Shown here: positions 1 to 64,000 of the stretch, one piece after another | Layout of the letters: each line of letters starts with the position of its first letter | Numbering within the stretch: the first letter of the stretch is position 1 | Assembly: GCA_017936375.1 (NCBI GenBank) | Contig: JAGBFR010000037.1 | Span: forward strand, 1-64,000 | Source of the DNA: Clostridia bacterium | Lineage (GTDB): Bacteria; Bacillota; Clostridia; Christensenellales; Aristaeellaceae | Direction of reading: 5' to 3' | Length of the DNA: 64,000 bases | Program-made: the position numbers and the translations under genes | Notes under the pieces: model-generated | The model's database searches: none | What the model was told of the DNA's origin: nothing | What the model saw: the letters and a program-made list of their open reading frames with translations, nothing else

Positions 1-120
1 CTCATAAATGATGAGCCTCCTTTGTTTTCTTTCTGCGGTTGCCGAACCACTTTAAGTATAACAAAGGAGGCTCCTTGTATCTAAAGATATTTTATCCTCA
101 CCAGCTCCGCTGGTGGTTAA
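1..120 (-). mobile_element. Probable left end of an IS200/IS605-like element, running off the window
   Basis: Read on the minus strand there is a short perfect hairpin (99-115, 7-bp arms, 3-nt loop) like the subterminal palindromes of IS200/IS605 elements. A perfect 14-bp inverted repeat follows (60-73 with 13-26). The second arm contains a strong ribosome binding site (complement of 16-23) placed 10 nt before an ATG at 5-3 that opens a gene leaving the window. The first arm is therefore an anti-Shine-Dalgarno sequence able to hide the start, an arrangement known for IS200 tnpA. The transposase itself cannot be seen, so the family call is inference. Confidence 0.42.
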
Positions 121-145
121 ATAACGCTAAAGCTAGACAAAAGAA

Positions 146-171
146 GGGCGCCGCAAGCCCTTGCGGCGCCC
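146..171 (-). terminator. Rho-independent terminator after the GHKL kinase
   Basis: An 11-bp perfect GC-rich stem (146-156 with 161-171) with a 4-nt loop lies five bases past the kinase stop codon. On the minus strand it is followed by a TTCTTTT run. Confidence 0.85.
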
Positions 172-176
172 TTTCA

Positions 177-1475
177 TTATTTCACATTGGCCGGCTGGCC
201 GCTCAGCTTGAGCAGCGCATCCGCGACAAACAGATCGCCTTTCATCGAAAAGTCCAGCATGCCGTCATAGCGCTCCACAATCTGGCGAATGACGCGAACG
301 CCCACGCCATGCTCTTCTGCACATTCCTTGGTCGTCTGCAGCTCCGGATTCTCTGTGAGCACATCATGCGATACACGGTTGGCAACCGTCACGCGAAGGT
401 AGTTCTTCACGCACATCATATAGATCGACACGATGGGCCCGGAAACATCCCGCGAGCCCTCCAGCGCATTATCCAGCAGATTCGCAATCAGCGAACAAAG
501 GTCATTGTCCCGGATCGGCAGCTTGGGCGGCAGATGCGCATCAACAGCCAGCGGCACGCCTGCGCGGTCGCAGCGCCCCGCCTTCTGATTGAGCACAGCG
601 TTGACAATCACATGCCCGCAGTCGATATGCTCCTCCGGGCGCTCCGCAGGGAAGGCCTGCTCTACATACTCCCGAAGACCTTCGATATCCCCGGCGTCGC
701 AGAGCGCGCGGATAACCAGCACCTGATTGGCGCGCTCATGGCGCTGTGTGCGCATCTGCGCGGCAAGATGCTCCGTCTCCTTCACAAGATGGCTGTCCGC
801 ATGAATGCGGTCTGTGACAGCACGCAGCTCCATCTTTTCCCGATAGGCGCGCATAAGCTGCTGCCCCTGATAGAAGGCCGTCATATTCAGCACGAGCGTG
901 CCGATGCATAGGATCATGCTGGCCGTATTAAAATCCTGATGCGGCACAAGCATGGGCAGCGCAATCAGACAGGCGGCAAGCGAAGCGACAGAGGAAAGCA
1001 GAAGCGTCGTGATATACACGCGCGGCGTATCCTCACAATGCCACGCACCGATGCGGCGATTGATAATGAGCACAACGCACATCCCCAGCTGCGACAGGCC
1101 AATGCGGCTGATCTGGCGCGCAGGCAGAAGCATCGCCCAAAGCACCAGCTCCGCCGTATGAAGCTGAAGATAGGTCACGCAGAAATACAGGCAAACAACC
1201 AGCTTATAACTCCATTTTCCCTTGAGCGAGCAGACGGCGCACAGCGCAGTCATGCCCATCAGAATCGCGATAAGGAGATAAATATCCATCACCCGGAAGC
1301 TGTCCATGACCGTCATGATCGCGCCGGCGCCTACTATGAAGAAGCCCAGCAGCTCGGGCAGAATCCGCTTTGGCCGCTTTGCGCCGAAATACATCGTCAG
1401 CAGCACGAGCATCTCAGCCAGGGTGATCATATCAAAGACATTTTTGAGCGTCTGATTATTCAGCGTCCAATCCAT
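177..1475 (-). CDS. GHKL-family sensor histidine kinase (AgrC-like)
   Basis: Membrane sensor kinase of the AgrC/GHKL type, expected to phosphorylate the LytTR regulator encoded just upstream. The N-terminal half (about residues 1-210) is a series of hydrophobic segments. A cytoplasmic helix with the RHERANQ phospho-acceptor region follows at about 245. The C-terminal ATPase domain has an N box (NLLDNALEG) and a glycine box (EEHGVGVRVI). At 432 aa it has normal length. Its start overlaps the end of the response regulator gene by 20 bp, so the two are translationally coupled, and a strong terminator follows. The signal is unknown; many relatives sense secreted peptides, but no agrD-like gene was seen beside it. 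Confidence 0.9.
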   Translation of the reverse strand: MDWTLNNQTLKNVFDMITLAEMLVLLTMYFGAKRPKRILPELLGFFIVGAGAIMTVMDSFRVMDIYLLIAILMGMTALCAVCSLKGKWSYKLVVCLYFCVTYLQLHTAELVLWAMLLPARQISRIGLSQLGMCVVLIINRRIGAWHCEDTPRVYITTLLLSSVASLAACLIALPMLVPHQDFNTASMILCIGTLVLNMTAFYQGQQLMRAYREKMELRAVTDRIHADSHLVKETEHLAAQMRTQRHERANQVLVIRALCDAGDIEGLREYVEQAFPAERPEEHIDCGHVIVNAVLNQKAGRCDRAGVPLAVDAHLPPKLPIRDNDLCSLIANLLDNALEGSRDVSGPIVSIYMMCVKNYLRVTVANRVSHDVLTENPELQTTKECAEEHGVGVRVIRQIVERYDGMLDFSMKGDLFVADALLKLSGQPANVK

Positions 1476-2181
1476 GGCATATACTCCTTCTGAAGGCTTC
1501 CTTCACATCGGCGAGACGGTAGCGGCTGATCGGAATCTCGCTGCGGTCATCCATGATAAGCCGCCCCGACTCGATGGAAAAAATATAGCGGCAGGAGACC
1601 ACATAGCAGCGATGCACCTGCAGAAAACCATGCGGGGCAAGCTTCTCGCAGAGCTCCTTGAGCGTATGTTTCACCTCGAGCGTGCCACCGGTCGTCACAA
1701 GGGTCTGCTGTTTGCCAAAGCTCTCCGCCCACATGATCTCATCTACCGGTACGGAGACCATGCCTCCCGGCGTGCTCAGCGGAAGCTTCAGCCTATGTCC
1801 GGTGCAGATCGTTCTGCAGACGGCCTTCACCGCCTCCGGCAGATCATGCTGCAGATGCGCCTTGCGTACAAAGCGGAGCGGGCCCGAGCGAAAGGTATCA
1901 AACACGCGATCCTCGCGCGCAGAGAGAAAGACAATGCAGACCGCGCTGCCGCTGCTGCGCAGGTGATCCGCAATCTGGATGCCATCCTTGCCCGGCATGT
2001 CGATATCCAGAAAGAGCGCATCAAAAGGCATTTCACGCAGCGCAGCCTCCAGCGCAGCGCCGCCATCAAAGCAGGTAACCTCGGCAGATATGCCGTTTTT
2101 TTCACATTCGCGGCGGATCATCTTTGAAATGACGGGCAGCACTGTCGCGTCATCATCGCAGATCGCAAGGCGATACAGCAT
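1456..2181 (-). CDS. LytTR-family response regulator
   Basis: Two-component regulator of 241 aa. The receiver domain starts immediately (LAICDDD acidic cluster; phospho-acceptor aspartate in LFLDIDMPG; conserved lysine in the RFVRKA stretch). A C-terminal LytTR DNA-binding domain follows (the VHRCYVV segment is typical). The start at 2181 is chosen because it has a GGGGGA ribosome binding site and begins directly with the receiver domain; an in-frame start 123 bases upstream would add an unrelated tail. It is transcribed with the kinase from the promoter at 2218-2247. Targets are not evident locally; self-regulation is the usual case for the family. Confidence 0.9.
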   Translation of the reverse strand: MLYRLAICDDDATVLPVISKMIRRECEKNGISAEVTCFDGGAALEAALREMPFDALFLDIDMPGKDGIQIADHLRSSGSAVCIVFLSAREDRVFDTFRSGPLRFVRKAHLQHDLPEAVKAVCRTICTGHRLKLPLSTPGGMVSVPVDEIMWAESFGKQQTLVTTGGTLEVKHTLKELCEKLAPHGFLQVHRCYVVSCRYIFSIESGRLIMDDRSEIPISRYRLADVKEAFRRSICHGLDAE

Positions 2182-2217
2182 TCCATCATCCCCCTTCACG
2201 CAGCACACTTTGTGAAT

Positions 2218-2247
2218 ATTATACCATGTTTCTCCTCCATCCGGCAA
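2218..2247 (-). promoter_or_regulatory. Sigma-A-type promoter of the LytTR/GHKL pair
   Basis: On the minus strand, TTGCCG and a consensus TATAAT are separated by 18 bases, about 35 nt upstream of the regulator start codon. Confidence 0.6.
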
Positions 2248-2297
2248 TGACGCGCCTGCCGTTCGTTCCCGCTCAGACGCCATTCGGGCGAGGGCAA

Positions 2298-2326
2298 TTG
2301 CCAAAGCTGCAGCCGTATTCTATGAT
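2298..2326 (+). promoter_or_regulatory. Sigma-A-type promoter of the flavoprotein reductase gene
   Basis: TTGCCA and TATGAT are separated by exactly 17 bases. The start codon is about 60 nt downstream, behind a small hairpin (GGCGGG...CCCGCC near 2336-2354) and an AAGGAGGA ribosome binding site. Confidence 0.6.
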
Positions 2327-2384
2327 GAAAAAAATGGCGGGCATCCGTCCCGCCGGGAACAAATAGCAATAAGGAGGATTCCGT

Positions 2385-4466
2385 ATGAGCAAAGATGTAT
2401 CCCGCAGATCATTCCTCAAGGGCGCGGCGCTGAGCGCGCTGGGCATCGGCCTTGTGGGCAGCTCCGCCTTCGCCGAGGGCATGCCCGAGGGCGGTATGCC
2501 GGAAGGCGGTATGCCCGCCGGCGGCCCGCCCCCCATGATGGGCGGCCCCAACATCCTGTACAACCCGGGCGTCTACACCAGCGAGCAGCACACAGGCTTC
2601 GCGAAGGTACGCGTGACCGTCCGCTTCTCCGAGGAGAAGATCGAGGACGTCGCCTACGAAGTCATCGAGACCAGCGCCGAGGATTTCTTCCCGCAGTATG
2701 AAGAGGGCATGAAGTCCGTCTGCGCACAGATCGTGGAGAAGCAGGGCGCGGGCCAGGACGTGGACGTCGTCTCCGGCGCAACCCTCTGCTCCGAGGCCAT
2801 CAAGAACGGCGTCAACGACTGTATCATCCAGGCCGGCGGCACCGTTGAGGGCATGGTCTCTGACTACACCCTCTGGCGCAAGAAGCCCGAGGACATCGAC
2901 GAGAGCCTCATCGCCGACGCCGGCGAATACGACGTAGCCGTTCTTGGCAACGGCTATTCCGGCGCGGCGGCCGTCCTGAAGCTGACCGAGCTGGGCTACA
3001 AGGTGCTCGTCGTGGAGACCCAGAAGGAGGAGAGCTTCAACCTCCTCGGCGGCGATGAAGGCGTTGTCAACTCCAAGTATGTGCAGGAGCACTACGGCGC
3101 GCCCGAGGTGGACGTCGTGGAATTCTACAACAACTGGATGCTCAACTGCCAGAACTATGCCAACCCGGGTCTGGTCATGAAGTTCGCCAAGTACGGCGGC
3201 GACTCCCTCGACTGGCACATCTCCCGCTACATCGAGCAGGGCGGCGACACCTCCAAGTGGAACTGCCAGTTCTACTTTGAAAACGAGGGCGAAGGCCAGC
3301 ACGTGCTTGAGGAGATTGGCGCGTACAAGTTCTACAAGCCCACCCTGCGCCCGGATCAGGGCAGCGTCGCCAAGGTCAACCGCGAGTACTGCCTCGCTCA
3401 GGGCACCGAGTATAAGTGGAACTGCCACGCCGAGCGCCTGATTCAGGACGAGACCGGCGCGATCACCGGCATCATCTACATCGACAACGAGACCGAGCAG
3501 TATTACCGCGCAAAGGTGAAGGCGGTCGTCATCGCCACCGGCGGCTTCGGCAGCAACACCATGATGAAGAACGACCTGCTCTCCGACATCATGTACAACA
3601 AGCAGCCGCAGGACACCAGTGCCGGCATGGGCATGCGCGACGGCTCCGGCGTAAAGATGGCCGTTTGGGCCGGCGCCCGCTTTGAGGAGAATCCGCCGAC
3701 GATGGACGGCCGCCAGACCTGGCTCAACAGCCGTCCCGCCGCGCCGAGCTACGGCTATCCGCAGGGCGTGTTCATGGACTACACCGGCCAGCGCTATATG
3801 AACGAATTCTGGGGCCCGATTGAGCACCGCGGCTTCCCGACGTTCTTCATGAACCGCGAGCTCATGTTCGCCGTGTATGACAGCACGCTGCCCGAGCGCC
3901 TCGAGTATGTGGCCTGCTCTCACGGCTCCACCCAGCCGTCCGCGCGTACGATCGAGAACGTGCGCACCAAGATGGCCGAGGCCTATGCCAACAAGGGCAC
4001 GCTGTGCTCTATCGGCGATGTCGAAGCGTATGCAGGCGACTCCATCGAGGAGTGCCTCTCCTATGCCGGCATCACCGACGCGAAGGTCATTGCGAACATG
4101 AAGAAGGCCATCGAGTCCTACAATGCCTGCTGCGCCGCGGGCAAGGACACCGAGTTCGGCCGCGACCCGAAGCTCCTCTTCCCGATCGAGAAGGGCCCGT
4201 TCTACCTGCAGGTCTCCGCGGGCGACGCCACCATCGGCAACCTGATGGCCACCATGGGCGCGCTGTGGACCGACAGCGAGCAGCGCGTGCTCGGCGAGAA
4301 CTGGAAACCGATCCCGGGCCTGTTCGCCACCGGCAATACCGTCTCCGGCCGCTTCGGCCGCGACTACTTCACCCCGCTGATGGGCGTGTCCATCGGCATC
4401 TGTGTCTGCCTCGGCCGCGAAGCCGGCCTCTCCGTGGACCGCTGGATGAAGGACGAGCTGGTCTGA
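2385..4466 (+). CDS. Tat-exported FAD-dependent reductase with FMN-binding domain (fumarate/urocanate reductase-like)
   Basis: Extracytoplasmic flavoprotein of 693 aa. Residues 6-12 (SRRSFLK) form a twin-arginine signal with a hydrophobic stretch ending in AFA at about 30. An odd MPEGG/MPAGG repeat and a proline run follow (about 33-51). Then comes an FMN-binding domain with the SGAT motif at 130-133, where ApbE-type enzymes attach FMN to the threonine. From about residue 180 there is an FAD-binding fumarate-reductase-type domain (VAVLGNGYSGAAA dinucleotide motif; GRFGRDYF and GREAG near the end). Relatives use fumarate, urocanate, crotonate-like or other enoate acceptors in anaerobic respiration; the substrate cannot be told here. 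No cytochrome haem motifs (CxxCH) are visible. It stands alone with its own promoter and terminator. Confidence 0.88.
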   Translation: MSKDVSRRSFLKGAALSALGIGLVGSSAFAEGMPEGGMPEGGMPAGGPPPMMGGPNILYNPGVYTSEQHTGFAKVRVTVRFSEEKIEDVAYEVIETSAEDFFPQYEEGMKSVCAQIVEKQGAGQDVDVVSGATLCSEAIKNGVNDCIIQAGGTVEGMVSDYTLWRKKPEDIDESLIADAGEYDVAVLGNGYSGAAAVLKLTELGYKVLVVETQKEESFNLLGGDEGVVNSKYVQEHYGAPEVDVVEFYNNWMLNCQNYANPGLVMKFAKYGGDSLDWHISRYIEQGGDTSKWNCQFYFENEGEGQHVLEEIGAYKFYKPTLRPDQGSVAKVNREYCLAQGTEYKWNCHAERLIQDETGAITGIIYIDNETEQYYRAKVKAVVIATGGFGSNTMMKNDLLSDIMYNKQPQDTSAGMGMRDGSGVKMAVWAGARFEENPPTMDGRQTWLNSRPAAPSYGYPQGVFMDYTGQRYMNEFWGPIEHRGFPTFFMNRELMFAVYDSTLPERLEYVACSHGSTQPSARTIENVRTKMAEAYANKGTLCSIGDVEAYAGDSIEECLSYAGITDAKVIANMKKAIESYNACCAAGKDTEFGRDPKLLFPIEKGPFYLQVSAGDATIGNLMATMGALWTDSEQRVLGENWKPIPGLFATGNTVSGRFGRDYFTPLMGVSIGICVCLGREAGLSVDRWMKDELV

Positions 4467-4486
4467 TTGACCCCCAAAGCATAATG

Positions 4487-4512
4487 AGCTCCCCCTCAAA
4501 AGAGGGGGAGCT
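4487..4512. terminator. Bidirectional terminator
   Basis: An 11-bp perfect stem (4487-4497 with 4502-4512) with an AAAA loop sits between two convergent genes. A TTCTTATT tail is present on the plus strand. Confidence 0.8.
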
Positions 4513-4521
4513 TCTTATTCC

Positions 4522-5034
4522 TTATTCCTGCGCAAGCAGCTTCTCGATCTCCTCGCAGCGATTAAGCAGCACGGCGTATTCCTCCCGGAAGGCCGTGACT
4601 TCCGCCTCCAGTCTCTGCTGAGCAGGCTTGGTCATGAAGGCCGCGCGATACGCCTGCTCGCTGCCAAAGCCCTGCCGCGCCAGCTCCATCTGATAGCGGC
4701 GGCAGGCGTCCTGCATGCGGCGCTCCGCCAGATCAAACGCCCTGTGCGCCTCATCCCGCGCCAATGCGCATGCGTCTATGCGCGCCGCATCGCCGGACAT
4801 CGCCGCCGCGTCCGCATCCGCCTTTGCCTGCTGGCAGTGGGCGAGCTCGCGCTCCATCTGCGCCGTCTCCTCCCGCGCGGCATTCTCCGCATCCTTCACC
4901 ATGCGCGCGCGGCGCGCCGCCTCAAGCTGATGATACGCCCGCTGCATCTCCTCCATCCGCGCCATCATCTGTGTGATGCGGGCGCTTTTTTCGTCGAATT
5001 CCTGCTCAAGCGCGATGCGCTGCATATCCTTCAT
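4522..5034 (-). CDS. Small coiled-coil protein of unknown function
   Basis: A 170-aa, almost entirely charged/alanine helical protein with heptad character throughout and no cysteine pairs, signal peptide or membrane segment. The start at 5034 is preferred over a TTG six codons upstream because GGAGG lies 9 nt before it. The overall look (short, Arg/Glu/Gln-rich antiparallel coiled coil) resembles FliJ-like or PspA-like helical proteins, but no signature supports either, and there are no flagellar or stress genes next to it. Gene composition and ribosome binding site make it a real gene; function not recognised. Confidence 0.7.
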   Translation of the reverse strand: MKDMQRIALEQEFDEKSARITQMMARMEEMQRAYHQLEAARRARMVKDAENAAREETAQMERELAHCQQAKADADAAAMSGDAARIDACALARDEAHRAFDLAERRMQDACRRYQMELARQGFGSEQAYRAAFMTKPAQQRLEAEVTAFREEYAVLLNRCEEIEKLLAQE

Positions 5035-5096
5035 AAGGGCGTACCTCCGCAATGTTTTTCTTATCTATTTTACCATTTTGGCATAGGAATGACAAT

Positions 5097-5134
5097 AAAA
5101 AGAGCTGCTTCCCCGAAGGGAAACAGCCCTTTTT
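5097..5134 (-). terminator. Terminator of leuS
   Basis: A 12-bp stem with two wobble pairs around a CGAA/TTCG loop, flanked by runs of A and T. It sits just past the leuS stop codon and can act in both directions. Confidence 0.75.
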
Positions 5135-5139
5135 ATTCT

Positions 5140-7551
5140 TTAGCAAACGATATTGAGCAGACGGCCCGGGACGAAGATCAGCTTGCGCACGGTAGCGTCG
5201 CCGACCAGATTGCGAACCGTCGGGTTCTCCAGCAGCTTCTCGCCGTCGGCGGCGGTCATGCTGGCCGGGACCATGATGCGCGCGCGCACCTTGCCCTTGA
5301 TCTGCACAGCGATTTCAACCTCGTCGGCGACGAGCTTGTTCTCGTCGTACTTCGGCCAGGACTGCGCATAGATCGGCTCGCCGAAGCCGCAGGCCTCCCA
5401 CATCTCCTCCGTGATATGCGGAGCGACCGGGTTGAGGCAGAGCAGCAGCGCCTTGAGCTCGCCGCGGGACACCTTGCCGTTGGTGTAGATATCATTGACG
5501 AAGGACATCATCGCGGCGATGCCGGTGTTGAACTTCATGCGCTCGTAGTCGTCGGTGACCTTCTTGATCATCGCGTTGACCGCGACCTCCATCTCCTTGC
5601 GGACGGTCTCCTCGCCGGTGAGCATATCCTGCAGACGCCAGACGCGCTCCAGGAAGCGGCGGCAGCCGCGCGCACCCTCGGTGCTCCACGGAATCGCCTG
5701 ATCGAACGCGCCCATGAACATCTCGTACAGACGGAAGGCGTCCGCGCCGATCTCCGCGATGGTCTCATCCGGATTGATGACATTGCCGCGGGACTTGGAC
5801 ATCTTCTGATTGTCCGGGCCGAGGATCATGCCATGGCTGGTGCGCTTCTTATAGGCTTCCTTGTTCGGGATCGCGCCGATGTCATAGAGGAAGAGGTTCC
5901 AGAAGCGGGAGTACAGCAGATGCAGCGTGGTATGCTCCATGCCGCCGTTGTACCAGTCGACCGGCAGCCAGTAGGCCAGCTCTTCCCAGCGGGCGAGATT
6001 GGTATCGCAATGCGGATCGGCATAGCGCAGGAAGTACCAAGAGGAACCCGCCCACTGGGGCATGGTATCCGTCTCGCGCTTGGCAGCGCCGCCGCAGCAC
6101 GGGCAGGTGGTGTTGACCCAGAAATCGATCTTGGACAGCGGGGACTCGCCGGAGTCGGTCGGCTCATAGTTATCGACCTCCGGCAGCAGCACCGGCAGCT
6201 GATCCTCCGGAACCGGCACCCAGCCGCACTTCTCGCAGTAGACCAGCGGGATCGGCTCGCCCCAGTAGCGCTGGCGGGAGAAGACCCAGTCGCGCAGCTT
6301 GAAGTTGACCTTCTTCTCGCCCACGCCCTGCTCAGTCAGCCACTGGGTGATGGACTTCTTCGCCTCGGCGACGGACAGGCCGTTGAGGAAGCCGGAGTTG
6401 ACCATCACGCCCTCTTCCACGTCGGTGTAGGCAGCCTTCTGCACATCCTCGCCGCCGGCGACGACCTCGATGATCGGCAGGCCGAACTTGGTGGCAAAAT
6501 CCCAGTCGCGGGTGTCATGCGCCGGGACGGCCATGATCGCGCCGGTGCCATAGGTGACCAGCACGTAGTCGGAGATGAAGATCGGGATGTCCTTTCCGTT
6601 GACCGGGTTGATCGCGCGGATGCCCTTGAGCTCGACGCCGGTCTTGTCCTTGGCCAGCTCGGTGCGCTCAAAGTCGCTCTTCTTCGCCGCGGCCTCACGG
6701 TAGGCGATGACGTCCTCCCAGTTGGTGATGCGGTCCTTGAGGGTATCGACCACGGCATGCTCCGGGGCCACGACCATGTACGTCGCGCCGAAGAGCGTAT
6801 CCGGGCGGGTGGTGTAGACGCGCAGCTTCATGTCAGAATCCTGGATCTTGAAGTCCACCTCAGCGCCCTCGCTGCGGCCGATCCAGTTGCGCTGCTGAAT
6901 CTTGACCTTCTCGATGAAGTCGACGTCATCCAGGCCGTCCAGCAGCTTCTGGGCATACTTGGTGATCTTGAGCATCCACTGGCTCTTCACGCGGCGGATG
7001 ACCTCCGCGCCGCAGCGCTCGCACTTGCCGGCGACGACTTCCTCGTTCGCCAGGCCGCACTTACAGCTCGGGCACCAGTTGACCGGCATCTCGCTCTTAT
7101 ACGCCATGCCGTGCTTATACAGCTGCAGGAAGATCCACTGCGTCCACTTGAAGTAGTTGGGATCGGTGGTGTCCACCTGGCGGCTCCAGTCAAAGGAGAA
7201 GCCGATGCGCTGGAGCTGCTGGCGGAAGCGGTCGACGTTCTTCTTGGTCACCTTCGCCGGATGGACCTTATTCTTGATGGCGAAGTTCTCCGTCGGCAGG
7301 CCGAAGGCATCCCAGCCCATCGGATACAGGACGTTGTAGCCCTCCAGACGGCGCTTGCGGGCGATAATGTCCATCGCGGTGTTGGAGCGCGGATGGCCGA
7401 CATGCAGGCCCGCGCCGGACGGATACGGGAACTCGATCAGGCCGTAGAACTTCGGCTTGCTCTTATCCGTCTTCGCCTCAAAGCAGTGAGCCTCCTCCCA
7501 CTTCTTCTGCCACTTGAGCTCAATGTGTTCCGGATTGTAAATCTGGCTCAT
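5140..7551 (-). CDS. leuS: Leucyl-tRNA synthetase
   Basis: Class I aminoacyl-tRNA synthetase that charges tRNA-Leu. The ATP-binding signature HVGHPRS is at about 50-56, a zinc-binding CPSC...CERC module at about 160-180, the CP1 editing domain in the middle (TYGTGAIMAVPAHD region), a second cysteine module (CEKCGW...CPCCG), and the KMSKSRGN signature at about 580. The C-terminal anticodon-binding and C-terminal domains are complete. At 803 aa it has the usual bacterial length. The start at 7551 is chosen from the conserved MSQIYNPEHIE N terminus and a GAGAGG ribosome binding site. A frame extension upstream merely translates the leader RNA. Regulated by the T-box at 7729-7965. Confidence 0.98.
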   Translation of the reverse strand: MSQIYNPEHIELKWQKKWEEAHCFEAKTDKSKPKFYGLIEFPYPSGAGLHVGHPRSNTAMDIIARKRRLEGYNVLYPMGWDAFGLPTENFAIKNKVHPAKVTKKNVDRFRQQLQRIGFSFDWSRQVDTTDPNYFKWTQWIFLQLYKHGMAYKSEMPVNWCPSCKCGLANEEVVAGKCERCGAEVIRRVKSQWMLKITKYAQKLLDGLDDVDFIEKVKIQQRNWIGRSEGAEVDFKIQDSDMKLRVYTTRPDTLFGATYMVVAPEHAVVDTLKDRITNWEDVIAYREAAAKKSDFERTELAKDKTGVELKGIRAINPVNGKDIPIFISDYVLVTYGTGAIMAVPAHDTRDWDFATKFGLPIIEVVAGGEDVQKAAYTDVEEGVMVNSGFLNGLSVAEAKKSITQWLTEQGVGEKKVNFKLRDWVFSRQRYWGEPIPLVYCEKCGWVPVPEDQLPVLLPEVDNYEPTDSGESPLSKIDFWVNTTCPCCGGAAKRETDTMPQWAGSSWYFLRYADPHCDTNLARWEELAYWLPVDWYNGGMEHTTLHLLYSRFWNLFLYDIGAIPNKEAYKKRTSHGMILGPDNQKMSKSRGNVINPDETIAEIGADAFRLYEMFMGAFDQAIPWSTEGARGCRRFLERVWRLQDMLTGEETVRKEMEVAVNAMIKKVTDDYERMKFNTGIAAMMSFVNDIYTNGKVSRGELKALLLCLNPVAPHITEEMWEACGFGEPIYAQSWPKYDENKLVADEVEIAVQIKGKVRARIMVPASMTAADGEKLLENPTVRNLVGDATVRKLIFVPGRLLNIVC

Positions 7552-7600
7552 GAAATAGACCTCTCTCTCCTCTGCGGGCCATGCCCGCAGCCATATTTTC

Positions 7601-7740
7601 TGTGCCCGAGGGCGCTTTTCTATAAATAAAAGCACCCCTGCACGGCGGGCTGTGCCCGCTGCCTCTTCCGACCCACTTGCGCAGGCCGCATTGTTTTGTG
7701 CCCGAGGCCGCTTTTCTGTAAATAAAAAGCACCCCTGCAC
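7601..7740. repeat. Direct repeat in the leuS leader
   Basis: A sequence of about 43-44 bases occurs twice (7601-7643 and 7697-7740) with only a few differences. The copy nearer the T-box contains the 3' arm and U-run of the T-box terminator. The copy nearer leuS repeats that arm and U-run but pairs with different upstream sequence. Each has a GCGGGC...GCCCGC-type hairpin beside it. It looks like a tandem duplication of the terminator tail. Confidence 0.8.
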
Positions 7741-7757
7741 GATGTGCACAGGGGCGC
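7729..7757 (-). terminator. T-box terminator hairpin
   Basis: On the minus strand a GC-rich stem (7757-7744 with 7740-7729, small bulge) is followed by a U-run. It directly follows the antiterminator T-box sequence, as expected for tRNA-controlled termination. Confidence 0.85.
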
Positions 7758-7965
7758 CCGAAAATCAAGCGCGGTACCACCCTGATTCGGCTGCCAGAGG
7801 CAGCCCTCAGCGGCTGAAAGCCATGGCCTTTTACGGGGCCGACCCGCCGCGGACTACAATTGCTCTCGCCCGCGAAGCTCCGGGAGGAGATATCCGCATG
7901 CCGACCCGCCGGCTCGCAGCACCCGCCGGCTCTCTGAAGGCGTCCTCATACAGTTGATTCCCATC
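7729..7965 (-). promoter_or_regulatory. T-box leader RNA controlling leuS
   Basis: The minus strand carries the T-box core GGGTGGTACCGCG (7782-7770), an upstream Stem I with the AGAGAG and GGTGCTG elements, and a terminator. Uncharged tRNA-Leu would bind Stem I and the T-box to favour antitermination. A CTC triplet near 7890 is a candidate leucine specifier; I did not fold the stem fully, so the specifier is inference. Confidence 0.9.
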
Positions 7966-7992
7966 ATCGCATTTCGTATAGAAACTCCGTTT

Positions 7993-8021
7993 ATTGTATC
8001 CAACCGCGCGCGAAAAGTCAA
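7993..8021 (-). promoter_or_regulatory. leuS promoter
   Basis: TTGACT and TACAAT on the minus strand are separated by 17 bases, placing transcription start just before the T-box leader. Confidence 0.75.
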
Positions 8022-8135
8022 GCTATTTCCGCACTTTTCGCCGAAAGCCCTCCATTTATGCGCCGGCAAAAAACGCAGCTGCTGACTGGCCTCATATCGT
8101 CTGCAAAGAAATTTTCAGAAAAATAAAAAAAGGGC

Positions 8136-8164
8136 TTGCAAATCCGCGCGAAATCTGCTAGAAT
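8136..8164 (+). promoter_or_regulatory. tRNA-Thr promoter
   Basis: TTGCAA and TAGAAT are separated by 17 bases, ending 16 bases before the first tRNA nucleotide. Confidence 0.75.
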
Positions 8165-8180
8165 ACTATTCGTTGCCGAT

Positions 8181-8257
<77 letters not shown>

Positions 8258-8261
8258 ATTG

Positions 8262-8296
8262 ACTCCTCTGTGGGACCACCCGCAGAGGAGTTTTTC
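8262..8296 (+). terminator. Terminator after tRNA-Thr
   Basis: A 13-bp near-perfect stem (8262-8274 with 8279-8291) followed by TTTTT. It differs from the terminator after the second att copy, so it was probably brought in by the inserted element. Confidence 0.85.
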
Positions 8297-8360
8297 GTTG
8301 TATATCAAGGCTTTCGGGGTTTTGTGCTTTTTCGTGCCGGATGGTTGGTTTGCTTTGCAG

Positions 8361-8402
8361 CCAGCTAATTTTCATCCGGTTTTTTGTGTTTCCAGCTAAT
8401 TT
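8361..8402 (+). repeat. CCAGCTAATTT repeats near the att ends
   Basis: The 11-mer CCAGCTAATTT occurs at 8361-8371 and 8392-8402 near the left att, and again at 11162-11172 near the right att. Short direct repeats inside both ends of an integrated element are typical of integrase arm-type sites; that role is inferred. The rest of 8297-8524 shows no gene. Confidence 0.45.
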
Positions 8403-8524
8403 CCCTCTCGCTGTAGGCTGTATATAGTTATCAAGAGACTGTATATTCAGGTTTGAACAAGAGATTATTTCTTTTTCTACCGAGGCGTCCGCGGTCTGGT
8501 CGGTATGCAACAGTGTCAAACGAC

Positions 8525-8564
8525 AAAATAGATGCGAGTCGGCATCCCTTCTCGCATCTATTTT
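8525..8564. terminator. Terminator after rsiV-like gene
   Basis: A perfect 14-bp inverted repeat (8525-8538 with 8551-8564) with A/T-rich ends, able to work in either direction, 75 bases past the stop codon of the anti-sigma gene. Confidence 0.75.
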
Positions 8565-8639
8565 CGCTTTTACGACTTAGGCTTACAGCCCCCGCCGTGG
8601 TTTCGGGAAAAACGTGATGATGTCCATTTATAAAATGGA

Positions 8640-9497
8640 TTACAGCGCCACGCGGATGTCCGCCAACACATCGGCGGGAATGGTGAACTGCACCACGCCC
8701 GAGGACATCGGGGCCACATCGCCCTCGTCGAAGCTGATGACCACCTCGTTCTGGGCGTTCACGAAGAAGTCGGCGTCCTTGACCATCTCAGCCAGATCGA
8801 AGTCGGGCATCTCCTCATCGTCCAGCCAGAAGGTGTTCTCGGGATTGGCGGCGGTCTGCGCTTTCATCTGTTCGGCAATGCTGCCGGCGATGGCGGAGAG
8901 GTAGTCGCTGTCCGGCTTGAACAGGTCAGCCAGCGCGAGGCGCTTGCCGGTCTGCAGGTCGATGGTGTAGTAGTAGTCGGTTTCCGCTCCGGAGGCGGAG
9001 GCGGTGTAGCACATCAGGCGCAGGGTAAAGTAGCGCTCAGTCTCGTTGAGCACCTCGTACTCGACGATGGTATCCTGATAATCGTTCTTGTCCAGCGCGG
9101 TCTTGAACTGGTCAATGTACGCCTTCGCAATCGCAGCCACTTCCGCGTTGATGTCGCTGACAGCGGTCTTCGCCTGCGCGGCGGCCGCCTCGTCGGACTC
9201 GGGCTGGATGCTCAGCTCCGGCACCTGAACGTTCGCGGCGTGATTGGCGTCTTGATGCTGGTACTGATCTGCCGTGGTGGCGATCAGACCGAGCTGGGTC
9301 GCGGCCAGCGCCACAGCGCAGATGGCCACAATGGCAAATACCAGAACAGGCATAAATGCAAGCTTCTTTTTCATGGGACGTTCTCCTTCTTTGATCTTGG
9401 TCAATACGCGCTGCGTCAGCCAAGGATTCTCCTGGATGCCCGACGTCTTCCAATCCGCGGCGCGCTCAATTTTTTGCCGGAATTCCTGATCCGTCAT
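8640..9497 (-). CDS. rsiV: RsiV-like anti-sigma factor (DUF3298)
   Basis: Membrane-anchored anti-sigma factor of 285 aa. A short cytoplasmic N-terminal part (1-45) would hold the sigma factor. One transmembrane helix spans about 46-68. An extracellular DUF3298-type domain follows (YYTIDLQTGKRLALADLF at about 180-197; FWLDDEEMPDFDL near 230). In Bacillus subtilis RsiV this domain binds lysozyme, which triggers proteolysis and release of SigV. The gene overlaps the sigma gene by ATGA, so the two are co-translated. It lies inside the att-flanked element, so lysozyme response may be cargo. The identification rests on domain pattern and partner gene. Confidence 0.8.
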   Translation of the reverse strand: MTDQEFRQKIERAADWKTSGIQENPWLTQRVLTKIKEGERPMKKKLAFMPVLVFAIVAICAVALAATQLGLIATTADQYQHQDANHAANVQVPELSIQPESDEAAAAQAKTAVSDINAEVAAIAKAYIDQFKTALDKNDYQDTIVEYEVLNETERYFTLRLMCYTASASGAETDYYYTIDLQTGKRLALADLFKPDSDYLSAIAGSIAEQMKAQTAANPENTFWLDDEEMPDFDLAEMVKDADFFVNAQNEVVISFDEGDVAPMSSGVVQFTIPADVLADIRVAL

Positions 9498-10012
9498 GGT
9501 TTTCCCTCCTCTAACTGTATCCGCAGCCTTTTTTTTGCATTCGTCAGACGGCGCGAGACCGTCGATAAGGATGTATTGAGAATGACGGCAATTTCCGTAA
9601 GGGACATGTACTGCCAGAAGTGCAGCAGGATGATCTCGCTGTATTTGGCCGGAAGCGCCTGAATGGCCTGAATCACTTCATCGTCATGCTCAGCCATCTC
9701 ATAGGCGGGTTCGGGCAGGTTGGCGATATCCACGTTTCGGTTCACGAAGCGCGACCACCGGCTCTTCTGCATATCCCGGCAGACGTTGGCCGCAATACGC
9801 AGCACCCATGTTTTCTCGCTGCACTCGTGCCGGAAGCCGGGCAGCGCTTTGTACGCCTTGATGTATACCTCCTGAACCGCGTCCTCCGCCTGCATAGCAT
9901 CCTTCAGCCAGAAGCTGCACATGTGCAGCAGTGTCTTCTGATACTCCGCAACCAGACGGTTCAGTTCCTCCTCGATGTTTTGAGAATTGTCAGGGCCCGT
10001 GACAATTTCCAT
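9494..10012 (-). CDS. sigV: ECF RNA polymerase sigma factor (SigV-like)
   Basis: 172-aa extracytoplasmic-function sigma factor. The region 2 helix has DAVQEVYIKAYKAL at about 43-56, and region 4 ends in a helix-turn-helix (MSLTEIAVILNTSLSTVSRR at about 135-154). A textbook AAGGAGGTGATC site precedes the start at 10012. Its partner is the RsiV-like anti-sigma factor directly downstream. Likely target processes are cell-envelope modification and lysozyme resistance, but no such target (for example oatA or dlt) is in this element. Confidence 0.9.
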   Translation of the reverse strand: MEIVTGPDNSQNIEEELNRLVAEYQKTLLHMCSFWLKDAMQAEDAVQEVYIKAYKALPGFRHECSEKTWVLRIAANVCRDMQKSRWSRFVNRNVDIANLPEPAYEMAEHDDEVIQAIQALPAKYSEIILLHFWQYMSLTEIAVILNTSLSTVSRRLTNAKKRLRIQLEEGKP

Positions 10013-10270
10013 GTGGTGATCACCTCCTTCTCACACTTATATGGACGACGAACGGGCGAAAACCTTGCAGGTTTTTACGCAAAGGCAAAGATTTTTTCGC
10101 TCTGCGCGTGCGGGAAAATGAGGTAATATGATGGGATATCAAGCCAACGCTCTCCTATTCCTTTTTGCATGAACGAAAGCCTCTTGCAATTTTTATATCT
10201 TCTTAATGCAATTCACCATAATCCACCTCATTCGATTTTATTGTCCGCATAAAATCTTGATTTTAAGACA

Positions 10271-10519
10271 TCAGGATGCTTTTGCATTTCCGTTGATACT
10301 GTCGATCACTCGCTTGATTCCCATCCAAACAGAAAGATCATCAAAGACCTCGACGATACTGCCCTTATCCGTAAAGGGTGCTTCCTGAAGGACAGACATA
10401 TCGGTCAGCATACCATTTTGGACGATGTACTCGACAATCTGGTTGACAAAATAAATCTGTCTGCTGTCCAGCTTCGCTTCATCCAAATACTCAGAGAAAG
10501 CTTCCTTCGCAGCGTTCAT
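10271..10519 (-). pseudogene. C-terminal fragment of a type I restriction enzyme R subunit (hsdR)
   Basis: These 82 residues match the extreme C terminus of HsdR proteins (LDSRQIYFVNQIVEYIVQNG and PFTDKGSIVEVFDDLSVWMG stretches). The full protein is normally about 900-1000 aa, so helicase and nuclease parts are missing. It begins exactly where the truncated parA ends, pointing to a deletion joining two distant genes. The apparent start codon lies across the junction. Confidence 0.8.
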
Positions 10520-10860
10520 ACCTCCATGCCGGAAAGCTCAATGCTGGCGGGCAGCAGATCGACGCCTTCAGCATGATGCAGGATGGCTTCGGATGGAATG
10601 ATGGGTTCGTCCGTCATGAGGCTACCCATGAGGGTGGAGAGTGTGCATGGCAGCTTGTCAGGCTGCGGATAGCCAAGGCTGATGGTCAAGCTGGCCTGTG
10701 GATCGCAGTCCACCAGCAGAACCTTTTCACCTGCATTGGCAAGGCCAACGCCCAGATTGACCGTCGTTGTGGTCTTGCCAACGCCGCCTTTCTGATTGGA
10801 TAGTGCGATGATGTTGGCGTTCAGGATAATCACCTCCGTTGTATGAAATAGGATTGACAT
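10516..10860 (-). pseudogene. parA: Truncated ParA/Soj-type partition ATPase
   Basis: The N-terminal part of a ParA ATPase. The deviant Walker A (SNQKGGVGKTTTTVNLG), the VDCDPQAS Walker A' region and LLPASIELSGMEV are intact, then the frame stops about 100 codons into what is usually a protein of about 270 aa. Homology ends at the parA/hsdR junction. The natural start is uncertain: a GGAGGT site lies just before a CTG codon at about 10824, while the first ATG in frame is at 10860. Such parA genes sit in the partition/replication module of plasmids and ICEs. Confidence 0.8.
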
Positions 10861-11071
10861 ACGCAAGAATCCAGCGGGTGGGCTTGCGTGTTGAAGTGGG
10901 TTGAGCAGAGTAGGGACAGGTGTGGAATACACAGGTATGGTCTTTTGCATACGGGCGATGAAAGCGGCAGGAACGACACTCAGCAAAGATGCCATCCTCT
11001 CCGCTATCGTAGTGCGCAGTAGGCTCATACTTCATCATGGCCTTTATGGCGATGAAGTCTCTGCGAGGCAT
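10727..11071 (-). CDS. Small Cys-rich protein of conjugative-element type
   Basis: Starts at MPRRDFIAIK with a perfect GGAGGTGACATC site upstream. The first 60 residues contain a C-x2-C...C-x5-C arrangement (ECRSCRF, TCVFHTCPYS), likely a small zinc-binding fold. The frame continues past the parA start in another frame, so the natural end may be earlier and the tail may result from a frameshift. Its position just upstream of parA fits small accessory genes of clostridial ICEs. Function not known. Confidence 0.5.
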   Translation of the reverse strand: MPRRDFIAIKAMMKYEPTAHYDSGEDGIFAECRSCRFHRPYAKDHTCVFHTCPYSAQPTSTRKPTRWILAYVNPISYNGGDYPERQHHRTIQSERRRWQDHNDGQSGRWPCQCR

Positions 11072-11095
11072 TGATGTCACCTCCAAATGGGGTAG

Positions 11096-11125
11096 AAAAA
11101 AAGACGCTCATTGCTGAACGTCTTT
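11096..11125 (-). terminator. Terminator of a lost upstream gene
   Basis: On the minus strand a 7+3-bp interrupted stem (11125-11100) is followed by a run of T. It ends transcription of whatever lay upstream before the small Cys-rich gene. The remaining stretch to the att copy (11126-11341) shows only short repeats and no gene. Confidence 0.65.
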
Positions 11126-11341
11126 CATCTCGGGGATTTGCTCTTTGTCCTGAGTAAATTCCCAGCTAATTTGCAGGGTAGGTTCATGGTGGTTTTGCTA
11201 ATTGACTGCTAATCAGGATAACCGACCACTATGGCGAAGTGGATATCATTCTATGCACTTGATGCAGAACCTTATTTGTAATAGAGGAATTCTTATGCAA
11301 CAGATCGAAGTATATGCATGAAGGTGGTTTGTGGTTTTGCA

Positions 11342-11387
11342 TTGGTAAGGATGAGGTCACCGGTTCAAATCCGGTCATCAGCTCCAG
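11342..11387. repeat. att repeat copy 2 (tRNA-Thr 3' half)
   Basis: Perfect 46-bp copy of 8212-8257. It lacks the 5' half of the tRNA, so it is not a tRNA gene. An integrase gene begins about 185 bp beyond it, the usual position relative to an att site. Confidence 0.92.
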
Positions 11388-11393
11388 CTAAAA

Positions 11394-11428
11394 GCGCCTT
11401 CGTGAGACAAACTCGCGAGGGCGTTTTT
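11394..11428 (+). terminator. Terminator beside att copy 2, probably the original tRNA-Thr terminator
   Basis: A 12-bp stem with wobble pairs (11395-11406 with 11412-11423) followed by TTTTT. The same AAGCGCCTTCGTGA sequence also follows the decayed att copy at 53.88 kb. Confidence 0.75.
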
Positions 11429-11524
11429 CTATATATTCTTAGCTTTTTCGGAGGTCTGTTCCAATCAGGGCAGACCCTTTTTTCACACCCGTCTGACGAC
11501 CTCGTTGCGCGTTTTTTGAAATCT

Positions 11525-11548
11525 GTCAGTTTTTTCGTCAGTTTTTTC
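11525..11548 (+). repeat. Tandem 12-bp GTCAGTTTTTTC repeat
   Basis: GTCAGTTTTTTC occurs twice back to back, with a partial third copy at 11617-11627 at the 3' end of the integrase gene. Placed between att copy 2 and int, these could be integrase arm sites; no other support. Confidence 0.35.
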
Positions 11549-11571
11549 GATTTTTGAGGCTCGATTTTCCC

Positions 11572-12678
11572 TTATGCCGTATAGGTTTTTTGAGGGTCGG
11601 GCTTGTCAGGAAAACTGTCAGTTTTTAGCCCGTAGACCGCCGCGATCGGGGCGGCCGTATTTTTCTTTTCAAACCGCCCCTTCACGTAGTGCTTGAGCGT
11701 CATGGCCGCCGTCGAATGACCCGCCGCCATCTGCGTCTGTTTGATGTCCTTGGTCGCGTCGTACAGATCGGTCAGGACGGTCGTGCGGAAGCGGATCGGC
11801 GTGATTTTTCCGTCGAAATTCATTTCCTTGCCCATGCGCGTGCACATGCGCGAAACCTGCGTGTAGGAGAGCGGCTGTTTCCCGCCAAGGACAAAGTGAT
11901 CAGGCGGCACCTGCGGCAGGTAATCCACGATCTGCATCGCTAGATCCAGATCGCGCACGCTGACCTCGGTTTTGGTTTCCTTGATTTCGGGCATATTGCG
12001 CTTGGGATGCGTCACCGCGCGGCGCACATGCAGCACGCCGTTTTCCCTGTCGATATCCGCCCCCTTGAGGCCTAAAACCTCCTCCAGCCGCAGCGGATGA
12101 AGCGCGTGCAGCGCGAGATAGGCCTTGTCCCCCGGGTGGGACAGGCAGTCGATATGCCCGAGGATATAGCGCATCTGCTCGACCGTGTAGGGCTCTGTGG
12201 CCTTGCTGGCGACGCCCGTGATGCGCACGCTCTTGGACTGCAGCGGATTGCGGACAATCAGCTCATCCTCCACCGCTTGATTAAAGATCATGTTCAGAAC
12301 GTTCTTGACCTTTTTCTTGCTCTCTTTCGCGCCCTTCATGCGGTTGAACAGGTTCTGCACGTCCGCCGGCTGGATCTCCTCGATCGTCTTCCCCTTCAGC
12401 GCAGGATAGATGTGCTTATTCAGATTCCGCTCGTAGGTGATGGCTGTCACGGTCGCCACATTCGGCTTGGAGAACACTTCAAACCACTTCTGGGCATATT
12501 CCCTAAAATCGTGCCCGGCCGGCTTTGGCTCCTTCTTTGGCGCCTCTGCAGGCACGCTGATCTGCTGGGCGAACATGCGGAGCAAATTCTCCGCATACTC
12601 CTGCTCATTGGCACCGGTGACCCAGCGCTTCTCGCCGCCTATGACGATCTCTCTTCTGATTTTTCTGGCATTGGCCAT
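11572..12678 (-). CDS. int: Tyrosine-type site-specific integrase
   Basis: 368-aa integrase of the phage/ICE type. An AP2/arm-type N-terminal segment is followed by a SAM-like core-binding domain (about 60-160) and a catalytic domain. Visible catalytic residues are Arg in HPLRLEEV, Lys in the ETKTEVS beta-hairpin, Arg in IRFRTT, His in AAGHSTAAM and the Tyr nucleophile in LKHYVKG. The usual HxLRH box reads TPIRFRTT, so the first His is replaced, which may reduce activity. The start at 12678 has AAGGAGATACC upstream; the frame stays open to a GTG at 12939. It ends 185 bp from att copy 2, so it is the likely enzyme for the tRNA-Thr site. Confidence 0.9.
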   Translation of the reverse strand: MANARKIRREIVIGGEKRWVTGANEQEYAENLLRMFAQQISVPAEAPKKEPKPAGHDFREYAQKWFEVFSKPNVATVTAITYERNLNKHIYPALKGKTIEEIQPADVQNLFNRMKGAKESKKKVKNVLNMIFNQAVEDELIVRNPLQSKSVRITGVASKATEPYTVEQMRYILGHIDCLSHPGDKAYLALHALHPLRLEEVLGLKGADIDRENGVLHVRRAVTHPKRNMPEIKETKTEVSVRDLDLAMQIVDYLPQVPPDHFVLGGKQPLSYTQVSRMCTRMGKEMNFDGKITPIRFRTTVLTDLYDATKDIKQTQMAAGHSTAAMTLKHYVKGRFEKKNTAAPIAAVYGLKTDSFPDKPDPQKTYTA

Positions 12679-13080
12679 GTCGGTATCTCCTTCCGCTATA
12701 CCGGCAAAGCTCTCTGGACAGAAGGGGGAAGACTGCCTGTCAAGCGCCTTCCCAACGGCCTGCTCAACGACACTCTGCAGGCCTGCCGCGCTCATCAGGC
12801 AGTAAGGTCCGGGCGCTGCGCGCAGTTCTGCGGGGCGCGCAGGCGGACGGGATGGAGATATATCCTCGCCTTTGGGCGGCGTCATGATTTTCTGCTCCGC
12901 CGCCTGGTACTTGTCTCGGATCTGTCTGGACAGATTCACAATACTGATGCAATCACCTCATTTTTTCCTTTCAGTATACCGACGGTGCATCGGCGTTATC
13001 TCCGGTTTTTCCCTTCAAAAACGCAAAATGCGTCGGCGGCTGTTTTGATTTTTCGTTCGCCGTGAAACGGAGAGAGGGCT
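12679..13080. other. Stretch with in-frame upstream extension of int, no clear gene
   Basis: The integrase frame stays open for 87 codons upstream to a GTG at 12939, with a weak GAGGTGA site. This part encodes a proline/alanine-rich stretch with no recognisable domain. It could be a fused excisionase remnant or untranslated leader. From 12960 to 13080 there is a probable promoter/leader zone for the plus-strand toxin-like gene. Confidence 0.35.
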
Positions 13081-13617
13081 GTTACCAGAATCGGTGACAT
13101 CTACTACGCCACTCTCTCCGGTCTCGCCAGCGAACAACGCGGCCGCAGGCCATGTCTCGTCTTCTCCAACAACAAGGGTAACCTCCACAGCCCGAATGTC
13201 ATCGTGCTTCCGGTTACCAGCGTGCTGAAAAAGCTCTATTTACCGACGCATGTCCTCCTCCCGGCCGGAGATTCCGGCCTTCGGACGGACAGCATGGTGC
13301 TCGCCGAGCAGCCTGTCTGCCTGGCAAAAGAGCGCCTCGAGGATTACATATCCACGCTCCCCGCAGCGCTCCTGCAGGAGGTGGCTGCCGCTCACCTGCT
13401 CTCGACCTCCGCGATCGCGCTTCTGGACACGGATCGCCTGCTTGCCCTGCGTCAGGAGGCCAGGTCTCTCAGCGCCTCATCGGTTGAAACGCAGATTTCA
13501 ATCCCCGGCTCACCAAGCAATTCGCATCCGGGCGAATCATCCGCCTCTTCATGCGGCTCCGCCGCGGGCTCTGCAGGCACATCGGGCTGCGCCGGCGGGT
13601 CGACCGGAACAACGTAA
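13081..13617 (+). CDS. MazF/PemK-like toxin without a canonical start codon
   Basis: The frame from 13081 reads TRIGDIYYATLSG, EQRGRRPCLVFSNN and SPNVIVLPVTSVLKK, which match the MazF/PemK endoribonuclease fold (GDIYYA, the GxRP loop, the N..G..SP.VIV strand). An in-frame stop lies at 13063, and the next codons contain no ATG, GTG or TTG until 13204, inside the fold. A GGAGAG site precedes a GTT codon at 13081, so either a rare start is used or the start was mutated. The homologous part ends at about 13490; the tail is low-complexity and overlaps the opposite gene by 166 bp. No antitoxin gene is seen upstream. Confidence 0.55.
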   Translation, partial: VTRIGDIYYATLSGLASEQRGRRPCLVFSNNKGNLHSPNVIVLPVTSVLKKLYLPTHVLLPAGDSGLRTDSMVLAEQPVCLAKERLEDYISTLPAALLQEVAAAHLLSTSAIALLDTDRLLALRQEARSLSASSVETQISIPGSPSNSHPGESSASSCGSAAGSAGTSGCAGGSTGTT

Positions 13618-14999
13618 ATCTCGCCCGTGGCAGGCGCTTCCGCCTCCGCCACAGCATAGCGGACCCCACTCGCAGAAGGAGTATCCGCCGGAACAGCAGC
13701 AGCTTCGCCCTCGGCTTGCGCCTCCAGCGCCGCACGGTACGCCCGGTATTCCTCGCCGACCCTGGCCATCCATCCCTTAAAGAGATCACGCATGCGCTTG
13801 CTCGGGATATACAGAGAGATCGCCTGCCCGTTTCTGATAGCCGAGCGCCAGACCCACTGAATGATCATGGACAGCGCATAAGTATCTTCATCAAACGGAT
13901 GTTCCTCAGTGGACAGATATCTCTTCTTGTATGGGTTCATGAAGATATTGATCATATAGGCAACCGCCGTTCTGTCGCCGTATTCATTGGTAGCACGCAT
14001 GTTGCATGGCACAAATGCTCCGATGCCGTACTTCTTCATTGTTTTCTCATCCCTTTTGAAATATGTGTACATGCCATCCGGCGTTTTTGCCCCGCAGAAT
14101 GTGCGTACAAAGGAGCGCAGCCCTCTTTGGAGTTTCTTGATCGTTTCGGAACTCCCCCGCCCCGACAGCCGACGCAGATACCAGCTTGCAGACAGCGCCT
14201 CACGGGGCTCTCCAATTTCGAGATACTTATCCACCTCATAGAAACGGATCATCTCGTCAAGCCGTCCCACATACTCCGGCCAGTATTCCATGGTTTCTGC
14301 GAATTCATATCGATCCCCACAGCGGCGGATACCGATGGGCTCATATGCCATTCCCTTCTCATCCAGAAATGCCTTGAGCTCCTGACCTTCCCACAGATAG
14401 GTGAGGATGATGACCTCGCTGAACGCCTGCAAAACATCCAGATGCAGTTCCCAGCAGAAGTATTTCCCTTCTGTCTCGTCCTCTACGCTGTTCTCAATGA
14501 AGATCAGGTTATTGCGCTTACACAGGGTGATGATATCATCCAGCCTGCCGCTCTCATACGGCGTTTCGCCGAGTGTGTACCCACTCATCCCCTCGCCCCG
14601 TTTGATGCATCCCGCCATCTCCAGCACCTTAATGTCATCAGGCTTCACCTCGGCAGGCGCCAGAACCGAAAGCGATTCATCGAGAATCAGGGTGTACTCC
14701 TTCTCCCGGATCAGCTCAATCATGTCCTCTGAATAGAGACCGAAGGCCGCATGTGTGCTGGCTATGTTCTTCCCCCGACTCAGAAGCCTGCGCGTATGCG
14801 CTATCTTCGGGATCGACTTGCCATTACCGACGTCACCCGGCTCGACAAATTCGAGCCGGGGACACGCCCTCCTGATCCGGGCTGCTTCACTGCAGTACGG
14901 ACTCAGGTAGATAAACTTCTTTTCCGGATTGTCGTTCATGTACGAGATGGCCGACTGGCTCTTTCCCGCGCCCATAATCGCGTCACAAATTTTTATCAT
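13452..14999 (-). CDS. P-loop ATPase, SF2-helicase-like, of phage/plasmid type
   Basis: 515-aa protein beginning with Walker A (DAIMGAGKSQSAISY, residues 6-20) and a Walker B of DEAx type (YTLILDESLSVL at about 100-111). Near the C terminus WVWRSAIRNG...LYIPSKRMRDL resembles helicase motif VI with its arginine finger. The last 80 residues are an alanine/proline/glutamate-rich tail. Similar proteins occur in phages and mobile elements as replication helicases. RBS AAGGAGGAAAG is directly upstream, behind a leader hairpin (15019-15049). The exact family is not recognised. The 3' end overlaps the MazF-like frame on the other strand. Confidence 0.65.
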   Translation of the reverse strand: MIKICDAIMGAGKSQSAISYMNDNPEKKFIYLSPYCSEAARIRRACPRLEFVEPGDVGNGKSIPKIAHTRRLLSRGKNIASTHAAFGLYSEDMIELIREKEYTLILDESLSVLAPAEVKPDDIKVLEMAGCIKRGEGMSGYTLGETPYESGRLDDIITLCKRNNLIFIENSVEDETEGKYFCWELHLDVLQAFSEVIILTYLWEGQELKAFLDEKGMAYEPIGIRRCGDRYEFAETMEYWPEYVGRLDEMIRFYEVDKYLEIGEPREALSASWYLRRLSGRGSSETIKKLQRGLRSFVRTFCGAKTPDGMYTYFKRDEKTMKKYGIGAFVPCNMRATNEYGDRTAVAYMINIFMNPYKKRYLSTEEHPFDEDTYALSMIIQWVWRSAIRNGQAISLYIPSKRMRDLFKGWMARVGEEYRAYRAALEAQAEGEAAAVPADTPSASGVRYAVAEAEAPATGEIYVVPVDPPAQPDVPAEPAAEPHEEADDSPGCELLGEPGIEICVSTDEALRDLAS

Positions 15000-15502
15000 G
15001 ACTTTCCTCCTTTTTTATTATGGTAGAGATACGCGCCGGATCTCTGCCATCTTACAAAATAAACCCGAATTCATCGGTCTTTTGACGGGTAGCGCGTTAA
15101 GAATATCAGTATAGGGCTGCTCCGCCTCTTTTTTCTTTATTGTAAGGTCTTACCCGGTTCATTAAGAGGCGTCGCCGTAATCACTGCTCGTGCTATATTG
15201 TTGCCAGAACGGGAAGACATTGTCTTCTGCGATAGGATCCTTTATATAGGATCCTTTTTTATGCCTCTTTATCATCGAGGACTGACGGTTGCCAGAGAAG
15301 CAAGCTGCTCCTCCAGCAAAGGATGTTTATTCAGTTTTCAATGTTCTGCTCGGCGATCAGCGGATGCTATCTTTTTATATGACCGAATCCTTTAAGAAAA
15401 AAGCGATTCCGTCATATCCCCGTAATTGATCGCATCCTCAGTATACACAGCTCAAGCCAGCTTGTCAAGCATATCTTTTAAAATTACTCAAAGTTTCTCC
15501 TC
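15000..15502. other. Intergenic region with several hairpins
   Basis: No gene seen. It holds a hairpin at 15019-15049 (11-bp arms, in the leader of the ATPase gene), a GAAGAC...GTCTTC hairpin at about 15213-15227, the terminator at 15234-15260, and an imperfect 13-bp inverted repeat at 15376-15417. The hairpin-plus-terminator pair could end a small RNA transcribed rightward; that is speculation. Confidence 0.4.
15234..15260 (+). terminator. Terminator, no assigned gene
   Basis: AGGATCC (15234-15240) pairs with GGATCCT (15249-15255), followed by six T. Nothing coding lies upstream on this strand, so it may belong to a small RNA. Confidence 0.6.
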
Positions 15503-15531
15503 TTGACAATAACGGCCGTTTTCTGTATGAT
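15503..15531 (+). promoter_or_regulatory. Near-consensus sigma-A promoter with a palindrome in the spacer
   Basis: TTGACA (15503-15508) and TATGAT (15526-15531) are exactly 17 bases apart. The spacer contains the perfect palindrome AACGGCCGTT (15511-15520), well placed to act as a repressor operator. It drives the gene at 15579, which has a GGAGAAA ribosome site. Confidence 0.8.
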
Positions 15532-15578
15532 GATGGCATACCCTGTCAATTATAAGTGTATTTGGAGAAACAGACGTT

Positions 15579-16604
15579 ATGCTATATAATGAAGAACGCA
15601 AATCAGCCTATCTCAGCGCCAAGGATCTTTCTTCTGCATCAAAAGGCATCGTGAAGAATCTGTTTGAGCGCTTGGCTGTACATGAAAACAGCTATGGATG
15701 CGATTTTGCAGACATGAATGAAGAGCAGCGCTCAAAGACTGTCGGTCAGGTCTGCGGCTTGAGCCGCAAAACCATCTATGCAGCTGAAAGCACGCTGCGG
15801 GACTATGTAAAGTGGTGCGCGAATCAGGGGTATGCTGCTCAAAGCAGCACAGAAAGCATCCAGGCAGACGTCTCTGAGCGTATTCGAACCAGCATGGTCT
15901 GCTCTCCAGCCGATCTTCTTCATACCCTCGACTTCGTGTTTCCAGATCCGGAAATCAACGGGATCCACTATATCTATCGCGCTTACTTCTGGCTGGCCTT
16001 CTCAGGCCTCCTTGAAACAGAGGCCATCCGCGTAGAGCCTCAGCATCTTGACTATGAGGCGATGAAGATCCATCGCCTGTACGGCGAGTTCTCCGAGTAT
16101 CCGCTCTATCCAGAATCTCTACAGGACATCAAGCAGGCTGCCCAAATGGAACTGATCTGCGAAAACCGCGGCAAAAAGGGCGTCAGCCTCATCTGGAAAG
16201 ATCGCGCGCCCGGCACTCTCATCCTTCGCGGCAAGATGAACAGCATGACGATTGAACAGGCTTTGAAATCCACCATGCGTCCTCTGATCAGCAGAGCATT
16301 TGCCAGAGCGCGCGAAAAAGCCGAGGCGCCCGCAGATCTTCGCAGCGATCTTGCTTACCGCCGCGTCCATATGTCCGGTATATTCTATAGAGAATATACC
16401 GCTGAGCTGGAGGGCATTGAGCCCAATTTCTCAAAATACGCCCATCTGGATTACTATGCCAGAAATGAAAAATCGCCATACAGCCACGGCGGCCAATACA
16501 CCAAGGAACACGTCGTCTCGATCCTCCGCAAGTCCTACGAGGAGGATTATCGCCGCTGGAAAGATGCCTTCAGGCTGCACGTCCCCGTACGGGCGGAGGT
16601 ATAG
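15579..16604 (+). CDS. Tyrosine-recombinase-like protein, probably catalytically divergent
   Basis: 341-aa protein. Residues 60-90 (SRKTIYAAESTLRDYVKWC) resemble the SAM-like core-binding domain of integrases. Residues 125-165 (YRAYFWLAFSGLLETEAIRV) look like the first catalytic helix, where ETEAIR replaces the usual R-x-GE box. Residues 263-275 (YRRVHMSGIFYRE) sit where the HxLRH box is expected. No clear Tyr nucleophile region is seen. It may be a DNA-binding relative that lost recombination. It has its own strong promoter and ends within the first tandem repeat at 16581. The family assignment is inference from pattern. Confidence 0.5.
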   Translation: MLYNEERKSAYLSAKDLSSASKGIVKNLFERLAVHENSYGCDFADMNEEQRSKTVGQVCGLSRKTIYAAESTLRDYVKWCANQGYAAQSSTESIQADVSERIRTSMVCSPADLLHTLDFVFPDPEINGIHYIYRAYFWLAFSGLLETEAIRVEPQHLDYEAMKIHRLYGEFSEYPLYPESLQDIKQAAQMELICENRGKKGVSLIWKDRAPGTLILRGKMNSMTIEQALKSTMRPLISRAFARAREKAEAPADLRSDLAYRRVHMSGIFYREYTAELEGIEPNFSKYAHLDYYARNEKSPYSHGGQYTKEHVVSILRKSYEEDYRRWKDAFRLHVPVRAEV

Positions 16605-16756
16605 TATAGAAGCCCACAAGCGTCCCCGAACGGTGGGATGTATATAGTGTAGAGCGGCGGACACGCCGACCTGCGAAGCCCGCTGACAGCACGCGAAGGC
16701 GTGACCGTACGGCGGGACGTAGTAGTGTAGGACGGCGGACACGCCGACCTGCAAAC
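16581..16756 (+). repeat. Three tandem degenerate repeats with internal hairpins
   Basis: Units begin at 16581, 16621 and 16700 with CGTSMCCGWACGG-like starts. The second and third share a perfect 20-bp core (16655-16674 and 16733-16752, period 78 bp) that contains a CGGCG/CGCCG hairpin. The first unit overlaps the last codons of the preceding gene. They lead directly into the structured region at 16757-17071 and may be part of the same transcript. Confidence 0.75.
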
Positions 16757-17071
16757 AAAAGGTTTACCACCTAAAAGGTACGTCGTCCGCAAGGATTGTG
16801 AAAACTGCGGATCGCTTCTGTCTGCTGAACGCGAGAGCGAGCACCTCCTGGTGCAGTTGAGCAGACCGCGCGGGATGGCCGAAACAGGGCACTGTTATGC
16901 GGAGACCATGCATGTATGTCCTCTTTAGGGCATACGCTGCATGCCGCTGGCAGATGAGCGTATTATGCCTCTCTTTAGGGGCGGAACCGCCCCTGCCGCT
17001 GCCGGCGACGCCCGCAGGAACACAGACAAAATCACCCCGGAGAATTCTTTCTCCGGGGTATTTCTGTTTTT
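16757..17071 (+). ncRNA. Candidate structured non-coding RNA
   Basis: No open frame fits here, yet base pairing is dense: TCCGCA/TGCGGA; a GTCTGCT/AGCAGAC stem closing a junction with two hairpins (CGC-GAGA-GCG and GCACC-TCCT-GGTGC); a long stem TGTCC-TCTTTA-GGGCA extended by GTAT/ATAC and CATGCA/TGCATG; a second hairpin with the same CTCTTTAGGG loop; GGGGCGG/CCGCCCC; and a terminator at the end. The repeated loop sequence suggests conserved function. Location on a mobile element beside a recombinase-like gene recalls large phage RNAs such as ROOL or GOLLD, but I could not match it to a known class. Confidence 0.5.
17035..17071. terminator. Terminator ending the RNA candidate; may also serve the HD gene
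   Basis: A perfect 10-bp stem (17035-17044 with 17049-17058) followed on the plus strand by TATTTCTGTTTTT. On the minus strand a shorter T stretch follows, so it may stop the leftward HD-domain gene as well. Confidence 0.8.
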
Positions 17072-17107
17072 GGGCGAAGGCCTGTGACAGGCCGACTATT
17101 TGGTTCC

Positions 17108-17620
17108 TTACTCCGAAAGGAACATGGTATCAAGCAGCCGCTTTCCCATGCGCGTGCGAAAAATCCTCTCCCGCATACGCTGGATCGCGTCGCGGCTTGC
17201 ATGATTCTCATAGGCGTTGACCAGATAGTCGGCCTCGATCAGGATCCGATAATCCAGCCCGTCAAACTCATCATAGGTGTGATGATGGGCAATCAGCCAG
17301 CATACGCGCTCAATCAGGCTCTGCGAAGCGCCCGCTGCCTCCAGCATCGCTCTGGCAACAGGCGGTCCCTCCTCTTCCTGCATCTTGCCTGTACAGTGGC
17401 CGTACTTTTTCTCACAGGGGCGGATGCCGACGTCGTGCATCAGCGCGGCAATATCGAGGATCTCCCTCTCCTCGCCCGCCATACCCTCGTCATCCGCAAT
17501 GATCTGAGCAAACTGATAGACCTTGAGAAAGTGCTGCGCCCTCTCCGGGCATCCGGCCTCAAAGTCGATCATTGAAACGAGGATTTCACGCTTGATAGAG
17601 CCGTTCATTTTCTCCTCCAT
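17108..17620 (-). CDS. HD-domain phosphohydrolase
   Basis: 170-aa metal-dependent HD hydrolase. His in QHFLKVYQFAQ (about 30), the HD pair in ALMHDVGI (about 62), the HHH in AHHHT (about 107) and a later Asp in the ILIEADYLVNA stretch form the usual metal set. It is close to the YedJ/YfdR-type single-domain phosphohydrolases; the substrate is unknown. The start at 17620 has an AGGAGG site; nine codons upstream are ignored. It is the last gene of the leftward group that includes the arylsulfotransferase. Confidence 0.85.
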   Translation of the reverse strand: MEEKMNGSIKREILVSMIDFEAGCPERAQHFLKVYQFAQIIADDEGMAGEEREILDIAALMHDVGIRPCEKKYGHCTGKMQEEEGPPVARAMLEAAGASQSLIERVCWLIAHHHTYDEFDGLDYRILIEADYLVNAYENHASRDAIQRMRERIFRTRMGKRLLDTMFLSE

Positions 17621-17656
17621 GGCGCTGCCTCCTGTTTTTCTCATCATGCGTACTGA

Positions 17657-19234
17657 TTACTTCAGCATTTCGCAAATCTCGTATACGCGCGCCTCGGTGA
17701 GGCTGGCCGCCTCCATGTTCACGATCAGCGCGTACATGGATCCGCCTTCAAATCCCTTGCCGGCGGTTTCAATCGCCTTTTCCGCCAAATCCGTCCACGC
17801 ATTCTGCGCGTCCGCCAGCGCATTCCACTCCGCCTCAGGCAGAGCCGCCTTGGCTTCATCCAAAGCCCGGATCAGCGCAGCATCCCAGATTTCGCGCAGC
17901 TCTTCCGCCTTCATGTTCATATCAAGCTGCGTCATGGGATCATTCTCAATAGACGCCCGGATCGCGTCGGCCTCTTCCTTCACGGACGCCAGATAAGCCT
18001 CCAGAGAATCGCTCTCTACGGGCTCAAAATACAGACAGCGGTAGGTGGAGTTCATGGGGTTCTTCAGCGACACGGACATCAGCGTCTCGCCCGTGGCGAA
18101 ATCCACAACGCTCATCGCCTCCGGATCGCCCATGGACACGCCCCAGCCGATCACGTAGACCTCGCCGTCAATGTGCTGCGCAGAGCCGCAAGCCTCGGAA
18201 TACTTGCCGCCCAGCGTATAGGAGCGGAAGGCCTTCAGTTTCTTATTTTCCGTATCGACGCAGTAGCCCACCACGCGGGAGGCGCCGTTGCGGTTGCCGT
18301 TGTCAAAGACGGTGATGTAATTGCCGTCCACAAAGGCGGTATGCTGTGCAGAGCACTTCTGAATCGGGCTCAGGCCAAACTCATCCGCCACGCCGGAGAG
18401 CGTCCACTTGATCTGGTTTTCGCTCGCGCTGCGGTCAAGGCACAGGATGGAATGAATGTGCCGGAAGGAGCAGATCAGGTTGCCGTCCGCATCCAGATCC
18501 ATGGAGTTGAAGTGGATATAGTCGGGCGCGGCGACCTTCTCATTGGCGAAGTCATTCGCGCCAGTCTGGCTATAGGAGTCGATGGTGATCAGGCCGTACA
18601 GCTCGGGATAGTCGATGCTCTTCCACTCCCAGACGACCTCGCCGTCCTTGACCTCCTGCAGATAGGAAAAGACGACGTCAGAGCCATCCTCATAGCCCGG
18701 AATGTTGTAGACAGTGTCCTTGATATAGCCGTTGAGGATGTAGTGGTTAAGGTCGATCAGCAGGAAGTCGTGACCGTCCAGCGGGAAGCCCTTGGGCGTG
18801 ACGCCGGATTCCTCGAAGGTGATGCGCTTGATCTCATTAAAGTCCTTGTCGAGGATCACGCGCTCGCCCGGCCCGTAGCCCGTCAGGCCGTAGTTGTCGT
18901 ACGTGCCGGTGTTGTCGTGGTAGCTGTAGTAGACTTCGCCGTCCACCACATGCTGCTTGAAGTCCCAGAAAGCGCCCGGCTGATCGGGGCTTGCAAAGGG
19001 CTCATACTTCTCCCAGACGATCTTGCCCTTGCCGTCCAGCACCATCAGGTTGCGGGAGAAGGGAAAGGACAGGAAGAAACGGCCGGGCAGATCGGTCTCG
19101 CCCGTCACGATGATCTCTGCTTTTTCGTCGATCATGCCGGGGATCGGGCCGGGCATCTCAGCCATCGCGCATAGCGGCAGCATGGCCAGCAGCGCCGCAA
19201 GAAGCCCGCATACCCGCTTCAAATAATGTCTCAT
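17657..19234 (-). CDS. Secreted arylsulfotransferase (ASST family)
   Basis: 525-aa protein with a signal peptide (RVCGLLAALLAMLPLCAMA, residues 7-25) and the ASST fold: repeated beta-propeller strands with DGHDFLLIDLNHYILNG, CSAQHTAFVDGNYITVFDNG and ACGSAQHIDGEVYVIGWG. ASST enzymes move sulfate from one aryl sulfate to another phenol outside the cytoplasm without PAPS; catalytic His residues lie in the conserved H-containing loops. A C-terminal helical extension of about 110 residues (from about 415) is unusual and not part of the core. The start at 19234 has GGAGGTGC. It lies between an ECF sigma factor and an HD hydrolase, in one direction with an alkylsulfatase-like gene. Confidence 0.85.
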   Translation of the reverse strand: MRHYLKRVCGLLAALLAMLPLCAMAEMPGPIPGMIDEKAEIIVTGETDLPGRFFLSFPFSRNLMVLDGKGKIVWEKYEPFASPDQPGAFWDFKQHVVDGEVYYSYHDNTGTYDNYGLTGYGPGERVILDKDFNEIKRITFEESGVTPKGFPLDGHDFLLIDLNHYILNGYIKDTVYNIPGYEDGSDVVFSYLQEVKDGEVVWEWKSIDYPELYGLITIDSYSQTGANDFANEKVAAPDYIHFNSMDLDADGNLICSFRHIHSILCLDRSASENQIKWTLSGVADEFGLSPIQKCSAQHTAFVDGNYITVFDNGNRNGASRVVGYCVDTENKKLKAFRSYTLGGKYSEACGSAQHIDGEVYVIGWGVSMGDPEAMSVVDFATGETLMSVSLKNPMNSTYRCLYFEPVESDSLEAYLASVKEEADAIRASIENDPMTQLDMNMKAEELREIWDAALIRALDEAKAALPEAEWNALADAQNAWTDLAEKAIETAGKGFEGGSMYALIVNMEAASLTEARVYEICEMLK

Positions 19235-19267
19235 AACGTGCACCTCCATCACAAAGCAGGAGTCTGG

Positions 19268-19747
19268 TCAGGCGATCTCACCGGCTCCAAAGAACTTACG
19301 CAGACTGTTCAGCGCCTTTTGGTGGATCACCTTGGCGTTGATATAGGACATGTCCATCATCTCCGCCACGGTCTTGAGGGTGTACCCCAAATAATAGTGC
19401 AGGACGATCAGGTCGCGCTCGCGCTCCTTGAGGCTCAGCAGCGCCTCCGCCAGATTGTCAAGCGCATCGTCCGTCAGATCTATCGCAGGCTCTTCGTCCA
19501 GCATGTAGTCCTCAAGGGCAATCATGCTGCGCCGGGTGCGGAAATAATCCGTCACCGTGTTGCGGGTGATGGTGTACACCCATGTGGAAACAGAGGCCTT
19601 GGCAGGATCGTAGCTATCCAGCCTCTGCACGACCTTTGTAAACACAGCAGAAACAAGATCCTCCGCATCGTGGGGATCCTGAATCCTGCCGCGCACATAG
19701 GCGCGCACCTTAGACTGGAATTCTTCGTAGATCTGCCCCGCATCCAT
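19268..19747 (-). CDS. ECF RNA polymerase sigma factor
   Basis: 159-aa sigma factor. Region 2 has HDAEDLVSAVFTKVV (about 26-40) and TWVYTITRNTVTDYFR (about 55-70). Region 4 is a helix-turn-helix (YTLKTVAEMMDMSYINAKVI, about 122-141). It begins at an ATG that overlaps the stop of the preceding small peptide gene (TGATG), so translation is coupled. No anti-sigma gene is next to it. The upstream run of small leader-bearing peptides and the downstream sulfotransferase are obvious candidate regulon members, though no promoter motif could be fixed. Confidence 0.9.
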   Translation of the reverse strand: MDAGQIYEEFQSKVRAYVRGRIQDPHDAEDLVSAVFTKVVQRLDSYDPAKASVSTWVYTITRNTVTDYFRTRRSMIALEDYMLDEEPAIDLTDDALDNLAEALLSLKERERDLIVLHYYLGYTLKTVAEMMDMSYINAKVIHQKALNSLRKFFGAGEIA

Positions 19748-19971
19748 CACGGCCTGTTCTCCTCCGCATTGTCGGGACGTGCATGCCTGCCCAGCAGCGT
19801 TTCCGGATGCATGGTCGGTACGGTGGCGTCTCCCGCCGCGCTGACCATCTCCAGATCATCGTCGGACAGATCGGCCTTGTCATAGCGCCTTTCCACGTCG
19901 CTCGTGATGGCCGCCAGCTTGGGATTCTGCTGGAATCTCTGGAAATCAAAGGCCTGAGAAAGCTTATTCAT
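19747..19971 (-). CDS. Small leader-type protein, divergent member of the peptide group
   Basis: 74 aa. Residues 34-47 (DLSDDDLEMVSAAG) resemble the leader of the four neighbouring peptides, but the double glycine is AG and the tail has no cysteine. A good AAAGGAAG site precedes the ATG. Its stop overlaps the start of the ECF sigma gene, so it could couple peptide translation to sigma synthesis or act as a small sigma regulator. Function unknown. Confidence 0.65.
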   Translation of the reverse strand: MNKLSQAFDFQRFQQNPKLAAITSDVERRYDKADLSDDDLEMVSAAGDATVPTMHPETLLGRHARPDNAEENRP

Positions 19972-20010
19972 CGCGCTTCTTCCTTTCGCCAGGTTGCGCC
20001 ATGGCGCATA

Positions 20011-20262
20011 TCACAGGATCTCCGTTTCGATGATGCTGCTCTTATGGCCGCAGCATTTCCGGGTGACCCAGTAGAGCGTCTTGCCATTCAGCACGCCGCG
20101 CACGCCGGTGATGGTGACATCGTAGTTCTTCAGCAGTCTGCCGCAGTTCGAGCAGTAAGCGATATCATCATGCGAGCAGCGGACCGTATCGCCGACACCG
20201 TAGCCGCCCACCACAGTATCCAGTTCATCGTCGCTGAGTTCAAACTTCTTATTCTCTTCCAT
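20011..20262 (-). CDS. Double-glycine leader peptide with Cys-pair tail (family member 4)
   Basis: 83 aa. The leader FELSDDELDTVVGG ends in Gly19-Gly20, the pattern cut by C39-type peptidases in bacteriocin and RiPP precursors. The tail has Cys29, CSNC (37-40) and RKCCGH (70-71), a layout that can bind zinc like a ribbon. AGGAGGTT lies upstream. It is the longest of the four cysteine-bearing paralogs. Whether the product is secreted, modified or a cytoplasmic zinc protein cannot be told. Confidence 0.8.
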   Translation of the reverse strand: MEENKKFELSDDELDTVVGGYGVGDTVRCSHDDIAYCSNCGRLLKNYDVTITGVRGVLNGKTLYWVTRKCCGHKSSIIETEIL

Positions 20263-20324
20263 GGGATAACCTCCTGTCTGATTGGCCTTATTGGCTTGAT
20301 TGAAATTTCCTTACGCCTTCATCG

Positions 20325-20531
20325 TCATGCGCGGGTATATTCCCTGCAGCCGCAGATGGGGCATGCATCATGAAGCTCTACATACACATGGTCGGGATTG
20401 GCGACGCAGCGTTTGAACGCCATGGGATGCACGATAGGCTGCACGACGGGCTGTGCACTCTCGCCGCCGGTCACTTCCTCCAGCTGATCTTCTGCCAGCT
20501 CGGCAGGCATGTTTTTCTTAGGATCGGTCAT
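20325..20531 (-). CDS. Double-glycine leader peptide with C-H-CxxC tail (family member 3)
   Basis: 68 aa. The leader ELAEDQLEEVTGG ends at Gly22-Gly23. The tail has Cys42, His48 and CPICGC (57-62), a possible Cys-His-Cys-Cys zinc knuckle. It is close to member 2 in its last 25 residues (C-x5-H...DACPxCG). AAAGGAGC upstream fixes the start at 20531; a longer frame upstream has no site. Confidence 0.82.
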   Translation of the reverse strand: MTDPKKNMPAELAEDQLEEVTGGESAQPVVQPIVHPMAFKRCVANPDHVYVELHDACPICGCREYTRA

Positions 20532-20584
20532 GATACTCGCTCCTTTGCATTGCCGTATATCTTCAAGTGACGCTTTATCCATCA

Positions 20585-20803
20585 TCACGGCACGACGGTT
20601 CTGATGAATTCTGTGGATCCGCATACGGGGCACGCGTCGAGTCCGTAAGGCCAGGCATGCCGGGAATTGACGGCGCACTTCATATAGATGATCGGTATTG
20701 CGCTCAGTTTCAAATCCTCGCCGCCGGAGATATCCTCCAGCTCATCATCGCTCAGGGACATGATCTCATCGGTTTCGGGGATGATCTTCTTCTCTTCTGT
20801 CAT
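20585..20803 (-). CDS. Double-glycine leader peptide with C-H-CxxC tail (family member 2)
   Basis: 72 aa. The leader MSLSDDELEDISGG ends at Gly27-Gly28. The tail has Cys43, His49 and CPVC (58-61). It is paralogous to member 3: both share a Cys, five residues, a His, then DACPxCG. AAAGGAG precedes the ATG at normal spacing. Confidence 0.82.
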   Translation of the reverse strand: MTEEKKIIPETDEIMSLSDDELEDISGGEDLKLSAIPIIYMKCAVNSRHAWPYGLDACPVCGSTEFIRTVVP

Positions 20804-20841
20804 GGCCGAAACTCCTTTCCTTTCTGTATCCTCTGGCGGGC

Positions 20842-21033
20842 TTAAAAGCCGCCGAGCTGTTCCGCCTCGCTTGCGCCGCAGCAGGGGCAGGCCTTGCCGA
20901 CCTGCATGTACTTGTAGCCGCAGCGAACGCAGGGAGGCGTTGCAGCATAATAATTGGGATCGTGATCCTCGCAGCCGCCGGCCACTTCCTCCAGCTGATC
21001 GTCAGCCAGTTCAAGCTTCTTCTTGTCGTCCAT
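20842..21033 (-). CDS. Double-glycine leader peptide with zinc-ribbon tail (family member 1)
   Basis: 63 aa. The leader LELADDQLEEVAGG ends at Gly19-Gly20. The tail holds CVRCGYKYMQVGKACPCCG, i.e. Cys35, Cys38, Cys49, Cys52, spaced as a classic zinc ribbon. A second ATG directly upstream (21036) is possible, but the GGAGG spacing favours 21033. First of five consecutive small genes read toward the ECF sigma factor. Confidence 0.82.
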   Translation of the reverse strand: MDDKKKLELADDQLEEVAGGCEDHDPNYYAATPPCVRCGYKYMQVGKACPCCGASEAEQLGGF

Positions 21034-21110
21034 CATGACGCCTCCTTTTGCTTCTTTGTAAGTATATACGATTGAAAATGGCAGTTGGTATAATCCGATC
21101 GAAAACTTTT

Positions 21111-23132
21111 TTACGGCTCAATGATGTTGAAGGGAACCTGCCCCTGCACCGGCACCTGATTCATGCTCTGCGCAAGCAGCGCAATCAGCTCCACATTGCC
21201 CTCCATGGGCACGGCGTCCAGCGCGCGGACATTGTTCTGCAGGATATACAGCAGCGCGTTCTTCGGGCAGGTGATGGATACGTCCGCATCCTCGCGATGG
21301 GTGTTCTCATACACCAGCAGCACGCCGTTCTTCACGTGCAGCACATGCTGCTGTCTGAGGTCAGACAGCGTCACGTTGATGGCGAAGTCCTGATCGGCCA
21401 TGGCTTCCTTGTCCATGAGGATGCCCATGTAGTCAAAGATCATGGCGGGCGTCATCTGCAGCACAATGCCGCCGCCCTTGGATTGAGCCGCGTTCTGTGC
21501 CTGATTGCCGTAACGCAGCTCCAGCGCAGCGGTCAGGTAGGCATTGCGCCACGGACCGGACTCCGCCTGATAGCCCAGCTGCTCCATAGCGTCCGCGCAC
21601 AGCAGGCGGGCGGCCTCGTTGGTCGGATCGGCGAACACGATCACGTTGGTGATCTCCGCCACCCACTGGTATTCGCCCTTGTCGAAGTCGGCCTTCGCCA
21701 TGCGCAGCACTTCGTCCACGTCGCCCAGATACTCCACCCACTTCTTCGCGCTCTCGGTCGGCGTGAGCGGGTTGAGGTTCACGGGGTTGGCGTCGTACCA
21801 GCCCATGTACTTCTGGTACACGGCCTTCGAATTGTGCGCCACGGTGCCGTAGTACTGGCGGGTATACCAGTTCTTGGAAAGCGTCTCGGGCAGATGGATC
21901 ATGTTGGAGATCTCGTCAGAGGTATAGCCCTGATTGAGGTAGGTCAGCGTCTGGTCGTTGATGAACTTATACACCGCAGCGGAATTTTCAAGGTACTCGA
22001 TAGCGACCTCATTGCCCCAGTGCGGCCAGTTGTGGGACTGGAATACCACTTCAGTCTTATCGCCGTATAGCGTGATGGCCTCGGTGATGTACTTCGCCCA
22101 CGCCGCGCCGTCACGAACCGCCGCACCACGCAGGGTGTAGAGGTTGTGCAGCGTGCCGGTGCAGTTTTCGGCCATCCACAGCGCCTTAAGCTGCGGGAAA
22201 TACGTGTTCATCTCGGCAGGAGCCTCGGTGCCGGGCGTCATCTGGAACTCCATCTCGACGCCGTCGATGTTGAGCTTCGTGCCGGTTTCCTTGATCTCAT
22301 AGCTCGGCGCGAAGTAGGTCACGGTGCCGGTGGACTGGCCCATGCCGATGCCCTGCGCCATCTTGCCGGTCACGCCGGGCGTCAGCAGCACGCCGTACTG
22401 ATAATTGGCGCGGCGGCTCATGGCCTTGCCGGCGTAGATGTTCTCCGAAATGGCATGCTCTGCAAAGCCCTCGGGCACGATGACCGGGACCTTGCCGCTG
22501 GCAATCTGCTCCTCGATGGGCAGGGAGGCATCCGCCACGTCCTCCGCCGCGATGACGCCGCCGATGCCGCCGAAGTGATCCGCGTGGGAATGGGAAATGA
22601 CGACCGCCTTGACCGGATAGCTGCCTAGGTTCTTCTCGATCAGCTGCATCGCCGCCTGCGCCGTTTCCGAGCACATGGTGCAGTCGAACACGATCCAACC
22701 GGTATCGCCCTTGATGACCGTCAGGTTCGCCATGTCGTAGCCGCGCACCTGATAGATGCCCGGGCACACCTCGAACAGGCCGTAGGCGTGGTTGTTGCGG
22801 GTGTTCTCCCACAGGCTGGGGTTGACGGTGTTGGGAGCCTGCTCGTAATCATCCAGGAAGCTGTACGCCGCCTGGCTCCAGATCACGTTGCCCTCGGCAT
22901 CCGTAAGCTCCAGCACCTCCGGCGCGTCGATCAGCCCGCGGACGGCGTTGTCGTACTCGCTGGTATCAGCAAAGTCCAGCATGGAGTACACCGCCGAATT
23001 GACCTCCGCCGTGTAAGCCGTGGCAGGCTTGGCTTCGGTGGTGAGGCCGAGCTCGGAGGTTAGGGTTTCTGCAAAGCAGGTGGATGCCAGAAGCAGCACC
23101 ACGGCGAGCAGAATTGCGGTCAGTTTTTTCAT
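21111..23132 (-). CDS. Secreted alkylsulfatase-like metallo-beta-lactamase (SdsA/BDS1 family)
   Basis: 673 aa with a signal peptide (LTAILLAVVLLLASTCFAET). The N-terminal zinc hydrolase domain shows VISHSHADHFGG at about 180-190 and the family hallmark TPGTEAPAEMNTYFP followed by LWMAENC and LHNLYTLRGA, as in SdsA1 alkylsulfatases that hydrolyse primary alkyl sulfates. A dimerisation/helical domain (AKKWVEYLGDVDEVL) and a C-terminal SCP2-like domain follow, the full family layout. The start at 23132 (AAAGGAC site) is the signal-peptide methionine. It is five bases from the VanZ gene and 77 bases from the peptide genes, so probably one operon. Together with the arylsulfotransferase it suggests sulfate-ester chemistry. 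Confidence 0.88.
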   Translation of the reverse strand: MKKLTAILLAVVLLLASTCFAETLTSELGLTTEAKPATAYTAEVNSAVYSMLDFADTSEYDNAVRGLIDAPEVLELTDAEGNVIWSQAAYSFLDDYEQAPNTVNPSLWENTRNNHAYGLFEVCPGIYQVRGYDMANLTVIKGDTGWIVFDCTMCSETAQAAMQLIEKNLGSYPVKAVVISHSHADHFGGIGGVIAAEDVADASLPIEEQIASGKVPVIVPEGFAEHAISENIYAGKAMSRRANYQYGVLLTPGVTGKMAQGIGMGQSTGTVTYFAPSYEIKETGTKLNIDGVEMEFQMTPGTEAPAEMNTYFPQLKALWMAENCTGTLHNLYTLRGAAVRDGAAWAKYITEAITLYGDKTEVVFQSHNWPHWGNEVAIEYLENSAAVYKFINDQTLTYLNQGYTSDEISNMIHLPETLSKNWYTRQYYGTVAHNSKAVYQKYMGWYDANPVNLNPLTPTESAKKWVEYLGDVDEVLRMAKADFDKGEYQWVAEITNVIVFADPTNEAARLLCADAMEQLGYQAESGPWRNAYLTAALELRYGNQAQNAAQSKGGGIVLQMTPAMIFDYMGILMDKEAMADQDFAINVTLSDLRQQHVLHVKNGVLLVYENTHREDADVSITCPKNALLYILQNNVRALDAVPMEGNVELIALLAQSMNQVPVQGQVPFNIIEP

Positions 23133-23137
23133 GCGAA

Positions 23138-23698
23138 TCAGTCCTTTGGTAGGTTGTTTGATTTGGGGGTGTTCAGCCGTTTCGACTGGAGGTGCCATAT
23201 CCACACACCGATGGCTGTACCAAGGGTATTGTGGATCACGTCATCCGTTTCGCACCAGCCCATTTTGAGGAGGTATTGGGTAGCTTCGGTGGCGATGGAG
23301 CACAGGCAGCCGATGAGGATGATGTGTTTGGGTTTCAGTTTGGAGAACAGAATCGGCAGGAGATAGCCGAGGGGGTAGTAGAGGAGGATGTTAAGTAAAA
23401 TACCAACAATTGGCGATGTCGTATTCAACCCGATTATTTCAAAAACGGTCCCATACCGATTGGTGTCATTCGCTTCACCCAGTAAATAGGCATATGTTAC
23501 AAATGGTTTTAGTTCTATTCCACGGCTCAATCCCATTGCTCTTGAGAAAAAAGCAAAATACACATAAACAATCAAGTATATAGCAAATACAGCTGACTGT
23601 ATGAGTCCCTTATTCTTTATGCTGATGGAGCCAAACACACAGGGTGCCAAATACGTAATCGCAGCCAATCCAACAACAATCCCGACAACATGAAGCAT
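23138..23698 (-). CDS. VanZ-family membrane protein
   Basis: 186 aa with about five hydrophobic segments and the VanZ signature near the C terminus (EATQYLLKMGWCETDDVIHN, then TLGTAIG). VanZ-like proteins are linked to low-level teicoplanin resistance and to envelope functions; the biochemical role is unsettled. GGAGAGA precedes the ATG. It directly precedes the alkylsulfatase-like gene. Confidence 0.85.
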   Translation of the reverse strand: MLHVVGIVVGLAAITYLAPCVFGSISIKNKGLIQSAVFAIYLIVYVYFAFFSRAMGLSRGIELKPFVTYAYLLGEANDTNRYGTVFEIIGLNTTSPIVGILLNILLYYPLGYLLPILFSKLKPKHIILIGCLCSIATEATQYLLKMGWCETDDVIHNTLGTAIGVWIWHLQSKRLNTPKSNNLPKD

Positions 23699-23767
23699 GA
23701 ACTAATCTCTCCACCATCGATTTCACACATACACTTACATTCTTACCCAGCATACTCATCTAGCCTA

Positions 23768-24940
23768 TTACAGAACAATGCCATCAGCGCTATCACACAA
23801 ATGGAAAGAATACTTTCCTGCCAGTTTCGGAAATGCCTTCAGGTATTTCTCCTCCACCTTCTTCTTAATGCTCTCCGCATATGCAGGATCAATCAATGCC
23901 ATACAACAGCCCTTGAAGCCCGCGCCGGAGAAACGTCCGCCGTAGATGCCGTCGGTGTGCAGCATGATCTGATACAGCGTACGCAGTTCGTCGGAGCCGG
24001 TCTCCCAGTTGTACACGGAGGAATGACCGCTTTCGAAGGACAGCTTGCCGTATTCCGCGATATCGCCGCGCCGCCATACCTCTGCACCGCACTGTACACG
24101 GGCAAATTCGCTGTAGAAATGCTCAGCACGCTTGCGCCAGTTGTCAGGCAGCTTTTCCTTATACTGATGATAGATACCAACAGGCACATCACGCAACCGC
24201 GCTTCGCTGAACTTACCGTATTCCATGCCCGAGTACGCCATCAACGCATACGCAGCAGACTTTGCCTCATCAACGCGCATGTTGAACTTGCTGCCAACCA
24301 GCGTGCGCTCAATACCGCTGAACATGATAGCAATCTTGTAAGGCTTCATGTCCGGATGCTGCGGAATCAGTTCATAGCTGCCGTCCTTAGTATCCAGATA
24401 CAGCAGATGATTCTTCTTGGATAGAACCTCGCAGCTCTGATCCAGTGTACCAACAGACACACCGACATAATCCTTCTCAGCCTCCAGCGCAATCCGTATC
24501 ATCTCCTGCTGCTCAAACTGAATACCGTTCAGCTTCGCCAGAGCAGCCAGGAAAACGATGATCACCGCAGCCGAAGACGACAGGCCGCCGATGGGCAGCG
24601 TGCCTTCAAAGACGCCGCAGATGCCGGTGTGCAGATCATAGTGCTTCGCCAGAGCCCAGGTCGCGCCGCGCAGATAGTCTGCCCAATCGCCGGTGGGTTT
24701 TTCGTCCACCTGTCGGATGTGCCACTGAGCACGGCGCTCAAACTGCACCGAGGACAGCTCCACCACGCCGTTCTTTTTTGGGCCGTATGCAAAGTGGACT
24801 CCCTTATCGATGGCAAGTCCGGTAATCAGACCGTACTGATGATCCACATGCGCACCAATCGGACAAATGCGGTAGGGACAGAACGCTACCTCTACCGGAT
24901 TGCGGCGATAGGACTGGCTGAAAATCATTTCACAATTCAT
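23768..24940 (-). CDS. GHMP sugar-1-kinase (galactokinase/galacturonokinase family)
   Basis: 390 aa. The substrate motif CPYRICPIGAHVDHQYG (about 21-37), the phosphate-binding loop LPIGGLSSSAAV (about 115-126) and the third motif GGRFSGAGFKGCC (about 334-346) are all present. It lies directly after a UDP-glucuronate-4-epimerase-like gene and a sugar nucleotidyltransferase, so a role making a sugar-1-phosphate (for example galacturonate-1-phosphate) for nucleotide activation is likely; the exact sugar is inference. Last gene of the capsule cluster. Confidence 0.85.
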   Translation of the reverse strand: MNCEMIFSQSYRRNPVEVAFCPYRICPIGAHVDHQYGLITGLAIDKGVHFAYGPKKNGVVELSSVQFERRAQWHIRQVDEKPTGDWADYLRGATWALAKHYDLHTGICGVFEGTLPIGGLSSSAAVIIVFLAALAKLNGIQFEQQEMIRIALEAEKDYVGVSVGTLDQSCEVLSKKNHLLYLDTKDGSYELIPQHPDMKPYKIAIMFSGIERTLVGSKFNMRVDEAKSAAYALMAYSGMEYGKFSEARLRDVPVGIYHQYKEKLPDNWRKRAEHFYSEFARVQCGAEVWRRGDIAEYGKLSFESGHSSVYNWETGSDELRTLYQIMLHTDGIYGGRFSGAGFKGCCMALIDPAYAESIKKKVEEKYLKAFPKLAGKYSFHLCDSADGIVL

Positions 24941-24955
24941 AGGTAATTATCCTCG

Positions 24956-26026
24956 TTAACAGTAGAATTCCTTATACCACTCCGCAAACTTCCTCAAGCC
25001 GTCCCGCAGACTGGTATTCGGCTTGAAGCCCAGGTCTTCCTCCAAGGCGGTGGTATCTGCGAAGGTCACCGGCACGTCGCCGGGCTGCATGGGCACCAGC
25101 TGCTTGTGGGCTTTGAAATCGTAGTCCTCGGGCAGCACGCCTGCGCGGATCAGCTCCTGCTGCAGGATATCCACGAAATCCAACAGGTTCTCGGGGCTGC
25201 TGTTGCCGATGTTGTACACGCGGTACGGCGGCAGCGGCAGACCGTCCTCTCCGTCCTGCTTCTCCGGGGCGTTCTGCATCACGCGCTTCACGCCTTCGAC
25301 GATATCATCTACGTAGGTGAAGTCGCGCTGGCAGTTGCCGTAGTTGAAGATCTGGATGGTCTCTCCCTTGATCAGCTTGTTGGTGAAGCCGAAATACGCC
25401 ATGTCCGGACGACCGGCGGGGCCGTAGACCGTGAAGAAGCGCAGACCAGTGGACGGAATGTTGTACAGCTTGGAGTAAGCGTGAGCCATCAGCTCGTTGC
25501 TCTTCTTGGTGGCGGCGTATAGGCTGACGGGATTGTCAACCTTATCGTCGGTAGAGTAGGGCACCTTCTTGTTGGTGCCGTACACACTGGACGAACTGGC
25601 ATACACCAGATGCTCCACCGGATAATTGCGGCAGGCTTCGAGGATGTTGTAGAAGCCGATCAGGTTCGATTCGATGTACACATCGGGATTGGTAATCGAA
25701 TAGCGGACGCCCGCCTGCGCGGCGAGGTTCACCACCACAGCAAAGCCGTAATCGGTGAACAGCTGCTCAATCAGCACCTTGTCGGCCAGATTGCCCTTTA
25801 CAAAGATCCACTTGCTGTCCGGCCTCGTCGCCGCCAGCTTGTCGATCTCCTGAAGACGGTACTCCTTGAGGGAGACGTCATAATAATCTTTCATATTGTC
25901 AAGGCCAACGATCGTCGCGCTGTCGACCGTGCGCAGCAGCTCCATGACCAGATTGGAGCCGACAAAACCGGCCGCACCGGTCACGAGGATCGTCTTGCCG
26001 TTCAGATTCACATTGGGCGTAAGCAT
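24956..26026 (-). CDS. NAD-dependent nucleotide-sugar epimerase, UDP-glucuronate 4-epimerase-like
   Basis: 356-aa extended short-chain dehydrogenase. NAD-binding TGAAGFVGSNL (16-26), Ser/Tyr/Lys catalytic set in ASSSSVYG and SLYAATKKS, and NLAAQAGVRYS typical of UDP-glucuronate 4-epimerases (UDP-GlcA to UDP-GalA). AAGGAGGG lies upstream. Supplies a uronic acid donor to the capsule. Confidence 0.88.
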   Translation of the reverse strand: MLTPNVNLNGKTILVTGAAGFVGSNLVMELLRTVDSATIVGLDNMKDYYDVSLKEYRLQEIDKLAATRPDSKWIFVKGNLADKVLIEQLFTDYGFAVVVNLAAQAGVRYSITNPDVYIESNLIGFYNILEACRNYPVEHLVYASSSSVYGTNKKVPYSTDDKVDNPVSLYAATKKSNELMAHAYSKLYNIPSTGLRFFTVYGPAGRPDMAYFGFTNKLIKGETIQIFNYGNCQRDFTYVDDIVEGVKRVMQNAPEKQDGEDGLPLPPYRVYNIGNSSPENLLDFVDILQQELIRAGVLPEDYDFKAHKQLVPMQPGDVPVTFADTTALEEDLGFKPNTSLRDGLRKFAEWYKEFYC

Positions 26027-26038
26027 GGCTCGCCCTCC

Positions 26039-26776
26039 TTACTTCGTAATGCCGTGATATGTCTCCTGCACCTTCTGATAGCTCTCCAGGTTGCCGATGT
26101 CGTAACGGCTGCCGGGCATCTCCATGGAGTGCACGGGCACCTGATTGCTCAGCCAGGCGATGTAGCTACCGGGCGCATCGGTGCCACAGCCAGCCTCGAT
26201 GCCCACCTTCACCAGACGGGCGTCTTCCTTGGTGTAGAAGTAGAACGGCGGCGTGCACCAGTTGGCCTTGGGCTCAGCAGGCTTTTCCTCCAAGCAGATG
26301 ATGCGGTCATTCTCGTCCACCTGCGCCACGCCGGACTTACGCAGACGCGCCACATCGCTTTCATAGTAACGCATCACGCAGGCGGTGCCCTTCTCACGAG
26401 CGTAGACGATAAACTTCGTCAGCGAGAAGTCCAGCACGTTATCGCCCGCGATAACCAGCATTTCGTCATCCAGAGCCAGCTTGTCGATGGCAAACTGGAT
26501 ATCCTTCACTGCACCCAGACGGGTCTCGTTGGTAGAAGTGCCGTCGTCCACAACGGTCACCTTCTGCGGCTTCGTTGCCGCCCAGGCATCAAAATGCACA
26601 GCATACTTGTGGTTCGAGATCACGACATACTCGTCCACAAGGCCGAGGGTATCAATATCATCCACCAGCCAATCGAGGATGGTCTTTTCGCCTACCTTCA
26701 GCAGTGGCTTGGGGAAGTTTTCAGTCAGAGGGTAGAGACGGGTAGCATAACCAGCTGCCAGGATCAGACACTTCAT
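26039..26776 (-). CDS. Sugar-1-phosphate nucleotidyltransferase
   Basis: 245 aa. The N-terminal nucleotide-binding signature LILAAGYATRLYPLT, the KPLLKVGEK loop and AGDNVLDFSL place it in the RmlA/GalU-like family. The start at 26776 is the motif methionine with an AGGTGG site. It sits 12 bases from the epimerase gene and probably activates the sugar phosphate from the GHMP kinase or a related sugar. Confidence 0.88.
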   Translation of the reverse strand: MKCLILAAGYATRLYPLTENFPKPLLKVGEKTILDWLVDDIDTLGLVDEYVVISNHKYAVHFDAWAATKPQKVTVVDDGTSTNETRLGAVKDIQFAIDKLALDDEMLVIAGDNVLDFSLTKFIVYAREKGTACVMRYYESDVARLRKSGVAQVDENDRIICLEEKPAEPKANWCTPPFYFYTKEDARLVKVGIEAGCGTDAPGSYIAWLSNQVPVHSMEMPGSRYDIGNLESYQKVQETYHGITK

Positions 26777-26792
26777 AACACAACCACCTAAC

Positions 26793-28070
26793 TTATAGCA
26801 TGCCAAGAGAGTGAAACATTTTCATACGTTGTTGAGCAATATCTGTTCTACTTTCATCTCCAACGAGGATGTCTCTCTGTAAAACACCTTTTCGTATCTT
26901 CCTAATAGGAAATGCTAGCACATGATAAACCCAAACAAAAGGAATGCTCATCGGATGCTTTTTAGTAATTGGATATTCTTTCGTCAGATGCTTAATTGAT
27001 GGGAACATGTACTTGACGCCTGTTCTGGCTTTCCATATTAGCATATACAGACTATATTGTCCCTGAGATTTGTTTTTCAACAGCAACTGTCGATTGTAGG
27101 CCATACCACTTTCATGGCGCTCTTTTTTCTGTTTTACGCCCATATATCCGCCTGCGATTAGATCGTCAAGCAACAACTGGACGTTTTCAGAGTTAACTTG
27201 TTCCATACCAGGAAAATCAGACACCTCAAAGGAACCATACTCTATCATTATCTGCAGAACACTACTAACAAAGACAGAATAGTTCAGTTTTTTCATTATC
27301 TGCCAGAAGCGTTCTGAATCTATTGTATTGCGATTCTTCTTAAAATGCAGAGCAATATCCAGCATCATCTTAATGGTCAAGCCGCCCGAAATGAAGTGTT
27401 TGAGTAAGTGTAATACCAGAAAGATCAAATGGTCTGTATTTCCAAGTGTATGGTAAGTTCCATCATCTGAACTTCGCTTGATTTCATCTTCTTTGAGAAG
27501 TTCATCTTCATTCATACCCTGGAACCAGACATCCTCAATAAGTTCTGCGTATAACCTCACATGCAGTTCGACCATTCCATACTTGGCGTGTTGGCAAATA
27601 GCATGCTGGCTAGTTACCTCGCGAAGCTTCACCTTAAACCCATGTTTTTCAAACAGTTCACACGTCTGCTTTTCCTGTTTTACACTAATCAAAAGATCCG
27701 CATCCACAGAATCTCTGCAGTCTGGATATGCATAGCAATCCGATATTGCATAACCCTTCAAAAGCCTGACATGAATTCCGGCTGATTCCATTTCCTCGAT
27801 TAAATGCATAATTCGTTGTCTGCGAATCATGTTAATCGAGGCAGAAGTACGCATCGTATTTAACAAGTATTCTCTGATCTGATCGGGGCACTCCAGCGCA
27901 GGCGAATCCTTTACTGCGCATGCGATCAGCGGCAACATATGTTGCTCACTAGCATGCTGAAGGATCTCACCCCAATTCAGGCCAGAAAGCCGAATTGCTT
28001 CCCCACATGCACCTGCTGCTGCCAACTTAATCAAATATTCAATTGAGGTATTCTCCTTTTTATTCTCCAT
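26793..28070 (-). CDS. NTP_transf_5-type nucleotidyltransferase-fold protein (paralog 1)
   Basis: 425 aa. The pattern GIHVRLLKGYAISDCY followed by DSVDADLLIS (about 102-135) is the nucleotidyltransferase-fold core (LLKG and DxD metal site) of the NTP_transf_5 family. The C-terminal half is helical (HLLKHFISGGLTIKMMLDIAL). It is paralogous to the next gene over its whole length. Members of this family often occur in RiPP clusters with HprK/PqqD genes, which is notable given the module at 41-47 kb. AT-rich compared with its neighbours. Confidence 0.8.
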   Translation of the reverse strand: MENKKENTSIEYLIKLAAAGACGEAIRLSGLNWGEILQHASEQHMLPLIACAVKDSPALECPDQIREYLLNTMRTSASINMIRRQRIMHLIEEMESAGIHVRLLKGYAISDCYAYPDCRDSVDADLLISVKQEKQTCELFEKHGFKVKLREVTSQHAICQHAKYGMVELHVRLYAELIEDVWFQGMNEDELLKEDEIKRSSDDGTYHTLGNTDHLIFLVLHLLKHFISGGLTIKMMLDIALHFKKNRNTIDSERFWQIMKKLNYSVFVSSVLQIMIEYGSFEVSDFPGMEQVNSENVQLLLDDLIAGGYMGVKQKKERHESGMAYNRQLLLKNKSQGQYSLYMLIWKARTGVKYMFPSIKHLTKEYPITKKHPMSIPFVWVYHVLAFPIRKIRKGVLQRDILVGDESRTDIAQQRMKMFHSLGML

Positions 28071-28090
28071 GGTACACCTCAATGAGTTAT

Positions 28091-29359
28091 TTATAGCATC
28101 TCCAATTCCTTAAACAAGGACACGCGAGCTTTTGCGGGTGCTTTCAGATTCTCGTCATTAAGAATCATACCCTTTGTCAAAGCTCCATTTTTTACTGCTT
28201 TACTGCCTCTGAAAATCAAACGGTGTAGCCATGCTATAGGCAATAACGCCGGAAATCTCTTTGCATAGCTGAATTTCTGCTGAAGTTTGTGTACCGGAGG
28301 GAATAGTGCTGTCTTAAACATGCCTATTTTCCAGCCAATCATATGTAGCCAATAACCTAGCTTACTCTTGCTCCTCAGCAATACTTGACGGTTATACTCC
28401 TGCCAGCCTTCTTCTCGTGCTGCCTTATCAGCACACCCCATCCAACCGCCCTCTTCAAGGTCATCAAGGATGGTTTCCATTTGTTCTGATGTTTCTGAGC
28501 AGGTGCCTGGAAAATCAGGCTTACTAAAGCCGCAATACTGAACCATTGCCCGCAGAATGCAATTGAACAGCTTATCATAGTGAAGGCTGCTAATCGTGTT
28601 CCACGCTCTATCGGTATCAATCTTTCCAGCATACTTCTTGAAATACAGCGCTACATCCAGCATCATCTGCAGCGTCAATCCGCTGAGAATGAAATGCTTG
28701 ATCATATGAAGCACAAGGAAGATGAAATGATCGGTATATCCAAGCGTATAGTAGTTGCCATCTTCAGAATCGACAAGCATGTGAGGTTCTCTCACATACT
28801 CAGAACCGTCCATCTTGCCGAACCACACATCCTCAACGATCTCATCGTAAAGGATCACATGCAATTCTACACATCCCAGCGCAGGATGATGGCATACGGC
28901 ATGGTGTCCGTTCTTCCAGCGTGGATCAACGGTAAAGCCCTGCTTCCTCATGAATTCGCAAGCGCGTTCCTCGTCCTTTAGATCAACCCAGATATCAGCA
29001 TCAGATGAAGTGCGGCTTTCCGGCAGCGCATAGCAGTCGCAAATCGCATACCCCTTCAGCAGCACTGCATGAATGCCAGCTGCCTCCATCTCCTCCAGCA
29101 GTTGGATGATTGCGCTTCTGTGCAGCGCATTTGAAAACACAAGACTCCGTGCCTCTTTAATCAGCGGATCCCGGATCTCCGCAGGGCACGGCAAATCCTT
29201 ATTGTTCTTCAATGCATAAGCAACATAACAATCAACCTTCTGCTTCTTGGCAACAGCGATTACCTTTTTCCAATCGATGTCAGTACAATCCACTTCAATC
29301 GAATGGCCGGTAGCGCCGATCGCCGCCAGCTGCAGCATCTGCTGAAACTCTTGAGTCAT
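28091..29359 (-). CDS. NTP_transf_5-type nucleotidyltransferase-fold protein (paralog 2)
   Basis: 422 aa. Core GIHAVLLKGYAICDCY and TSSDADIWVD, then HGxxxH-like CHHPALGCVELHV and a helical C-terminal half (HMIKHFILSGLTLQMMLDVA). Colinear with paralog 1, so a tandem duplication that has since diverged. The substrate is unknown: some family members are suspected to nucleotidylate peptides or proteins. Starts with AGGAGAG. Confidence 0.8.
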   Translation of the reverse strand: MTQEFQQMLQLAAIGATGHSIEVDCTDIDWKKVIAVAKKQKVDCYVAYALKNNKDLPCPAEIRDPLIKEARSLVFSNALHRSAIIQLLEEMEAAGIHAVLLKGYAICDCYALPESRTSSDADIWVDLKDEERACEFMRKQGFTVDPRWKNGHHAVCHHPALGCVELHVILYDEIVEDVWFGKMDGSEYVREPHMLVDSEDGNYYTLGYTDHFIFLVLHMIKHFILSGLTLQMMLDVALYFKKYAGKIDTDRAWNTISSLHYDKLFNCILRAMVQYCGFSKPDFPGTCSETSEQMETILDDLEEGGWMGCADKAAREEGWQEYNRQVLLRSKSKLGYWLHMIGWKIGMFKTALFPPVHKLQQKFSYAKRFPALLPIAWLHRLIFRGSKAVKNGALTKGMILNDENLKAPAKARVSLFKELEML

Positions 29360-29378
29360 GGTTGAGTATCTCTCCTAA

Positions 29379-30539
29379 TCAGAACTTACGCCATACCATC
29401 TTATTAACCACACCGGTATAGCTCTGAATAATCTTCACAACCTTCGTGGATACATTCTCCTCCACATAATCCGGCACCGGGATACCATAATCGCCATTCA
29501 GGTTCATCTCGACAGCCGATTCCACCGCCTGCAACAGGCTATGCTCGTCAATACCAGCCAGAACGAAGCATCCCTTGTCCAGCGCCTCTGGACGTTCCGT
29601 AGACGTGCGGATACAAACCGCCGGGAATGGATGACCAACGCTGGTGAAGAAGCTGCTCTCCTCGGGCAGCGTGCCGGAGTCAGACACCACCGCGAAAGCA
29701 TTCATCTGCAGGCAGTTATAGTCGTGGAAACCCAGCGGCTCATGCTGAATCACACGCTTGTCCAGCTGGAAGCCGGATGTAGCCAGACGATTGCGGCTGC
29801 GGGGATGGCAGGAGTACAGAATGGGCATATCATACTTCTCGGCCATCCTGTTGATCGCAGTGAACAGAGAATTGAAGTTCTTCTCCGTGTCGATGTTCTC
29901 CTCGCGGTGGGCAGACAGCAGGATGTACTTGCCCTTCTCCAGTCCCAGACGGGTGTGGATATCACTGGCTTCGATCTTGGCCAGATTGCTGTGCAGCACC
30001 TCCGCCATGGGAGAGCCGGTCACATAGGTGCGTTCCTTGGGCAAACCGCAGTCAGCCAGATAACGGCGGGCGTGTTCGGAATAGCACATGTTGACGTCGC
30101 TGATGATATCCACAATGCGGCGGTTGGTCTCCTCGGGCAGACACTCATCCTTACAGCGGTTGCCGGCCTCCATATGGAAGATCGGGATGTGCAGACGCTT
30201 CGCACCGATCACGGACAGGCAGCTGTTGGTATCGCCCAGCACCAGCACGGCGTCAGGCTGAATCTCTACCATCAGCTCATAGGACTTAGCGATGATGTTG
30301 CCCATCGTCTCACCCAGATCCTTGCCGACAGCATTCAGATATACCTCTGGATCGTCCAGCTCCAGATCATGGAAAAAGACACCGTTGAGGTTATAGTCGT
30401 AGTTCTGGCCAGTGTGCGCCAGAATGGTATCAAAATACTTGCGGCACTTCTTGATAACCGCCGCCAGACGGATGATCTCCGGGCGGGTACCGACGATGAT
30501 CAGCAGCTTCAGCTTGCCATTATTCTTGAAAGCAGCCAT
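29379..30539 (-). CDS. capG: UDP-GlcNAc 2-epimerase family, UDP-L-FucNAc synthase (CapG/FnlC/WbjD type)
   Basis: 386 aa. GTRPEIIRLAAVI (17-29), HTGQNYD, VLVLGDTNSC, HMEAGNRCKDECLPEETNRR and the EESSF region are conserved in non-hydrolysing 2-epimerases. The presence of CapE and CapF homologs directly upstream identifies the last step of UDP-N-acetyl-L-fucosamine synthesis. Cytoplasmic. Confidence 0.88.
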   Translation of the reverse strand: MAAFKNNGKLKLLIIVGTRPEIIRLAAVIKKCRKYFDTILAHTGQNYDYNLNGVFFHDLELDDPEVYLNAVGKDLGETMGNIIAKSYELMVEIQPDAVLVLGDTNSCLSVIGAKRLHIPIFHMEAGNRCKDECLPEETNRRIVDIISDVNMCYSEHARRYLADCGLPKERTYVTGSPMAEVLHSNLAKIEASDIHTRLGLEKGKYILLSAHREENIDTEKNFNSLFTAINRMAEKYDMPILYSCHPRSRNRLATSGFQLDKRVIQHEPLGFHDYNCLQMNAFAVVSDSGTLPEESSFFTSVGHPFPAVCIRTSTERPEALDKGCFVLAGIDEHSLLQAVESAVEMNLNGDYGIPVPDYVEENVSTKVVKIIQSYTGVVNKMVWRKF

Positions 30540-30551
30540 GGTTTCTCTCCT

Positions 30552-31064
30552 TTATACAGGATAAGTCCGGTTAGCAACGATTTTCCCGGCTTCGATTTTC
30601 ATACAGTACGGAATGCGGTTCTCAGCCTTGATGATAGCGCCAAGACACACATGAACGCCTTCCTCAAGGACGCATCCATGATCGACAATCGCGTCACAAT
30701 TGATGATGCAGCCCATTTTAACCTCGCAACCGGTATTGACGATAGCATGCGGAAGAACTACATTTCCCTCCGCCAGATACACCGTCGGACTAACATATGC
30801 CGTGGGATGAATGATGGTTGCCACCTTGCAACCACTGTCACTCAGCCTTCTCAGCCATGACACCCGGCTCTCGTTATTCCCAAACGCCGAATAGAATACG
30901 GTGTATTCATCCGCATGAACTGCATAATCAGCGCACTTACCGATCACGTCTTTCTCCTGACTGTTGTCATCGAGAAAACAGATCTCATCGTATGTGCCAG
31001 TCTGTGCGGCAATATCCGCCACAGTACGGCCATAACCACCTGCGCCAAGAATGATTAAACGCAT
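30552..31064 (-). CDS. NeuD/PglD-like sugar O- or N-acyltransferase
   Basis: 170 aa. An N-terminal Rossmann-like part (LIILGAGGYGRTVADIA) is followed by a short left-handed beta-helix (HPTAYVSPTVYLAEGNVVLP; INCDAIVDHGCVLEEGVHV) with hexapeptide repeats. Such proteins acetylate amino sugars or sialic-acid-like sugars. The start at 31064 has AAAAGGTG. It lies between capF and capG, so it may decorate a FucNAc-related or other capsule sugar. Confidence 0.8.
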   Translation of the reverse strand: MRLIILGAGGYGRTVADIAAQTGTYDEICFLDDNSQEKDVIGKCADYAVHADEYTVFYSAFGNNESRVSWLRRLSDSGCKVATIIHPTAYVSPTVYLAEGNVVLPHAIVNTGCEVKMGCIINCDAIVDHGCVLEEGVHVCLGAIIKAENRIPYCMKIEAGKIVANRTYPV

Positions 31065-31068
31065 CGAA

Positions 31069-32268
31069 TCACACCTTTTCAAAGAACGTATCCGGATGCT
31101 GCGGATCAAAGGGCTCATTCGCCCACATGACCGTCACCAGATCCTGCGTGTCGCTCAGGTTGATGATGTTATGAGTGTAACCGGGCAGCATATGGATCGC
31201 CTCGATCTTTTCACCGGTGACTTCAAACTCTATTACTTCATCGGAGCCGATCCTGCGCTCCTGAATGAGGCCATGACCGGACACCACAATGAAAAACTCC
31301 CACTTGGTGTTGTGCCAGTGCTGCCCCTTGGTAATGCCGGGCTTGCTGATATTCACAGAGAATTGGCCGCAGGATGCGGTACGCAGAAGCTCGGTGAAGC
31401 TGCCGCGATTATCCACATTCATCTTGAGCGGAAAGCTGACAGCTTCCTTCGGCAGATAGGACAGGTATGTAGAATAGAGTTTCTTTGCAAAGGAACCAGT
31501 TGGAATCTGCGGCATCTGCAGTGTTTTAGGCTGTGCCTTGAAGGACTCCAGCAGATCGACGATCTCGCCCAGCGTGACCTTGTGGGTGGTAGGCACTACA
31601 CAGTAACGACCATCCTCATTATAAACAGGATTCAGGCCGTCGTAAACACAGTGATGTTCCTTGCCCTCCAGCGCGTCCAGCATTTCCTCCACCAGATCGT
31701 CGATGTAGAGCAGTTCCAGTTCCGTCGTACGATCGTTGACGGTGATAGGCAGATCATTGGCGATGTTGTTGCAGAAAGTCGCCACAGCGCTGTTATAGTT
31801 GGGACGACACCACTTGCCGAACAGGTTCGGGAAACGGTAGACCATCACCTTCGCGCCGGTGTCCTGCGCGTACTGGAAGAACAGTTCCTCACCGGCCAGC
31901 TTAGACTTACCGTAGTCGGACTGACCGTAGCGTCCGATCAGCGTGGCCTGAATGGAGGAGGATAGCATCACCGGGCAGGCGTTGTTGTGTTTCTTCAGCG
32001 TTTCCAGAAGTGTGGACGCAAAGCCGAAATTGCCCTCCATGAACTCGCTGTTCTCCTTGGGACGGTTCACGCCCGCCAGATTGAACACGAAATCCGCCTG
32101 CGCGCAGTATTCGTCCAACAGCGCAGGATCGGTATCAATGTCATATTCGAGAATTGCTTCGATGGCAATCCCCGGACGGGTACGATTCTTGCCTTCCATG
32201 ATGTTGCGCAGGTTGCAGACAAGGTTCCTGCCCACAAATCCCTTAGCGCCGGTGATGAGGATTTTCAT
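31069..32268 (-). CDS. capF: CapF-type bifunctional UDP-sugar epimerase/reductase
   Basis: 399 aa. An N-terminal SDR domain (ITGAKGFVGRNL; YGKSKLAGE catalytic Tyr-Lys) is fused to a C-terminal cupin (GITKGQHWHNTKWEFFIVV, zinc-binding His). This fusion is the hallmark of CapF, which makes UDP-N-acetyl-L-talosamine in the UDP-L-FucNAc pathway. Start overlaps the capE stop. Confidence 0.93.
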   Translation of the reverse strand: MKILITGAKGFVGRNLVCNLRNIMEGKNRTRPGIAIEAILEYDIDTDPALLDEYCAQADFVFNLAGVNRPKENSEFMEGNFGFASTLLETLKKHNNACPVMLSSSIQATLIGRYGQSDYGKSKLAGEELFFQYAQDTGAKVMVYRFPNLFGKWCRPNYNSAVATFCNNIANDLPITVNDRTTELELLYIDDLVEEMLDALEGKEHHCVYDGLNPVYNEDGRYCVVPTTHKVTLGEIVDLLESFKAQPKTLQMPQIPTGSFAKKLYSTYLSYLPKEAVSFPLKMNVDNRGSFTELLRTASCGQFSVNISKPGITKGQHWHNTKWEFFIVVSGHGLIQERRIGSDEVIEFEVTGEKIEAIHMLPGYTHNIINLSDTQDLVTVMWANEPFDPQHPDTFFEKV

Positions 32269-33311
32269 TACTTCACAGCCTCCAGTGCAGTACGGACATA
32301 GTCGGTGGTCAGCAGCTTTCGAACCGTGCCTTTCACGTCCAGACGGGTGGTATTGTGGCTGGTATAGGAATCGTCGGCCTCGGTGTGCACTTCGCCCTTA
32401 ACCACGAATTTGTCGTAATTGAGATCGCGATTGTCGGCAGCAACGCGATAGTAATCGCCCATATCCTCGCTGCGCAGACGCTCCTCGCGGGTCATGAGGG
32501 TCTCGTACAACTTCTCACCATGACGAGTACCTATGATATTGGTGCCAGTATCACCGAACAGCTGCTGCACAGCCTTAGCCAGATCGCCGATGGTACAGGC
32601 GTCTGCCTTCTGGATGAACAGATCGCCGGGATTGGCGTGCTCGAAGGCAAACTTCACCAGATCCACCGCCTCGTCCAGATTCATCAGGAAGCGGGTCATG
32701 TTAGGATTGGTGATGGTGATCGGCTTGCCCGCACGAATCTGATCGATGAACAGCGGAATGACGCTGCCGCGACTGCACATGACATTACCATAACGGGTGC
32801 AACAGATGACAGTGCCGTTGCCGCGCTCTGCTGCCACACGAGCATTGGCATAAATGACGCGCTCCATCATAGCCTTGGAGATACCCATGGCATTGATGGG
32901 ATAAGCTGCCTTATCGGTAGACAGGCACACTACACGCTTGACGCCTTCAGCAATGGCAGCATGCAGTACATTGTCAGTGCCTTCCACGTTGGTACGCACG
33001 GCCTCCATCGGGAAAAACTCGCAAGAGGGTACCTGCTTCAGCGCCGCCGCATGGAAGATGTAATCGACGCCAGGCATGGCATCACGCACAGACTGCGGAT
33101 TGCGAACATCGCCAATGAAAAACTTAACCTTCTTAGCCAGTTCCGGCATGGTCGCCTGCAGCTCGTGGCGCATATCATCCTGCTTCTTCTCATCACGGGA
33201 GAAGATACGGATTTGACCGATGTCCGTATTCATAAAATGTTTAAGAACGGTGGAACCGAAAGAGCCGGTACCACCGGTGATCATCAGGGTCGCATTGGTA
33301 AAAGCAGACAT
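32268..33311 (-). CDS. capE: CapE-type UDP-GlcNAc 4,6-dehydratase/5-epimerase
   Basis: 347 aa. NAD-binding MITGGTGSFGSTVL (10-23), HAAALKQVPSCE, STDKAAYPINAMGISKAMME (catalytic Lys/Met arrangement of the inverting dehydratases) and TRYGNVMCSRGSVIPLF. First enzyme of UDP-L-FucNAc synthesis, translationally coupled to capF. Confidence 0.93.
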   Translation of the reverse strand: MSAFTNATLMITGGTGSFGSTVLKHFMNTDIGQIRIFSRDEKKQDDMRHELQATMPELAKKVKFFIGDVRNPQSVRDAMPGVDYIFHAAALKQVPSCEFFPMEAVRTNVEGTDNVLHAAIAEGVKRVVCLSTDKAAYPINAMGISKAMMERVIYANARVAAERGNGTVICCTRYGNVMCSRGSVIPLFIDQIRAGKPITITNPNMTRFLMNLDEAVDLVKFAFEHANPGDLFIQKADACTIGDLAKAVQQLFGDTGTNIIGTRHGEKLYETLMTREERLRSEDMGDYYRVAADNRDLNYDKFVVKGEVHTEADDSYTSHNTTRLDVKGTVRKLLTTDYVRTALEAVK

Positions 33312-33349
33312 AAGTTTTCCTCACAGTCCTGTTTAAATCTATTTGATAA

Positions 33350-34660
33350 CTACACTAGTGCTTTGAGAGTCTTTATGCACTTAATGAAATTCAAACTATC
33401 CTTTAAATAGCGGAGCGTTGGTCTTAGTTCAGTGAACACAAAGCACAGCACAACATTTGTGATTATCTGGGTCAGCAGCGAGGCAATTGCCGCGCCGGAT
33501 ATGCCGTACAAAGGAATCATCACCAAATTCAGAAGTACGTTGCTAACTGCGCCAACTAGATTGATCTTCCAAAGCAAATTATGCTTTTCATTTGCAATGA
33601 TCCAAATATTCCTTACTGTGCCCAGATAGCTAAATGTTGTATACCAGACAATCCAACGCAGCGGTTCGATTGCCGCTGTATAGTTTGAGCCATAAAGAAT
33701 CCGGATAATCAGCGGAGCAAAAGCAGCAATAAACACGCATTGCACCAACGACAAATACAGTATTATCGAATACAATGCGGTTAGCCAATTGTCAAAGCTC
33801 TTTTCCTTATTCTTATGCTTTTCTAGGATAATCGGCCTAACGGAATACATAATTGACGAAAAAACAAAACTTGTAATGCTCGCGCATGCAACCGCAGCAG
33901 AATAAAATCCCGTCTGAGAATCTCCCAGCATCATTTTTATCATAATCCGGTCGGTATTCGCAAAAATCGTGACCATCATAGAAGATACGATATAATGCTT
34001 GCTCTGTGCAAACATCCGCTTCGCCGCCGCCAGTGAATAGCTTAACTTCTGTTTGGTGATCCGCTTATACTGAACAAGAATAATTGCATCTATGATAAAA
34101 ACATCGAATGCCGAAGACAGGGCAAACCAGCATATATCGCTTCCATTCACAAGCAAAATCACCTGGTAAACCGATTTGGCAAAATAGGCAACCAGCATGG
34201 CGATCGACGGATACTTCGACAGCAAATGCGCCTGAAACCAATACTGAATCAGTTCAACCGCGTAAGCAAAAAGTACGATACTATACAATATACATACGAT
34301 AAGCGTGATTTCTTCGCCCGGATTGGCCAAGGCAACAAACCCGGCAAGCCCAACTATACACAGGAGACTCGAAATGAGACTCATTACTATAGATGTACCT
34401 ATGATCTCGCCTTCCCGGTCGGGTTGGTTAATTAACTCATTAACAAGTATTGAATCCAAACCAAGTTTGCCAATAGGAGCAACAAAAGCGACCAGGGAAG
34501 ACGCATAATTGATTATTCCATAATTGGACGGCCCCAAAAAACGGGCTGTAAACATCGTAATGACGACGCCCAACAACGCCTGGAATACTTTACATCCGAT
34601 CATCCACGCAGCATTTCCGGCAATTTGACGCTTCTTTGAATATTCCTTCCTTGTTTGCAT
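33350..34660 (-). CDS. Wzx-type polysaccharide flippase
   Basis: 436 aa with about 12 hydrophobic helices and a MATE/Wzx N-terminal pattern (GNAAWMIGCKVFQALLGVVI; TARFLGPSNYGIINYASSL). It moves undecaprenyl-linked repeat units across the membrane. Start uncertain: the ATG at 34660 lies 12 nt after GGAG, while a GTG at 34717 overlaps the previous stop codon. AT-rich. Confidence 0.9.
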   Translation of the reverse strand: MQTRKEYSKKRQIAGNAAWMIGCKVFQALLGVVITMFTARFLGPSNYGIINYASSLVAFVAPIGKLGLDSILVNELINQPDREGEIIGTSIVMSLISSLLCIVGLAGFVALANPGEEITLIVCILYSIVLFAYAVELIQYWFQAHLLSKYPSIAMLVAYFAKSVYQVILLVNGSDICWFALSSAFDVFIIDAIILVQYKRITKQKLSYSLAAAKRMFAQSKHYIVSSMMVTIFANTDRIMIKMMLGDSQTGFYSAAVACASITSFVFSSIMYSVRPIILEKHKNKEKSFDNWLTALYSIILYLSLVQCVFIAAFAPLIIRILYGSNYTAAIEPLRWIVWYTTFSYLGTVRNIWIIANEKHNLLWKINLVGAVSNVLLNLVMIPLYGISGAAIASLLTQIITNVVLCFVFTELRPTLRYLKDSLNFIKCIKTLKALV

Positions 34661-34713
34661 ATGCCAAGTGTTCTCCTCAATATGCTGTTTCTTACTCAAA
34701 ACACTGCAGCCTC

Positions 34714-35940
34714 TCACCTATTACGCCTGCGCTCAATAGCCTCGCAGAATAAAGAGGTATATTCATCAAAACACTTATTGCGATCGAAATTTTGAATCGC
34801 ATAATTTCTGCACGCTTCTCTGGCATTAGTATTTGCCCAACGAATAACTTCACGTTCAAGAGCATCTATGTCATGCTGTTCAACCACAGCCCCTGTTTCG
34901 CTTGTAATTGACTCCGGGCTTCCTCCGGTTCTGAATGTAACAACCGGCGTACCGCAGGCAATCGACTCAAGATTGACTGTGGGATATGTATCTCCCAAAG
35001 TAGGGTTAACCAATACATCAGCTGCAGAATAGATTTCCGCCAATTCTTTTTGATTTGCTGTACGCGGAATCCCAATAATTCCAGCCGGAATCTCCTGCAT
35101 TTGTCTTTCATTTAAGCCAACGACCATCACCTGGTATTCGTCCTTCGGAAGCCTTTCCGCAAGCTTCAAAATATAGCCATATCCCTTCCGTTCACTCCAA
35201 CCCATGGCTACAGCAAGCACCAGTTTTTTATTCTCGCAATCGTAACGCTTCTTAACATCAGACACAATTGGGTTAAACAACCCAACATCTATTCCGTTAT
35301 GAATCGCTTTAATCCTCGCGTATCCAAGATAAGATTGCTTGGCAAGATCCGCCAGCCACTGAGAGGGTGTGGCAATCGTGAGATTTTCAACTTCAGAAAA
35401 AGCTGTTTTTTTACGCCGGTACTGTTCCGGAGACCGATCAAAAAAATAGCTGATTGGATAGCTTTGTTTCAGCTTTCTGTCCGGGCAGTCAAAACAAGCT
35501 GTTTTCCAGCGATCACATCCCACTTTTTCAAAGTGTGCACAATGGCCGGTGAATGACCAACAGTCATGAATCGTCCACACAACCGGAATCTGTTCCTTCT
35601 TAATGTACTGAAACAGCAATTCGATGTGAACATATCCGCCATGCGCATTATGCAAATTGATTACATCCGGTTTTTCTTTCCTGATCAGGCTGATCAATTT
35701 TCTGGTAGCATGCTTGCTGGTAAAACCCATATAACCCGTAATTCTGCTCTTAAAAATCTCAAAAAAACTCATATACCGAGCACCGCTTTTGAGTTTTACA
35801 CTATTTGCGAAAGCAGATCGATAAAAACCATACGCTACGACCGCTTCATGACCATGATCAACAACATTTGCGGCAATGCTGTCTGCTATTTTCCCGGTAC
35901 TTCCCCAGCCGCCATAAGCAGTTACAATCAAGACTTTCAT
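34714..35940 (-). CDS. Family 4 glycosyltransferase
   Basis: 408-aa GT-B glycosyltransferase. The N-terminal part has VTAYGGWGSTGKIADSIA, a cysteine-containing middle (CAHFEKVGC...CFDC) seen in some GT4 enzymes, and the C-terminal donor site has NPTLGDTYPTVNLESIACGT (E-x7-E-like). Start at 35940 after AAGGGGA. Builds the capsule repeat unit; linkage unknown. Low GC. Confidence 0.87.
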   Translation of the reverse strand: MKVLIVTAYGGWGSTGKIADSIAANVVDHGHEAVVAYGFYRSAFANSVKLKSGARYMSFFEIFKSRITGYMGFTSKHATRKLISLIRKEKPDVINLHNAHGGYVHIELLFQYIKKEQIPVVWTIHDCWSFTGHCAHFEKVGCDRWKTACFDCPDRKLKQSYPISYFFDRSPEQYRRKKTAFSEVENLTIATPSQWLADLAKQSYLGYARIKAIHNGIDVGLFNPIVSDVKKRYDCENKKLVLAVAMGWSERKGYGYILKLAERLPKDEYQVMVVGLNERQMQEIPAGIIGIPRTANQKELAEIYSAADVLVNPTLGDTYPTVNLESIACGTPVVTFRTGGSPESITSETGAVVEQHDIDALEREVIRWANTNAREACRNYAIQNFDRNKCFDEYTSLFCEAIERRRNR

Positions 35941-35981
35941 CAATATCCCCTTTCGCGATTGATGACCATAGCTCGCAATTC

Positions 35982-37064
35982 TTATACTCCAATCTGCTGC
36001 CAGAAAAACATATAGTTATCTATCTTCAAGGTTCCTCCCGGCATCGAAATAAGAAAATAGAGCATGCAGATAACGCCAATAACTATATACATAATATACG
36101 AATTGGTTCGCATCCGCTGCTTAACGATCATATTCGATATCAATATCGAATTTGCATGAACGAAATAATAAGAGATCCTGCTAAAGTACATGCTGTTTTT
36201 TGCAAGAATTGTCAGCAGGATATTTGCGCATGAAAATAGATACAGCCATGTCTTCTCTGCACTGAATCTCCCGTCAGGCTGAACATCCGTATCAAAAACC
36301 AGGCAAAATGCAGGAATCAATATGGAAATAATAATCAGTAGGGGGTTGATCTGATAATCGGCATTAAGATCATAAGACATGTACTTTTCCGGCAATACAT
36401 ATTGTGCTAGTCCGGCAACATGGTTTCTATACACCATCGTTCCGGCAGCAATCATTACCAATATGAACAGACTTTGCCTGGACAATCTCGGTCTCAGAGC
36501 AATCAAGGCAATTGCAGCAAAACCAACCATCGCCGAAGCATGAAATGTCGATGCCAGCCAAGCCAGCAGGATCGAAACAATCAACTGCAAAAGCTTCCTG
36601 TGTTTATCTGTCCATATAACTGCAAGCAGATATATGGAAATTGCCAATGATTGTCTGGTGCCCGACATATACATGGGCAGCAAGCCAATGGTCATAAAAA
36701 CCAATGTACTGAAGGCAGTATTCTTCGAGTAAGTCGCGTAAAAGAGTACCAAAGAACTAACCAAAACAACCGCTACAATAAAGTTGTAGGCTTGGTAACT
36801 GAAACCCAACTGATGGAAAAAATGCGCGAAGCGATAATAACCTTGATCATATTTTTCAGGAGATATCTGTTCTGCAGAAATGGAATACAAGTATTCATAC
36901 TGCCTAGTGTCTGCACCTACAGAAACATGACGGCATCCAATAAGCACAATAAGGCAGATAGAAACATAAATCGCATAATTTCGCGTAAAGTTTTTCCATC
37001 CTTGGCCATTAGCCATCATGTATGGTAATATCAACAGCGCCCATAATACTAGGTAAATAATCAT
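35982..37064 (-). CDS. EpsG/Wzy-type polysaccharide polymerase
   Basis: 360-aa membrane protein with about 10 helices and the EpsG signature residues: GADTRQYEYLY after the second helix, MSGTRQSLAISIYL, and TFHASA. Polymerises flipped repeat units outside the membrane. Weak ribosome site, low GC. Confidence 0.85.
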   Translation of the reverse strand: MIIYLVLWALLILPYMMANGQGWKNFTRNYAIYVSICLIVLIGCRHVSVGADTRQYEYLYSISAEQISPEKYDQGYYRFAHFFHQLGFSYQAYNFIVAVVLVSSLVLFYATYSKNTAFSTLVFMTIGLLPMYMSGTRQSLAISIYLLAVIWTDKHRKLLQLIVSILLAWLASTFHASAMVGFAAIALIALRPRLSRQSLFILVMIAAGTMVYRNHVAGLAQYVLPEKYMSYDLNADYQINPLLIIISILIPAFCLVFDTDVQPDGRFSAEKTWLYLFSCANILLTILAKNSMYFSRISYYFVHANSILISNMIVKQRMRTNSYIMYIVIGVICMLYFLISMPGGTLKIDNYMFFWQQIGV

Positions 37065-37120
37065 TTTTCACATCTCTACCTTCAGTTCAAAACAGACAGA
37101 AACACCCTTTGAACTCTCAT

Positions 37121-38326
37121 TTAATTCATCAGAAAAGCTTTAAAGTTCTCAACATACTTTTCATAGTAGAACGGTTTATCATTAATTGCATTTGTCCGCA
37201 TAATATCTTTTTGCTCTCGCGTCAGAGCAATTAACGATTCTATTTTGTCAGCAATTCCTTCAATATCATGTGGATCTGGGACAATACAACCATTCACCAT
37301 ATCATGTACATATATTGCTATATCACTTGTCGCGTTTGCTATCACCGGAACACCAAGCGATAGTGACTCCGAAACCTTAGTCGGAAAGCCTGCATTTGTG
37401 CAAGTTTTGCTATCTCGCAACAAAATAGTAAAGTCAGATTGAGAAATAATCTTTTGAGCATTTGTATTACTCTGCAATCCATAGAACACAATGTGGTTTT
37501 CGAGCACCCGCAACTTATCTTGATACTCAGCTCTATGTGCTTCTGGAAATTGCCCAAGGAATTGATCTTTGGTAAACCCAATGAAACACATCTTGAAGTC
37601 AGGAATATTTCTTACGTGCAGCAAGACGTAGCAAACGTCCACAATCGCATCCACTCTGTCTTTCCAGCTAGATACCGGAATACCCTTTTCAGATATCAAG
37701 CTTGCATAAGCAATAGTGGTAGGCTGGTTGGTATCAGCAACCATAGTACGCTTTACTTCAACTGATAAAGGAGGAACGATCATAGTTTTTTCTGGATCAG
37801 GCATGCGTTTTTTCAGGTAATCACTCACAGCAATCCATTTATCGCAACTTGGAAGAATTTTGTGATCCATTACATATAAGTCACGCTTCTTGAGCCAGTA
37901 ACGAAGAAGATTATTCTTATGTGGTTCGTCAAACAGATCAACCTTATCACAGATCAAACGGATTCCTAGTCTTTGGCAGAAACGGATAATAGCCATATTG
38001 TATCCGGATGTACCAAGAGTACCGTACATAATTACTGAATCAATGGTGTACATTTTCCGTACTTCTTTTAGTATCCTTCGAAAAAGAATGGCAGGATATA
38101 CATTATTCACTCGATGAATTCCTCTAGAATACGGAATAGAATATATTTGCATATCGTCGCAAATCTTTTTCTGAAGTCCAGAATCAGGATCATCTTTGCG
38201 AAAGCAAAAGCAGATGACCTCATAACCGGCTGCCTTTATGGCTTTTGCATTTCCCCACACTCTTTTTCCGGCTGCATTTCCATCAGGAAATAGAAAATTA
38301 CCCGTATAGATTATTGCTTTCTGCAT
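37121..38326 (-). CDS. Family 4 glycosyltransferase
   Basis: 401 aa. N-terminal IIYTGNFLFPDGNAAGKRVW (acceptor domain), C-terminal TNAGFPTKVSESLSLGVPVI and NGCIVPDPHDIEGIADKIE (donor site). The start at 38326 is chosen by its distance from AAAGGG. Capsule assembly; sugar and linkage unknown. Confidence 0.85.
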   Translation of the reverse strand: MQKAIIYTGNFLFPDGNAAGKRVWGNAKAIKAAGYEVICFCFRKDDPDSGLQKKICDDMQIYSIPYSRGIHRVNNVYPAILFRRILKEVRKMYTIDSVIMYGTLGTSGYNMAIIRFCQRLGIRLICDKVDLFDEPHKNNLLRYWLKKRDLYVMDHKILPSCDKWIAVSDYLKKRMPDPEKTMIVPPLSVEVKRTMVADTNQPTTIAYASLISEKGIPVSSWKDRVDAIVDVCYVLLHVRNIPDFKMCFIGFTKDQFLGQFPEAHRAEYQDKLRVLENHIVFYGLQSNTNAQKIISQSDFTILLRDSKTCTNAGFPTKVSESLSLGVPVIANATSDIAIYVHDMVNGCIVPDPHDIEGIADKIESLIALTREQKDIMRTNAINDKPFYYEKYVENFKAFLMN

Positions 38327-38354
38327 TGATTGCATCCCTTTTCTACTCAATGTT

Positions 38355-39257
38355 CTATTTCACTTTTGGCAACTCAAAACACTCACCCAAGATATAATCA
38401 AAGTTATCAGGTTCATATGACATATATCCACTCGCGCCAAAGAATGTGAGTTCACCAAATATGACTCTTGACCCAATTGAATACATATCAACCCGAACAT
38501 GCGGAAAAGGCGCTGAAAGCACCTCTACAATACGTTTCATTTTAGCATAGTTTTCAGGCACTATTGGATCTTCAGTCATTACACTCTGAGTTGTACTTTG
38601 ATATGGCAATCTATTAAAGTCAGCATCCATGATTGCAAGTTCGCCATGATTTCCAAGCTCTCTATTGGCAATTACATACACACATGCTATTTTACCGCCA
38701 AAGCAAAAAAACTTGTAGTCTATCAATCCGTTATTGTCATGTAGATATTCTTCGGCAATGACCCGGTGTTTTCGGAAATCATAAACCCATTCTCTGCCCG
38801 GATTCTTGGCGCGGATTGTAGTATTGACCCATGATTGCATTTGGTTTCGTATTGCATCAAGGTCAGCATTGCCTTTATCTTCAACAATAATTACCGAATT
38901 TCCGCCACTCCCCAATGTATCCTTTAACACGAAAGACTGCGGTAGCGCATCAAAATCAACATCCTCTGAAGAACAATAAACCCCATAGCAAGTGGCCAGG
39001 GTGTCTTTTAGGCCCATTTCAGCCACATATTGCCGAACATCATATTTATCAACACACCGAGGCATACAGGGATTACGGTAGTTCAACTTATACCACTGCA
39101 GTTTTTCAGAAAACCTTTGTGGTTTTTTCAGATTAAGCTTTCTGCCAGTTTTAATGCGATACTGAAGTCTTAACATCCAGGAGTCTGGCACAAAGCTAAG
39201 CAACTGCATGATCTTAACTCTGGTGGACCGGCTTTTTATCAGCTTCTTGTAATCCAT
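38355..39257 (-). CDS. TupA-like ATP-grasp protein
   Basis: 300 aa. FSEKLQWYKLNYRNP (50-64), VDKYDVRQYVAEMGL and VLKDTLGSGGNSVIIVED with the C-terminal GELTFFGASGYM match the TupA-like ATP-grasp family found in capsule loci, where members may ligate amino acids to uronic acids of the polysaccharide. That would suit the UDP-hexuronate genes here; inferred. GAGGG before the ATG. Confidence 0.82.
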   Translation of the reverse strand: MDYKKLIKSRSTRVKIMQLLSFVPDSWMLRLQYRIKTGRKLNLKKPQRFSEKLQWYKLNYRNPCMPRCVDKYDVRQYVAEMGLKDTLATCYGVYCSSEDVDFDALPQSFVLKDTLGSGGNSVIIVEDKGNADLDAIRNQMQSWVNTTIRAKNPGREWVYDFRKHRVIAEEYLHDNNGLIDYKFFCFGGKIACVYVIANRELGNHGELAIMDADFNRLPYQSTTQSVMTEDPIVPENYAKMKRIVEVLSAPFPHVRVDMYSIGSRVIFGELTFFGASGYMSYEPDNFDYILGECFELPKVK

Positions 39258-39267
39258 TCCACTACCC

Positions 39268-40362
39268 TCAAATCTGCTTTACTTCATCCACAACCATCTT
39301 CACAACGATCTGACGGTCAAACTCTCTCTCCATCTTCGCCCGACCTGCAAGTCCCATCTCGCGGCGCTCCTCCCAAGTCATCTGCATGAACTTATCCACA
39401 GCAGCAATCAGCGCAACTTCATCCTTGATAGGAACGACAAAGCCCGTCTTGCCGTCATCAACGGTCTCACGGCAGCCGCTGCGGTCGGTTGCGACAATCG
39501 GGCGTGCGCTGGAAGCGGCCTCCAGCAGCACATTGCTCATGCCTTCCGGATAGTAGGAAGGATGCACGATGCAATGCGCCATGGTGAAGAATGGTACCAT
39601 ATCCTTCTGCTGGCCGTGATATTTGATGTAACCTTCTGCTTCTGCCTTTTTCAGAATCTCCAAGTAAGCTTCGTCATCACACATACCGCAGATGTGGAAC
39701 AGCGTATTGGGATAACGGTCATGGATTGCCTTGGCGCAGGCCAGATACAAATCGATGCCCTTCTCCTTCATCACGCGGGCAATATAGAGAAAGTGAATTG
39801 TATTTTCTTGCAGATAGGGCTTAATCTGATGCTTCTCCAGATTAACACCGGAACCCGGCAGCAAAACAGCACGGCTCTTTTTGTTCAGCATCTTTCGCTC
39901 ACGGAAGAACTGTTCGTTTTCACTGTTTTGGAAGAACACACACTCAGCACCAGCCACCCCCCACTTATAGAGACGGGTAGTCAGCATCTGAAGTTTACCG
40001 GGGATCTCAACGGCGGTTCCAAGACCAGTAATATTGGGCAAATAACGAATGCCCAACAGGCGGCAGGCCATGCCGCCATATACGTTGGGCTTAATGTTAT
40101 TGGTCAGTACAACATCCGGCCTGCTCTTCCGAAGCAAAGTCAGCAGTTCCCACATCAGTTTAAGATCGCCCAATGGGTTAGAGCTTCGCCTGCCAATTGT
40201 GACATCTACCACATTGCATCCCATTGCCGTCAGTTCCTCTTTATGCGAAAGCACCTGTGCAATTACCGTGACGGCATGCCCTTCCGCAATCAGAGCTTCC
40301 AGTATTTCGCGCCGTAGATTATAGATAAATGTCGTATCATTCGCAATGAGCGCAACTTTCAT
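39268..40362 (-). CDS. Family 4 glycosyltransferase (early capsule step)
   Basis: 364 aa. N-terminal VALIANDTTFIYNLRREIL, PNITGLGT, donor site YPEGMSNVLLEAASSARPIV and TDRSGCRETV. This type typically adds the second sugar onto the lipid-linked sugar made by the priming transferase directly upstream; the stop of that gene is four bases away. RBS AGAGGAA. Confidence 0.88.
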   Translation of the reverse strand: MKVALIANDTTFIYNLRREILEALIAEGHAVTVIAQVLSHKEELTAMGCNVVDVTIGRRSSNPLGDLKLMWELLTLLRKSRPDVVLTNNIKPNVYGGMACRLLGIRYLPNITGLGTAVEIPGKLQMLTTRLYKWGVAGAECVFFQNSENEQFFRERKMLNKKSRAVLLPGSGVNLEKHQIKPYLQENTIHFLYIARVMKEKGIDLYLACAKAIHDRYPNTLFHICGMCDDEAYLEILKKAEAEGYIKYHGQQKDMVPFFTMAHCIVHPSYYPEGMSNVLLEAASSARPIVATDRSGCRETVDDGKTGFVVPIKDEVALIAAVDKFMQMTWEERREMGLAGRAKMEREFDRQIVVKMVVDEVKQI

Positions 40363-40365
40363 TGC

Positions 40366-41133
40366 TCATTTCCTCTCATTCTCAGTTGTATGCTTAAATC
40401 CTTCGACAACCCCACTTGCGCCAAACAGCTTCGGAATGGTTGCCAAGACAATTTTCGCGTCTGTAATGAACCCAAAGTTCTCAAGATACTTCACATCCCA
40501 CCGCACTTTGTCTGCAGGCGTCACAGTATCTCTTCCGTTAATCTGAGCAAGACCCGTAAGACCCGGACGCACTTTATATACGCCACACTTAAACCGGAGT
40601 TCGTGAATCTCATATTCATCCGAAATCAACGGACGCGGACCGACAATGCTCATATCGCCCTTGACGATATTGATCAACTGAGGAAGTTCATCAATGGACC
40701 ACTTTCTCAAGACTCGTCCCACTCTGGTAATGTACTTATTCGGATCATCCACCTCGCTGGTAGACAAATACTTGGGTGTATCACATCTCATTGTTCGAAG
40801 TTTATACAGCTTGAACCTACGACCGCCCAAACCCACGCGATACTGGCTAAAAAGCACCTGTCCAGGATCGTCGATATACATGATGGCGAAGACAATCAGC
40901 ATCGGAACAGCTATCACTACCAGCCCAATCGCCGAAAGAATGATATCCAAAGCTCTCTTTATAACCCGGTATTCTCTGCTGGTAACATTGACGAACTTCA
41001 GATCATTTACTGCCTGTTCATCAATCTTCCCTGCCGAGTTCACAGAGCGAGCCATCTTGTCCTGCACTACCTGCGGTATTTCAAGGCCTTCTTCGCTCTT
41101 ATTCAAGCAAGCTTTATTTTGCACCATGCTCAT
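40366..41133 (-). CDS. Undecaprenyl-phosphate sugar phosphotransferase (priming enzyme)
   Basis: 255 aa. One hydrophobic hairpin (IILSAIGLVVIAVPMLIVFA), then GQVLFSQYRVGLGGRRF, YKLRTM, RKWSIDELPQLINIVKGDMS, GPRP and RPGLTGLAQINGRD, the full signature of the PglC/WcaJ catalytic domain. The long N-terminal membrane domain of WcaJ is absent (PglC-like size). Start at 41133 or 41127, both near AAGGA. It begins repeat-unit synthesis. Confidence 0.92.
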   Translation of the reverse strand: MSMVQNKACLNKSEEGLEIPQVVQDKMARSVNSAGKIDEQAVNDLKFVNVTSREYRVIKRALDIILSAIGLVVIAVPMLIVFAIMYIDDPGQVLFSQYRVGLGGRRFKLYKLRTMRCDTPKYLSTSEVDDPNKYITRVGRVLRKWSIDELPQLINIVKGDMSIVGPRPLISDEYEIHELRFKCGVYKVRPGLTGLAQINGRDTVTPADKVRWDVKYLENFGFITDAKIVLATIPKLFGASGVVEGFKHTTENERK

Positions 41134-41266
41134 TACTTCCTTCTCAAAAGTAAACTTATGCCTTTGCGCAGCAAACGTCCTGTAACGCACACTCATCCAA
41201 CAAATCTTTCGAAGAAAACGCTCAATGAATCTCTTTTGTCCACAGAAAACGTTTTCACAAGCTAAG

Positions 41267-41293
41267 AAGAGACCGCAAAACATGCGGCCTCTT
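41267..41293 (-). promoter_or_regulatory. Stem-loop in the 270-bp gap before the glycosyltransferase block
   Basis: Nearly perfect 11-bp stem (41267-41277 with 41283-41293), followed on the minus strand by a short CTTCTT tail. It may be a weak terminator or processing site separating the RiPP/ABC part from the glycosyltransferase part of the operon. Nothing coding was found in 41134-41404. Confidence 0.45.
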
Positions 41294-41404
41294 GTGAGAA
41301 AGCAGCTTGGCTCCCGCCGAAACCGCATAATATGCTGTTGTTCTGTTCAGGTCTAACAGAATTCAATATGCATCCAATCAATTGACGTCCATTTGCAAAG
41401 ATAA

Positions 41405-43156
41405 TCAATCGATATAAAGCAGCTTATGCAGATAGCCGTCCGGCCTCTCCAGAAGCTCCTTCAGGGATCCATCCTCGGTAATTCTTCCATTCTCAAGAAC
41501 GATGGCATTCTGTGCCGTGCGGACCGTCGCCAGACGATGCGCAATGATCAGCACAGTGATCTCCTTGTCAAGCGCGCGCACGGCCTCGCGTACCGCCGCC
41601 TCGCTCTCGTAATCCATCGCGCTGGTCGCCTCGTCCATGATGATCAAGCGCGGATGCCCGAGCAGCACGCGCGCCAGCACGATCCGCTGACGCTCACCGC
41701 CGGACAGGCGCACGCCCTCGTCACCGAGCGGCGTATCCAGTCCATCCTTGAGCCCGCTGACAATGCCCCACGCCTGCGCCTTCTTGAGCGCCTCGATCAT
41801 CTCCGGCTCCGTTGCCGTCGGATGGAAGCGCTGAAGGTTCTCGCGCACGGACGCATGCAGAATCAGCGGCTCCTGCGGGATATAGCCCAGGCTTTGCCTC
41901 CAGCCCGGCAGCGTCTCCCTCGTCAGCGGCACGCCGTCTATGAGGATTTCGCCGCTGGTGGGGTGCAGGAAGCCAAGCAGCAGGTCGGCAATCGTCGTCT
42001 TTCCTGCGCCGCTGCACCCGACAAGCGCCGTCGTCGTTCCCTTCTTCAGCGAAAACGACACGCCATCCAGCACGTTCTCCGTGCCGTCATGATAGGCAAA
42101 CGTAACGCCGCGGAACTCAATCTCCCGTTCAAAGGGCATCGCTGGAGGATTCTCCGGCTCGCTGCCCGTCTGCTCAAGCGCCGCAAGCGCCTCGCTCAGC
42201 TTTTCATGCGCCGGCACGCTGGACAGGATGCTCTGCAGACGGCCATAGAAGCCGCTGAACACCGGCCACAGCCGCATAAACACATACACCAGCACCATCA
42301 GGCGCGCGGTATCCATCTTAAAGAAGAGCACGCACACGATGAAGATGACGCCGATCATGAACGCCGCCGCGCAGGAATAGATCACCTGCGGGAAAGCGCG
42401 CAGCTTGACATACTTCATCTTCGCCTGACGGAAGGAATCGCTGATCTCGTCAAAGAGCTTCGTGTGCTCGCGCTGCACGTTGTAGGTGCGCACTTCCTTC
42501 ACGCTGCGCAGCTGATTGAACAACTCGGAATACATCGCGCGGTTGATGCGGATCATTTCCTCGCCATATTCCTTGGACACGCGGAACATGCCCCTAAACA
42601 TCAGCACAAACGCCGCGCCGCACACGCAGACGAAGATCGTCACCGGCAGGCTCAGCCAGATCGCGATGCCCAGCTGCACAGCCGCAGAGACCAGCGACGA
42701 GATCATGTGGATCATATCTGCTACGCCATAACTGACCTGACTGCACTGCGCAGTAAAGAGGTTGATCGTGTCGGACTGCCTACCCGCCGTCAGCTTCTCC
42801 CAATCCGCGCGGGACACCGCCTGATACAGCGAATCGCGCAGGCTATAGGAATAATCCTCCAGAAACCGCGTCTCCCGCAGGGAGAGCAGCCGCCCGAGCA
42901 GTGCCTTGAAGACCACGAGCACAAAGTACATCGCGATCAGCACCACGACCTGCTGCGGATAGGAAAGCCTCTGCAGCGGCGCGGTCAGCACGGACAGCGC
43001 AGATACGGACGCCTGCGATATGTCCAGCAGCCCGAGCATCGGAATCAGCATGACGATGGAGATGCCGCCCGTCATGGACACCGCAATATTGAGCAGCAGG
43101 ATCGTCAGGAAACCCTTTCTATCCCGCTGCCATACGTCTCTGAGTATTTCTTTCAT
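41405..43156 (-). CDS. ABC exporter, fused membrane and ATPase domains
   Basis: 583 aa half-transporter. About six transmembrane helices (20-320), then an ATPase domain with Walker A (GCSGAGKTT), Q loop (YIPQEP), signature LSGGERQR, Walker B (LIIMDEATSAMD) and H-loop (IAHRLATV). There is no N-terminal C39 peptidase domain, so leader removal would need another protease, for example the S26-type protein at 47077-47577. It lies directly downstream of the HprK-PqqD gene and likely exports the mature peptide. Confidence 0.92.
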   Translation of the reverse strand: MKEILRDVWQRDRKGFLTILLLNIAVSMTGGISIVMLIPMLGLLDISQASVSALSVLTAPLQRLSYPQQVVVLIAMYFVLVVFKALLGRLLSLRETRFLEDYSYSLRDSLYQAVSRADWEKLTAGRQSDTINLFTAQCSQVSYGVADMIHMISSLVSAAVQLGIAIWLSLPVTIFVCVCGAAFVLMFRGMFRVSKEYGEEMIRINRAMYSELFNQLRSVKEVRTYNVQREHTKLFDEISDSFRQAKMKYVKLRAFPQVIYSCAAAFMIGVIFIVCVLFFKMDTARLMVLVYVFMRLWPVFSGFYGRLQSILSSVPAHEKLSEALAALEQTGSEPENPPAMPFEREIEFRGVTFAYHDGTENVLDGVSFSLKKGTTTALVGCSGAGKTTIADLLLGFLHPTSGEILIDGVPLTRETLPGWRQSLGYIPQEPLILHASVRENLQRFHPTATEPEMIEALKKAQAWGIVSGLKDGLDTPLGDEGVRLSGGERQRIVLARVLLGHPRLIIMDEATSAMDYESEAAVREAVRALDKEITVLIIAHRLATVRTAQNAIVLENGRITEDGSLKELLERPDGYLHKLLYID

Positions 43157-43173
43157 ATCCGGAGCGCGCCCTC

Positions 43174-44238
43174 TCAGGCGTCAAGAAGACCCATCGTGAC
43201 AAACTGCTCCAGCAGCGCGTCCAGATCCTTCTTCGCCGTCTCCTCGTCCACGTCAAACTCCGCAAGCACCGCCTGCAGCAGATCGTCGCGAGTCACAGCA
43301 TGCTCCAGCTGCTTAAAGACAAACGCGGACACCTCGTTGAGCACGACCGCGCCGTCGAACTTCGCAATGTTATCGCCCGTGGGCATGACGATGAACTCGT
43401 CCACCACGTTGCGCAGGACAAACCCGTCCTTAATCTTCATTTCTTCCTCATCTGCCTCTCTGATTTTCTCAGGATGATTGAAAAGAATATCGTAAATAAC
43501 TTTCGCCGCATCTCCGTCCGGCCCGCAGAATACGCGGTACACCGGCGTCTTGTCGATCAGGCGGCGGACATTGGCCATCGCCATCACAGCGGCATCCGTG
43601 TCCCACATGGGCACAAAGCTCTGCTGCATAATGAGCTGCCTCGCCTGATCACGGGTCAGCTTACGGATATAATTCGCCGGAGAGCGGCGCACTTCCAGAA
43701 TCGCCTTGAGCGGGCGCTCGACGTCGCGGAAGATCTGCTCCTTGCCATCCCACGGCACGCCGCAGGCCGTGCTGCCTTCCTTTTCAAGGCGCACAGCGGG
43801 GCGGTCTCCGCTGATCCACTCAAAGCCAAGCGTGTCGACCCACGCCTTCGCGCGGGTGGATTTGCCAAGGCCGGAGTGGCCGGTGAAGGCCACGGCGTAT
43901 TCGCCGTTTTCCACGCAGGCCGCATGGAGAGATACAATGCCCTCGTAGCAGAAGCGGCATTCGAAGGCGGTGCGGATCAGGAAGCGTTCAGAGTTCTCGT
44001 TGACACCTAAATGCTCCAGCTGCTCGGTATACAACTCAATACAATCATAATCATCACTGGCAATCACATATGTATCTCGGATTCCATTTCGCAGTTGAAA
44101 GCACCATTGCCCTAAATCATTACAAAAAATCTCAATTTCATCCATTTTGACAACTGGTTCCATCTCGTTTATATGGATGTCGTCAGCACAAAGTGGATGC
44201 TTCAAAACATTGAGACTTATAGTGTCATATAGCGTCAT
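43174..44238 (-). CDS. HPr-kinase-like / PqqD-like fusion protein
   Basis: 354 aa. The first 95 residues are unassigned. An HprK-type kinase core follows (SLHAACVENGEYAVAFTG, Walker A GHSGLGKST at 120-128, SGDRPAVR, GVPWDGKEQIF). Residues 267-354 form a PqqD-like domain (KIKDGFVLRNVVDEFIVMP ... FDGAVVLNEVSAFVFKQL). PqqD folds are RiPP recognition elements that bind precursor leaders. The kinase could phosphorylate the peptide, as lasso-peptide HprK homologs do. It follows a precursor gene by 22 bases. The fusion of both functions in one chain is the notable point. Confidence 0.88.
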   Translation of the reverse strand: MTLYDTISLNVLKHPLCADDIHINEMEPVVKMDEIEIFCNDLGQWCFQLRNGIRDTYVIASDDYDCIELYTEQLEHLGVNENSERFLIRTAFECRFCYEGIVSLHAACVENGEYAVAFTGHSGLGKSTRAKAWVDTLGFEWISGDRPAVRLEKEGSTACGVPWDGKEQIFRDVERPLKAILEVRRSPANYIRKLTRDQARQLIMQQSFVPMWDTDAAVMAMANVRRLIDKTPVYRVFCGPDGDAAKVIYDILFNHPEKIREADEEEMKIKDGFVLRNVVDEFIVMPTGDNIAKFDGAVVLNEVSAFVFKQLEHAVTRDDLLQAVLAEFDVDEETAKKDLDALLEQFVTMGLLDA

Positions 44239-44260
44239 AATCTACACTCAATCCATTAAT

Positions 44261-44452
44261 TTAGGAAGGCTGCCAGTCGCTCTCAAACCAACAAGGATCT
44301 ACCGACCTTGTCACAACACCAACTCGGTATAGCTCGCAACTATTTCCCTGCGCAACAAAGCCAGCCCCGCTACAAGTTGAAGTTGCTCTAACCTGCTCTT
44401 CATATTGATAATCAATCAAGCGTGCAATAGGTGCCGCATACTTTTTCTTCAC
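44261..44452 (-). CDS. RiPP precursor peptide 1
   Basis: 63 aa from a GTG start, GGAGTG site 9 nt before. The leader (1-25: MKKKYAAPIARL, then QYEEQV) shares Met1, Lys2, Lys3, Tyr5, Pro8, Ile13, Gln16, Tyr17, Gln20, Val21 and Ser25 with the second precursor at 45752-45886. The core has three Cys (27, 39, 54), many Ser/Thr/Gly, and an aromatic end (CWFESDW). It is followed by HprK-PqqD and preceded by a radical SAM/SPASM gene, so Cys- or aromatic-centred crosslinks are plausible. No known precursor family recognised. Confidence 0.78.
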   Translation of the reverse strand: MKKKYAAPIARLIDYQYEEQVRATSTCSGAGFVAQGNSCELYRVGVVTRSVDPCWFESDWQPS

Positions 44453-44473
44453 ACTGGTTCACTCCATTCACTT

Positions 44474-45643
44474 CTATCCTAGTCGAATCATTCCTTCTGC
44501 TGCCAAGCGTCTTGCCCTAATGCAGAAAGCAGGATTCGCATGACCAATTGGTGCTCCGTCTGCATGTAGTTTTACACAGGCAGGGCAAACTTGACTATAC
44601 GCACATCCAATACATTCCTGGGGGAAAGGATAGTCAAGGGCCCCCTGATGAATCAAATTCCATGCATCCGAAAACCTTCTCTCTGTTAACGAAGTACTTA
44701 TCTCTGACATCATCAAGCAGGGTTGCATTGTTCCATGCCAAGTTACTGCAAACGAGCTTCTACCCCCACCACATCTGAATCCACGCGGGTTTTCCGTAAT
44801 TCTTCCCCCAACCGGAAGAAGATCATCTTGACAGACCGGTTTATACTCTCTTCCTTCGATCTTCGCCTGCAGCTTATATAGATGTATGTATTCATCCAAT
44901 GACAAATCATGGCATTTATCTGCTCTGCCAGTTTCTTCTCGCGGACGGAATAAACCAGCATTAACGGAGTACATTACATCCAACCGATCAACAAGGCTCA
45001 ATAGTTCTGCGCCAAAATCAACCATATATCGATTTGGCGTGATTCCAACATTAACAGTAATCCCCGCATCTTTCAGTTTATTAATCGCCTTCAGTACTTT
45101 TGAAAAGACGCGATGACCTGTTACTTTTTCATAATTGTCCTCGTTATCCCCATAAAGAGAAATCTGAATTGCTTTAGGTCGATGCCGCTTGAAAAAATCA
45201 ATTCTCTCATCATCGAGCATCAGGCCATTTGTGTTAACAGCAGTTAGCACCCCTTTGTCTAGCAGATGCAGAAAAATATCACGAAACTCCGGATGCATCA
45301 TAGCTTCGCCGCCAGTTAACAAGGCAAACAACATACCATGCTCTACAGCTTGATCAATGATTCTTTTCCACTGATCACCCGTCAACATTTTCTTGCTATT
45401 TGCCTGCAGCTGCTGAGACGTTAAATGTACATAGCACATTTTACAGTCCAAATTGCACAGAGGTGTGAGTTCAAAAGTCCCCCTGATCGGAATCCCTGCT
45501 ATTCTGGCTTTCTTATCCAGATAGGAATTCATTTGGGTTTCGATTCGACCTTTGCTGGCTTGTTCTCTCTCGAGGTTATCAATAACCGCCACAAGCCCAT
45601 CTGTTTCTTTGATCTGATGCTGCAATACACTCACCCAACTCAC
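44474..45643 (-). CDS. Radical SAM/SPASM peptide maturase 1
   Basis: 389 aa. The SAM-cluster motif CNLDCKMC is at 63-70, and a C-terminal SPASM domain has Cys344, Cys347, Cys353, Cys356 and Cys374 plus an earlier CGGG...C pair, enough for two auxiliary iron-sulfur clusters. SPASM enzymes crosslink or oxidise ribosomal peptides. It is paralogous to maturase 2 with identical cysteine spacing at the C terminus, and lies 21 bases from precursor 1. Start uncertain: GTG 45643 or a TTG at 45625 after GGGTGA. AT-rich. Confidence 0.9.
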   Translation of the reverse strand: MSWVSVLQHQIKETDGLVAVIDNLEREQASKGRIETQMNSYLDKKARIAGIPIRGTFELTPLCNLDCKMCYVHLTSQQLQANSKKMLTGDQWKRIIDQAVEHGMLFALLTGGEAMMHPEFRDIFLHLLDKGVLTAVNTNGLMLDDERIDFFKRHRPKAIQISLYGDNEDNYEKVTGHRVFSKVLKAINKLKDAGITVNVGITPNRYMVDFGAELLSLVDRLDVMYSVNAGLFRPREETGRADKCHDLSLDEYIHLYKLQAKIEGREYKPVCQDDLLPVGGRITENPRGFRCGGGRSSFAVTWHGTMQPCLMMSEISTSLTERRFSDAWNLIHQGALDYPFPQECIGCAYSQVCPACVKLHADGAPIGHANPAFCIRARRLAAEGMIRLG

Positions 45644-45751
45644 TCAATCAGACATACCCACATGGCCTCAATTCCTTTTTCAGCCAGCATACAGAAACTC
45701 ATTACGATATTATGACTTTTTATAAACACTATACGATTCTCAAGTCACTAT

Positions 45752-45886
45752 TTACTGGTGCTCCACACAATAATCCGAGCCAGCCGCCTTGTAATACTGT
45801 CCAATTTCTCTGCTCGCAACCACAACCTGATCCCTATACTGGAATGCAATCTTCTCCACGGTCGGAGTTTCATAGGTCTTCTTCAT
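45752..45886 (-). CDS. RiPP precursor peptide 2 (44 aa)
   Basis: A short gene with a perfect AGGAGG site 8 nt before the ATG at 45886 and a TAA at 45754-45752. The product starts MKKTYETPTVEKIAFQYRDQ and continues to a core with Tyr31, Tyr32, Tyr39 and one Cys (40), ending VEHQ. The first 25 residues align without gaps to precursor 1 (11 identities), while the cores differ, as expected for paralogous precursors sharing a leader-recognition system. It sits between the two radical SAM genes. Confidence 0.8.
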   Translation of the reverse strand: MKKTYETPTVEKIAFQYRDQVVVASREIGQYYKAAGSDYCVEHQ

Positions 45887-45933
45887 TTTCTTTTCCTCCT
45901 AGAAAATTTCTTTTTAATATACTGAAACTGCAC

Positions 45934-47061
45934 TTAGAGCAGTCCTTCAGCCTTCATTCTTTTCGTCCAATCGCAAATCCTTCGACTTGCATGGCCGATT
46001 TCTGCTCCAGAAGCGTGTTCAGCAACGCAGTTCCTGCACTCGCTCCTGTATGAACATCCCTCACACTCTTTGGGTAACGGAAATGCATTTGCAATCGAAT
46101 TGATTCTCTTCCATGCCTCGTCAAAACCAAGTTCGATCACATTCTCAGCTTTACACGGAAATGCATTACAGGGAAGAAGTCCACCCCTCCAGTCAACAGC
46201 AAAACTACCTCTTCCCGCACTGCAGTGAACACCAATCAAACTGTCATCACAATTTCCACCCGGCTCAGGAAGCAACTCTATATCGCATTCCGGTTCAGGC
46301 AATATACCATTCTGTTCTTTCAGCAACCGAAATAGTTTCACATATGTTTCAAGTCCGGCATCAGCCAAATCCCTTTCCGTCTCTTTCCTTGGAGCAATCA
46401 ATCCCGAACTGATCTGATAGGAAAACTCATGATCTTTCAGAAATCTGAGAATCTCTTCCCCGTCCATCATATAGGAACTAGGGGTCACAGCAATCACTAA
46501 AGGCAAACCAGCCTCTTTGATTCTTGTAATATTCTGGACAATATCTCTGAACACTCGTTTTCCAGTCACCCGTTCATAAGCATCCTCGCTTGCTCCATAG
46601 AGGGATACCTGAATCATGGAAGGTGTATTCCTGTTTAGAAACTCCACCATCTCCTCATCCATAAGCAATCCATTGCTCAGGATTGATATCTCGACCCCAT
46701 ATTCGCGTAAAAAGAGGTACAGCTCCTTAAATCCCGGATGTGTCAAACATTCTCCACCTGTCAACGTAGCATACATCATGCCGGCGTCAATTGCCTGCTG
46801 CATGATGTCCTTCCACTGCTCTGTCGTCAGCAGCTGCGCACCCTTCATCTGCTCCTTATTCAGATGCACATAGCACATCTTGCAATCCAGATTGCACAGC
46901 GGCGTCAGCTCAAAGCTGCCGGAAATCGGGACGCCCTTGTCCCTCGCCTTGAAGTTCAGATATCGGCGCACTTCCTCATATCGCCGGTGATCGGTGGTCC
47001 CTTGCTCGTCAAGCCTTGCAAGAAGGGCACGGAGGGTCTTTGGCATCTCCATATCCGCCAT
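45934..47061 (-). CDS. Radical SAM/SPASM peptide maturase 2
   Basis: 375 aa. CNLDCKMC at 56-63, a GGE motif (LTGGECLTHPGF), HCSAGRGSFAVDWRG, and SPASM cysteines at 333, 336, 342, 345 and 363. The C-terminal cysteine spacing is the same as in maturase 1, so the two arose by duplication. It directly precedes precursor 2 in the transcript. Likely acts on precursor 2, with leader binding supplied by the PqqD-like domain; pairing is inference from order. Confidence 0.9.
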   Translation of the reverse strand: MADMEMPKTLRALLARLDEQGTTDHRRYEEVRRYLNFKARDKGVPISGSFELTPLCNLDCKMCYVHLNKEQMKGAQLLTTEQWKDIMQQAIDAGMMYATLTGGECLTHPGFKELYLFLREYGVEISILSNGLLMDEEMVEFLNRNTPSMIQVSLYGASEDAYERVTGKRVFRDIVQNITRIKEAGLPLVIAVTPSSYMMDGEEILRFLKDHEFSYQISSGLIAPRKETERDLADAGLETYVKLFRLLKEQNGILPEPECDIELLPEPGGNCDDSLIGVHCSAGRGSFAVDWRGGLLPCNAFPCKAENVIELGFDEAWKRINSIANAFPLPKECEGCSYRSECRNCVAEHASGAEIGHASRRICDWTKRMKAEGLL

Positions 47062-47076
47062 TGCCCCTCACCCCTC

Positions 47077-47577
47077 TCACTTCTTCTTCGTAAACATCTT
47101 CCGATACACCCGCGCCGCCAGCCCCCTGCACCGCAGGTACGCCTTCCTCACGGGGAATATCGCCATCCAGAACAGTCCGAACGCGCGCGCCGCGCGGCTG
47201 TCCAGCCGCCATGTGCGCCCGCCGCGCTCCATCTTGACCACCAGACCCCAGATCATGTCCATCGGCATCCATCGGTCAGGATTCAGGCAGTTATCGCCCA
47301 GCGTCTGCACGAGGCCGTCCCGCATCCGGTAAACGCGGTGCACGACGTAGCGCTTCTCTCCGCCCTTGAAGAGAACGACGTCGCCCTTTTGGATCGGCCG
47401 CATCAGCGGCAGGATCGTCACCCTGTCCCGCCCGCGCCGGATCAGCGGGCGCATGCTGTCTCCCTCCAGCGTGATCGTCACAGGAAGCATATTGCCCTCA
47501 AGCCCCAGCTCATGCCACTGCTCGATGCCAAGGCTGCGCGTCTGCACAGGCTCGCTTTCCGGTCTGGTCGTCGTCAC
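47077..47577 (-). CDS. S24/S26-type signal-peptidase-like protease
   Basis: 166 aa. Catalytic Ser in LEGDSMRPLI (about 42), then GDVVLF and a His in YVVHRV (about 79), the Ser-His arrangement of ER/SipW-type peptidases rather than Ser-Lys. No N-terminal anchor; the C terminus is basic with a hydrophobic stretch. Such short peptidases recur in RiPP loci with HprK/PqqD and ABC genes and could remove the leader. It overlaps the cpsD stop by four bases, tying the RiPP module to the capsule operon. Confidence 0.82.
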   Translation of the reverse strand: MTTTRPESEPVQTRSLGIEQWHELGLEGNMLPVTITLEGDSMRPLIRRGRDRVTILPLMRPIQKGDVVLFKGGEKRYVVHRVYRMRDGLVQTLGDNCLNPDRWMPMDMIWGLVVKMERGGRTWRLDSRAARAFGLFWMAIFPVRKAYLRCRGLAARVYRKMFTKKK

Positions 47578-48308
47578 TTGTTGTCCTTCTTCTCGCCGCG
47601 CCCGTAGTACTTGCTGTAATAGCCGTCGTAGCGGCGCGAGTTGTAGTAGTAGAATCTGTTGCTCATGCTGTTGAACTTGACCTCGTTGAGCACGGAGCCG
47701 AGCATGCGGCAGCCCGTCTGGCGGATGCTCTCCACCGCCGTGCCGATCTCGCGCCGTCTGCCCTGGCGATAGCCCACGACCAGCAGCGCGCCGTCGCAGA
47801 ACTTAGCCAGCGCCACCGCGTCGACGAGGATGCCGACCGGCGGGGTATCCACCAGCACGACGTCAAACTCTGTCGCCAGCCAGTCCATCAGTTCCTCCAT
47901 CTTCGCCGTATCCAGCAGCTGAAGCGGGTTCGGCGCGCGATGACCGGCGGGGATGAGCCACGCATTGGGGACCGTCGTCTGGTACATCGCCTGATCGATC
48001 CCGCAGTGGCCGGCAAGGTACTCCGCAAGGCCGTAGCTGTGCTCGGATTCATAGCGGAGCCTGTAGTTGGCCTGAATGCCGGAGGCGCGCAGATCCGTAT
48101 CGATGAGGACGACGCGCTTGCCCATGCCGGCGAACGTGCGCATCAGGTTCATGGTCACATAGCTCTTGCCCTCTCCGGCATAGCGGCTGGTAACCATGAT
48201 CGTGCGGATGTCATCGCCGCAGTAGGAGAGGTTGGTGACCAGCGTATTGAAGCCCTCCGCCGAGATGTAATCCAGCTCGGGGAAGCGGGTGATCTTTACC
48301 GTGTTCAT
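47574..48308 (-). CDS. cpsD: CpsD-type bacterial tyrosine kinase
   Basis: 244 aa. Walker A (SRYAGEGKS, 41-49), Walker A' (VVLIDTDLRASG), Walker B (VVLVDTPPVG) and a C-terminal tyrosine cluster (NRFYYYNSRRYDGYYSKYYG), the autophosphorylation tail of BY-kinases. Works with CpsC to control chain length and assembly. ATGA overlap with cpsC. Confidence 0.93.
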   Translation of the reverse strand: MNTVKITRFPELDYISAEGFNTLVTNLSYCGDDIRTIMVTSRYAGEGKSYVTMNLMRTFAGMGKRVVLIDTDLRASGIQANYRLRYESEHSYGLAEYLAGHCGIDQAMYQTTVPNAWLIPAGHRAPNPLQLLDTAKMEELMDWLATEFDVVLVDTPPVGILVDAVALAKFCDGALLVVGYRQGRRREIGTAVESIRQTGCRMLGSVLNEVKFNSMSNRFYYYNSRRYDGYYSKYYGRGEKKDNK

Positions 48309-49174
48309 ATCGTGATGTTCCTCTCCGCCTGTCGCTTCTCTTCCCGGCGCGCAGCCTTGCGCATGTCCTTGGTAGAGGGAAGGACGGCCAGCGTCGGGAT
48401 GCCGCCGTAGTCGCTGATGTCCTCCGGCGTGCGCGGGCGCTCGTCAAGGACGAAGAGCAGCGTCAGGATGCCGACGGCCAGCACGCTGCCCAGCATGAAG
48501 CCCATGATCAGCGAACGGCTCTTGCTCGCCGCATAGCCCACGCCGGGCACAAGGGCGATCGAGAAGTCGCTGGGCATTTCGCCCTTCATCGTGCTGATGA
48601 TGAATTCCTTCGCCGCGCGCGCGTAGGCGTTGGCGATGTCCGCCGCCATCTGCGCATCCGGGAAGGCCACGGTGATGTACAGGATGCGCGTGTCCTCCGG
48701 GTTGGTGACCGTCAGCATCTGCTGCATCATCTCGTAGGTATACGGCAGGTTCAGCTCCTGACGGACCATCTCATGGACTTCCCAGGTCTTGAAGACCTCC
48801 TGATAGTCGAGCGTCAGCACCGTGCCCAGCTGCAGATCCAGCATGTCGATGCCGGAACTCTCGGGGTTGACGATGTAGAGCTTGGCCGTGGCGGTATAGG
48901 TCGGCACGGAGCGGCTTGCCCTGAAGCCCATCAGCGCCGCACAGAGGATCGCCGCCAGCAGCACGCACCAGAACTTTTCCAGCACGTAGAACATCAGGCC
49001 GATCAGGTCAATGGTCTTCGGCTCGTTTTCCGGCTTTCTCTGGCTGGGTGCATTGGCCTCCACGCCCATCTCGCGGAGCGTCTGCTCCACGGCGAGCTTC
49101 ACCGCATAGGTCAGCTGCGGATCCTGCGGCACGCCGGCGCCCTGATTTTCCTGTGATTGCTTGTTTCTTCGCAT
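48305..49174 (-). CDS. cpsC: CpsC/Wzz-type chain-length regulator and kinase adaptor
   Basis: 289 aa. Two transmembrane helices (about 61-78 and 235-253) flank an extracellular Wzz domain (YTATAKLYIVN; TVLTDYQ-like strand). The cytoplasmic tail activates CpsD. The first 50 residues form an unusual soluble N-terminal extension with glutamine-rich character. Confidence 0.9.
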   Translation of the reverse strand: MRRNKQSQENQGAGVPQDPQLTYAVKLAVEQTLREMGVEANAPSQRKPENEPKTIDLIGLMFYVLEKFWCVLLAAILCAALMGFRASRSVPTYTATAKLYIVNPESSGIDMLDLQLGTVLTLDYQEVFKTWEVHEMVRQELNLPYTYEMMQQMLTVTNPEDTRILYITVAFPDAQMAADIANAYARAAKEFIISTMKGEMPSDFSIALVPGVGYAASKSRSLIMGFMLGSVLAVGILTLLFVLDERPRTPEDISDYGGIPTLAVLPSTKDMRKAARREEKRQAERNITI

Positions 49175-49177
49175 GGC

Positions 49178-50356
49178 TTACTTCGCGTTGTCCTCCTCGG
49201 CGATCGGCTCGCTGAATACGACGAGCATCGCCGGCTCCTCCTCCATCGTCGGGATCACCAGCTGCTTGAAGACGAGCTCAACATGCCCGTTCTCCTCAAG
49301 CGCTTCCGCGCGGAGGCAGTACCAGTCAAAATACGGCGCTTCGGTCGCTCCCTCGATCGGGAAGCCGAGCATGGCAGCCATCCGGCTGTCCGGCGAATAG
49401 GCCGCAGCGAAGAGATTCTCCGTCGCGACGTCGCCGTAGGTGTCCTTGTAGTTTTCCGCCATCACGGCTACGATGTCATAGATGACCATGTCCGTGACGA
49501 CGAGGTCGACCGGGTGGAGCAGCTGCGTCTGGCGCTGCATCTCCTCCGGGAACCAGGTGATCGGCGCGCCGCCGCTGCCAATGTGCTCGGCGATGCGGGC
49601 GATCTCCTTCTCCATCTCCTCCGTCCTGTCGACGAGGAAGATGCTGAAGTCATCCTCGATGACCTCGCCGGTCGTGCTGTACCAGCGGCGGATCTTGATC
49701 AGATCGCGCGCGCCCTTACTGGGGGTGACGATGCGCTCGCGCTCGATCACTTCCTCCGAGAGGATGCCGCCGCGCGCGCCCTCGCGCACCGTCAGCACGT
49801 GGAAGGTCACCTGCGGTCCGGTCATCGCCTTATACTCCTCGGCCGGCACGTCATAGAGGATCCTGCCCGTCTCCGGCACCTCGCCGCGATAGGGGAACCA
49901 GCGGTACTCGCCGTCCTCCTTCTCAATGCCCATCACGACGACGATCAGCTGGCCGGGCTCGTAGTCGACGTCCAGCAGCACGTTCATCTTCACCGGCTCC
50001 TGCGGATGACCCGCCAGTTCCAGCCCCATGAACTCCGTCATGTGCAGCACGTCGATATCCACGCCGGAAAGCTCGGCGATCTTCTTTTGCGTCTCCTCGT
50101 CGTAGTAGCGCGCCGGGCGGTTGCCCTCGCGCCAGACGAAGGTATAGATATCCTCCAGCAGGGCGATCGACTTTTCATCCGGCAGCAGGACGGTCACCTC
50201 GCAGTCCTGATCCGCCTTGAAGGTCACGACCGCGTCCTGCGTCGGCACGCTGGGCACGTCCGTGTACTCGCCCTCGAGCATGGTGATCTGCTGAGCCTGC
50301 GCGCAGCCAAGGAGCATGCACGCCATCGCCAGCAGGCAGATAAGCAATTTCTTCAT
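49178..50356 (-). CDS. Exported protein, probable lipoprotein, unknown function
   Basis: 392 aa. Signal with a lipobox-like LLGC (MKKLLICLLAMACMLLGC). The rest is a soluble alpha/beta protein with no motif I recognise; a segment around PVDLVVTDMVIYD and a helical HIGSGGAPITWFPEEM stretch might bind a ligand. It lies between the LCP gene and cpsC, suggesting a role in capsule anchoring or assembly on the outer face. Start by an AAGGGA site. Confidence 0.7.
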   Translation of the reverse strand: MKKLLICLLAMACMLLGCAQAQQITMLEGEYTDVPSVPTQDAVVTFKADQDCEVTVLLPDEKSIALLEDIYTFVWREGNRPARYYDEETQKKIAELSGVDIDVLHMTEFMGLELAGHPQEPVKMNVLLDVDYEPGQLIVVVMGIEKEDGEYRWFPYRGEVPETGRILYDVPAEEYKAMTGPQVTFHVLTVREGARGGILSEEVIERERIVTPSKGARDLIKIRRWYSTTGEVIEDDFSIFLVDRTEEMEKEIARIAEHIGSGGAPITWFPEEMQRQTQLLHPVDLVVTDMVIYDIVAVMAENYKDTYGDVATENLFAAAYSPDSRMAAMLGFPIEGATEAPYFDWYCLRAEALEENGHVELVFKQLVIPTMEEEPAMLVVFSEPIAEEDNAK

Positions 50357-50379
50357 GTTCTCAGTCCCTTCACAAGGCA

Positions 50380-51390
50380 TCAGTCAAACCAGATCTCAAC
50401 AACCATATCCTCCATCGAGGCCGCGTCCGGGTGGAATTCCATAAACCCATCCTCGCCGGCCTCATGCGTGCCGGGCAGCATCTGCAGCGGCTGCCAGTCG
50501 TACGTCTGGTACGCCGTCACGTCGCCGATGAGCGTATTTTCGCCCGCGTCGGAGATCACGTGACCATCAAGCGCCTCCAGCAGATCCGCCATGAAGGAGC
50601 TGTCCTTCTCCATCTTGATCTCAAGCTGGCGCAGCAGCGCCTTGATGTAGACCTTCTGCCGCTCCATACGCGAGGCGTTGCTGCCGTCCGCGACGGTCAT
50701 GCGCCCGCGGACAAACTTTTCCGCCATCGCGCCGTCCAGCGTGACGGTCTCGCCCTTTTTAAGCGCCGGGTCAAGCGCGGTCAGGTCGTCGTCAAGCGTG
50801 ACGCTCACGCCGCCGAGCATGTCGTTGAGCAGCGGGATGCCGCTCTCGTCCATGGCGATGTAGTGATTGATCTTCACGCCGCCGAGCAGATCGGTCACCG
50901 CGCGCGTCGTATTCTCGCTGCCGCTCGTCTCGCGCCCGCTGAAGGCCTGCGCCAGACAGATCTGCATCTCTTTCTTTCCGGCTGCGTCGCCGAAGATGCC
51001 GTAGGTCGCAACATCCGTCACTGTGTCGCGGTCGATCATCACCGGGGTGATCGTCCTGTGCCTGCGGTCGATGCTCAGCACGAGCAGGAAGTCCGCCTGG
51101 CCGCCGTTCTGATGGTCGCTCGCCTCAAGCGTCGTTTGGTCAACGCCGATGAGCAGATAGTTGGTGATCTCGCGCTCGCGGTAATTCACCGTCTGCCCGT
51201 CATGATCTTTGTAGATATCGGAGTCAAAGCGCCCTTCCAGGGAGCCGAAGGTGGGCTGCTCTTCCTCCTTGTCCCGATCGAGCACGAAGCCCAGAATGAG
51301 AACCCCCAGCAGCACCGCCCCGTAGAGCAGCACCATCAGGATGTGCCGCCGCCTCACAGAGCGCTTATTGCCGTACGGGTAATTCGTCAT
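50380..51390 (-). CDS. LytR-CpsA-Psr (LCP) family ligase
   Basis: 336 aa. One N-terminal membrane helix (18-38), then the LCP core: NYLLIGVDQ, QADFLLVLSIDRRHRTITPV and MIDRDT (conserved Arg/Asp set), SRMERQKVYIKALLRQ. LCP proteins attach lipid-linked glycans to peptidoglycan. First gene of the capsule operon, 137 nt from its promoter. Confidence 0.92.
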   Translation of the reverse strand: MTNYPYGNKRSVRRRHILMVLLYGAVLLGVLILGFVLDRDKEEEQPTFGSLEGRFDSDIYKDHDGQTVNYREREITNYLLIGVDQTTLEASDHQNGGQADFLLVLSIDRRHRTITPVMIDRDTVTDVATYGIFGDAAGKKEMQICLAQAFSGRETSGSENTTRAVTDLLGGVKINHYIAMDESGIPLLNDMLGGVSVTLDDDLTALDPALKKGETVTLDGAMAEKFVRGRMTVADGSNASRMERQKVYIKALLRQLEIKMEKDSSFMADLLEALDGHVISDAGENTLIGDVTAYQTYDWQPLQMLPGTHEAGEDGFMEFHPDAASMEDMVVEIWFD

Positions 51391-51483
51391 TCCTTTACCT
51401 CCAAGGGCAATAGCATGGTCTGTATTCGGTTAAGCCGGGCTTTCCATGCACATAAGTATCCGCCCGGCAGCCCATAACGGGTC

Positions 51484-51509
51484 AAAAAGGGTAAAATGCG
51501 CCCTTACCC
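51484..51509 (-). terminator. Possible attenuator in the capsule leader
   Basis: On the minus strand a GGGTAA/TTACCC stem is followed by TTTTT, about 20 nt into the transcript and about 95 nt before the LCP start codon. It could stop early transcription unless antiterminated. Confidence 0.4.
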
Positions 51510-51527
51510 GCCATGTTATCAGCCTAT

Positions 51528-51556
51528 ATTTTAACAGATTTGTTTCGATTTGTGAA
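51528..51556 (-). promoter_or_regulatory. Capsule operon promoter
   Basis: TTCACA and TAAAAT on the minus strand, 17 bases apart. The weak -35 next to a direct repeat suggests activator control. Confidence 0.7.
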
Positions 51557-51560
51557 GTCC

Positions 51561-51600
51561 TGCACGTATTTGTTCGAAATTGCACGTATTTGATCGGACA
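51561..51600. promoter_or_regulatory. Tandem 20-bp repeat, probable LytTR-regulator binding site
   Basis: TGCACGTATTTG starts at 51561 and again at 51581, exactly 20 bp apart, followed by TTCGAA and ATCGGA. It lies 4 bp upstream of the capsule -35 box and upstream of the divergent LytTR gene. LytTR proteins bind direct repeats about two helical turns apart, so this is a good candidate operator for both units. Confidence 0.65.
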
Positions 51601-51657
51601 AAAGCCGGTTTTCATGATAGAATGTGTACGGAATGTCATATCTGCGAGGTGACAGAT

Positions 51658-52395
51658 TTGAGAATTGCGATCTGCGACGACGACGTCCTCTGCCGCGAGC
51701 AGGTGACGGCCATCGTGTCATCATACAAGGATCAGCGCGGGCTGGATATGGAGCTGTCCATCTACGAGTCCGCGGCGGCTCTGCTTCACGACGTCGCGCT
51801 CCGCGGCGGCTTTGATCTCTATCTGCTGGACATCATCATGCCGGGGGAAAACGGCATCGAACTGGGCAGGCAGCTGCGCCGGGAGAGCCCGGAGGGCAAG
51901 ATCATCTACCTGACATCCAGCCATGAATATGCCGTGGACTCCTACCGCGTGCGCGCGTTCGATTACCTCATCAAGCCGGTCGCGCAGGGGCAGCTGTTCC
52001 ATACACTGGACGAGGCCATACAGACCCTCGCCGTGAAAAAAGGCAAGAGCCTCATCGTGCGCACCAAGGAGAGCAGCACCAAGGTCAGCTTTGAGAGCAT
52101 CATGTACGCCAAGCTGGCCGGCAAGAGCATCGCCTATCACCTGACAAACGGCGTCACGGTGGAGGGCGTCTCCATTCGCACCACATTCTCCGAGGCCATC
52201 TCCGAGCTCCTGCTGGACGAGCGCTTCGCGCTCTGCGGCAGCGGCACGGCGGTCAATCTCTATCACGTCACGACCGTGGACGGCGACACGCTGTACTTCA
52301 AGAACGGCGGCAAGCTCTACATCGGCCTGCGCGCCGGACGCAGCCTGCGCTCCGTCTGGATGGACTTCTGGATGAACAGGGAGGGAAGCAAATGA
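51658..52395 (+). CDS. LytTR-family response regulator, divergent from the capsule operon
   Basis: 245 aa starting from a TTG with a GAGGTGA site 7 nt before it. Receiver domain: ICDDDVLC, the phospho-acceptor Asp in YLLDIIMPGENG, Lys in YLIKPVAQ. LytTR domain from about 140 (IMYAKLAGKSIAYHL; YFKNGGKLYIGL). Frames upstream of the TTG have no site. Most likely regulator of the capsule/RiPP operon through the repeat at 51561-51600. Coupled to the kinase by ATGA overlap. Confidence 0.9.
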   Translation: MRIAICDDDVLCREQVTAIVSSYKDQRGLDMELSIYESAAALLHDVALRGGFDLYLLDIIMPGENGIELGRQLRRESPEGKIIYLTSSHEYAVDSYRVRAFDYLIKPVAQGQLFHTLDEAIQTLAVKKGKSLIVRTKESSTKVSFESIMYAKLAGKSIAYHLTNGVTVEGVSIRTTFSEAISELLLDERFALCGSGTAVNLYHVTTVDGDTLYFKNGGKLYIGLRAGRSLRSVWMDFWMNREGSK

Positions 52396-53666
52396 CCGTG
52401 CTCCGCGACATCTCCACGACCTATGCCTCGATGTTCAGCCTCGTGCTGTTCATGACGCTCTTTGAGTCCCTCCGCCCGAAGAAGGAGACCACCCTCCTCA
52501 CCCTCGGCCTGATGGGACCCCTGATGGCCGTCAACATCGCCCTACTCTTCATCCTCGGTCCCACGACCATGAGCACGCTGCTGCTTTTAACCTGCAGCCT
52601 GCCCAGCCTGATCTTCTTCTGGCTGCTGGCCAGGCACAGGGACGGTCGGTTCTTCTTCACCTTCTGCCTCGCTGATACGCTGATGCTGGAGGTCATCCAC
52701 ACGACCGCCGTGCTGGACTTCTTCCTCGGCAGCACGTATATCTTCACGGTGATCTCCCGCCTGATCCTCTGCCCGCTGGTCGCCTATGCCGTCTACAGGT
52801 GGGTGCGCCCATTCTATCTGGAATTGCAGAATCACGTGGACAAGGGCTGGTACGTATTCGCCTCCATCTCCCTGATCTTCTATATGCTGCTCACCCTGTC
52901 CAGCAGCGTGCCCACGCGCATCACCCAGCGCCCCGAGCAGCTGCCTGCGTTCATCCTGCTTCTCATCCTCGTGCCCGTCGTCTATCTGCACATCCTCGTC
53001 ACGCTGCGCCGCATGCAGCTCCTGTATGAATCGCGGGAGAAGGAGAGCATCCTCAATGTGCAGGTCGAGAGCCTCTGTTCCCGCGTCGATGAATTCACCA
53101 CCGCCAACGAGCGCTTCCGCGAGGAGCGCCACGACTTCCGCCATAAGATGCGCACCATGGCCGCGCTCGCCGAGAGCGGGCAGCTGGATGAGGTCAAGGC
53201 CATGGCCAGCGAATACTCCGAGGCGCCTCAGGAGTCGGTCGTCGAATCCTACTGCGGCCATGCCATTCTGGATGCGGTGCTCTCCTCCTACCTGCAGTGG
53301 GCAAGGCGCAAGGGCATTCGCGTCACCACCAGACTGGATCTCCCCGACACGCTGCAGGTCAGCGAGACCGAGCTGGCTACCGTATTCGCCAACGCAATCG
53401 AAAATGCCATCCACGCCTGCGAGAAGCTCGAGCCGGACAAGCGATTTATCGAAATCAAGGCCATCACCCAGCCCGCCTTCATGCTGCAGATCCGCAACAG
53501 CTTTGACGGCGTGATCGCCTTTGACAAGGACGGCGTGCCTCTGAGCGGCAGGAAGGGGCACGGCTTTGGCACCCGCTCCATCGTCACCTTCTGCGAGAAG
53601 AACAACGCCTTCTGCGAGTTCGGCGCGGAGGAAGAGACCTTCTTCCTGAGGATGATGTTCCGCTGA
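52392..53666 (+). CDS. GHKL-family sensor histidine kinase
   Basis: 424 aa. Six or seven N-terminal membrane helices (about 10-215), a coiled segment, the phospho-acceptor HDFRHKMRT (about 246), N box (NAIENAIHACEKL) and G box (RKGHGFGTRSIV). Of AgrC/DUF4386-like type; the ligand is unknown. Cognate regulator is the overlapping LytTR gene. Confidence 0.9.
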   Translation: MTVLRDISTTYASMFSLVLFMTLFESLRPKKETTLLTLGLMGPLMAVNIALLFILGPTTMSTLLLLTCSLPSLIFFWLLARHRDGRFFFTFCLADTLMLEVIHTTAVLDFFLGSTYIFTVISRLILCPLVAYAVYRWVRPFYLELQNHVDKGWYVFASISLIFYMLLTLSSSVPTRITQRPEQLPAFILLLILVPVVYLHILVTLRRMQLLYESREKESILNVQVESLCSRVDEFTTANERFREERHDFRHKMRTMAALAESGQLDEVKAMASEYSEAPQESVVESYCGHAILDAVLSSYLQWARRKGIRVTTRLDLPDTLQVSETELATVFANAIENAIHACEKLEPDKRFIEIKAITQPAFMLQIRNSFDGVIAFDKDGVPLSGRKGHGFGTRSIVTFCEKNNAFCEFGAEEETFFLRMMFR

Positions 53667-53708
53667 CAGGATTTGTCCCGTTTCGTTATTTTCCGATAAA
53701 CAAAAACA

Positions 53709-53750
53709 CGGCTGCAGGAGCCCCGCTGCTCCTGCGGCCGTTTCCGTTTT
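53709..53750 (+). terminator. Terminator after the kinase
   Basis: Stem GCAGGAGC (53714-53721) with GCTCCTGC (53728-53735), extended by CGGC/GGCCG, then a T-rich tail. Confidence 0.75.
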
Positions 53751-53826
53751 CTGTCTCAAAAAACTTCGCCATTTATTATGTTTTGATAGAATTATTTGGA
53801 TATGATTTTATTATCAAAAGACGCCT

Positions 53827-53892
53827 TTGGTAAGGATGAGGTCATCGGCGTCACATTTCTTGTTACCCGCTCCAACTAAAGCGCCTTCGTGA
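53827..53892. repeat. Decayed third copy of the tRNA-Thr att sequence
   Basis: 53827-53844 matches the anticodon-arm part of tRNA-Thr exactly (18 nt), GCTCCA follows at 53869-53874, and CTAAA-GCGCCTTCGTGA (53876-53892) matches the sequence after att copy 2. The T-arm between them has diverged. Same order and nearly same spacing as the functional copies, so it is an eroded att end rather than chance. 53893-53931 holds nothing else. Confidence 0.72.
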
Positions 53893-53931
53893 TCCTGCAA
53901 ATTAAGGATTCTCCGGGTTGTTTTTCATTCA

Positions 53932-56355
53932 TCAGCGGATATCGTACACGCTGCGCGCCGACGCCCTCTCAGGGCATCCCCTGATGATCTTCACGCGTCG
54001 TTCGCCGGCATTCATATCAAAATAGTTGTCCTCGAGCACCGTGTCCGCGCCCGCCTGAATCTCCACGCTGCGGGCGTATGCCTTCGCGGAGACCACAATC
54101 TCGTCGCCTTCGATGCGCACGGCAAGCTGCGGATCCCCGAACCGGAAATGCTTGGGCGCGCAGAAGAGCACGCTGCCCTCCCCGACCATGCAGCCCTTAT
54201 CATCAAGCAGCTCATAGGCATAGTAGCAGCCATAGGTATCCTGATTGGAGAAGTCCTGCTCCTCCAGCCACACGGCGGACAGCGCCGGCACGCGCACCTC
54301 AAACTCCCCCGCCTCAATCACAGAAGCGTCCGGACGGCGGAGCGACCAGCGCGCCGTGCCCCTGAATTCGCGCATCGTCTCGTTAGATATGTTCAGCCGC
54401 GCGCTCTTCTTTAAGCTGAAGGGCTCGGCATTGACGTTCGTATTCTGGGAAAGGATGCCCTCCTCATGGCAGGAGATCAGCACCGGCGCAAAGAACCGGC
54501 GCGCATAGTAGTGCAGCGCTTTCCAGCGGCCATAATAGTCGATGCTCGACCAGCTGGCCACCGGCCAGCAGTCGTTGAGCTGCCAGATCACCGCGCCCAT
54601 GCAGCGCCCGCGATGGCGCCGCCAGTGCTCCACGCCGTACTGGATGGCCTGCGCCTGAAGCAGCTGCGAGGCATACACAAGACGGTCGAGGTCGCGGGGA
54701 TACAGATACATATGAGAAAGATAGCTGACGATCAGGCCGTTGGCGGATGCATTCCTCTGGTGCTTTTCCATCACATAGGAGAAGATATTGCGATCCTCAG
54801 GCTCGGTAAAGCTCTCGATGGTCTCCATGCACGGGAATGCCTGGAAGCCGAATTCCGAGACATAGCGGAAATAATGATTTCTGTAATCCGTAAAGGGCAC
54901 CCTGCCATGCCATACCGTCCAGTAATGCACGTCGCCCCGGTTGGGGTCCTGCGGATAATCAAAGCTGCCGCCGCTGGACGGGCTGGCCGGCCAGTAGAAT
55001 GTCTGCGGATCCTCAGCCTTAATCACACGGGGAAGGATGTACTCGTACATCTTGATGTAGTCCGCCTTCTGCCCGGGGCAGGAGACCCACGTGTTCTGGT
55101 TGACGAATTCCTCCATCTCGTTGTTGCCGCACCACAGCGCGAGCGACGCGTGATGGCGAAGCCTGCGCACATTGTCCACAAACTCGGCGGTGATGTTCGC
55201 CTCAAAATCCTCGGTGAGGTTATACACCGCGCAGGCAAACATGAAATCCTGCCAGACCAGCAGGCCCAGCTCGTCGCAGATATCATAGAAGAAGTCGTCC
55301 GGATAATACCCGCCGCCCCAGATGCGGACGCAGTTCATGTTGGCCGCTCTGGCGTCCTCCAGCAGGCGGCGCGTGCGCTCAGGATTGACGCGCGGAAGCA
55401 GATTATCCTCCGGAATGTAGTCCGCGCCCATGGCGAAGATGTCCACGCCGTTGACGCAGTGGCTGAAGTTCTCGCCCCACTCGTCCTTTCTCCGGCTGAC
55501 CGTCATCGTCCTCAGGCCGATGCGCCGCTCCCAGCTGTCCAGCCCATCGCCCAGCGTGACCTGCACGGTATACAGCGGCTGCGCGCCAAAGCCGGCGGGC
55601 CACCACAGCTCGGGATTCTCCACCGCGATCACGGCCTTCTCGCCACGCGCCCGCAGAATGCTGCCGTCCGGCGCGATGAGCACAACCTGCACATCCGGCT
55701 GATTCCCGCGCAGCGTCGTCACATGGGTATTCACCTCAAGCGTGACCCGGCCCGCCTCATGATGCTGCAGCACATGAACGTCCCGGATGCGCGCAGATTC
55801 CACGCCGATGACGGAGATATCCCGCCAGATGCCCGCGTCGGGCAGGCGCGGGCCCCAGTCCCAGCCGAACATGCAATGCGCCTTGCGGATATGCGGAAAG
55901 CCCACCATGGCGTCCCCGGTGCCGTCAGCGCGGGAGCGCGCATATGCTTCCCGGATATACCTCGTCGGGGAGGAGAAGCGCACCTCGATCTCATTTTCGC
56001 CAGGGCGGAGCGCGGGCTTCACATCAAATTCCCAGATCCTGTGCATATTATCGGCCCTGCCCGCAGCCGTCCCATTGACGAAGACCTCTGCAATCGTATC
56101 AAGGCCCTCGCAGCGCAGGAGAACGGCGTCGCAGTCAAGCAGATCCTGCCCGGCCTCAAAGCTCCGGCTGTAATGGAAGTCGTTCTCCATGAGCTTCAGC
56201 GCTTCCGTCTCGTTGTCCCTGTAGAAGGGATCCGGAATCAGATCAGCGCTCAGCAGGTCATGATACACCGATCCGGGCACCACAGCAGGAATGCATCCAT
56301 ACCCGCTGCCGGGAATCTCAAGACGCCACGCGCCATTCAGGGTAATCTTTTTCAT
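53932..56355 (-). CDS. Beta-mannosidase, GH2 family
   Basis: 807 aa. N-terminal sugar-binding domain (VVPGSVYHDL), immunoglobulin-like domain, and TIM barrel with MGADYIPEDNLL, NCVRIWGGGYYPDDFFYDICD, the acid/base Glu in WCGNNEMEEF (about 414) and the nucleophile Glu in YVSEFGFQAFP (about 499). This matches cytoplasmic beta-mannosidases. No signal peptide, so it acts on imported oligosaccharides from the ABC system to the right. Start at 56355 with GGAGGT. Last gene of the leftward sugar operon. Confidence 0.92.
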   Translation of the reverse strand: MKKITLNGAWRLEIPGSGYGCIPAVVPGSVYHDLLSADLIPDPFYRDNETEALKLMENDFHYSRSFEAGQDLLDCDAVLLRCEGLDTIAEVFVNGTAAGRADNMHRIWEFDVKPALRPGENEIEVRFSSPTRYIREAYARSRADGTGDAMVGFPHIRKAHCMFGWDWGPRLPDAGIWRDISVIGVESARIRDVHVLQHHEAGRVTLEVNTHVTTLRGNQPDVQVVLIAPDGSILRARGEKAVIAVENPELWWPAGFGAQPLYTVQVTLGDGLDSWERRIGLRTMTVSRRKDEWGENFSHCVNGVDIFAMGADYIPEDNLLPRVNPERTRRLLEDARAANMNCVRIWGGGYYPDDFFYDICDELGLLVWQDFMFACAVYNLTEDFEANITAEFVDNVRRLRHHASLALWCGNNEMEEFVNQNTWVSCPGQKADYIKMYEYILPRVIKAEDPQTFYWPASPSSGGSFDYPQDPNRGDVHYWTVWHGRVPFTDYRNHYFRYVSEFGFQAFPCMETIESFTEPEDRNIFSYVMEKHQRNASANGLIVSYLSHMYLYPRDLDRLVYASQLLQAQAIQYGVEHWRRHRGRCMGAVIWQLNDCWPVASWSSIDYYGRWKALHYYARRFFAPVLISCHEEGILSQNTNVNAEPFSLKKSARLNISNETMREFRGTARWSLRRPDASVIEAGEFEVRVPALSAVWLEEQDFSNQDTYGCYYAYELLDDKGCMVGEGSVLFCAPKHFRFGDPQLAVRIEGDEIVVSAKAYARSVEIQAGADTVLEDNYFDMNAGERRVKIIRGCPERASARSVYDIR

Positions 56356-56385
56356 CCGCATACCTCCACGCACTATCGCTGCGCG

Positions 56386-57966
56386 TCATTCCTCCGTCAG
56401 CAGATCCTCAGGCCGGACAGACGGGTATCCGTCATCCGTACCGGCCTGCTGGTACCAGTAGGGCGTCGCGCCGTAGAGACAGGTGTTTTCCCCGTCCCAT
56501 ACGTCGCCCTTGTACTTTTCAATGAACCCTTCGAAGCGCTGCGCAAAGGGAATGCTGTCCGCCACATGGAAGCGGCTCACAGCCGTATGGCCATTGCCGT
56601 CGATGGGCATGGCGTTCAGGCAGGCATACGGGCTGTCAAACCGGGCAAACGGAGGCTCCGCCGCCCACGCATAGCCGATATAGTCCTCGCTGCCCGTGCC
56701 GAAGGTGGACGGGAAGCGCTCTCCATCCACGAAGAATTTTTCGTCTCCCTCGCCCCACCACCAGTCGACGGTCTTCTGATCCCACGCGCCGTACCACCAG
56801 GAGAGCGGCTTCTCCTCAGGCGTCTTCCATGTATCCAGAATATGCAGATGCACGCCCACAAAGCGGCCCGCAGCGCCGTCGACCAGCAGCAGCGGCCAGT
56901 CCGGCCAGCGGTCCCCGCCGGGGGCAAAGCGCGCCGCATCCAGACTGCCGAAGTGACCGCGATGATACTTGGCATGGAAGCGCAGCGTATGCGCATCCGG
57001 CACAAAAGCGCCGTCCACCGCAAAGCGCATGCGCACCGTCTGCGGCCTCTCGCCGAGGTTCACAATCTCCACGCGGCAGCCGTCGGCATAGGGCATTGCA
57101 AAGCGGCAGGCATACTGCGCGCGCTCCATGCTCATCGGCAGACAGCGATAGCGCGCGTAGCCCGGCGCTCCACCGAAGAACTCGCCCAGCGGCGCCTCCA
57201 CGGCGGGCAGTTCCCGCCCGTCCCAATACATGCGCAGAACCAGACGGGAGACGTCCGCCTCCGTGCTGCAGAGCGTCATCTCCTCGATCATGCCGCTGCC
57301 GGGAAGGGCAAAGAGCTGCGCCGCTTCGCCCGGGGCGATCTGCGCCTGCGCGGTATGTTCGCCCGTGCGGCAGACCTCGCCGCGCTCGTAGAGCAGCCTG
57401 TCCGTCTGCGCGAGCGCGATCATGCCGTCGTTGGCAAAGCGCTCGGCGTAGGACGGCATCTGCGTGCCCTTATCAAAGAGCGTATAGGTGAAGTGATAAT
57501 ACGCGCCCCAGTCCGGCGCAAACTCCACGCGGCAGCGCTTCTGAAACGGAATCGGAATAAAGCTGTTCCTGCCGCGCGAAAGGCGCATGGACAGCTCCGA
57601 CAGATTGAGCGGCGGGACATCGTCCGGCTGCTTTTCAAACCAGTCGCTGAACGGCATGTCGATCGCCGGAGCGGGCTCGTCGTCGATATACACGCGCATG
57701 TGGCCCTGCTGGGGCAGCGCGCTCCAGACGCGCCAGATGACGCCCGGTCCCTCCTGCTCAAAGGCGACAATGCTGCCGTCCTCAAGCGTGCGGATGCAGC
57801 CGCTGCCGTCGGCGTTGGCGTCCCAGTCCACATAGGTTCCTGTGGCTGCGTCAAAGCGGGATGCCCGGTCATAACTGGACATGCAGCCGCTGCGTTCGCC
57901 ATCCGGCGCCATCTGCGCCAGCGCGCGAAGGTCGGTCAGGCGGGCAAGAAGCTCTCGATACGTCAT
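56386..57966 (-). CDS. GH172-type (DUF2961) glycoside hydrolase
   Basis: 526 aa. Double-jelly-roll pattern of DUF2961: RASRFDAATGTYVDWDANAD, GPGVIWRVWSA, MPFSDWF, the FNPIPF-like SFIPIPFQKRC, DWWWGEGDEKFFVDGE and GTGSEDYIGYAW with the catalytic acidic residues of the family. Known GH172 enzymes act on furanosidic D-arabinan or fructofuranose linkages; the substrate here is open. RBS GGAGGG overlaps the end of the PfkB gene. Confidence 0.88.
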   Translation of the reverse strand: MTYRELLARLTDLRALAQMAPDGERSGCMSSYDRASRFDAATGTYVDWDANADGSGCIRTLEDGSIVAFEQEGPGVIWRVWSALPQQGHMRVYIDDEPAPAIDMPFSDWFEKQPDDVPPLNLSELSMRLSRGRNSFIPIPFQKRCRVEFAPDWGAYYHFTYTLFDKGTQMPSYAERFANDGMIALAQTDRLLYERGEVCRTGEHTAQAQIAPGEAAQLFALPGSGMIEEMTLCSTEADVSRLVLRMYWDGRELPAVEAPLGEFFGGAPGYARYRCLPMSMERAQYACRFAMPYADGCRVEIVNLGERPQTVRMRFAVDGAFVPDAHTLRFHAKYHRGHFGSLDAARFAPGGDRWPDWPLLLVDGAAGRFVGVHLHILDTWKTPEEKPLSWWYGAWDQKTVDWWWGEGDEKFFVDGERFPSTFGTGSEDYIGYAWAAEPPFARFDSPYACLNAMPIDGNGHTAVSRFHVADSIPFAQRFEGFIEKYKGDVWDGENTCLYGATPYWYQQAGTDDGYPSVRPEDLLTEE

Positions 57967-57967
57967 A

Positions 57968-58969
57968 TTAACCCTCCGAAGATAATTCATCGTAGTTTTT
58001 CAGGCATTCTTCCATGGTCACGACCGCGCCGTTGGACGTATCCCCCCGCAGGGACTGCACGGCCGCCGCATTGCCCCAGCGCAGCGCCTCCCATACGCGC
58101 AGCCCGCGATAGGCCGCCAGCAGCGCGCCGGCGCAGAAGGCGTCTCCCGCGCCGACCGTGCCCTTGATAAAGCCCTCGGGCAGGCGCTTTCCCTGCTCGC
58201 GGTAATAGGTTCCGTCCGCCTCCATGCCAAAGGCCGCCGACGGGGCGTGGATAATCGCCCGGCGGGACACGCCGAGCGTGAGCATCTCGCGCAGCGCCGT
58301 GGGCACATTCTCCTCGAGCAGCCGTCCGTCTTCTCCGGTCAGGCGGATGCCCGTGATGCGCTCAGCCTCGATCTCATTGACGGTGAGATAGTCCGTATAG
58401 GCCAGCAGCGGGCGCACAAGCGACGCATACCGGTCAGAATCCTCGCTGATGACGTCCAGCGCGGTCAAGCAGCCCGCCTGCTGCGCGCGATGCAGGAGAA
58501 TGCCCATGCGCGAGCCGTACTGCGCATCCGGCATATCCAGCGTCCTGAGCAGCAGCGGATAACAGACCTGAAGGATCCGGCAGTCGAGCGCGCCGTAATC
58601 GATATCCTCAACGTCAAAGGTGTCGTTCGCGCCGCCGAAGTAAAAGAACGTGCGGCAGTGGGTGCTCGATTCCTCATAGACATCGGTAAAGGCCGTCTCG
58701 CCCCGGCGGATGATCCCCTTCGTCTCCACGCCATGGCGCTCAAACTGCGAGAGGATGAAGTCGCCCTCCGCGTCCGTCCCCGCTGCGCCGTATACGGATA
58801 CCGGCAGATCGGGGGCCAGCAGCTTCATGCTGATCGCCCCGTTGCAGGCGCCGCCGGTGGAGCGTCCTGTGCCATGGATGAACGACAGCTCGCTTCGCCG
58901 CGGCAGCCTGTCGATATGGCGGATGCGGTCCACGATCAGATTGCCGGCATAGGCAATGCCCTCACGCAT
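57968..58969 (-). CDS. PfkB-family sugar kinase
   Basis: 333 aa. GTGRSTGGACNGAISMKLL (about 34-52), NEIEAERITG and the catalytic GTVGAGDAFCAGAL near 280 are ribokinase-family landmarks. Start ATG overlaps the aldolase stop (TGATG). Together with the aldolase it probably phosphorylates then cleaves a released sugar. Confidence 0.9.
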   Translation of the reverse strand: MREGIAYAGNLIVDRIRHIDRLPRRSELSFIHGTGRSTGGACNGAISMKLLAPDLPVSVYGAAGTDAEGDFILSQFERHGVETKGIIRRGETAFTDVYEESSTHCRTFFYFGGANDTFDVEDIDYGALDCRILQVCYPLLLRTLDMPDAQYGSRMGILLHRAQQAGCLTALDVISEDSDRYASLVRPLLAYTDYLTVNEIEAERITGIRLTGEDGRLLEENVPTALREMLTLGVSRRAIIHAPSAAFGMEADGTYYREQGKRLPEGFIKGTVGAGDAFCAGALLAAYRGLRVWEALRWGNAAAVQSLRGDTSNGAVVTMEECLKNYDELSSEG

Positions 58970-59823
58970 CACTGCCCGCCTCCCTTGAAAACGCGCAGAA
59001 TGCGCTGCACATCCTCACGCATCGCCTTCGTCGCAGCCATGGCCGCATCATGGAAATAGAGCCCCTGCGGCGCGTTCTTTACCGCCTCATAAATGCCCTT
59101 TCCGCCGGCAAGCGCTTCATATGTATAATAGTTGATCTTCCGGATGCCGCAGGCGATGGCCGTGCGATAGTCCTCGTCCGTCAGGCCGCTGCCGCCGTGC
59201 ATCACCAGCGGCAGGCCATTCGTCTCCTCGCGCACCTGACGGATGATGTCAAAATTCAGCTTCGGCTTCGCCTTATACACGCCGTGCACCGTGCCAAAGG
59301 AGATGGCCAGCGCATCCACGCCGGTCTCCTCGGCGAAGCGCTTCGCATCCGCCGGCACGGTATAGAAGGCTTCCGGGCTGTACTCGCCCAGTTCCCCCCG
59401 GAAGTTATGGGGCATATTGCCCAGCTCCGCCTCCACGGAGACATTGACCGCATGCGCCAGCTTCACAATCTCGCGCGTCTCGCTCAGGTTCTGCTCAAAC
59501 GGCTTGCCGGAGGCGTCGTACATCACGGAGGTATAGCCCGTGCGGATGGCGCGCATCACCGTCTCCGCGCTGTCGCCGTGATCAAGATGCACACAGACGG
59601 GCACCGTCGCCTCCTCCGCAAGCGCCAGCATGATCTTTCCCGCCAGCTCCAGGGAGATAAAGGGCTCATGCACCGGCGCATGCTGCAGGATCAGCGGCAT
59701 GCCAAGCTCCTGCGCCGCCTCCAGCGCGGCGCGCGCGGATTCGAGCGTGGGGCCGTTAAAGCCGCCGATAGCGATCGCGTGCTCCTGCGCATAGCGCATC
59801 AGTTCTTTCAGATTGGTCAGCAT
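58969..59823 (-). CDS. Class II (zinc) fructose/tagatose-bisphosphate aldolase family
   Basis: 284 aa. HLDHGD (79-84), VEAELGNM, ISFGTVHGVYK, MHGGSGL and the KINYYT C-terminal loop give the zinc ligands and catalytic Asp of the GatY/FbaA family. First gene of the leftward operon, from the promoter at 60006-60034. Ketose-1,6-bisphosphate or 1-phosphate cleavage is likely; the exact sugar is unknown. Confidence 0.9.
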   Translation of the reverse strand: MLTNLKELMRYAQEHAIAIGGFNGPTLESARAALEAAQELGMPLILQHAPVHEPFISLELAGKIMLALAEEATVPVCVHLDHGDSAETVMRAIRTGYTSVMYDASGKPFEQNLSETREIVKLAHAVNVSVEAELGNMPHNFRGELGEYSPEAFYTVPADAKRFAEETGVDALAISFGTVHGVYKAKPKLNFDIIRQVREETNGLPLVMHGGSGLTDEDYRTAIACGIRKINYYTYEALAGGKGIYEAVKNAPQGLYFHDAAMAATKAMREDVQRILRVFKGGGQ

Positions 59824-60005
59824 CGTATCATCCTTTCCCCGCCGGCGTCAGCCTGTACGGAATCAAAACATCAAATTGCACACCGTAAAGCGCACAATAC
59901 ATCGCCTGTATCGCCTCATGCATCGCGCGTCAGGGCGTCCGGCATCCGCAATATTTTTTGCCGATCATGCAGTTTTTTTGTCCTGCCGCGGCGTTTCTTT
60001 GGTAC

Positions 60006-60034
60006 ATTATACATCGAAACGCCCCGCAGCACAA
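60006..60034 (-). promoter_or_regulatory. Promoter of the aldolase-PfkB-GH172-mannosidase operon
   Basis: TTGTGC and a consensus TATAAT on the minus strand, 17 bases apart. The untranslated leader is about 180 nt and shows nothing else notable in 59824-60005. Confidence 0.72.
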
Positions 60035-60162
60035 TCTGCTTTTGCCTCTCCCTGCCCAAAGAAATCCGCCATTTTGTCTTGAATATTCCCAGCTATTCGT
60101 AAGACGTCCGACCAATCCGCCAGATTTGCTCAAAAATTTTTATGCAAATTGTTTTCCACCCA

Positions 60163-60191
60163 TTGACAGGACATTACCTTTCTGTTAAGAT
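60163..60191 (+). promoter_or_regulatory. Promoter of the gntR-ABC operon with repeated GGACATT motifs
   Basis: TTGACA and TAAGAT 17 bases apart. GGACATT occurs in the spacer (60169-60175), and GGAACATT...GGGACATTCC follows at about 60201-60220, a likely operator for the GntR regulator. Confidence 0.72.
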
Positions 60192-60300
60192 ACATTCGAA
60201 CGGAACATTATGGGACATTCCAGAAGCGTTCAAGGTTTGCAGATAATCCAGTCCCCGTGCTATAATTCCAGAGAAACCACGACGAAGGATGGAACGCGAC

Positions 60301-61044
60301 ATGAGGCAGCAAACACTGAATAAGAACCTAAATGTCCCTCTGTATGTCCAGTTAAAGGAACTGATTCTCGGCGATATTCAGAACGGAACGCTCAGCGCGG
60401 GCGACATGATTCCGACGGAGCATGAGCTGATGGATCAATACGCCATCAGCCGAAACGTCGTCAGGCAGGCCATTGGCGAACTGGTAGAGGGCGGATACCT
60501 GATCCGGAAGAAGGCAAAGGGAACCTTTGTCTCCACGCCGTCTGCCAATGTGGAGAAGACCAGCACCCTGGAGCTCTTCCGCGAATCCACGCTTCGCAGC
60601 GGCGCCATTCCCACCACCAAGGTGCTGAGCATGGAGGTGCTCGATGCCGACGCGGAGATCGCCCAGCGGCTGGAGATTGCCGAGGGCGTGCGCGTCATCC
60701 GCATCAATCGTCTGCACTATGCCAATGACACCCCGACGTCCATCAGCGAATCCGTCCTGCCGTATGCCAGGTGCAGCTTCGTGCTGGAGCACCGCCTGCA
60801 GACCGACAGCCTCCATCGCGTCCTCGGCTACCGCTACGACACGCGCATCTACCGCTCCATGAGAACGATGGGCGCGCGTCTGGCAAGCGACAGCGAGGTC
60901 GAATTGCTCGGCGTCGCGCCTGGCAGCGTGGTCAACTGCTCACACCGGAAGAGCTACAACCGAATGAATACCATCGTCGAATCCACCATCTCCGTCTACC
61001 GCGGGGACTTTGAGCTCAGCTTCGAAACCGTAGAGACCCCCTGA
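60301..61044 (+). CDS. GntR/HutC-family transcriptional regulator
   Basis: 247 aa. Winged-helix domain (PLYVQLKELILGDIQNGTLS; MIPTEHELMDQYAISRNVVR) and a UTRA effector domain from about 90 (TSISESVLPY; ESTISVYRGDFELSF). The ATG at 60301 is preferred to one at 60289, which would sit directly on the ribosome site. Divergent from the sugar operon and upstream of the importer, so it most likely controls both in response to a sugar phosphate. Confidence 0.9.
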   Translation: MRQQTLNKNLNVPLYVQLKELILGDIQNGTLSAGDMIPTEHELMDQYAISRNVVRQAIGELVEGGYLIRKKAKGTFVSTPSANVEKTSTLELFRESTLRSGAIPTTKVLSMEVLDADAEIAQRLEIAEGVRVIRINRLHYANDTPTSISESVLPYARCSFVLEHRLQTDSLHRVLGYRYDTRIYRSMRTMGARLASDSEVELLGVAPGSVVNCSHRKSYNRMNTIVESTISVYRGDFELSFETVETP

Positions 61045-61078
61045 TCGCTGCGGTTTAAAATATGAAAGGTGTGATTGG

Positions 61079-62026
61079 ATGCAAGCCCCTACGCAGACCA
61101 CTAAGCCGTCGGCAGGCCGCAGGCTCTGGCGCCGCATCATGAATCACTGGGAATTCTATCTGCTGCTGGTTCCCATGTTCGTGATCATCTTCGTCTTCAA
61201 GTACGTCCCGATGTACGGCGTACAGATCGCCTTCAAGGATTTCAAGGCTAGCCTTGGCATCATGGGCAGCCCGTGGTCCCAGCCGCTGATGAAGCACTTC
61301 ATGAAGTTCTTCAATTCCTACAACTTCAGCCGTCTGGTCATCAACACGTTCCTGCTCTCTCTTGAGACGCTGATCTTCTCCTTCCCGCTGCCGATCATTC
61401 TGGCCCTGATGCTCAATCAGGTGCCCAATAAGAAGTTCCAGCGCACGGTGCAGACCGTCGTCTACGCGCCGCACTTCATCTCGGTCATGGTTCTGGCCGG
61501 CATGCTTCACATCTTCCTCTCTCCCTACGGCGGCCTTGTGAACCTGGTCATCAACATGTTCGGCGGGGAGAGCATCTACTTCCTCGGCGACGCCAAGTGG
61601 TTCCGCCCGGTGTACATCATCTCCGGCATCTGGCAGGATACCGGCTGGGGCACCATCATCTATCTGGCCACGCTCTCCGGCGTCAACATGGAGCTCTACG
61701 AGGCGGCCACGGTGGACGGCGCCAACAAGTTCCAGCGCATCTGGCACATTGATGTGCCGGCGCTGATGCCCACCATCATCATCCTGTTCATCATGAACTT
61801 CGGCAACCTGATGAGCGTCGGCTTTGAAAAGGCCTACCTCCTGCAGACCGACCTCAACAAGGGCGCCAGCGATATCATCGCCACCTACGTCTATGAGCAG
61901 GGCGTGCTCAAGACGCAGTACAGCTTCTCCACCGCCGTGGGTCTGTTCAATACCGTCATCAACATCGTGCTGCTGGTGACCGTCAACCAGATCTCCAAGC
62001 GCGTCGGCGACGTGAGTCTGTGGTAA
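61079..62026 (+). CDS. ABC importer permease, LplB type
   Basis: 315 aa, six membrane helices, with the LplB-like N-terminal pattern (PMFVIIFVFKYVPMYGVQIA) and the EAA loop (YEAATVDGANKFQRIWHIDV). Imports oligosaccharides with the next permease; the ATPase is not in the window and may be a shared MsmK-like protein. Confidence 0.93.
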   Translation: MQAPTQTTKPSAGRRLWRRIMNHWEFYLLLVPMFVIIFVFKYVPMYGVQIAFKDFKASLGIMGSPWSQPLMKHFMKFFNSYNFSRLVINTFLLSLETLIFSFPLPIILALMLNQVPNKKFQRTVQTVVYAPHFISVMVLAGMLHIFLSPYGGLVNLVINMFGGESIYFLGDAKWFRPVYIISGIWQDTGWGTIIYLATLSGVNMELYEAATVDGANKFQRIWHIDVPALMPTIIILFIMNFGNLMSVGFEKAYLLQTDLNKGASDIIATYVYEQGVLKTQYSFSTAVGLFNTVINIVLLVTVNQISKRVGDVSLW

Positions 62027-62040
62027 AGGAGGACGGAAAT

Positions 62041-62961
62041 ATGGAAGCGAAAAAGCCCGCTGTCAAAGCAAAGGTCAAGCCGATTTCCGCCAGCGACAAG
62101 GCGTTTGACATTATCAACTACGCTCTGCTGGTGCTCGTCCTCTTCATCACCGCGTATCCGCTGTACTACGTGCTGATCGCCTCGGTCTCCGACCCGTTCA
62201 AGGTCTACGCCGGCCAGACGATGATCCATCCCGTCGGCTTCTCCTGGGGCGGCTATGAGCGCATCTTCCAGGATCCCATGATCACAAGGGGCTACCTCAA
62301 CAGCATCCTCTATACGGCGCTCGGCTCCTTCATCAGCGTTGTGCTGACCTGCGTCAGCGGCTACGCTCTCTCCAAGAAGACGCTGCCCGGCAGGAGATGG
62401 ATCATGCTCTTCCTGCTGTTCACCATGTACTTCAACGGCGGCCTGATCCCGACCTACCTGACCGTTCGCGATGTGGGCATGTTCAACACCATCTGGGCGC
62501 TGATCATCCCCAATGCGATCTCCGTCTACAACCTGATCATCGCCCGCACCTTCTTTGAATCCAACATTCCGGAGAGCCTCACCGAGGCGGCCTCCATCGA
62601 CGGCTCCAGCAACATCGGCACGATGATCCGCATCGTCATGCCGCTGTCCACCCCGATCATCGCGGTTATGGTCGTCTTCTACGCCGTCGGCCTGTGGAAT
62701 AACTGGTTCGACGCCCTCATCTACACCACCAAGAGCGACATGGCGCCCCTGCAGCTGGTGCTGCGCTCCATCCTCATCAAGAGCCAGGCCTCTTCCGACA
62801 TGATGATGGGCATGGACGCCAACTACGCCGAGAAGCAGAAGGTCACCGAGATGATCAAGTTCGCTTCCATCGTCGTCGCTTCCGTCCCGATGCTGATCAT
62901 CTACCCCTTCGTGCAGAAGTACTTCTCCAAGGGCATCATGATCGGCGCCGTCAAGGGCTAA
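62041..62961 (+). CDS. ABC importer permease, YtcP/LplC type
   Basis: 306 aa, six helices, LVLFITAYPLYYVLIASVSDP and EAA loop LTEAASIDGSSNIGTMIRIV. The start at 62041 has AAAGGAGG. Pairs with the upstream permease. Confidence 0.93.
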   Translation: MEAKKPAVKAKVKPISASDKAFDIINYALLVLVLFITAYPLYYVLIASVSDPFKVYAGQTMIHPVGFSWGGYERIFQDPMITRGYLNSILYTALGSFISVVLTCVSGYALSKKTLPGRRWIMLFLLFTMYFNGGLIPTYLTVRDVGMFNTIWALIIPNAISVYNLIIARTFFESNIPESLTEAASIDGSSNIGTMIRIVMPLSTPIIAVMVVFYAVGLWNNWFDALIYTTKSDMAPLQLVLRSILIKSQASSDMMMGMDANYAEKQKVTEMIKFASIVVASVPMLIIYPFVQKYFSKGIMIGAVKG

Positions 62962-62990
62962 TCCCCTCCCTCTCCGTATTCGCTTCCTGT

Positions 62991-63016
62991 CCGGCGTGAA
63001 AAGGCCGTCACGCCGG
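62991..63016 (+). promoter_or_regulatory. Intergenic hairpin before the binding-protein gene
   Basis: A perfect 9-bp stem (62991-62999 with 63008-63016) without a T-run. Such hairpins often stabilise or process mRNA so that the binding protein is made in excess over the permeases. Confidence 0.55.
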
Positions 63017-63106
63017 GCGGGATAGAATAAAAACGTTCCCCATTGTTTCCTGCGCAACTGACCGGACAGGAATTCCGGTTAGAAAATAAAAAGGAGGCAC
63101 CAAGGT

Positions 63107-64000
63107 ATGAAGAAGCTTATCAGCCTGATCCTCGCGCTGTGCATGCTGATGTCCATGACGACGTTCGGCGCTGCCCTCGCTGAGGAAGTCCCCACCTTCC
63201 ACATCTTTGCTGGCATCACCAGCATGTCCCCGCCCAATGAGACCAAGCCGCTCGTCAAGCAGCTCAACGAGGCTGCCGGCATCAACGTCACCTGGGAGAA
63301 CGTCACCGGCGACATGATGACCGAGCGCAAGAACCTGATCTTCGCCGCGGCTGAGGATCTGCCGGATGCGTTCATGAACGCCGGCCTGACCGACTATGAA
63401 CTCATGAACTACGGCGACCAGGGCATGCTCATCGCTCTGGAAGACTACATCACCCCGGAAATCATGCCGAACCTGTGCAAGGTTCTTGAGACCCGCCCGA
63501 ACATGCTGGCTCAGGTCACCATGCCCGACGGCCACATCTACTCCCTCCCGTCCGGCGGCGAAATGGGCTTCACCGGTGATGACGGCAACGTCTACCTCAT
63601 CGGCGTCAACCCGCAGTTCGGCGTCATCAACGTGGACTGGCTGAACAAGCTGGGCCTGCAGATGCCGACCACCATGGATGAGTTCCATGACGTGCTCGTC
63701 GCCTTCAAGACTCAGGACCCGAACGGCAACGGCGTTGCTGACGAGATCCCGCTGTCCTTCATGTTCGAGAACTGGACCGCCGGCATGGGCGCTCTGTTCG
63801 CGGGCTTCGGCTTCACCGATTTCAACGACGTGAACGGCCTCGGCGCGCACCGCGGCGTTGTGGACGGCAAGGTCGTCTACAAGGCGGTTTCCGAGCAGTA
63901 CAAGGAAGCCATCGCTTACATCGCCAACTGGTATGCGGAAGGCCTGATCGACATCGAAGTCTTCTCTCAGGATTCTGCGAAGTACATCTCCAAGGGCAAG
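63107..64000 (+). CDS. Extracellular solute-binding protein of the ABC importer (3' end outside the window)
   Basis: Begins with AAGGAGG and MKKLISLILALCMLMSMTTF, a type I signal ending ALA-EE, without a lipobox cysteine. Then the LplA-like pattern KPLVKQLNEAAGINVTWENV, FAAAEDLPDAFMNAG, VDWLNKLGLQMPTTMDEFHD and DPNGNGVADEIPL. 298 codons are seen; relatives are about 500-560 aa. Confidence 0.93.
   Translation, partial: MKKLISLILALCMLMSMTTFGAALAEEVPTFHIFAGITSMSPPNETKPLVKQLNEAAGINVTWENVTGDMMTERKNLIFAAAEDLPDAFMNAGLTDYELMNYGDQGMLIALEDYITPEIMPNLCKVLETRPNMLAQVTMPDGHIYSLPSGGEMGFTGDDGNVYLIGVNPQFGVINVDWLNKLGLQMPTTMDEFHDVLVAFKTQDPNGNGVADEIPLSFMFENWTAGMGALFAGFGFTDFNDVNGLGAHRGVVDGKVVYKAVSEQYKEAIAYIANWYAEGLIDIEVFSQDSAKYISKGK

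Follow-up and report, generated by a model that had tools for sequence, protein, structure and literature searches.

What does a capsule operon make with two very short open reading frames, each lying next to a radical SAM enzyme? The question is raised by a 64,000-nucleotide stretch of DNA (the window) from a Clostridia bacterium (contig JAGBFR010000037.1), in which a minus-strand module (47577–41405) encodes a peptidase, two radical SAM/SPASM enzymes, two precursor peptides, an HprK-like/PqqD fusion protein and an ABC exporter (Table 1). The sequence itself shows which parts there are, how they are conserved, linked and ordered, and that their composition is mosaic. We think it likely that they form a RiPP pathway in which a chassis like that of linear polyphosphorylated peptides (LPPs) and paeninodin is combined with radical SAM enzymes, running inside a Wzx/Wzy capsule operon. 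Homology searches and a tree indicate that the chassis genes are kept across related loci.

Table 1. Features of the module and of the capsule operon around it, in window coordinates
Coordinates	Strand	Feature	Evidence
47574..51390	-	Capsule operon start: LytR/CpsA (51390), 400-aa protein, Wzz, CpsD	Pfam/NCBIfam scans
47077..47577	-	S26/SipW-like (archaeal-type) serine peptidase, predicted leader peptidase (LppS-like)	TIGR02228, Ser41/His80
45934..47061	-	rSAM1, radical SAM/SPASM enzyme, 375 aa, probable A1 partner	PF04055, 81.9 bits
45752..45886	-	Precursor A1, 44 aa, ATG start; leader about 45886-45812, to Ser25; core REIGQYYKAAGSDYCVEHQ	Leader profile, 60.9 bits
44474..45643	-	rSAM2, radical SAM/SPASM enzyme, 389 aa, GTG start, probable A2 partner	PF04055, 78.5 bits
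44261..44452	-	Precursor A2, 63 aa, GTG start; leader about 44452-44378, to Ser25; three-Cys core	Leader profile, 45.8 bits
44030..46800	-	Putative exchanged block: most of rSAM1, A1, rSAM2, A2, HprK N-terminus	GC3 and identity breaks
43174..44238	-	HprK-like kinase domain with C-terminal PqqD/RRE domain; first 90 residues hypervariable	PqqD profile
41405..43156	-	ABC exporter, MsbA/HepA-like, without C39 peptidase	PF00005, PF00664
29379..41328	-	Capsule operon remainder: sugar transferase, glycosyltransferases, EpsG (Wzy-like), Wzx, sugar-nucleotide genes	
28091..29359	-	NTP_transf_5 (PF14907) a, possible LppN/PsmN-like nucleotidyltransferase	136.2 bits (cut-off 31.2)
26793..28082	-	NTP_transf_5 (PF14907) b	129.8 bits
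23138..23698	-	VanZ-like membrane protein, possible accessory	PF04892, 77.8 bits

An initial annotation had proposed the same module parts, and all were found in place on the minus strand. The surroundings are those of a Wzx/Wzy capsule operon: Wzz, CpsD, an initiating sugar transferase, Wzx and a Wzy-like protein are all present. Pfam assigned the sugar transferase, two glycosyltransferases, EpsG and Wzx; the further glycosyltransferase and sugar-nucleotide genes in the remainder of the operon are presumed, being named from their ORF sequences. The four-base overlap with cpsD is real, since CpsD ends at 47574 and the peptidase begins at 47577.

A1 and A2, which are preceded by AGGAGG and GGAG, respectively, have 11 identities in their first 25 residues, in agreement with the common leader pattern first noticed in them; both are seeds of the leader profile that scores them in Table 1. 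We searched this profile against 24,418 ORF segments from 92 loci and the window. There were 65 matches of at least 20 bits (L019–L083 and the window; the counts exclude L001 and L009, which are the window itself, and L002, which shares a contig with L080), of which 64 have a same-strand radical SAM gene no more than 1.5 kb away. Reversed decoys gave 0 matches at 20 bits, decoys and locus ORFs together being a weaker control than a whole-genome scan. Among loci that contributed no seed, 39 of 52 have a match of at least 20 bits near a same-strand radical SAM gene. Ten of the 65 related loci (74 minus the distant radical SAM loci L084–L092) have no match of at least 10 bits, and four of these contigs end at or in the radical SAM gene. 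The leader/radical SAM family ranges into Bacteroidota, Coriobacteria and Synergistota.

The usual precursor has a YxxP leader, a near-invariant Ser and a core with two Cys. In 66 of the 67 distinct peptides, a Ser falls at positions 18–23 as numbered from the motif Tyr, against 47% expected by chance, a count that is biased upward by the inclusion of that Ser in the profile that selected the peptides (the set omits two duplicates, L023_3424 as too short and L034_9417 as lacking an xxP motif). We also looked for a shared C-terminal Asn, which 10 of 71 peptides have; it is not a rule. The leaders are constant whilst the Cys-containing cores are hypervariable in length and sequence, as in the pairs L071/L078, L064/L072 and L061/L063. 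One precursor pair is under purifying selection (dN/dS 0.04, at a dS of 2.0 that is near saturation). We rejected a lipobox reading of the 'ASGC' motif, there being no hydrophobic signal helix and the Cys often not adjoining the Gly. The proposal of a two-precursor radical SAM RiPP module within a capsule operon had been open to the finding that relatives carry the enzymes without precursors; it passed, because relatives retain precursor-like genes at the same spots.

rSAM1 and rSAM2 are 41% identical and have in common a CxxxCxxC motif and, as had been noted, the spacing of their C-terminal Cys, of which each has seven; the SPASM match of rSAM1 (18.5 bits) is below cut-off. In the tree, rSAM2 is sister to the L030 radical SAM enzyme (support 99/97). 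Probably, rSAM1 is paired with A1 and rSAM2 with A2. The leaders adjoining rSAM1-clade enzymes have a mutual likeness of 19.1 of 25 on average and of 11.5 to other leaders, a separation equalled in 26 of 20,000 permutations. Strict pairing by leader type was rejected, as the four leaders adjoining other enzymes form no group of their own (12.0 within).

In sactipeptide and ranthipeptide systems (SkfB, CteB, PapB), radical SAM/SPASM enzymes act on Cys-containing peptides with the aid of an RRE. In the window the RRE is not fused to the enzymes, and there are also a kinase, an NTP transferase and a SipW-like peptidase. A possible, though clearly less probable, explanation of the locus is a bacteriocin cassette of this kind, with the capsule locus a mere recombination hotspot and the kinase and NTP transferase vestigial or regulatory. 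It draws on the best solved match of the radical SAM profile among PDB chains, the sactisynthase SkfB (6efn), which extends across the radical SAM core, and on the hypervariable Cys cores behind constant leaders, which are expected under conflict. Yet the HprK core, the RRE and the Ser are strongly conserved, and Pfam/NCBIfam profile scans recognised no immunity or regulator gene within the module. Among the best 25 of 80–81 NCBIfam families, no sactipeptide or ranthipeptide maturase model reached its curated cut-off (AlbA, 67.7 against 850 bits; SkfB, 77.4 against 300; PapB, 52.5 against 340; StsB, 46.1 against 625). PqqD proteins and SPASM enzymes are also the toolkit of PQQ and mycofactocin, and A1 and A2 could be imagined as redox-cofactor precursors like PqqA or MftA. 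PqqE and the mycofactocin maturase do appear among the sub-threshold NCBIfam matches, and PqqE among the PDB matches, but at 68.9 against 381 bits and 62.9 against 265 bits, respectively; the varying length and sequence of the cores behind fixed leaders disfavour this reading, which we rejected as extremely improbable.

The remaining parts are those of the chassis. In the fusion protein, the PqqD domain scores 48.9 bits (Pfam cut-off 23.4) and the HprK part 11.5 bits, well under its cut-off of 33.3. Against PDB chains, the fusion family profile matched the lasso RREs TfuB1 (E 2.4e-6) and TbiB1 (9.9e-6) as well as HPr kinases (E 5.6e-5), so the HprK–PqqD fusion first proposed stands, its kinase part by family profile. 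His105, Asp145 and the P-loop Lys126 are invariant in 25 aligned rows, together with W163-D164-G165. Kinase activity is uncertain because the first Asp of the HPr kinase DD pair is Gly. The peptidase has TIGR02228 as its best family (39.9 bits, E 3.6e-10, under the curated cut-off of 51.85), in line with the S26-type assignment made earlier; it retains Ser41 and His80, whose spacing of 39 is that of the published LppS (S29–H68; PMC13381572), and its GDSMRPLI and HRV motifs are conserved among aligned close relatives. The best families of the exporter are HepA, glucan exporter and MsbA, each below its cut-off; its Pfam/NCBIfam results contain no C39 domain, as anticipated. Close orthologues (637–975 bits) occur only in L019, L020, L022, L024, L030 and L041 among the 65 loci.

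This set resembles that of the LPPs (Popov et al. 2026, PMC13381572). In the sections of that description considered here, a SipW-like peptidase, an RRE, an HprK-like kinase, an NTP-transferase and an MsbA-like exporter are encoded in capsule loci; in laboratory hosts, the Ser at the core start was phosphorylated and the YxxP leader cut, and deletion of lppN caused no change in a heterologous host. The window encodes likely counterparts of these five proteins (the HprK part by profile only), and the likeness extends to the YxxP leader, variable C-terminus, core-start Ser, capsular polysaccharide loci and patchy occurrence. The same source places LPPs and paeninodin-type lasso peptides often in such operons in Bacilli (PMC13381572), so the view in the initial annotation that capsule loci have no described RiPP class no longer holds. 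Unlike the LPP set as described there, the window module adds two radical SAM/SPASM enzymes, and its family mostly has two-Cys cores; 'radical SAM' has 0 occurrences in the main text of the LPP paper. The window's kinase and RRE are one protein rather than having a discrete RRE, which is found in Bacteroidota and other relatives, and the NTP transferases lie at the far end of the operon. The leader of the window family (VEKVxFxYxDQVVAAS) also differs from the LPP consensus YxxPxVLxHQxIxFETxxS: among the 67 distinct peptides, which were selected for [Y/F]xxP, Y is found in 65, V in 45, E in 15 and T in 2, and L, H, Q, I and F in 0. A Ser stands at consensus position 19 in one peptide, the first Ser being at 20 in 45 and at 21 in 18. 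A purely linear LPP-type product is unlikely for the window module because two radical SAM enzymes are present.

Paeninodin and pseudomycoidin likewise have an HprK-like kinase, a PqqD-like B1, a nucleotidyltransferase and a [Y/W]xxP leader in the sections of the sources considered (PMC9266682, PMC8498205). The window differs from these phosphorylated or glycosylated lasso peptide systems in its radical SAM enzymes, and Pfam found neither a B2 leader protease nor a C macrolactam synthetase in 20 window proteins. In the SynChlorMet cassette (TIGR04248–TIGR04251), too, a PqqD-like and an HprK-like protein accompany a pair of radical SAM/SPASM enzymes. The HprK-like proteins that stand alone in L046 and L063 match ScmC at 41–43 bits, under its cut-off. 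No SynChlorMet model reached its cut-off in the window (ScmD, 22 of 100; ScmE, 62–63 and ScmF, 62–65 of 400), and the window kinase gave no match to ScmC (cut-off 125) at E 1 or better.

Two NTP_transf_5 genes (29359–26793), absent from the initial annotation, are probably part of the system. They lie 12 kb from the module, at the far end of the same operon; the genome of L020 has one copy at the corresponding place, 67% identical to a, and a second copy that is 47% identical to b. A VanZ-like gene is downstream of NTP_transf_5 in L118 and L119. PF14907 is above cut-off in 19 of 21 module-carrying genomes and in 8 of 37 genomes in a set of relatives, the window's own genome among them. In 12 of the 21 module carriers it shares a contig with the radical SAM gene, no more than 20 kb away; among the remaining nine, seven have radical SAM contigs of at most 10.1 kb and two (G068, G071) are true negatives. 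The locus scan behind this contig tally covered 49 of the 65 loci, another 50. Co-occurrence with the module persists even at a distance of 12–18 kb, which also argues against the bacteriocin cassette.

Because these nucleotidyltransferases are linked to the module, phospho-sugar decoration of the peptide is plausible. In pseudomycoidin, PsmN is required for hexoses on phospho-Ser, according to the parts of the reports considered (PMC9266682, PMC8498205). The modified peptide might even be joined to capsule sugar as a peptide-phospho-glycan, so that the capsule bears a peptide epitope. We regard this as unlikely: an HprK-like kinase with a nucleotidyltransferase did give a phospho-hexosyl peptide in pseudomycoidin, and both the window and L020's genome carry a pair of NTP_transf_5 genes close to the end of the capsule operon itself, but no ligase or sortase was identified, and the LPP description reports no LppN activity in a heterologous host (PMC13381572).

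Linkage to the capsule genes depends on how widely the family is drawn. In 9 of 10 informative loci, the window counted, capsule genes lie within 1 kb of a module of the window type. The ten were chosen post hoc: they are the loci that have the window-type exporter, together with three (L021, L023 and L083) on contigs that stop short of it, and L036 (a 3.4 kb contig) is excluded. Across the wider radical SAM/leader family, a homologue of the window LytR, Wzz, CpsD or sugar transferase is present within the stretch covered in only 11 of 65 loci, many contigs being short, and the linkage is not general. The linkage of the window-type module speaks against the bacteriocin cassette, and its scarcity in the wider family for it. 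L109, which has 1 kb after cpsD, was uninformative as an empty site.

The bacteriocin cassette would also accommodate a block of low GC3 (mostly 0.3–0.6, with flanks of 0.7–0.9). The GC3 of rSAM1 drops from about 0.8 to 0.4 near 46,800, and HprK–PqqD has an identity step at residue 91. These breaks, inside rSAM1 and HprK, suggest that a radical SAM/precursor block has been swapped between fixed flanks. The window module has the appearance of a cassette that can be exchanged and that serves to make two small peptides with chemical modifications. The mosaic GC3 could instead mark a recently imported, decaying copy, in which A1 has lost the first core Cys; its core has one Cys, against exactly two in 47 of 71 peptides. 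We consider decay very unlikely, as the ORFs are all intact and tightly spaced, the conserved radical SAM and kinase residues are retained, and identity to L019/L020 is 68–70% for HprK–PqqD and as high as 76% for the exporter.

For the RiPP pathway that we favour, we infer the chemistry (phosphorylation and glycosylation included), step order, pairing, export and role from these parts. The PqqD/RRE domain of the fusion would bind the YxxP leader of A1 and A2. rSAM1 would then act on A1, and rSAM2 on A2, to form radical core crosslinks, most simply Cys thioethers. Where leader meets core, the HprK-like domain would phosphorylate the near-invariant Ser. The SipW-like peptidase would cleave the leader near that Ser, the phosphate would receive a sugar or nucleotide from the NTP_transf_5 enzymes, and the ABC protein would export the product along with the capsule.

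A further, rather doubtful reading is a capsule-linked 'peptide type', in which radical-crosslinked, phosphorylated and sugar-decorated peptides are displayed with the capsule, perhaps joined to the glycan through phosphate, and radical SAM/precursor pairs are exchanged like serotype-specific sugar genes. Many of the bacteria concerned are from the rumen and gut.

The favoured pathway would link production of the capsule with a variable peptide that is exported, and would bring two RiPP logics, HprK/NTP-transferase phospho-modification and radical SAM crosslinking, to one leader and one RRE. It extends a capsule-linked chassis known from Bacilli to other Clostridia-type bacteria. The reported lack of effect of LppN outside its host (PMC13381572) hints at a missing partner; the likely homologues here have capsule sugar genes around them, and these may provide the NTP_transf_5 substrate. 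A role of the peptide for the capsule becomes testable, with one defined block to remove.

All seven genes named in the initial annotation were there, intact, on the minus strand and tightly spaced, as a two-precursor radical SAM (rSAM) module within a capsule operon. The two radical SAM/SPASM enzymes (rSAM1 and rSAM2) are 41% identical and, as had been claimed from their C-terminal spacing, the cysteine positions of the SPASM region are common to both.

Order of genes in the capsule operon, read from its start
Feature	Position	Strand	Placement
LytR/CpsA		minus	operon start
400-aa protein	49178-50380	minus	after LytR/CpsA
Wzz		minus	after 400-aa protein
CpsD		minus	after Wzz
Peptidase	starts 47577	minus	directly after CpsD
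rSAM1	starts 47061	minus	after peptidase
A1 (precursor)	starts 45886	minus	after rSAM1
rSAM2	starts 45643	minus	after A1
A2 (precursor)	starts 44452	minus	after rSAM2
HprK-PqqD	starts 44238	minus	after A2
ABC exporter	starts 43156	minus	after HprK-PqqD
Initiating sugar transferase, then glycosyltransferase, EpsG and Wzx genes		minus	3' of ABC exporter

Scanning species genomes yielded 74 loci; near relatives account for 65 of them (L019-L083). A leader profile, built on 19 peptides drawn from the window and 13 loci, was searched against every stop-to-stop segment in the window and the loci. There were 65 matches of at least 20 bits in L019-L083 and the window, 64 of them within 1.5 kb of a same-strand radical SAM gene; the sole exception is L027, where the peptide is on the opposite strand. 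Reversed-sequence decoys produced no match at 20 bits or above and one at 10 bits or above (11.1), and a leader match was present in 39 of the 52 loci that contributed no seed. On these comparisons, precursors of the A1/A2 type are real.

Lowering the threshold to 10 bits gave 71 peptides, spread over the window and 55 of the 65 loci; 47 of these peptides have exactly two cysteines. Typically, YExPxVEKVxFxYxDQVVAAS is followed by two Cys, the second ~7-18 residues beyond the first; of 67 distinct peptides, 48 have the first Cys five residues or fewer from the Ser. A1 has only one Cys and A2 has three. Counted from the motif Tyr, the first Ser is at position 20 in 45 of the 67 peptides and at 21 in 18. 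A Ser at positions 18-23 occurs in 66 of 67 (47% expected by chance; because this Ser is part of the profile, the figure is inflated), the remaining peptide having Thr instead. Reading frames in L043 (11189-11428; a Lachnospiraceae record) and L080 (11403-11675; a Christensenella record) have nearly the same core tail, GRGRGGGCDGVPYHRNxRTFSSGRNSGC, with different leaders.

Selection was measured on nine precursor pairs using a simple Nei-Gojobori count. L020/L023 (55 codons) gave a dN/dS of 0.04, with dS at 2.0 and near saturation. Three closely related pairs that are not of the capsule group (L071/L078, L064/L072 and L061/L063; 41-42 codons) had zero amino-acid changes in the first 25 codons and a pN of 0.29-0.36 beyond codon 25, where pS was 0.00, 0.13 and 0.42, respectively. 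The remaining five pairs, including A1 against L020, were too diverged or gapped and add little. L071 and L078 are from MAGs of different phyla (Lachnospiraceae and Chloroflexota); their rSAMs are nearly identical and their leader DNA identical, while their cores differ. This likeness possibly reflects a recent transfer in which the core changed, or else mis-binning.

The titles of the 65 loci cover Clostridia, Lachnospiraceae, Coriobacteria, Synergistaceae, an Anaerolineaceae bin and Prevotella/Bacteroidales; most are MAGs with short contigs. PqqD and HprK-like proteins are separate genes in Bacteroidota and several others, and fused in the window's kin. At E ≤1e-40, the ~1.2 Mb genome of L077 (G103) holds seven rSAM matches of the wider family, compared with 0 to 3 in each of the other 49 genomes searched. 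Ten loci, including the window, either carry the window-type exporter or share the peptidase-rSAM start but break off, at a contig end, ahead of the exporter. Capsule genes are within 1 kb in nine of these (the window, L019, L020, L021, L022, L023, L030, L041 and L083), Wzz being separated from the rSAM by ~1.2-2.5 kb in the genomes of the window, L019, L020, L021, L041 and L083; the exception, L024, has, ~5 kb downstream, a WecG-like gene and one for a sugar transferase. Across the wider family, a homologue of the window LytR, Wzz, CpsD or sugar transferase was found in the stretch covered in only 11 of 65 loci (many on short contigs, and with window proteins as the only queries). Capsule linkage is not the rule there.

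CpsD was matched at E ≤1e-40 in 13 of 59 relatives searched. In G027 (same genus; gene coordinates identical to those of L083), it is followed by the peptidase and then by the contig end, where an rSAM begins. In the other 12, there was no S26, rSAM or HprK-PqqD gene in the 1.0-12.9 kb after CpsD; the weak matches comprised ABC genes of a generic kind (L108, L113; 43-66 bits) and, far away in L111, a leader match of 12 bits. In L104, L106 and L107, a gene of ~240 aa stands between CpsD and the sugar transferase. The module is thus a variable element in an operon that is otherwise alike. The 400-aa protein, which has no Pfam match, has clear relatives (175-381 bits) in the module-carrying capsule loci L019, L020, L041 and L083, and a single weak match (22 bits, L107) in the 12 capsule stretches without the module.

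GC3 is 0.80-0.89 from LytR through the peptidase and in the exporter; it drops within rSAM1 near 46,800, is 0.39-0.58 in A1, rSAM2 and A2, and recovers within HprK near 44,030. The downstream glycosyltransferase region is also low (0.35-0.58). Compared with L019, L020 and L022 in 30-residue steps, HprK-PqqD is 3-37% identical over residues 1-90 and 77-97% over residues 91-150. A similar step is seen between L019 and L020 (13-50%, then 77-87%), and L030 and L041 are more distant along the whole length. Trees of the module parts disagree: for L041, the rSAM clusters with the second copies of L019/L020 (100/99), the exporter with those of L022/L024 (100/100) and the kinase with that of L036 (99/96), several kinase forks being weak. 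The simplest reading is exchange by recombination; for the HprK N-terminus, a fast-evolving specificity domain could be part of the explanation.

Of 21 module-carrying genomes, 19 had PF14907 (NTP_transf_5) nucleotidyltransferases above cut-off; in a set of 37 relatives, the window's own genome among them, 8 did. In 12 of the 21, such a gene shares a contig with the rSAM and is no more than 20 kb away; in the other nine the rSAM contig is ≤10.1 kb in seven and longer in two (G068, G071). The genome of L020 has a tandem pair ~13 kb downstream in the same direction, followed by VanZ; the window copies are 67% and 47% identical to these, and three sugar genes separate the window pair from VanZ. 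One such gene is right behind the exporter in L041; in L026, one is flanked by HprK-PqqD and the exporter. In L117 (4301-8090; same genus), PqqD, HprK-like, S26 peptidase and NTP_transf_5 genes adjoin a short peptide and two more reading frames, all three with a common C-terminal tag, EDELPW[V/I/L]PA (NE after one); no radical SAM gene was recognised within 11 kb. L116 (667-5230; same family) has an LPP-like set (HprK-like, PqqD, S26, ABC and NTP_transf_5-like) with a Lys/Asn-rich 50-aa peptide, adjoining a polyphosphate kinase gene; no radical SAM gene was recognised within 10 kb.

Linear polyphosphorylated peptides (LPP), in excerpts of PMC13381572, have a SipW-like peptidase, RRE, HprK-like kinase, NTP transferase and MsbA-like exporter, are found within capsule loci of Bacilli and are phosphorylated on Ser at core position 3. 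For pseudomycoidin, excerpts of PMC9266682 and PMC8498205 give Ser phosphorylation by an HprK-like kinase and a nucleotidyltransferase required for the added hexoses. Judged on these excerpts, the window's non-rSAM genes match this set in kind, and the near-invariant Ser is at 20-21, compared with 19 in LPP. Most positions of the LPP leader consensus are not kept in the window family, and the window RRE is not discrete as that of LPP is; on these two grounds, we rejected the module as an LPP. Among the models listed, which for each rSAM were the best 25 families, no lasso, sactipeptide, ranthipeptide or SynChlorMet model reaches cut-off. Radical SAM enzymes with an LPP-like chassis are not described among the matches listed from full-text literature (a scope outside which subscription journals, preprints and supplementary files fall), and excerpts of PMC10352776, PMC9062424 and PMC12710340 hold nothing matching the module. 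RRE-Finder, as excerpted (PMC7470986), reports ~300 lasso-type RREs co-occurring with rSAM enzymes, so members of the family may have been seen in bulk.

In the kinase, His105, Lys126, Asp145 and a WDG with Asp164 are kept in all 25 aligned rows, and Gly replaces the first Asp of the DD of HPr kinase. Based on the match in kind to the LPP/pseudomycoidin set and on the Ser position relative to LPP, we propose a route in which RRE binding would come first, followed by radical crosslinking, phosphorylation, leader cleavage, decoration of the phosphate and, lastly, export. Since the operon has its own Wzx, and since no close orthologue of the window ABC was found in the 12 module-free capsule stretches, it is suggested that this ABC serves the peptide and not the glycan. 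By analogy, the module would work like LPP with radical SAM chemistry added.
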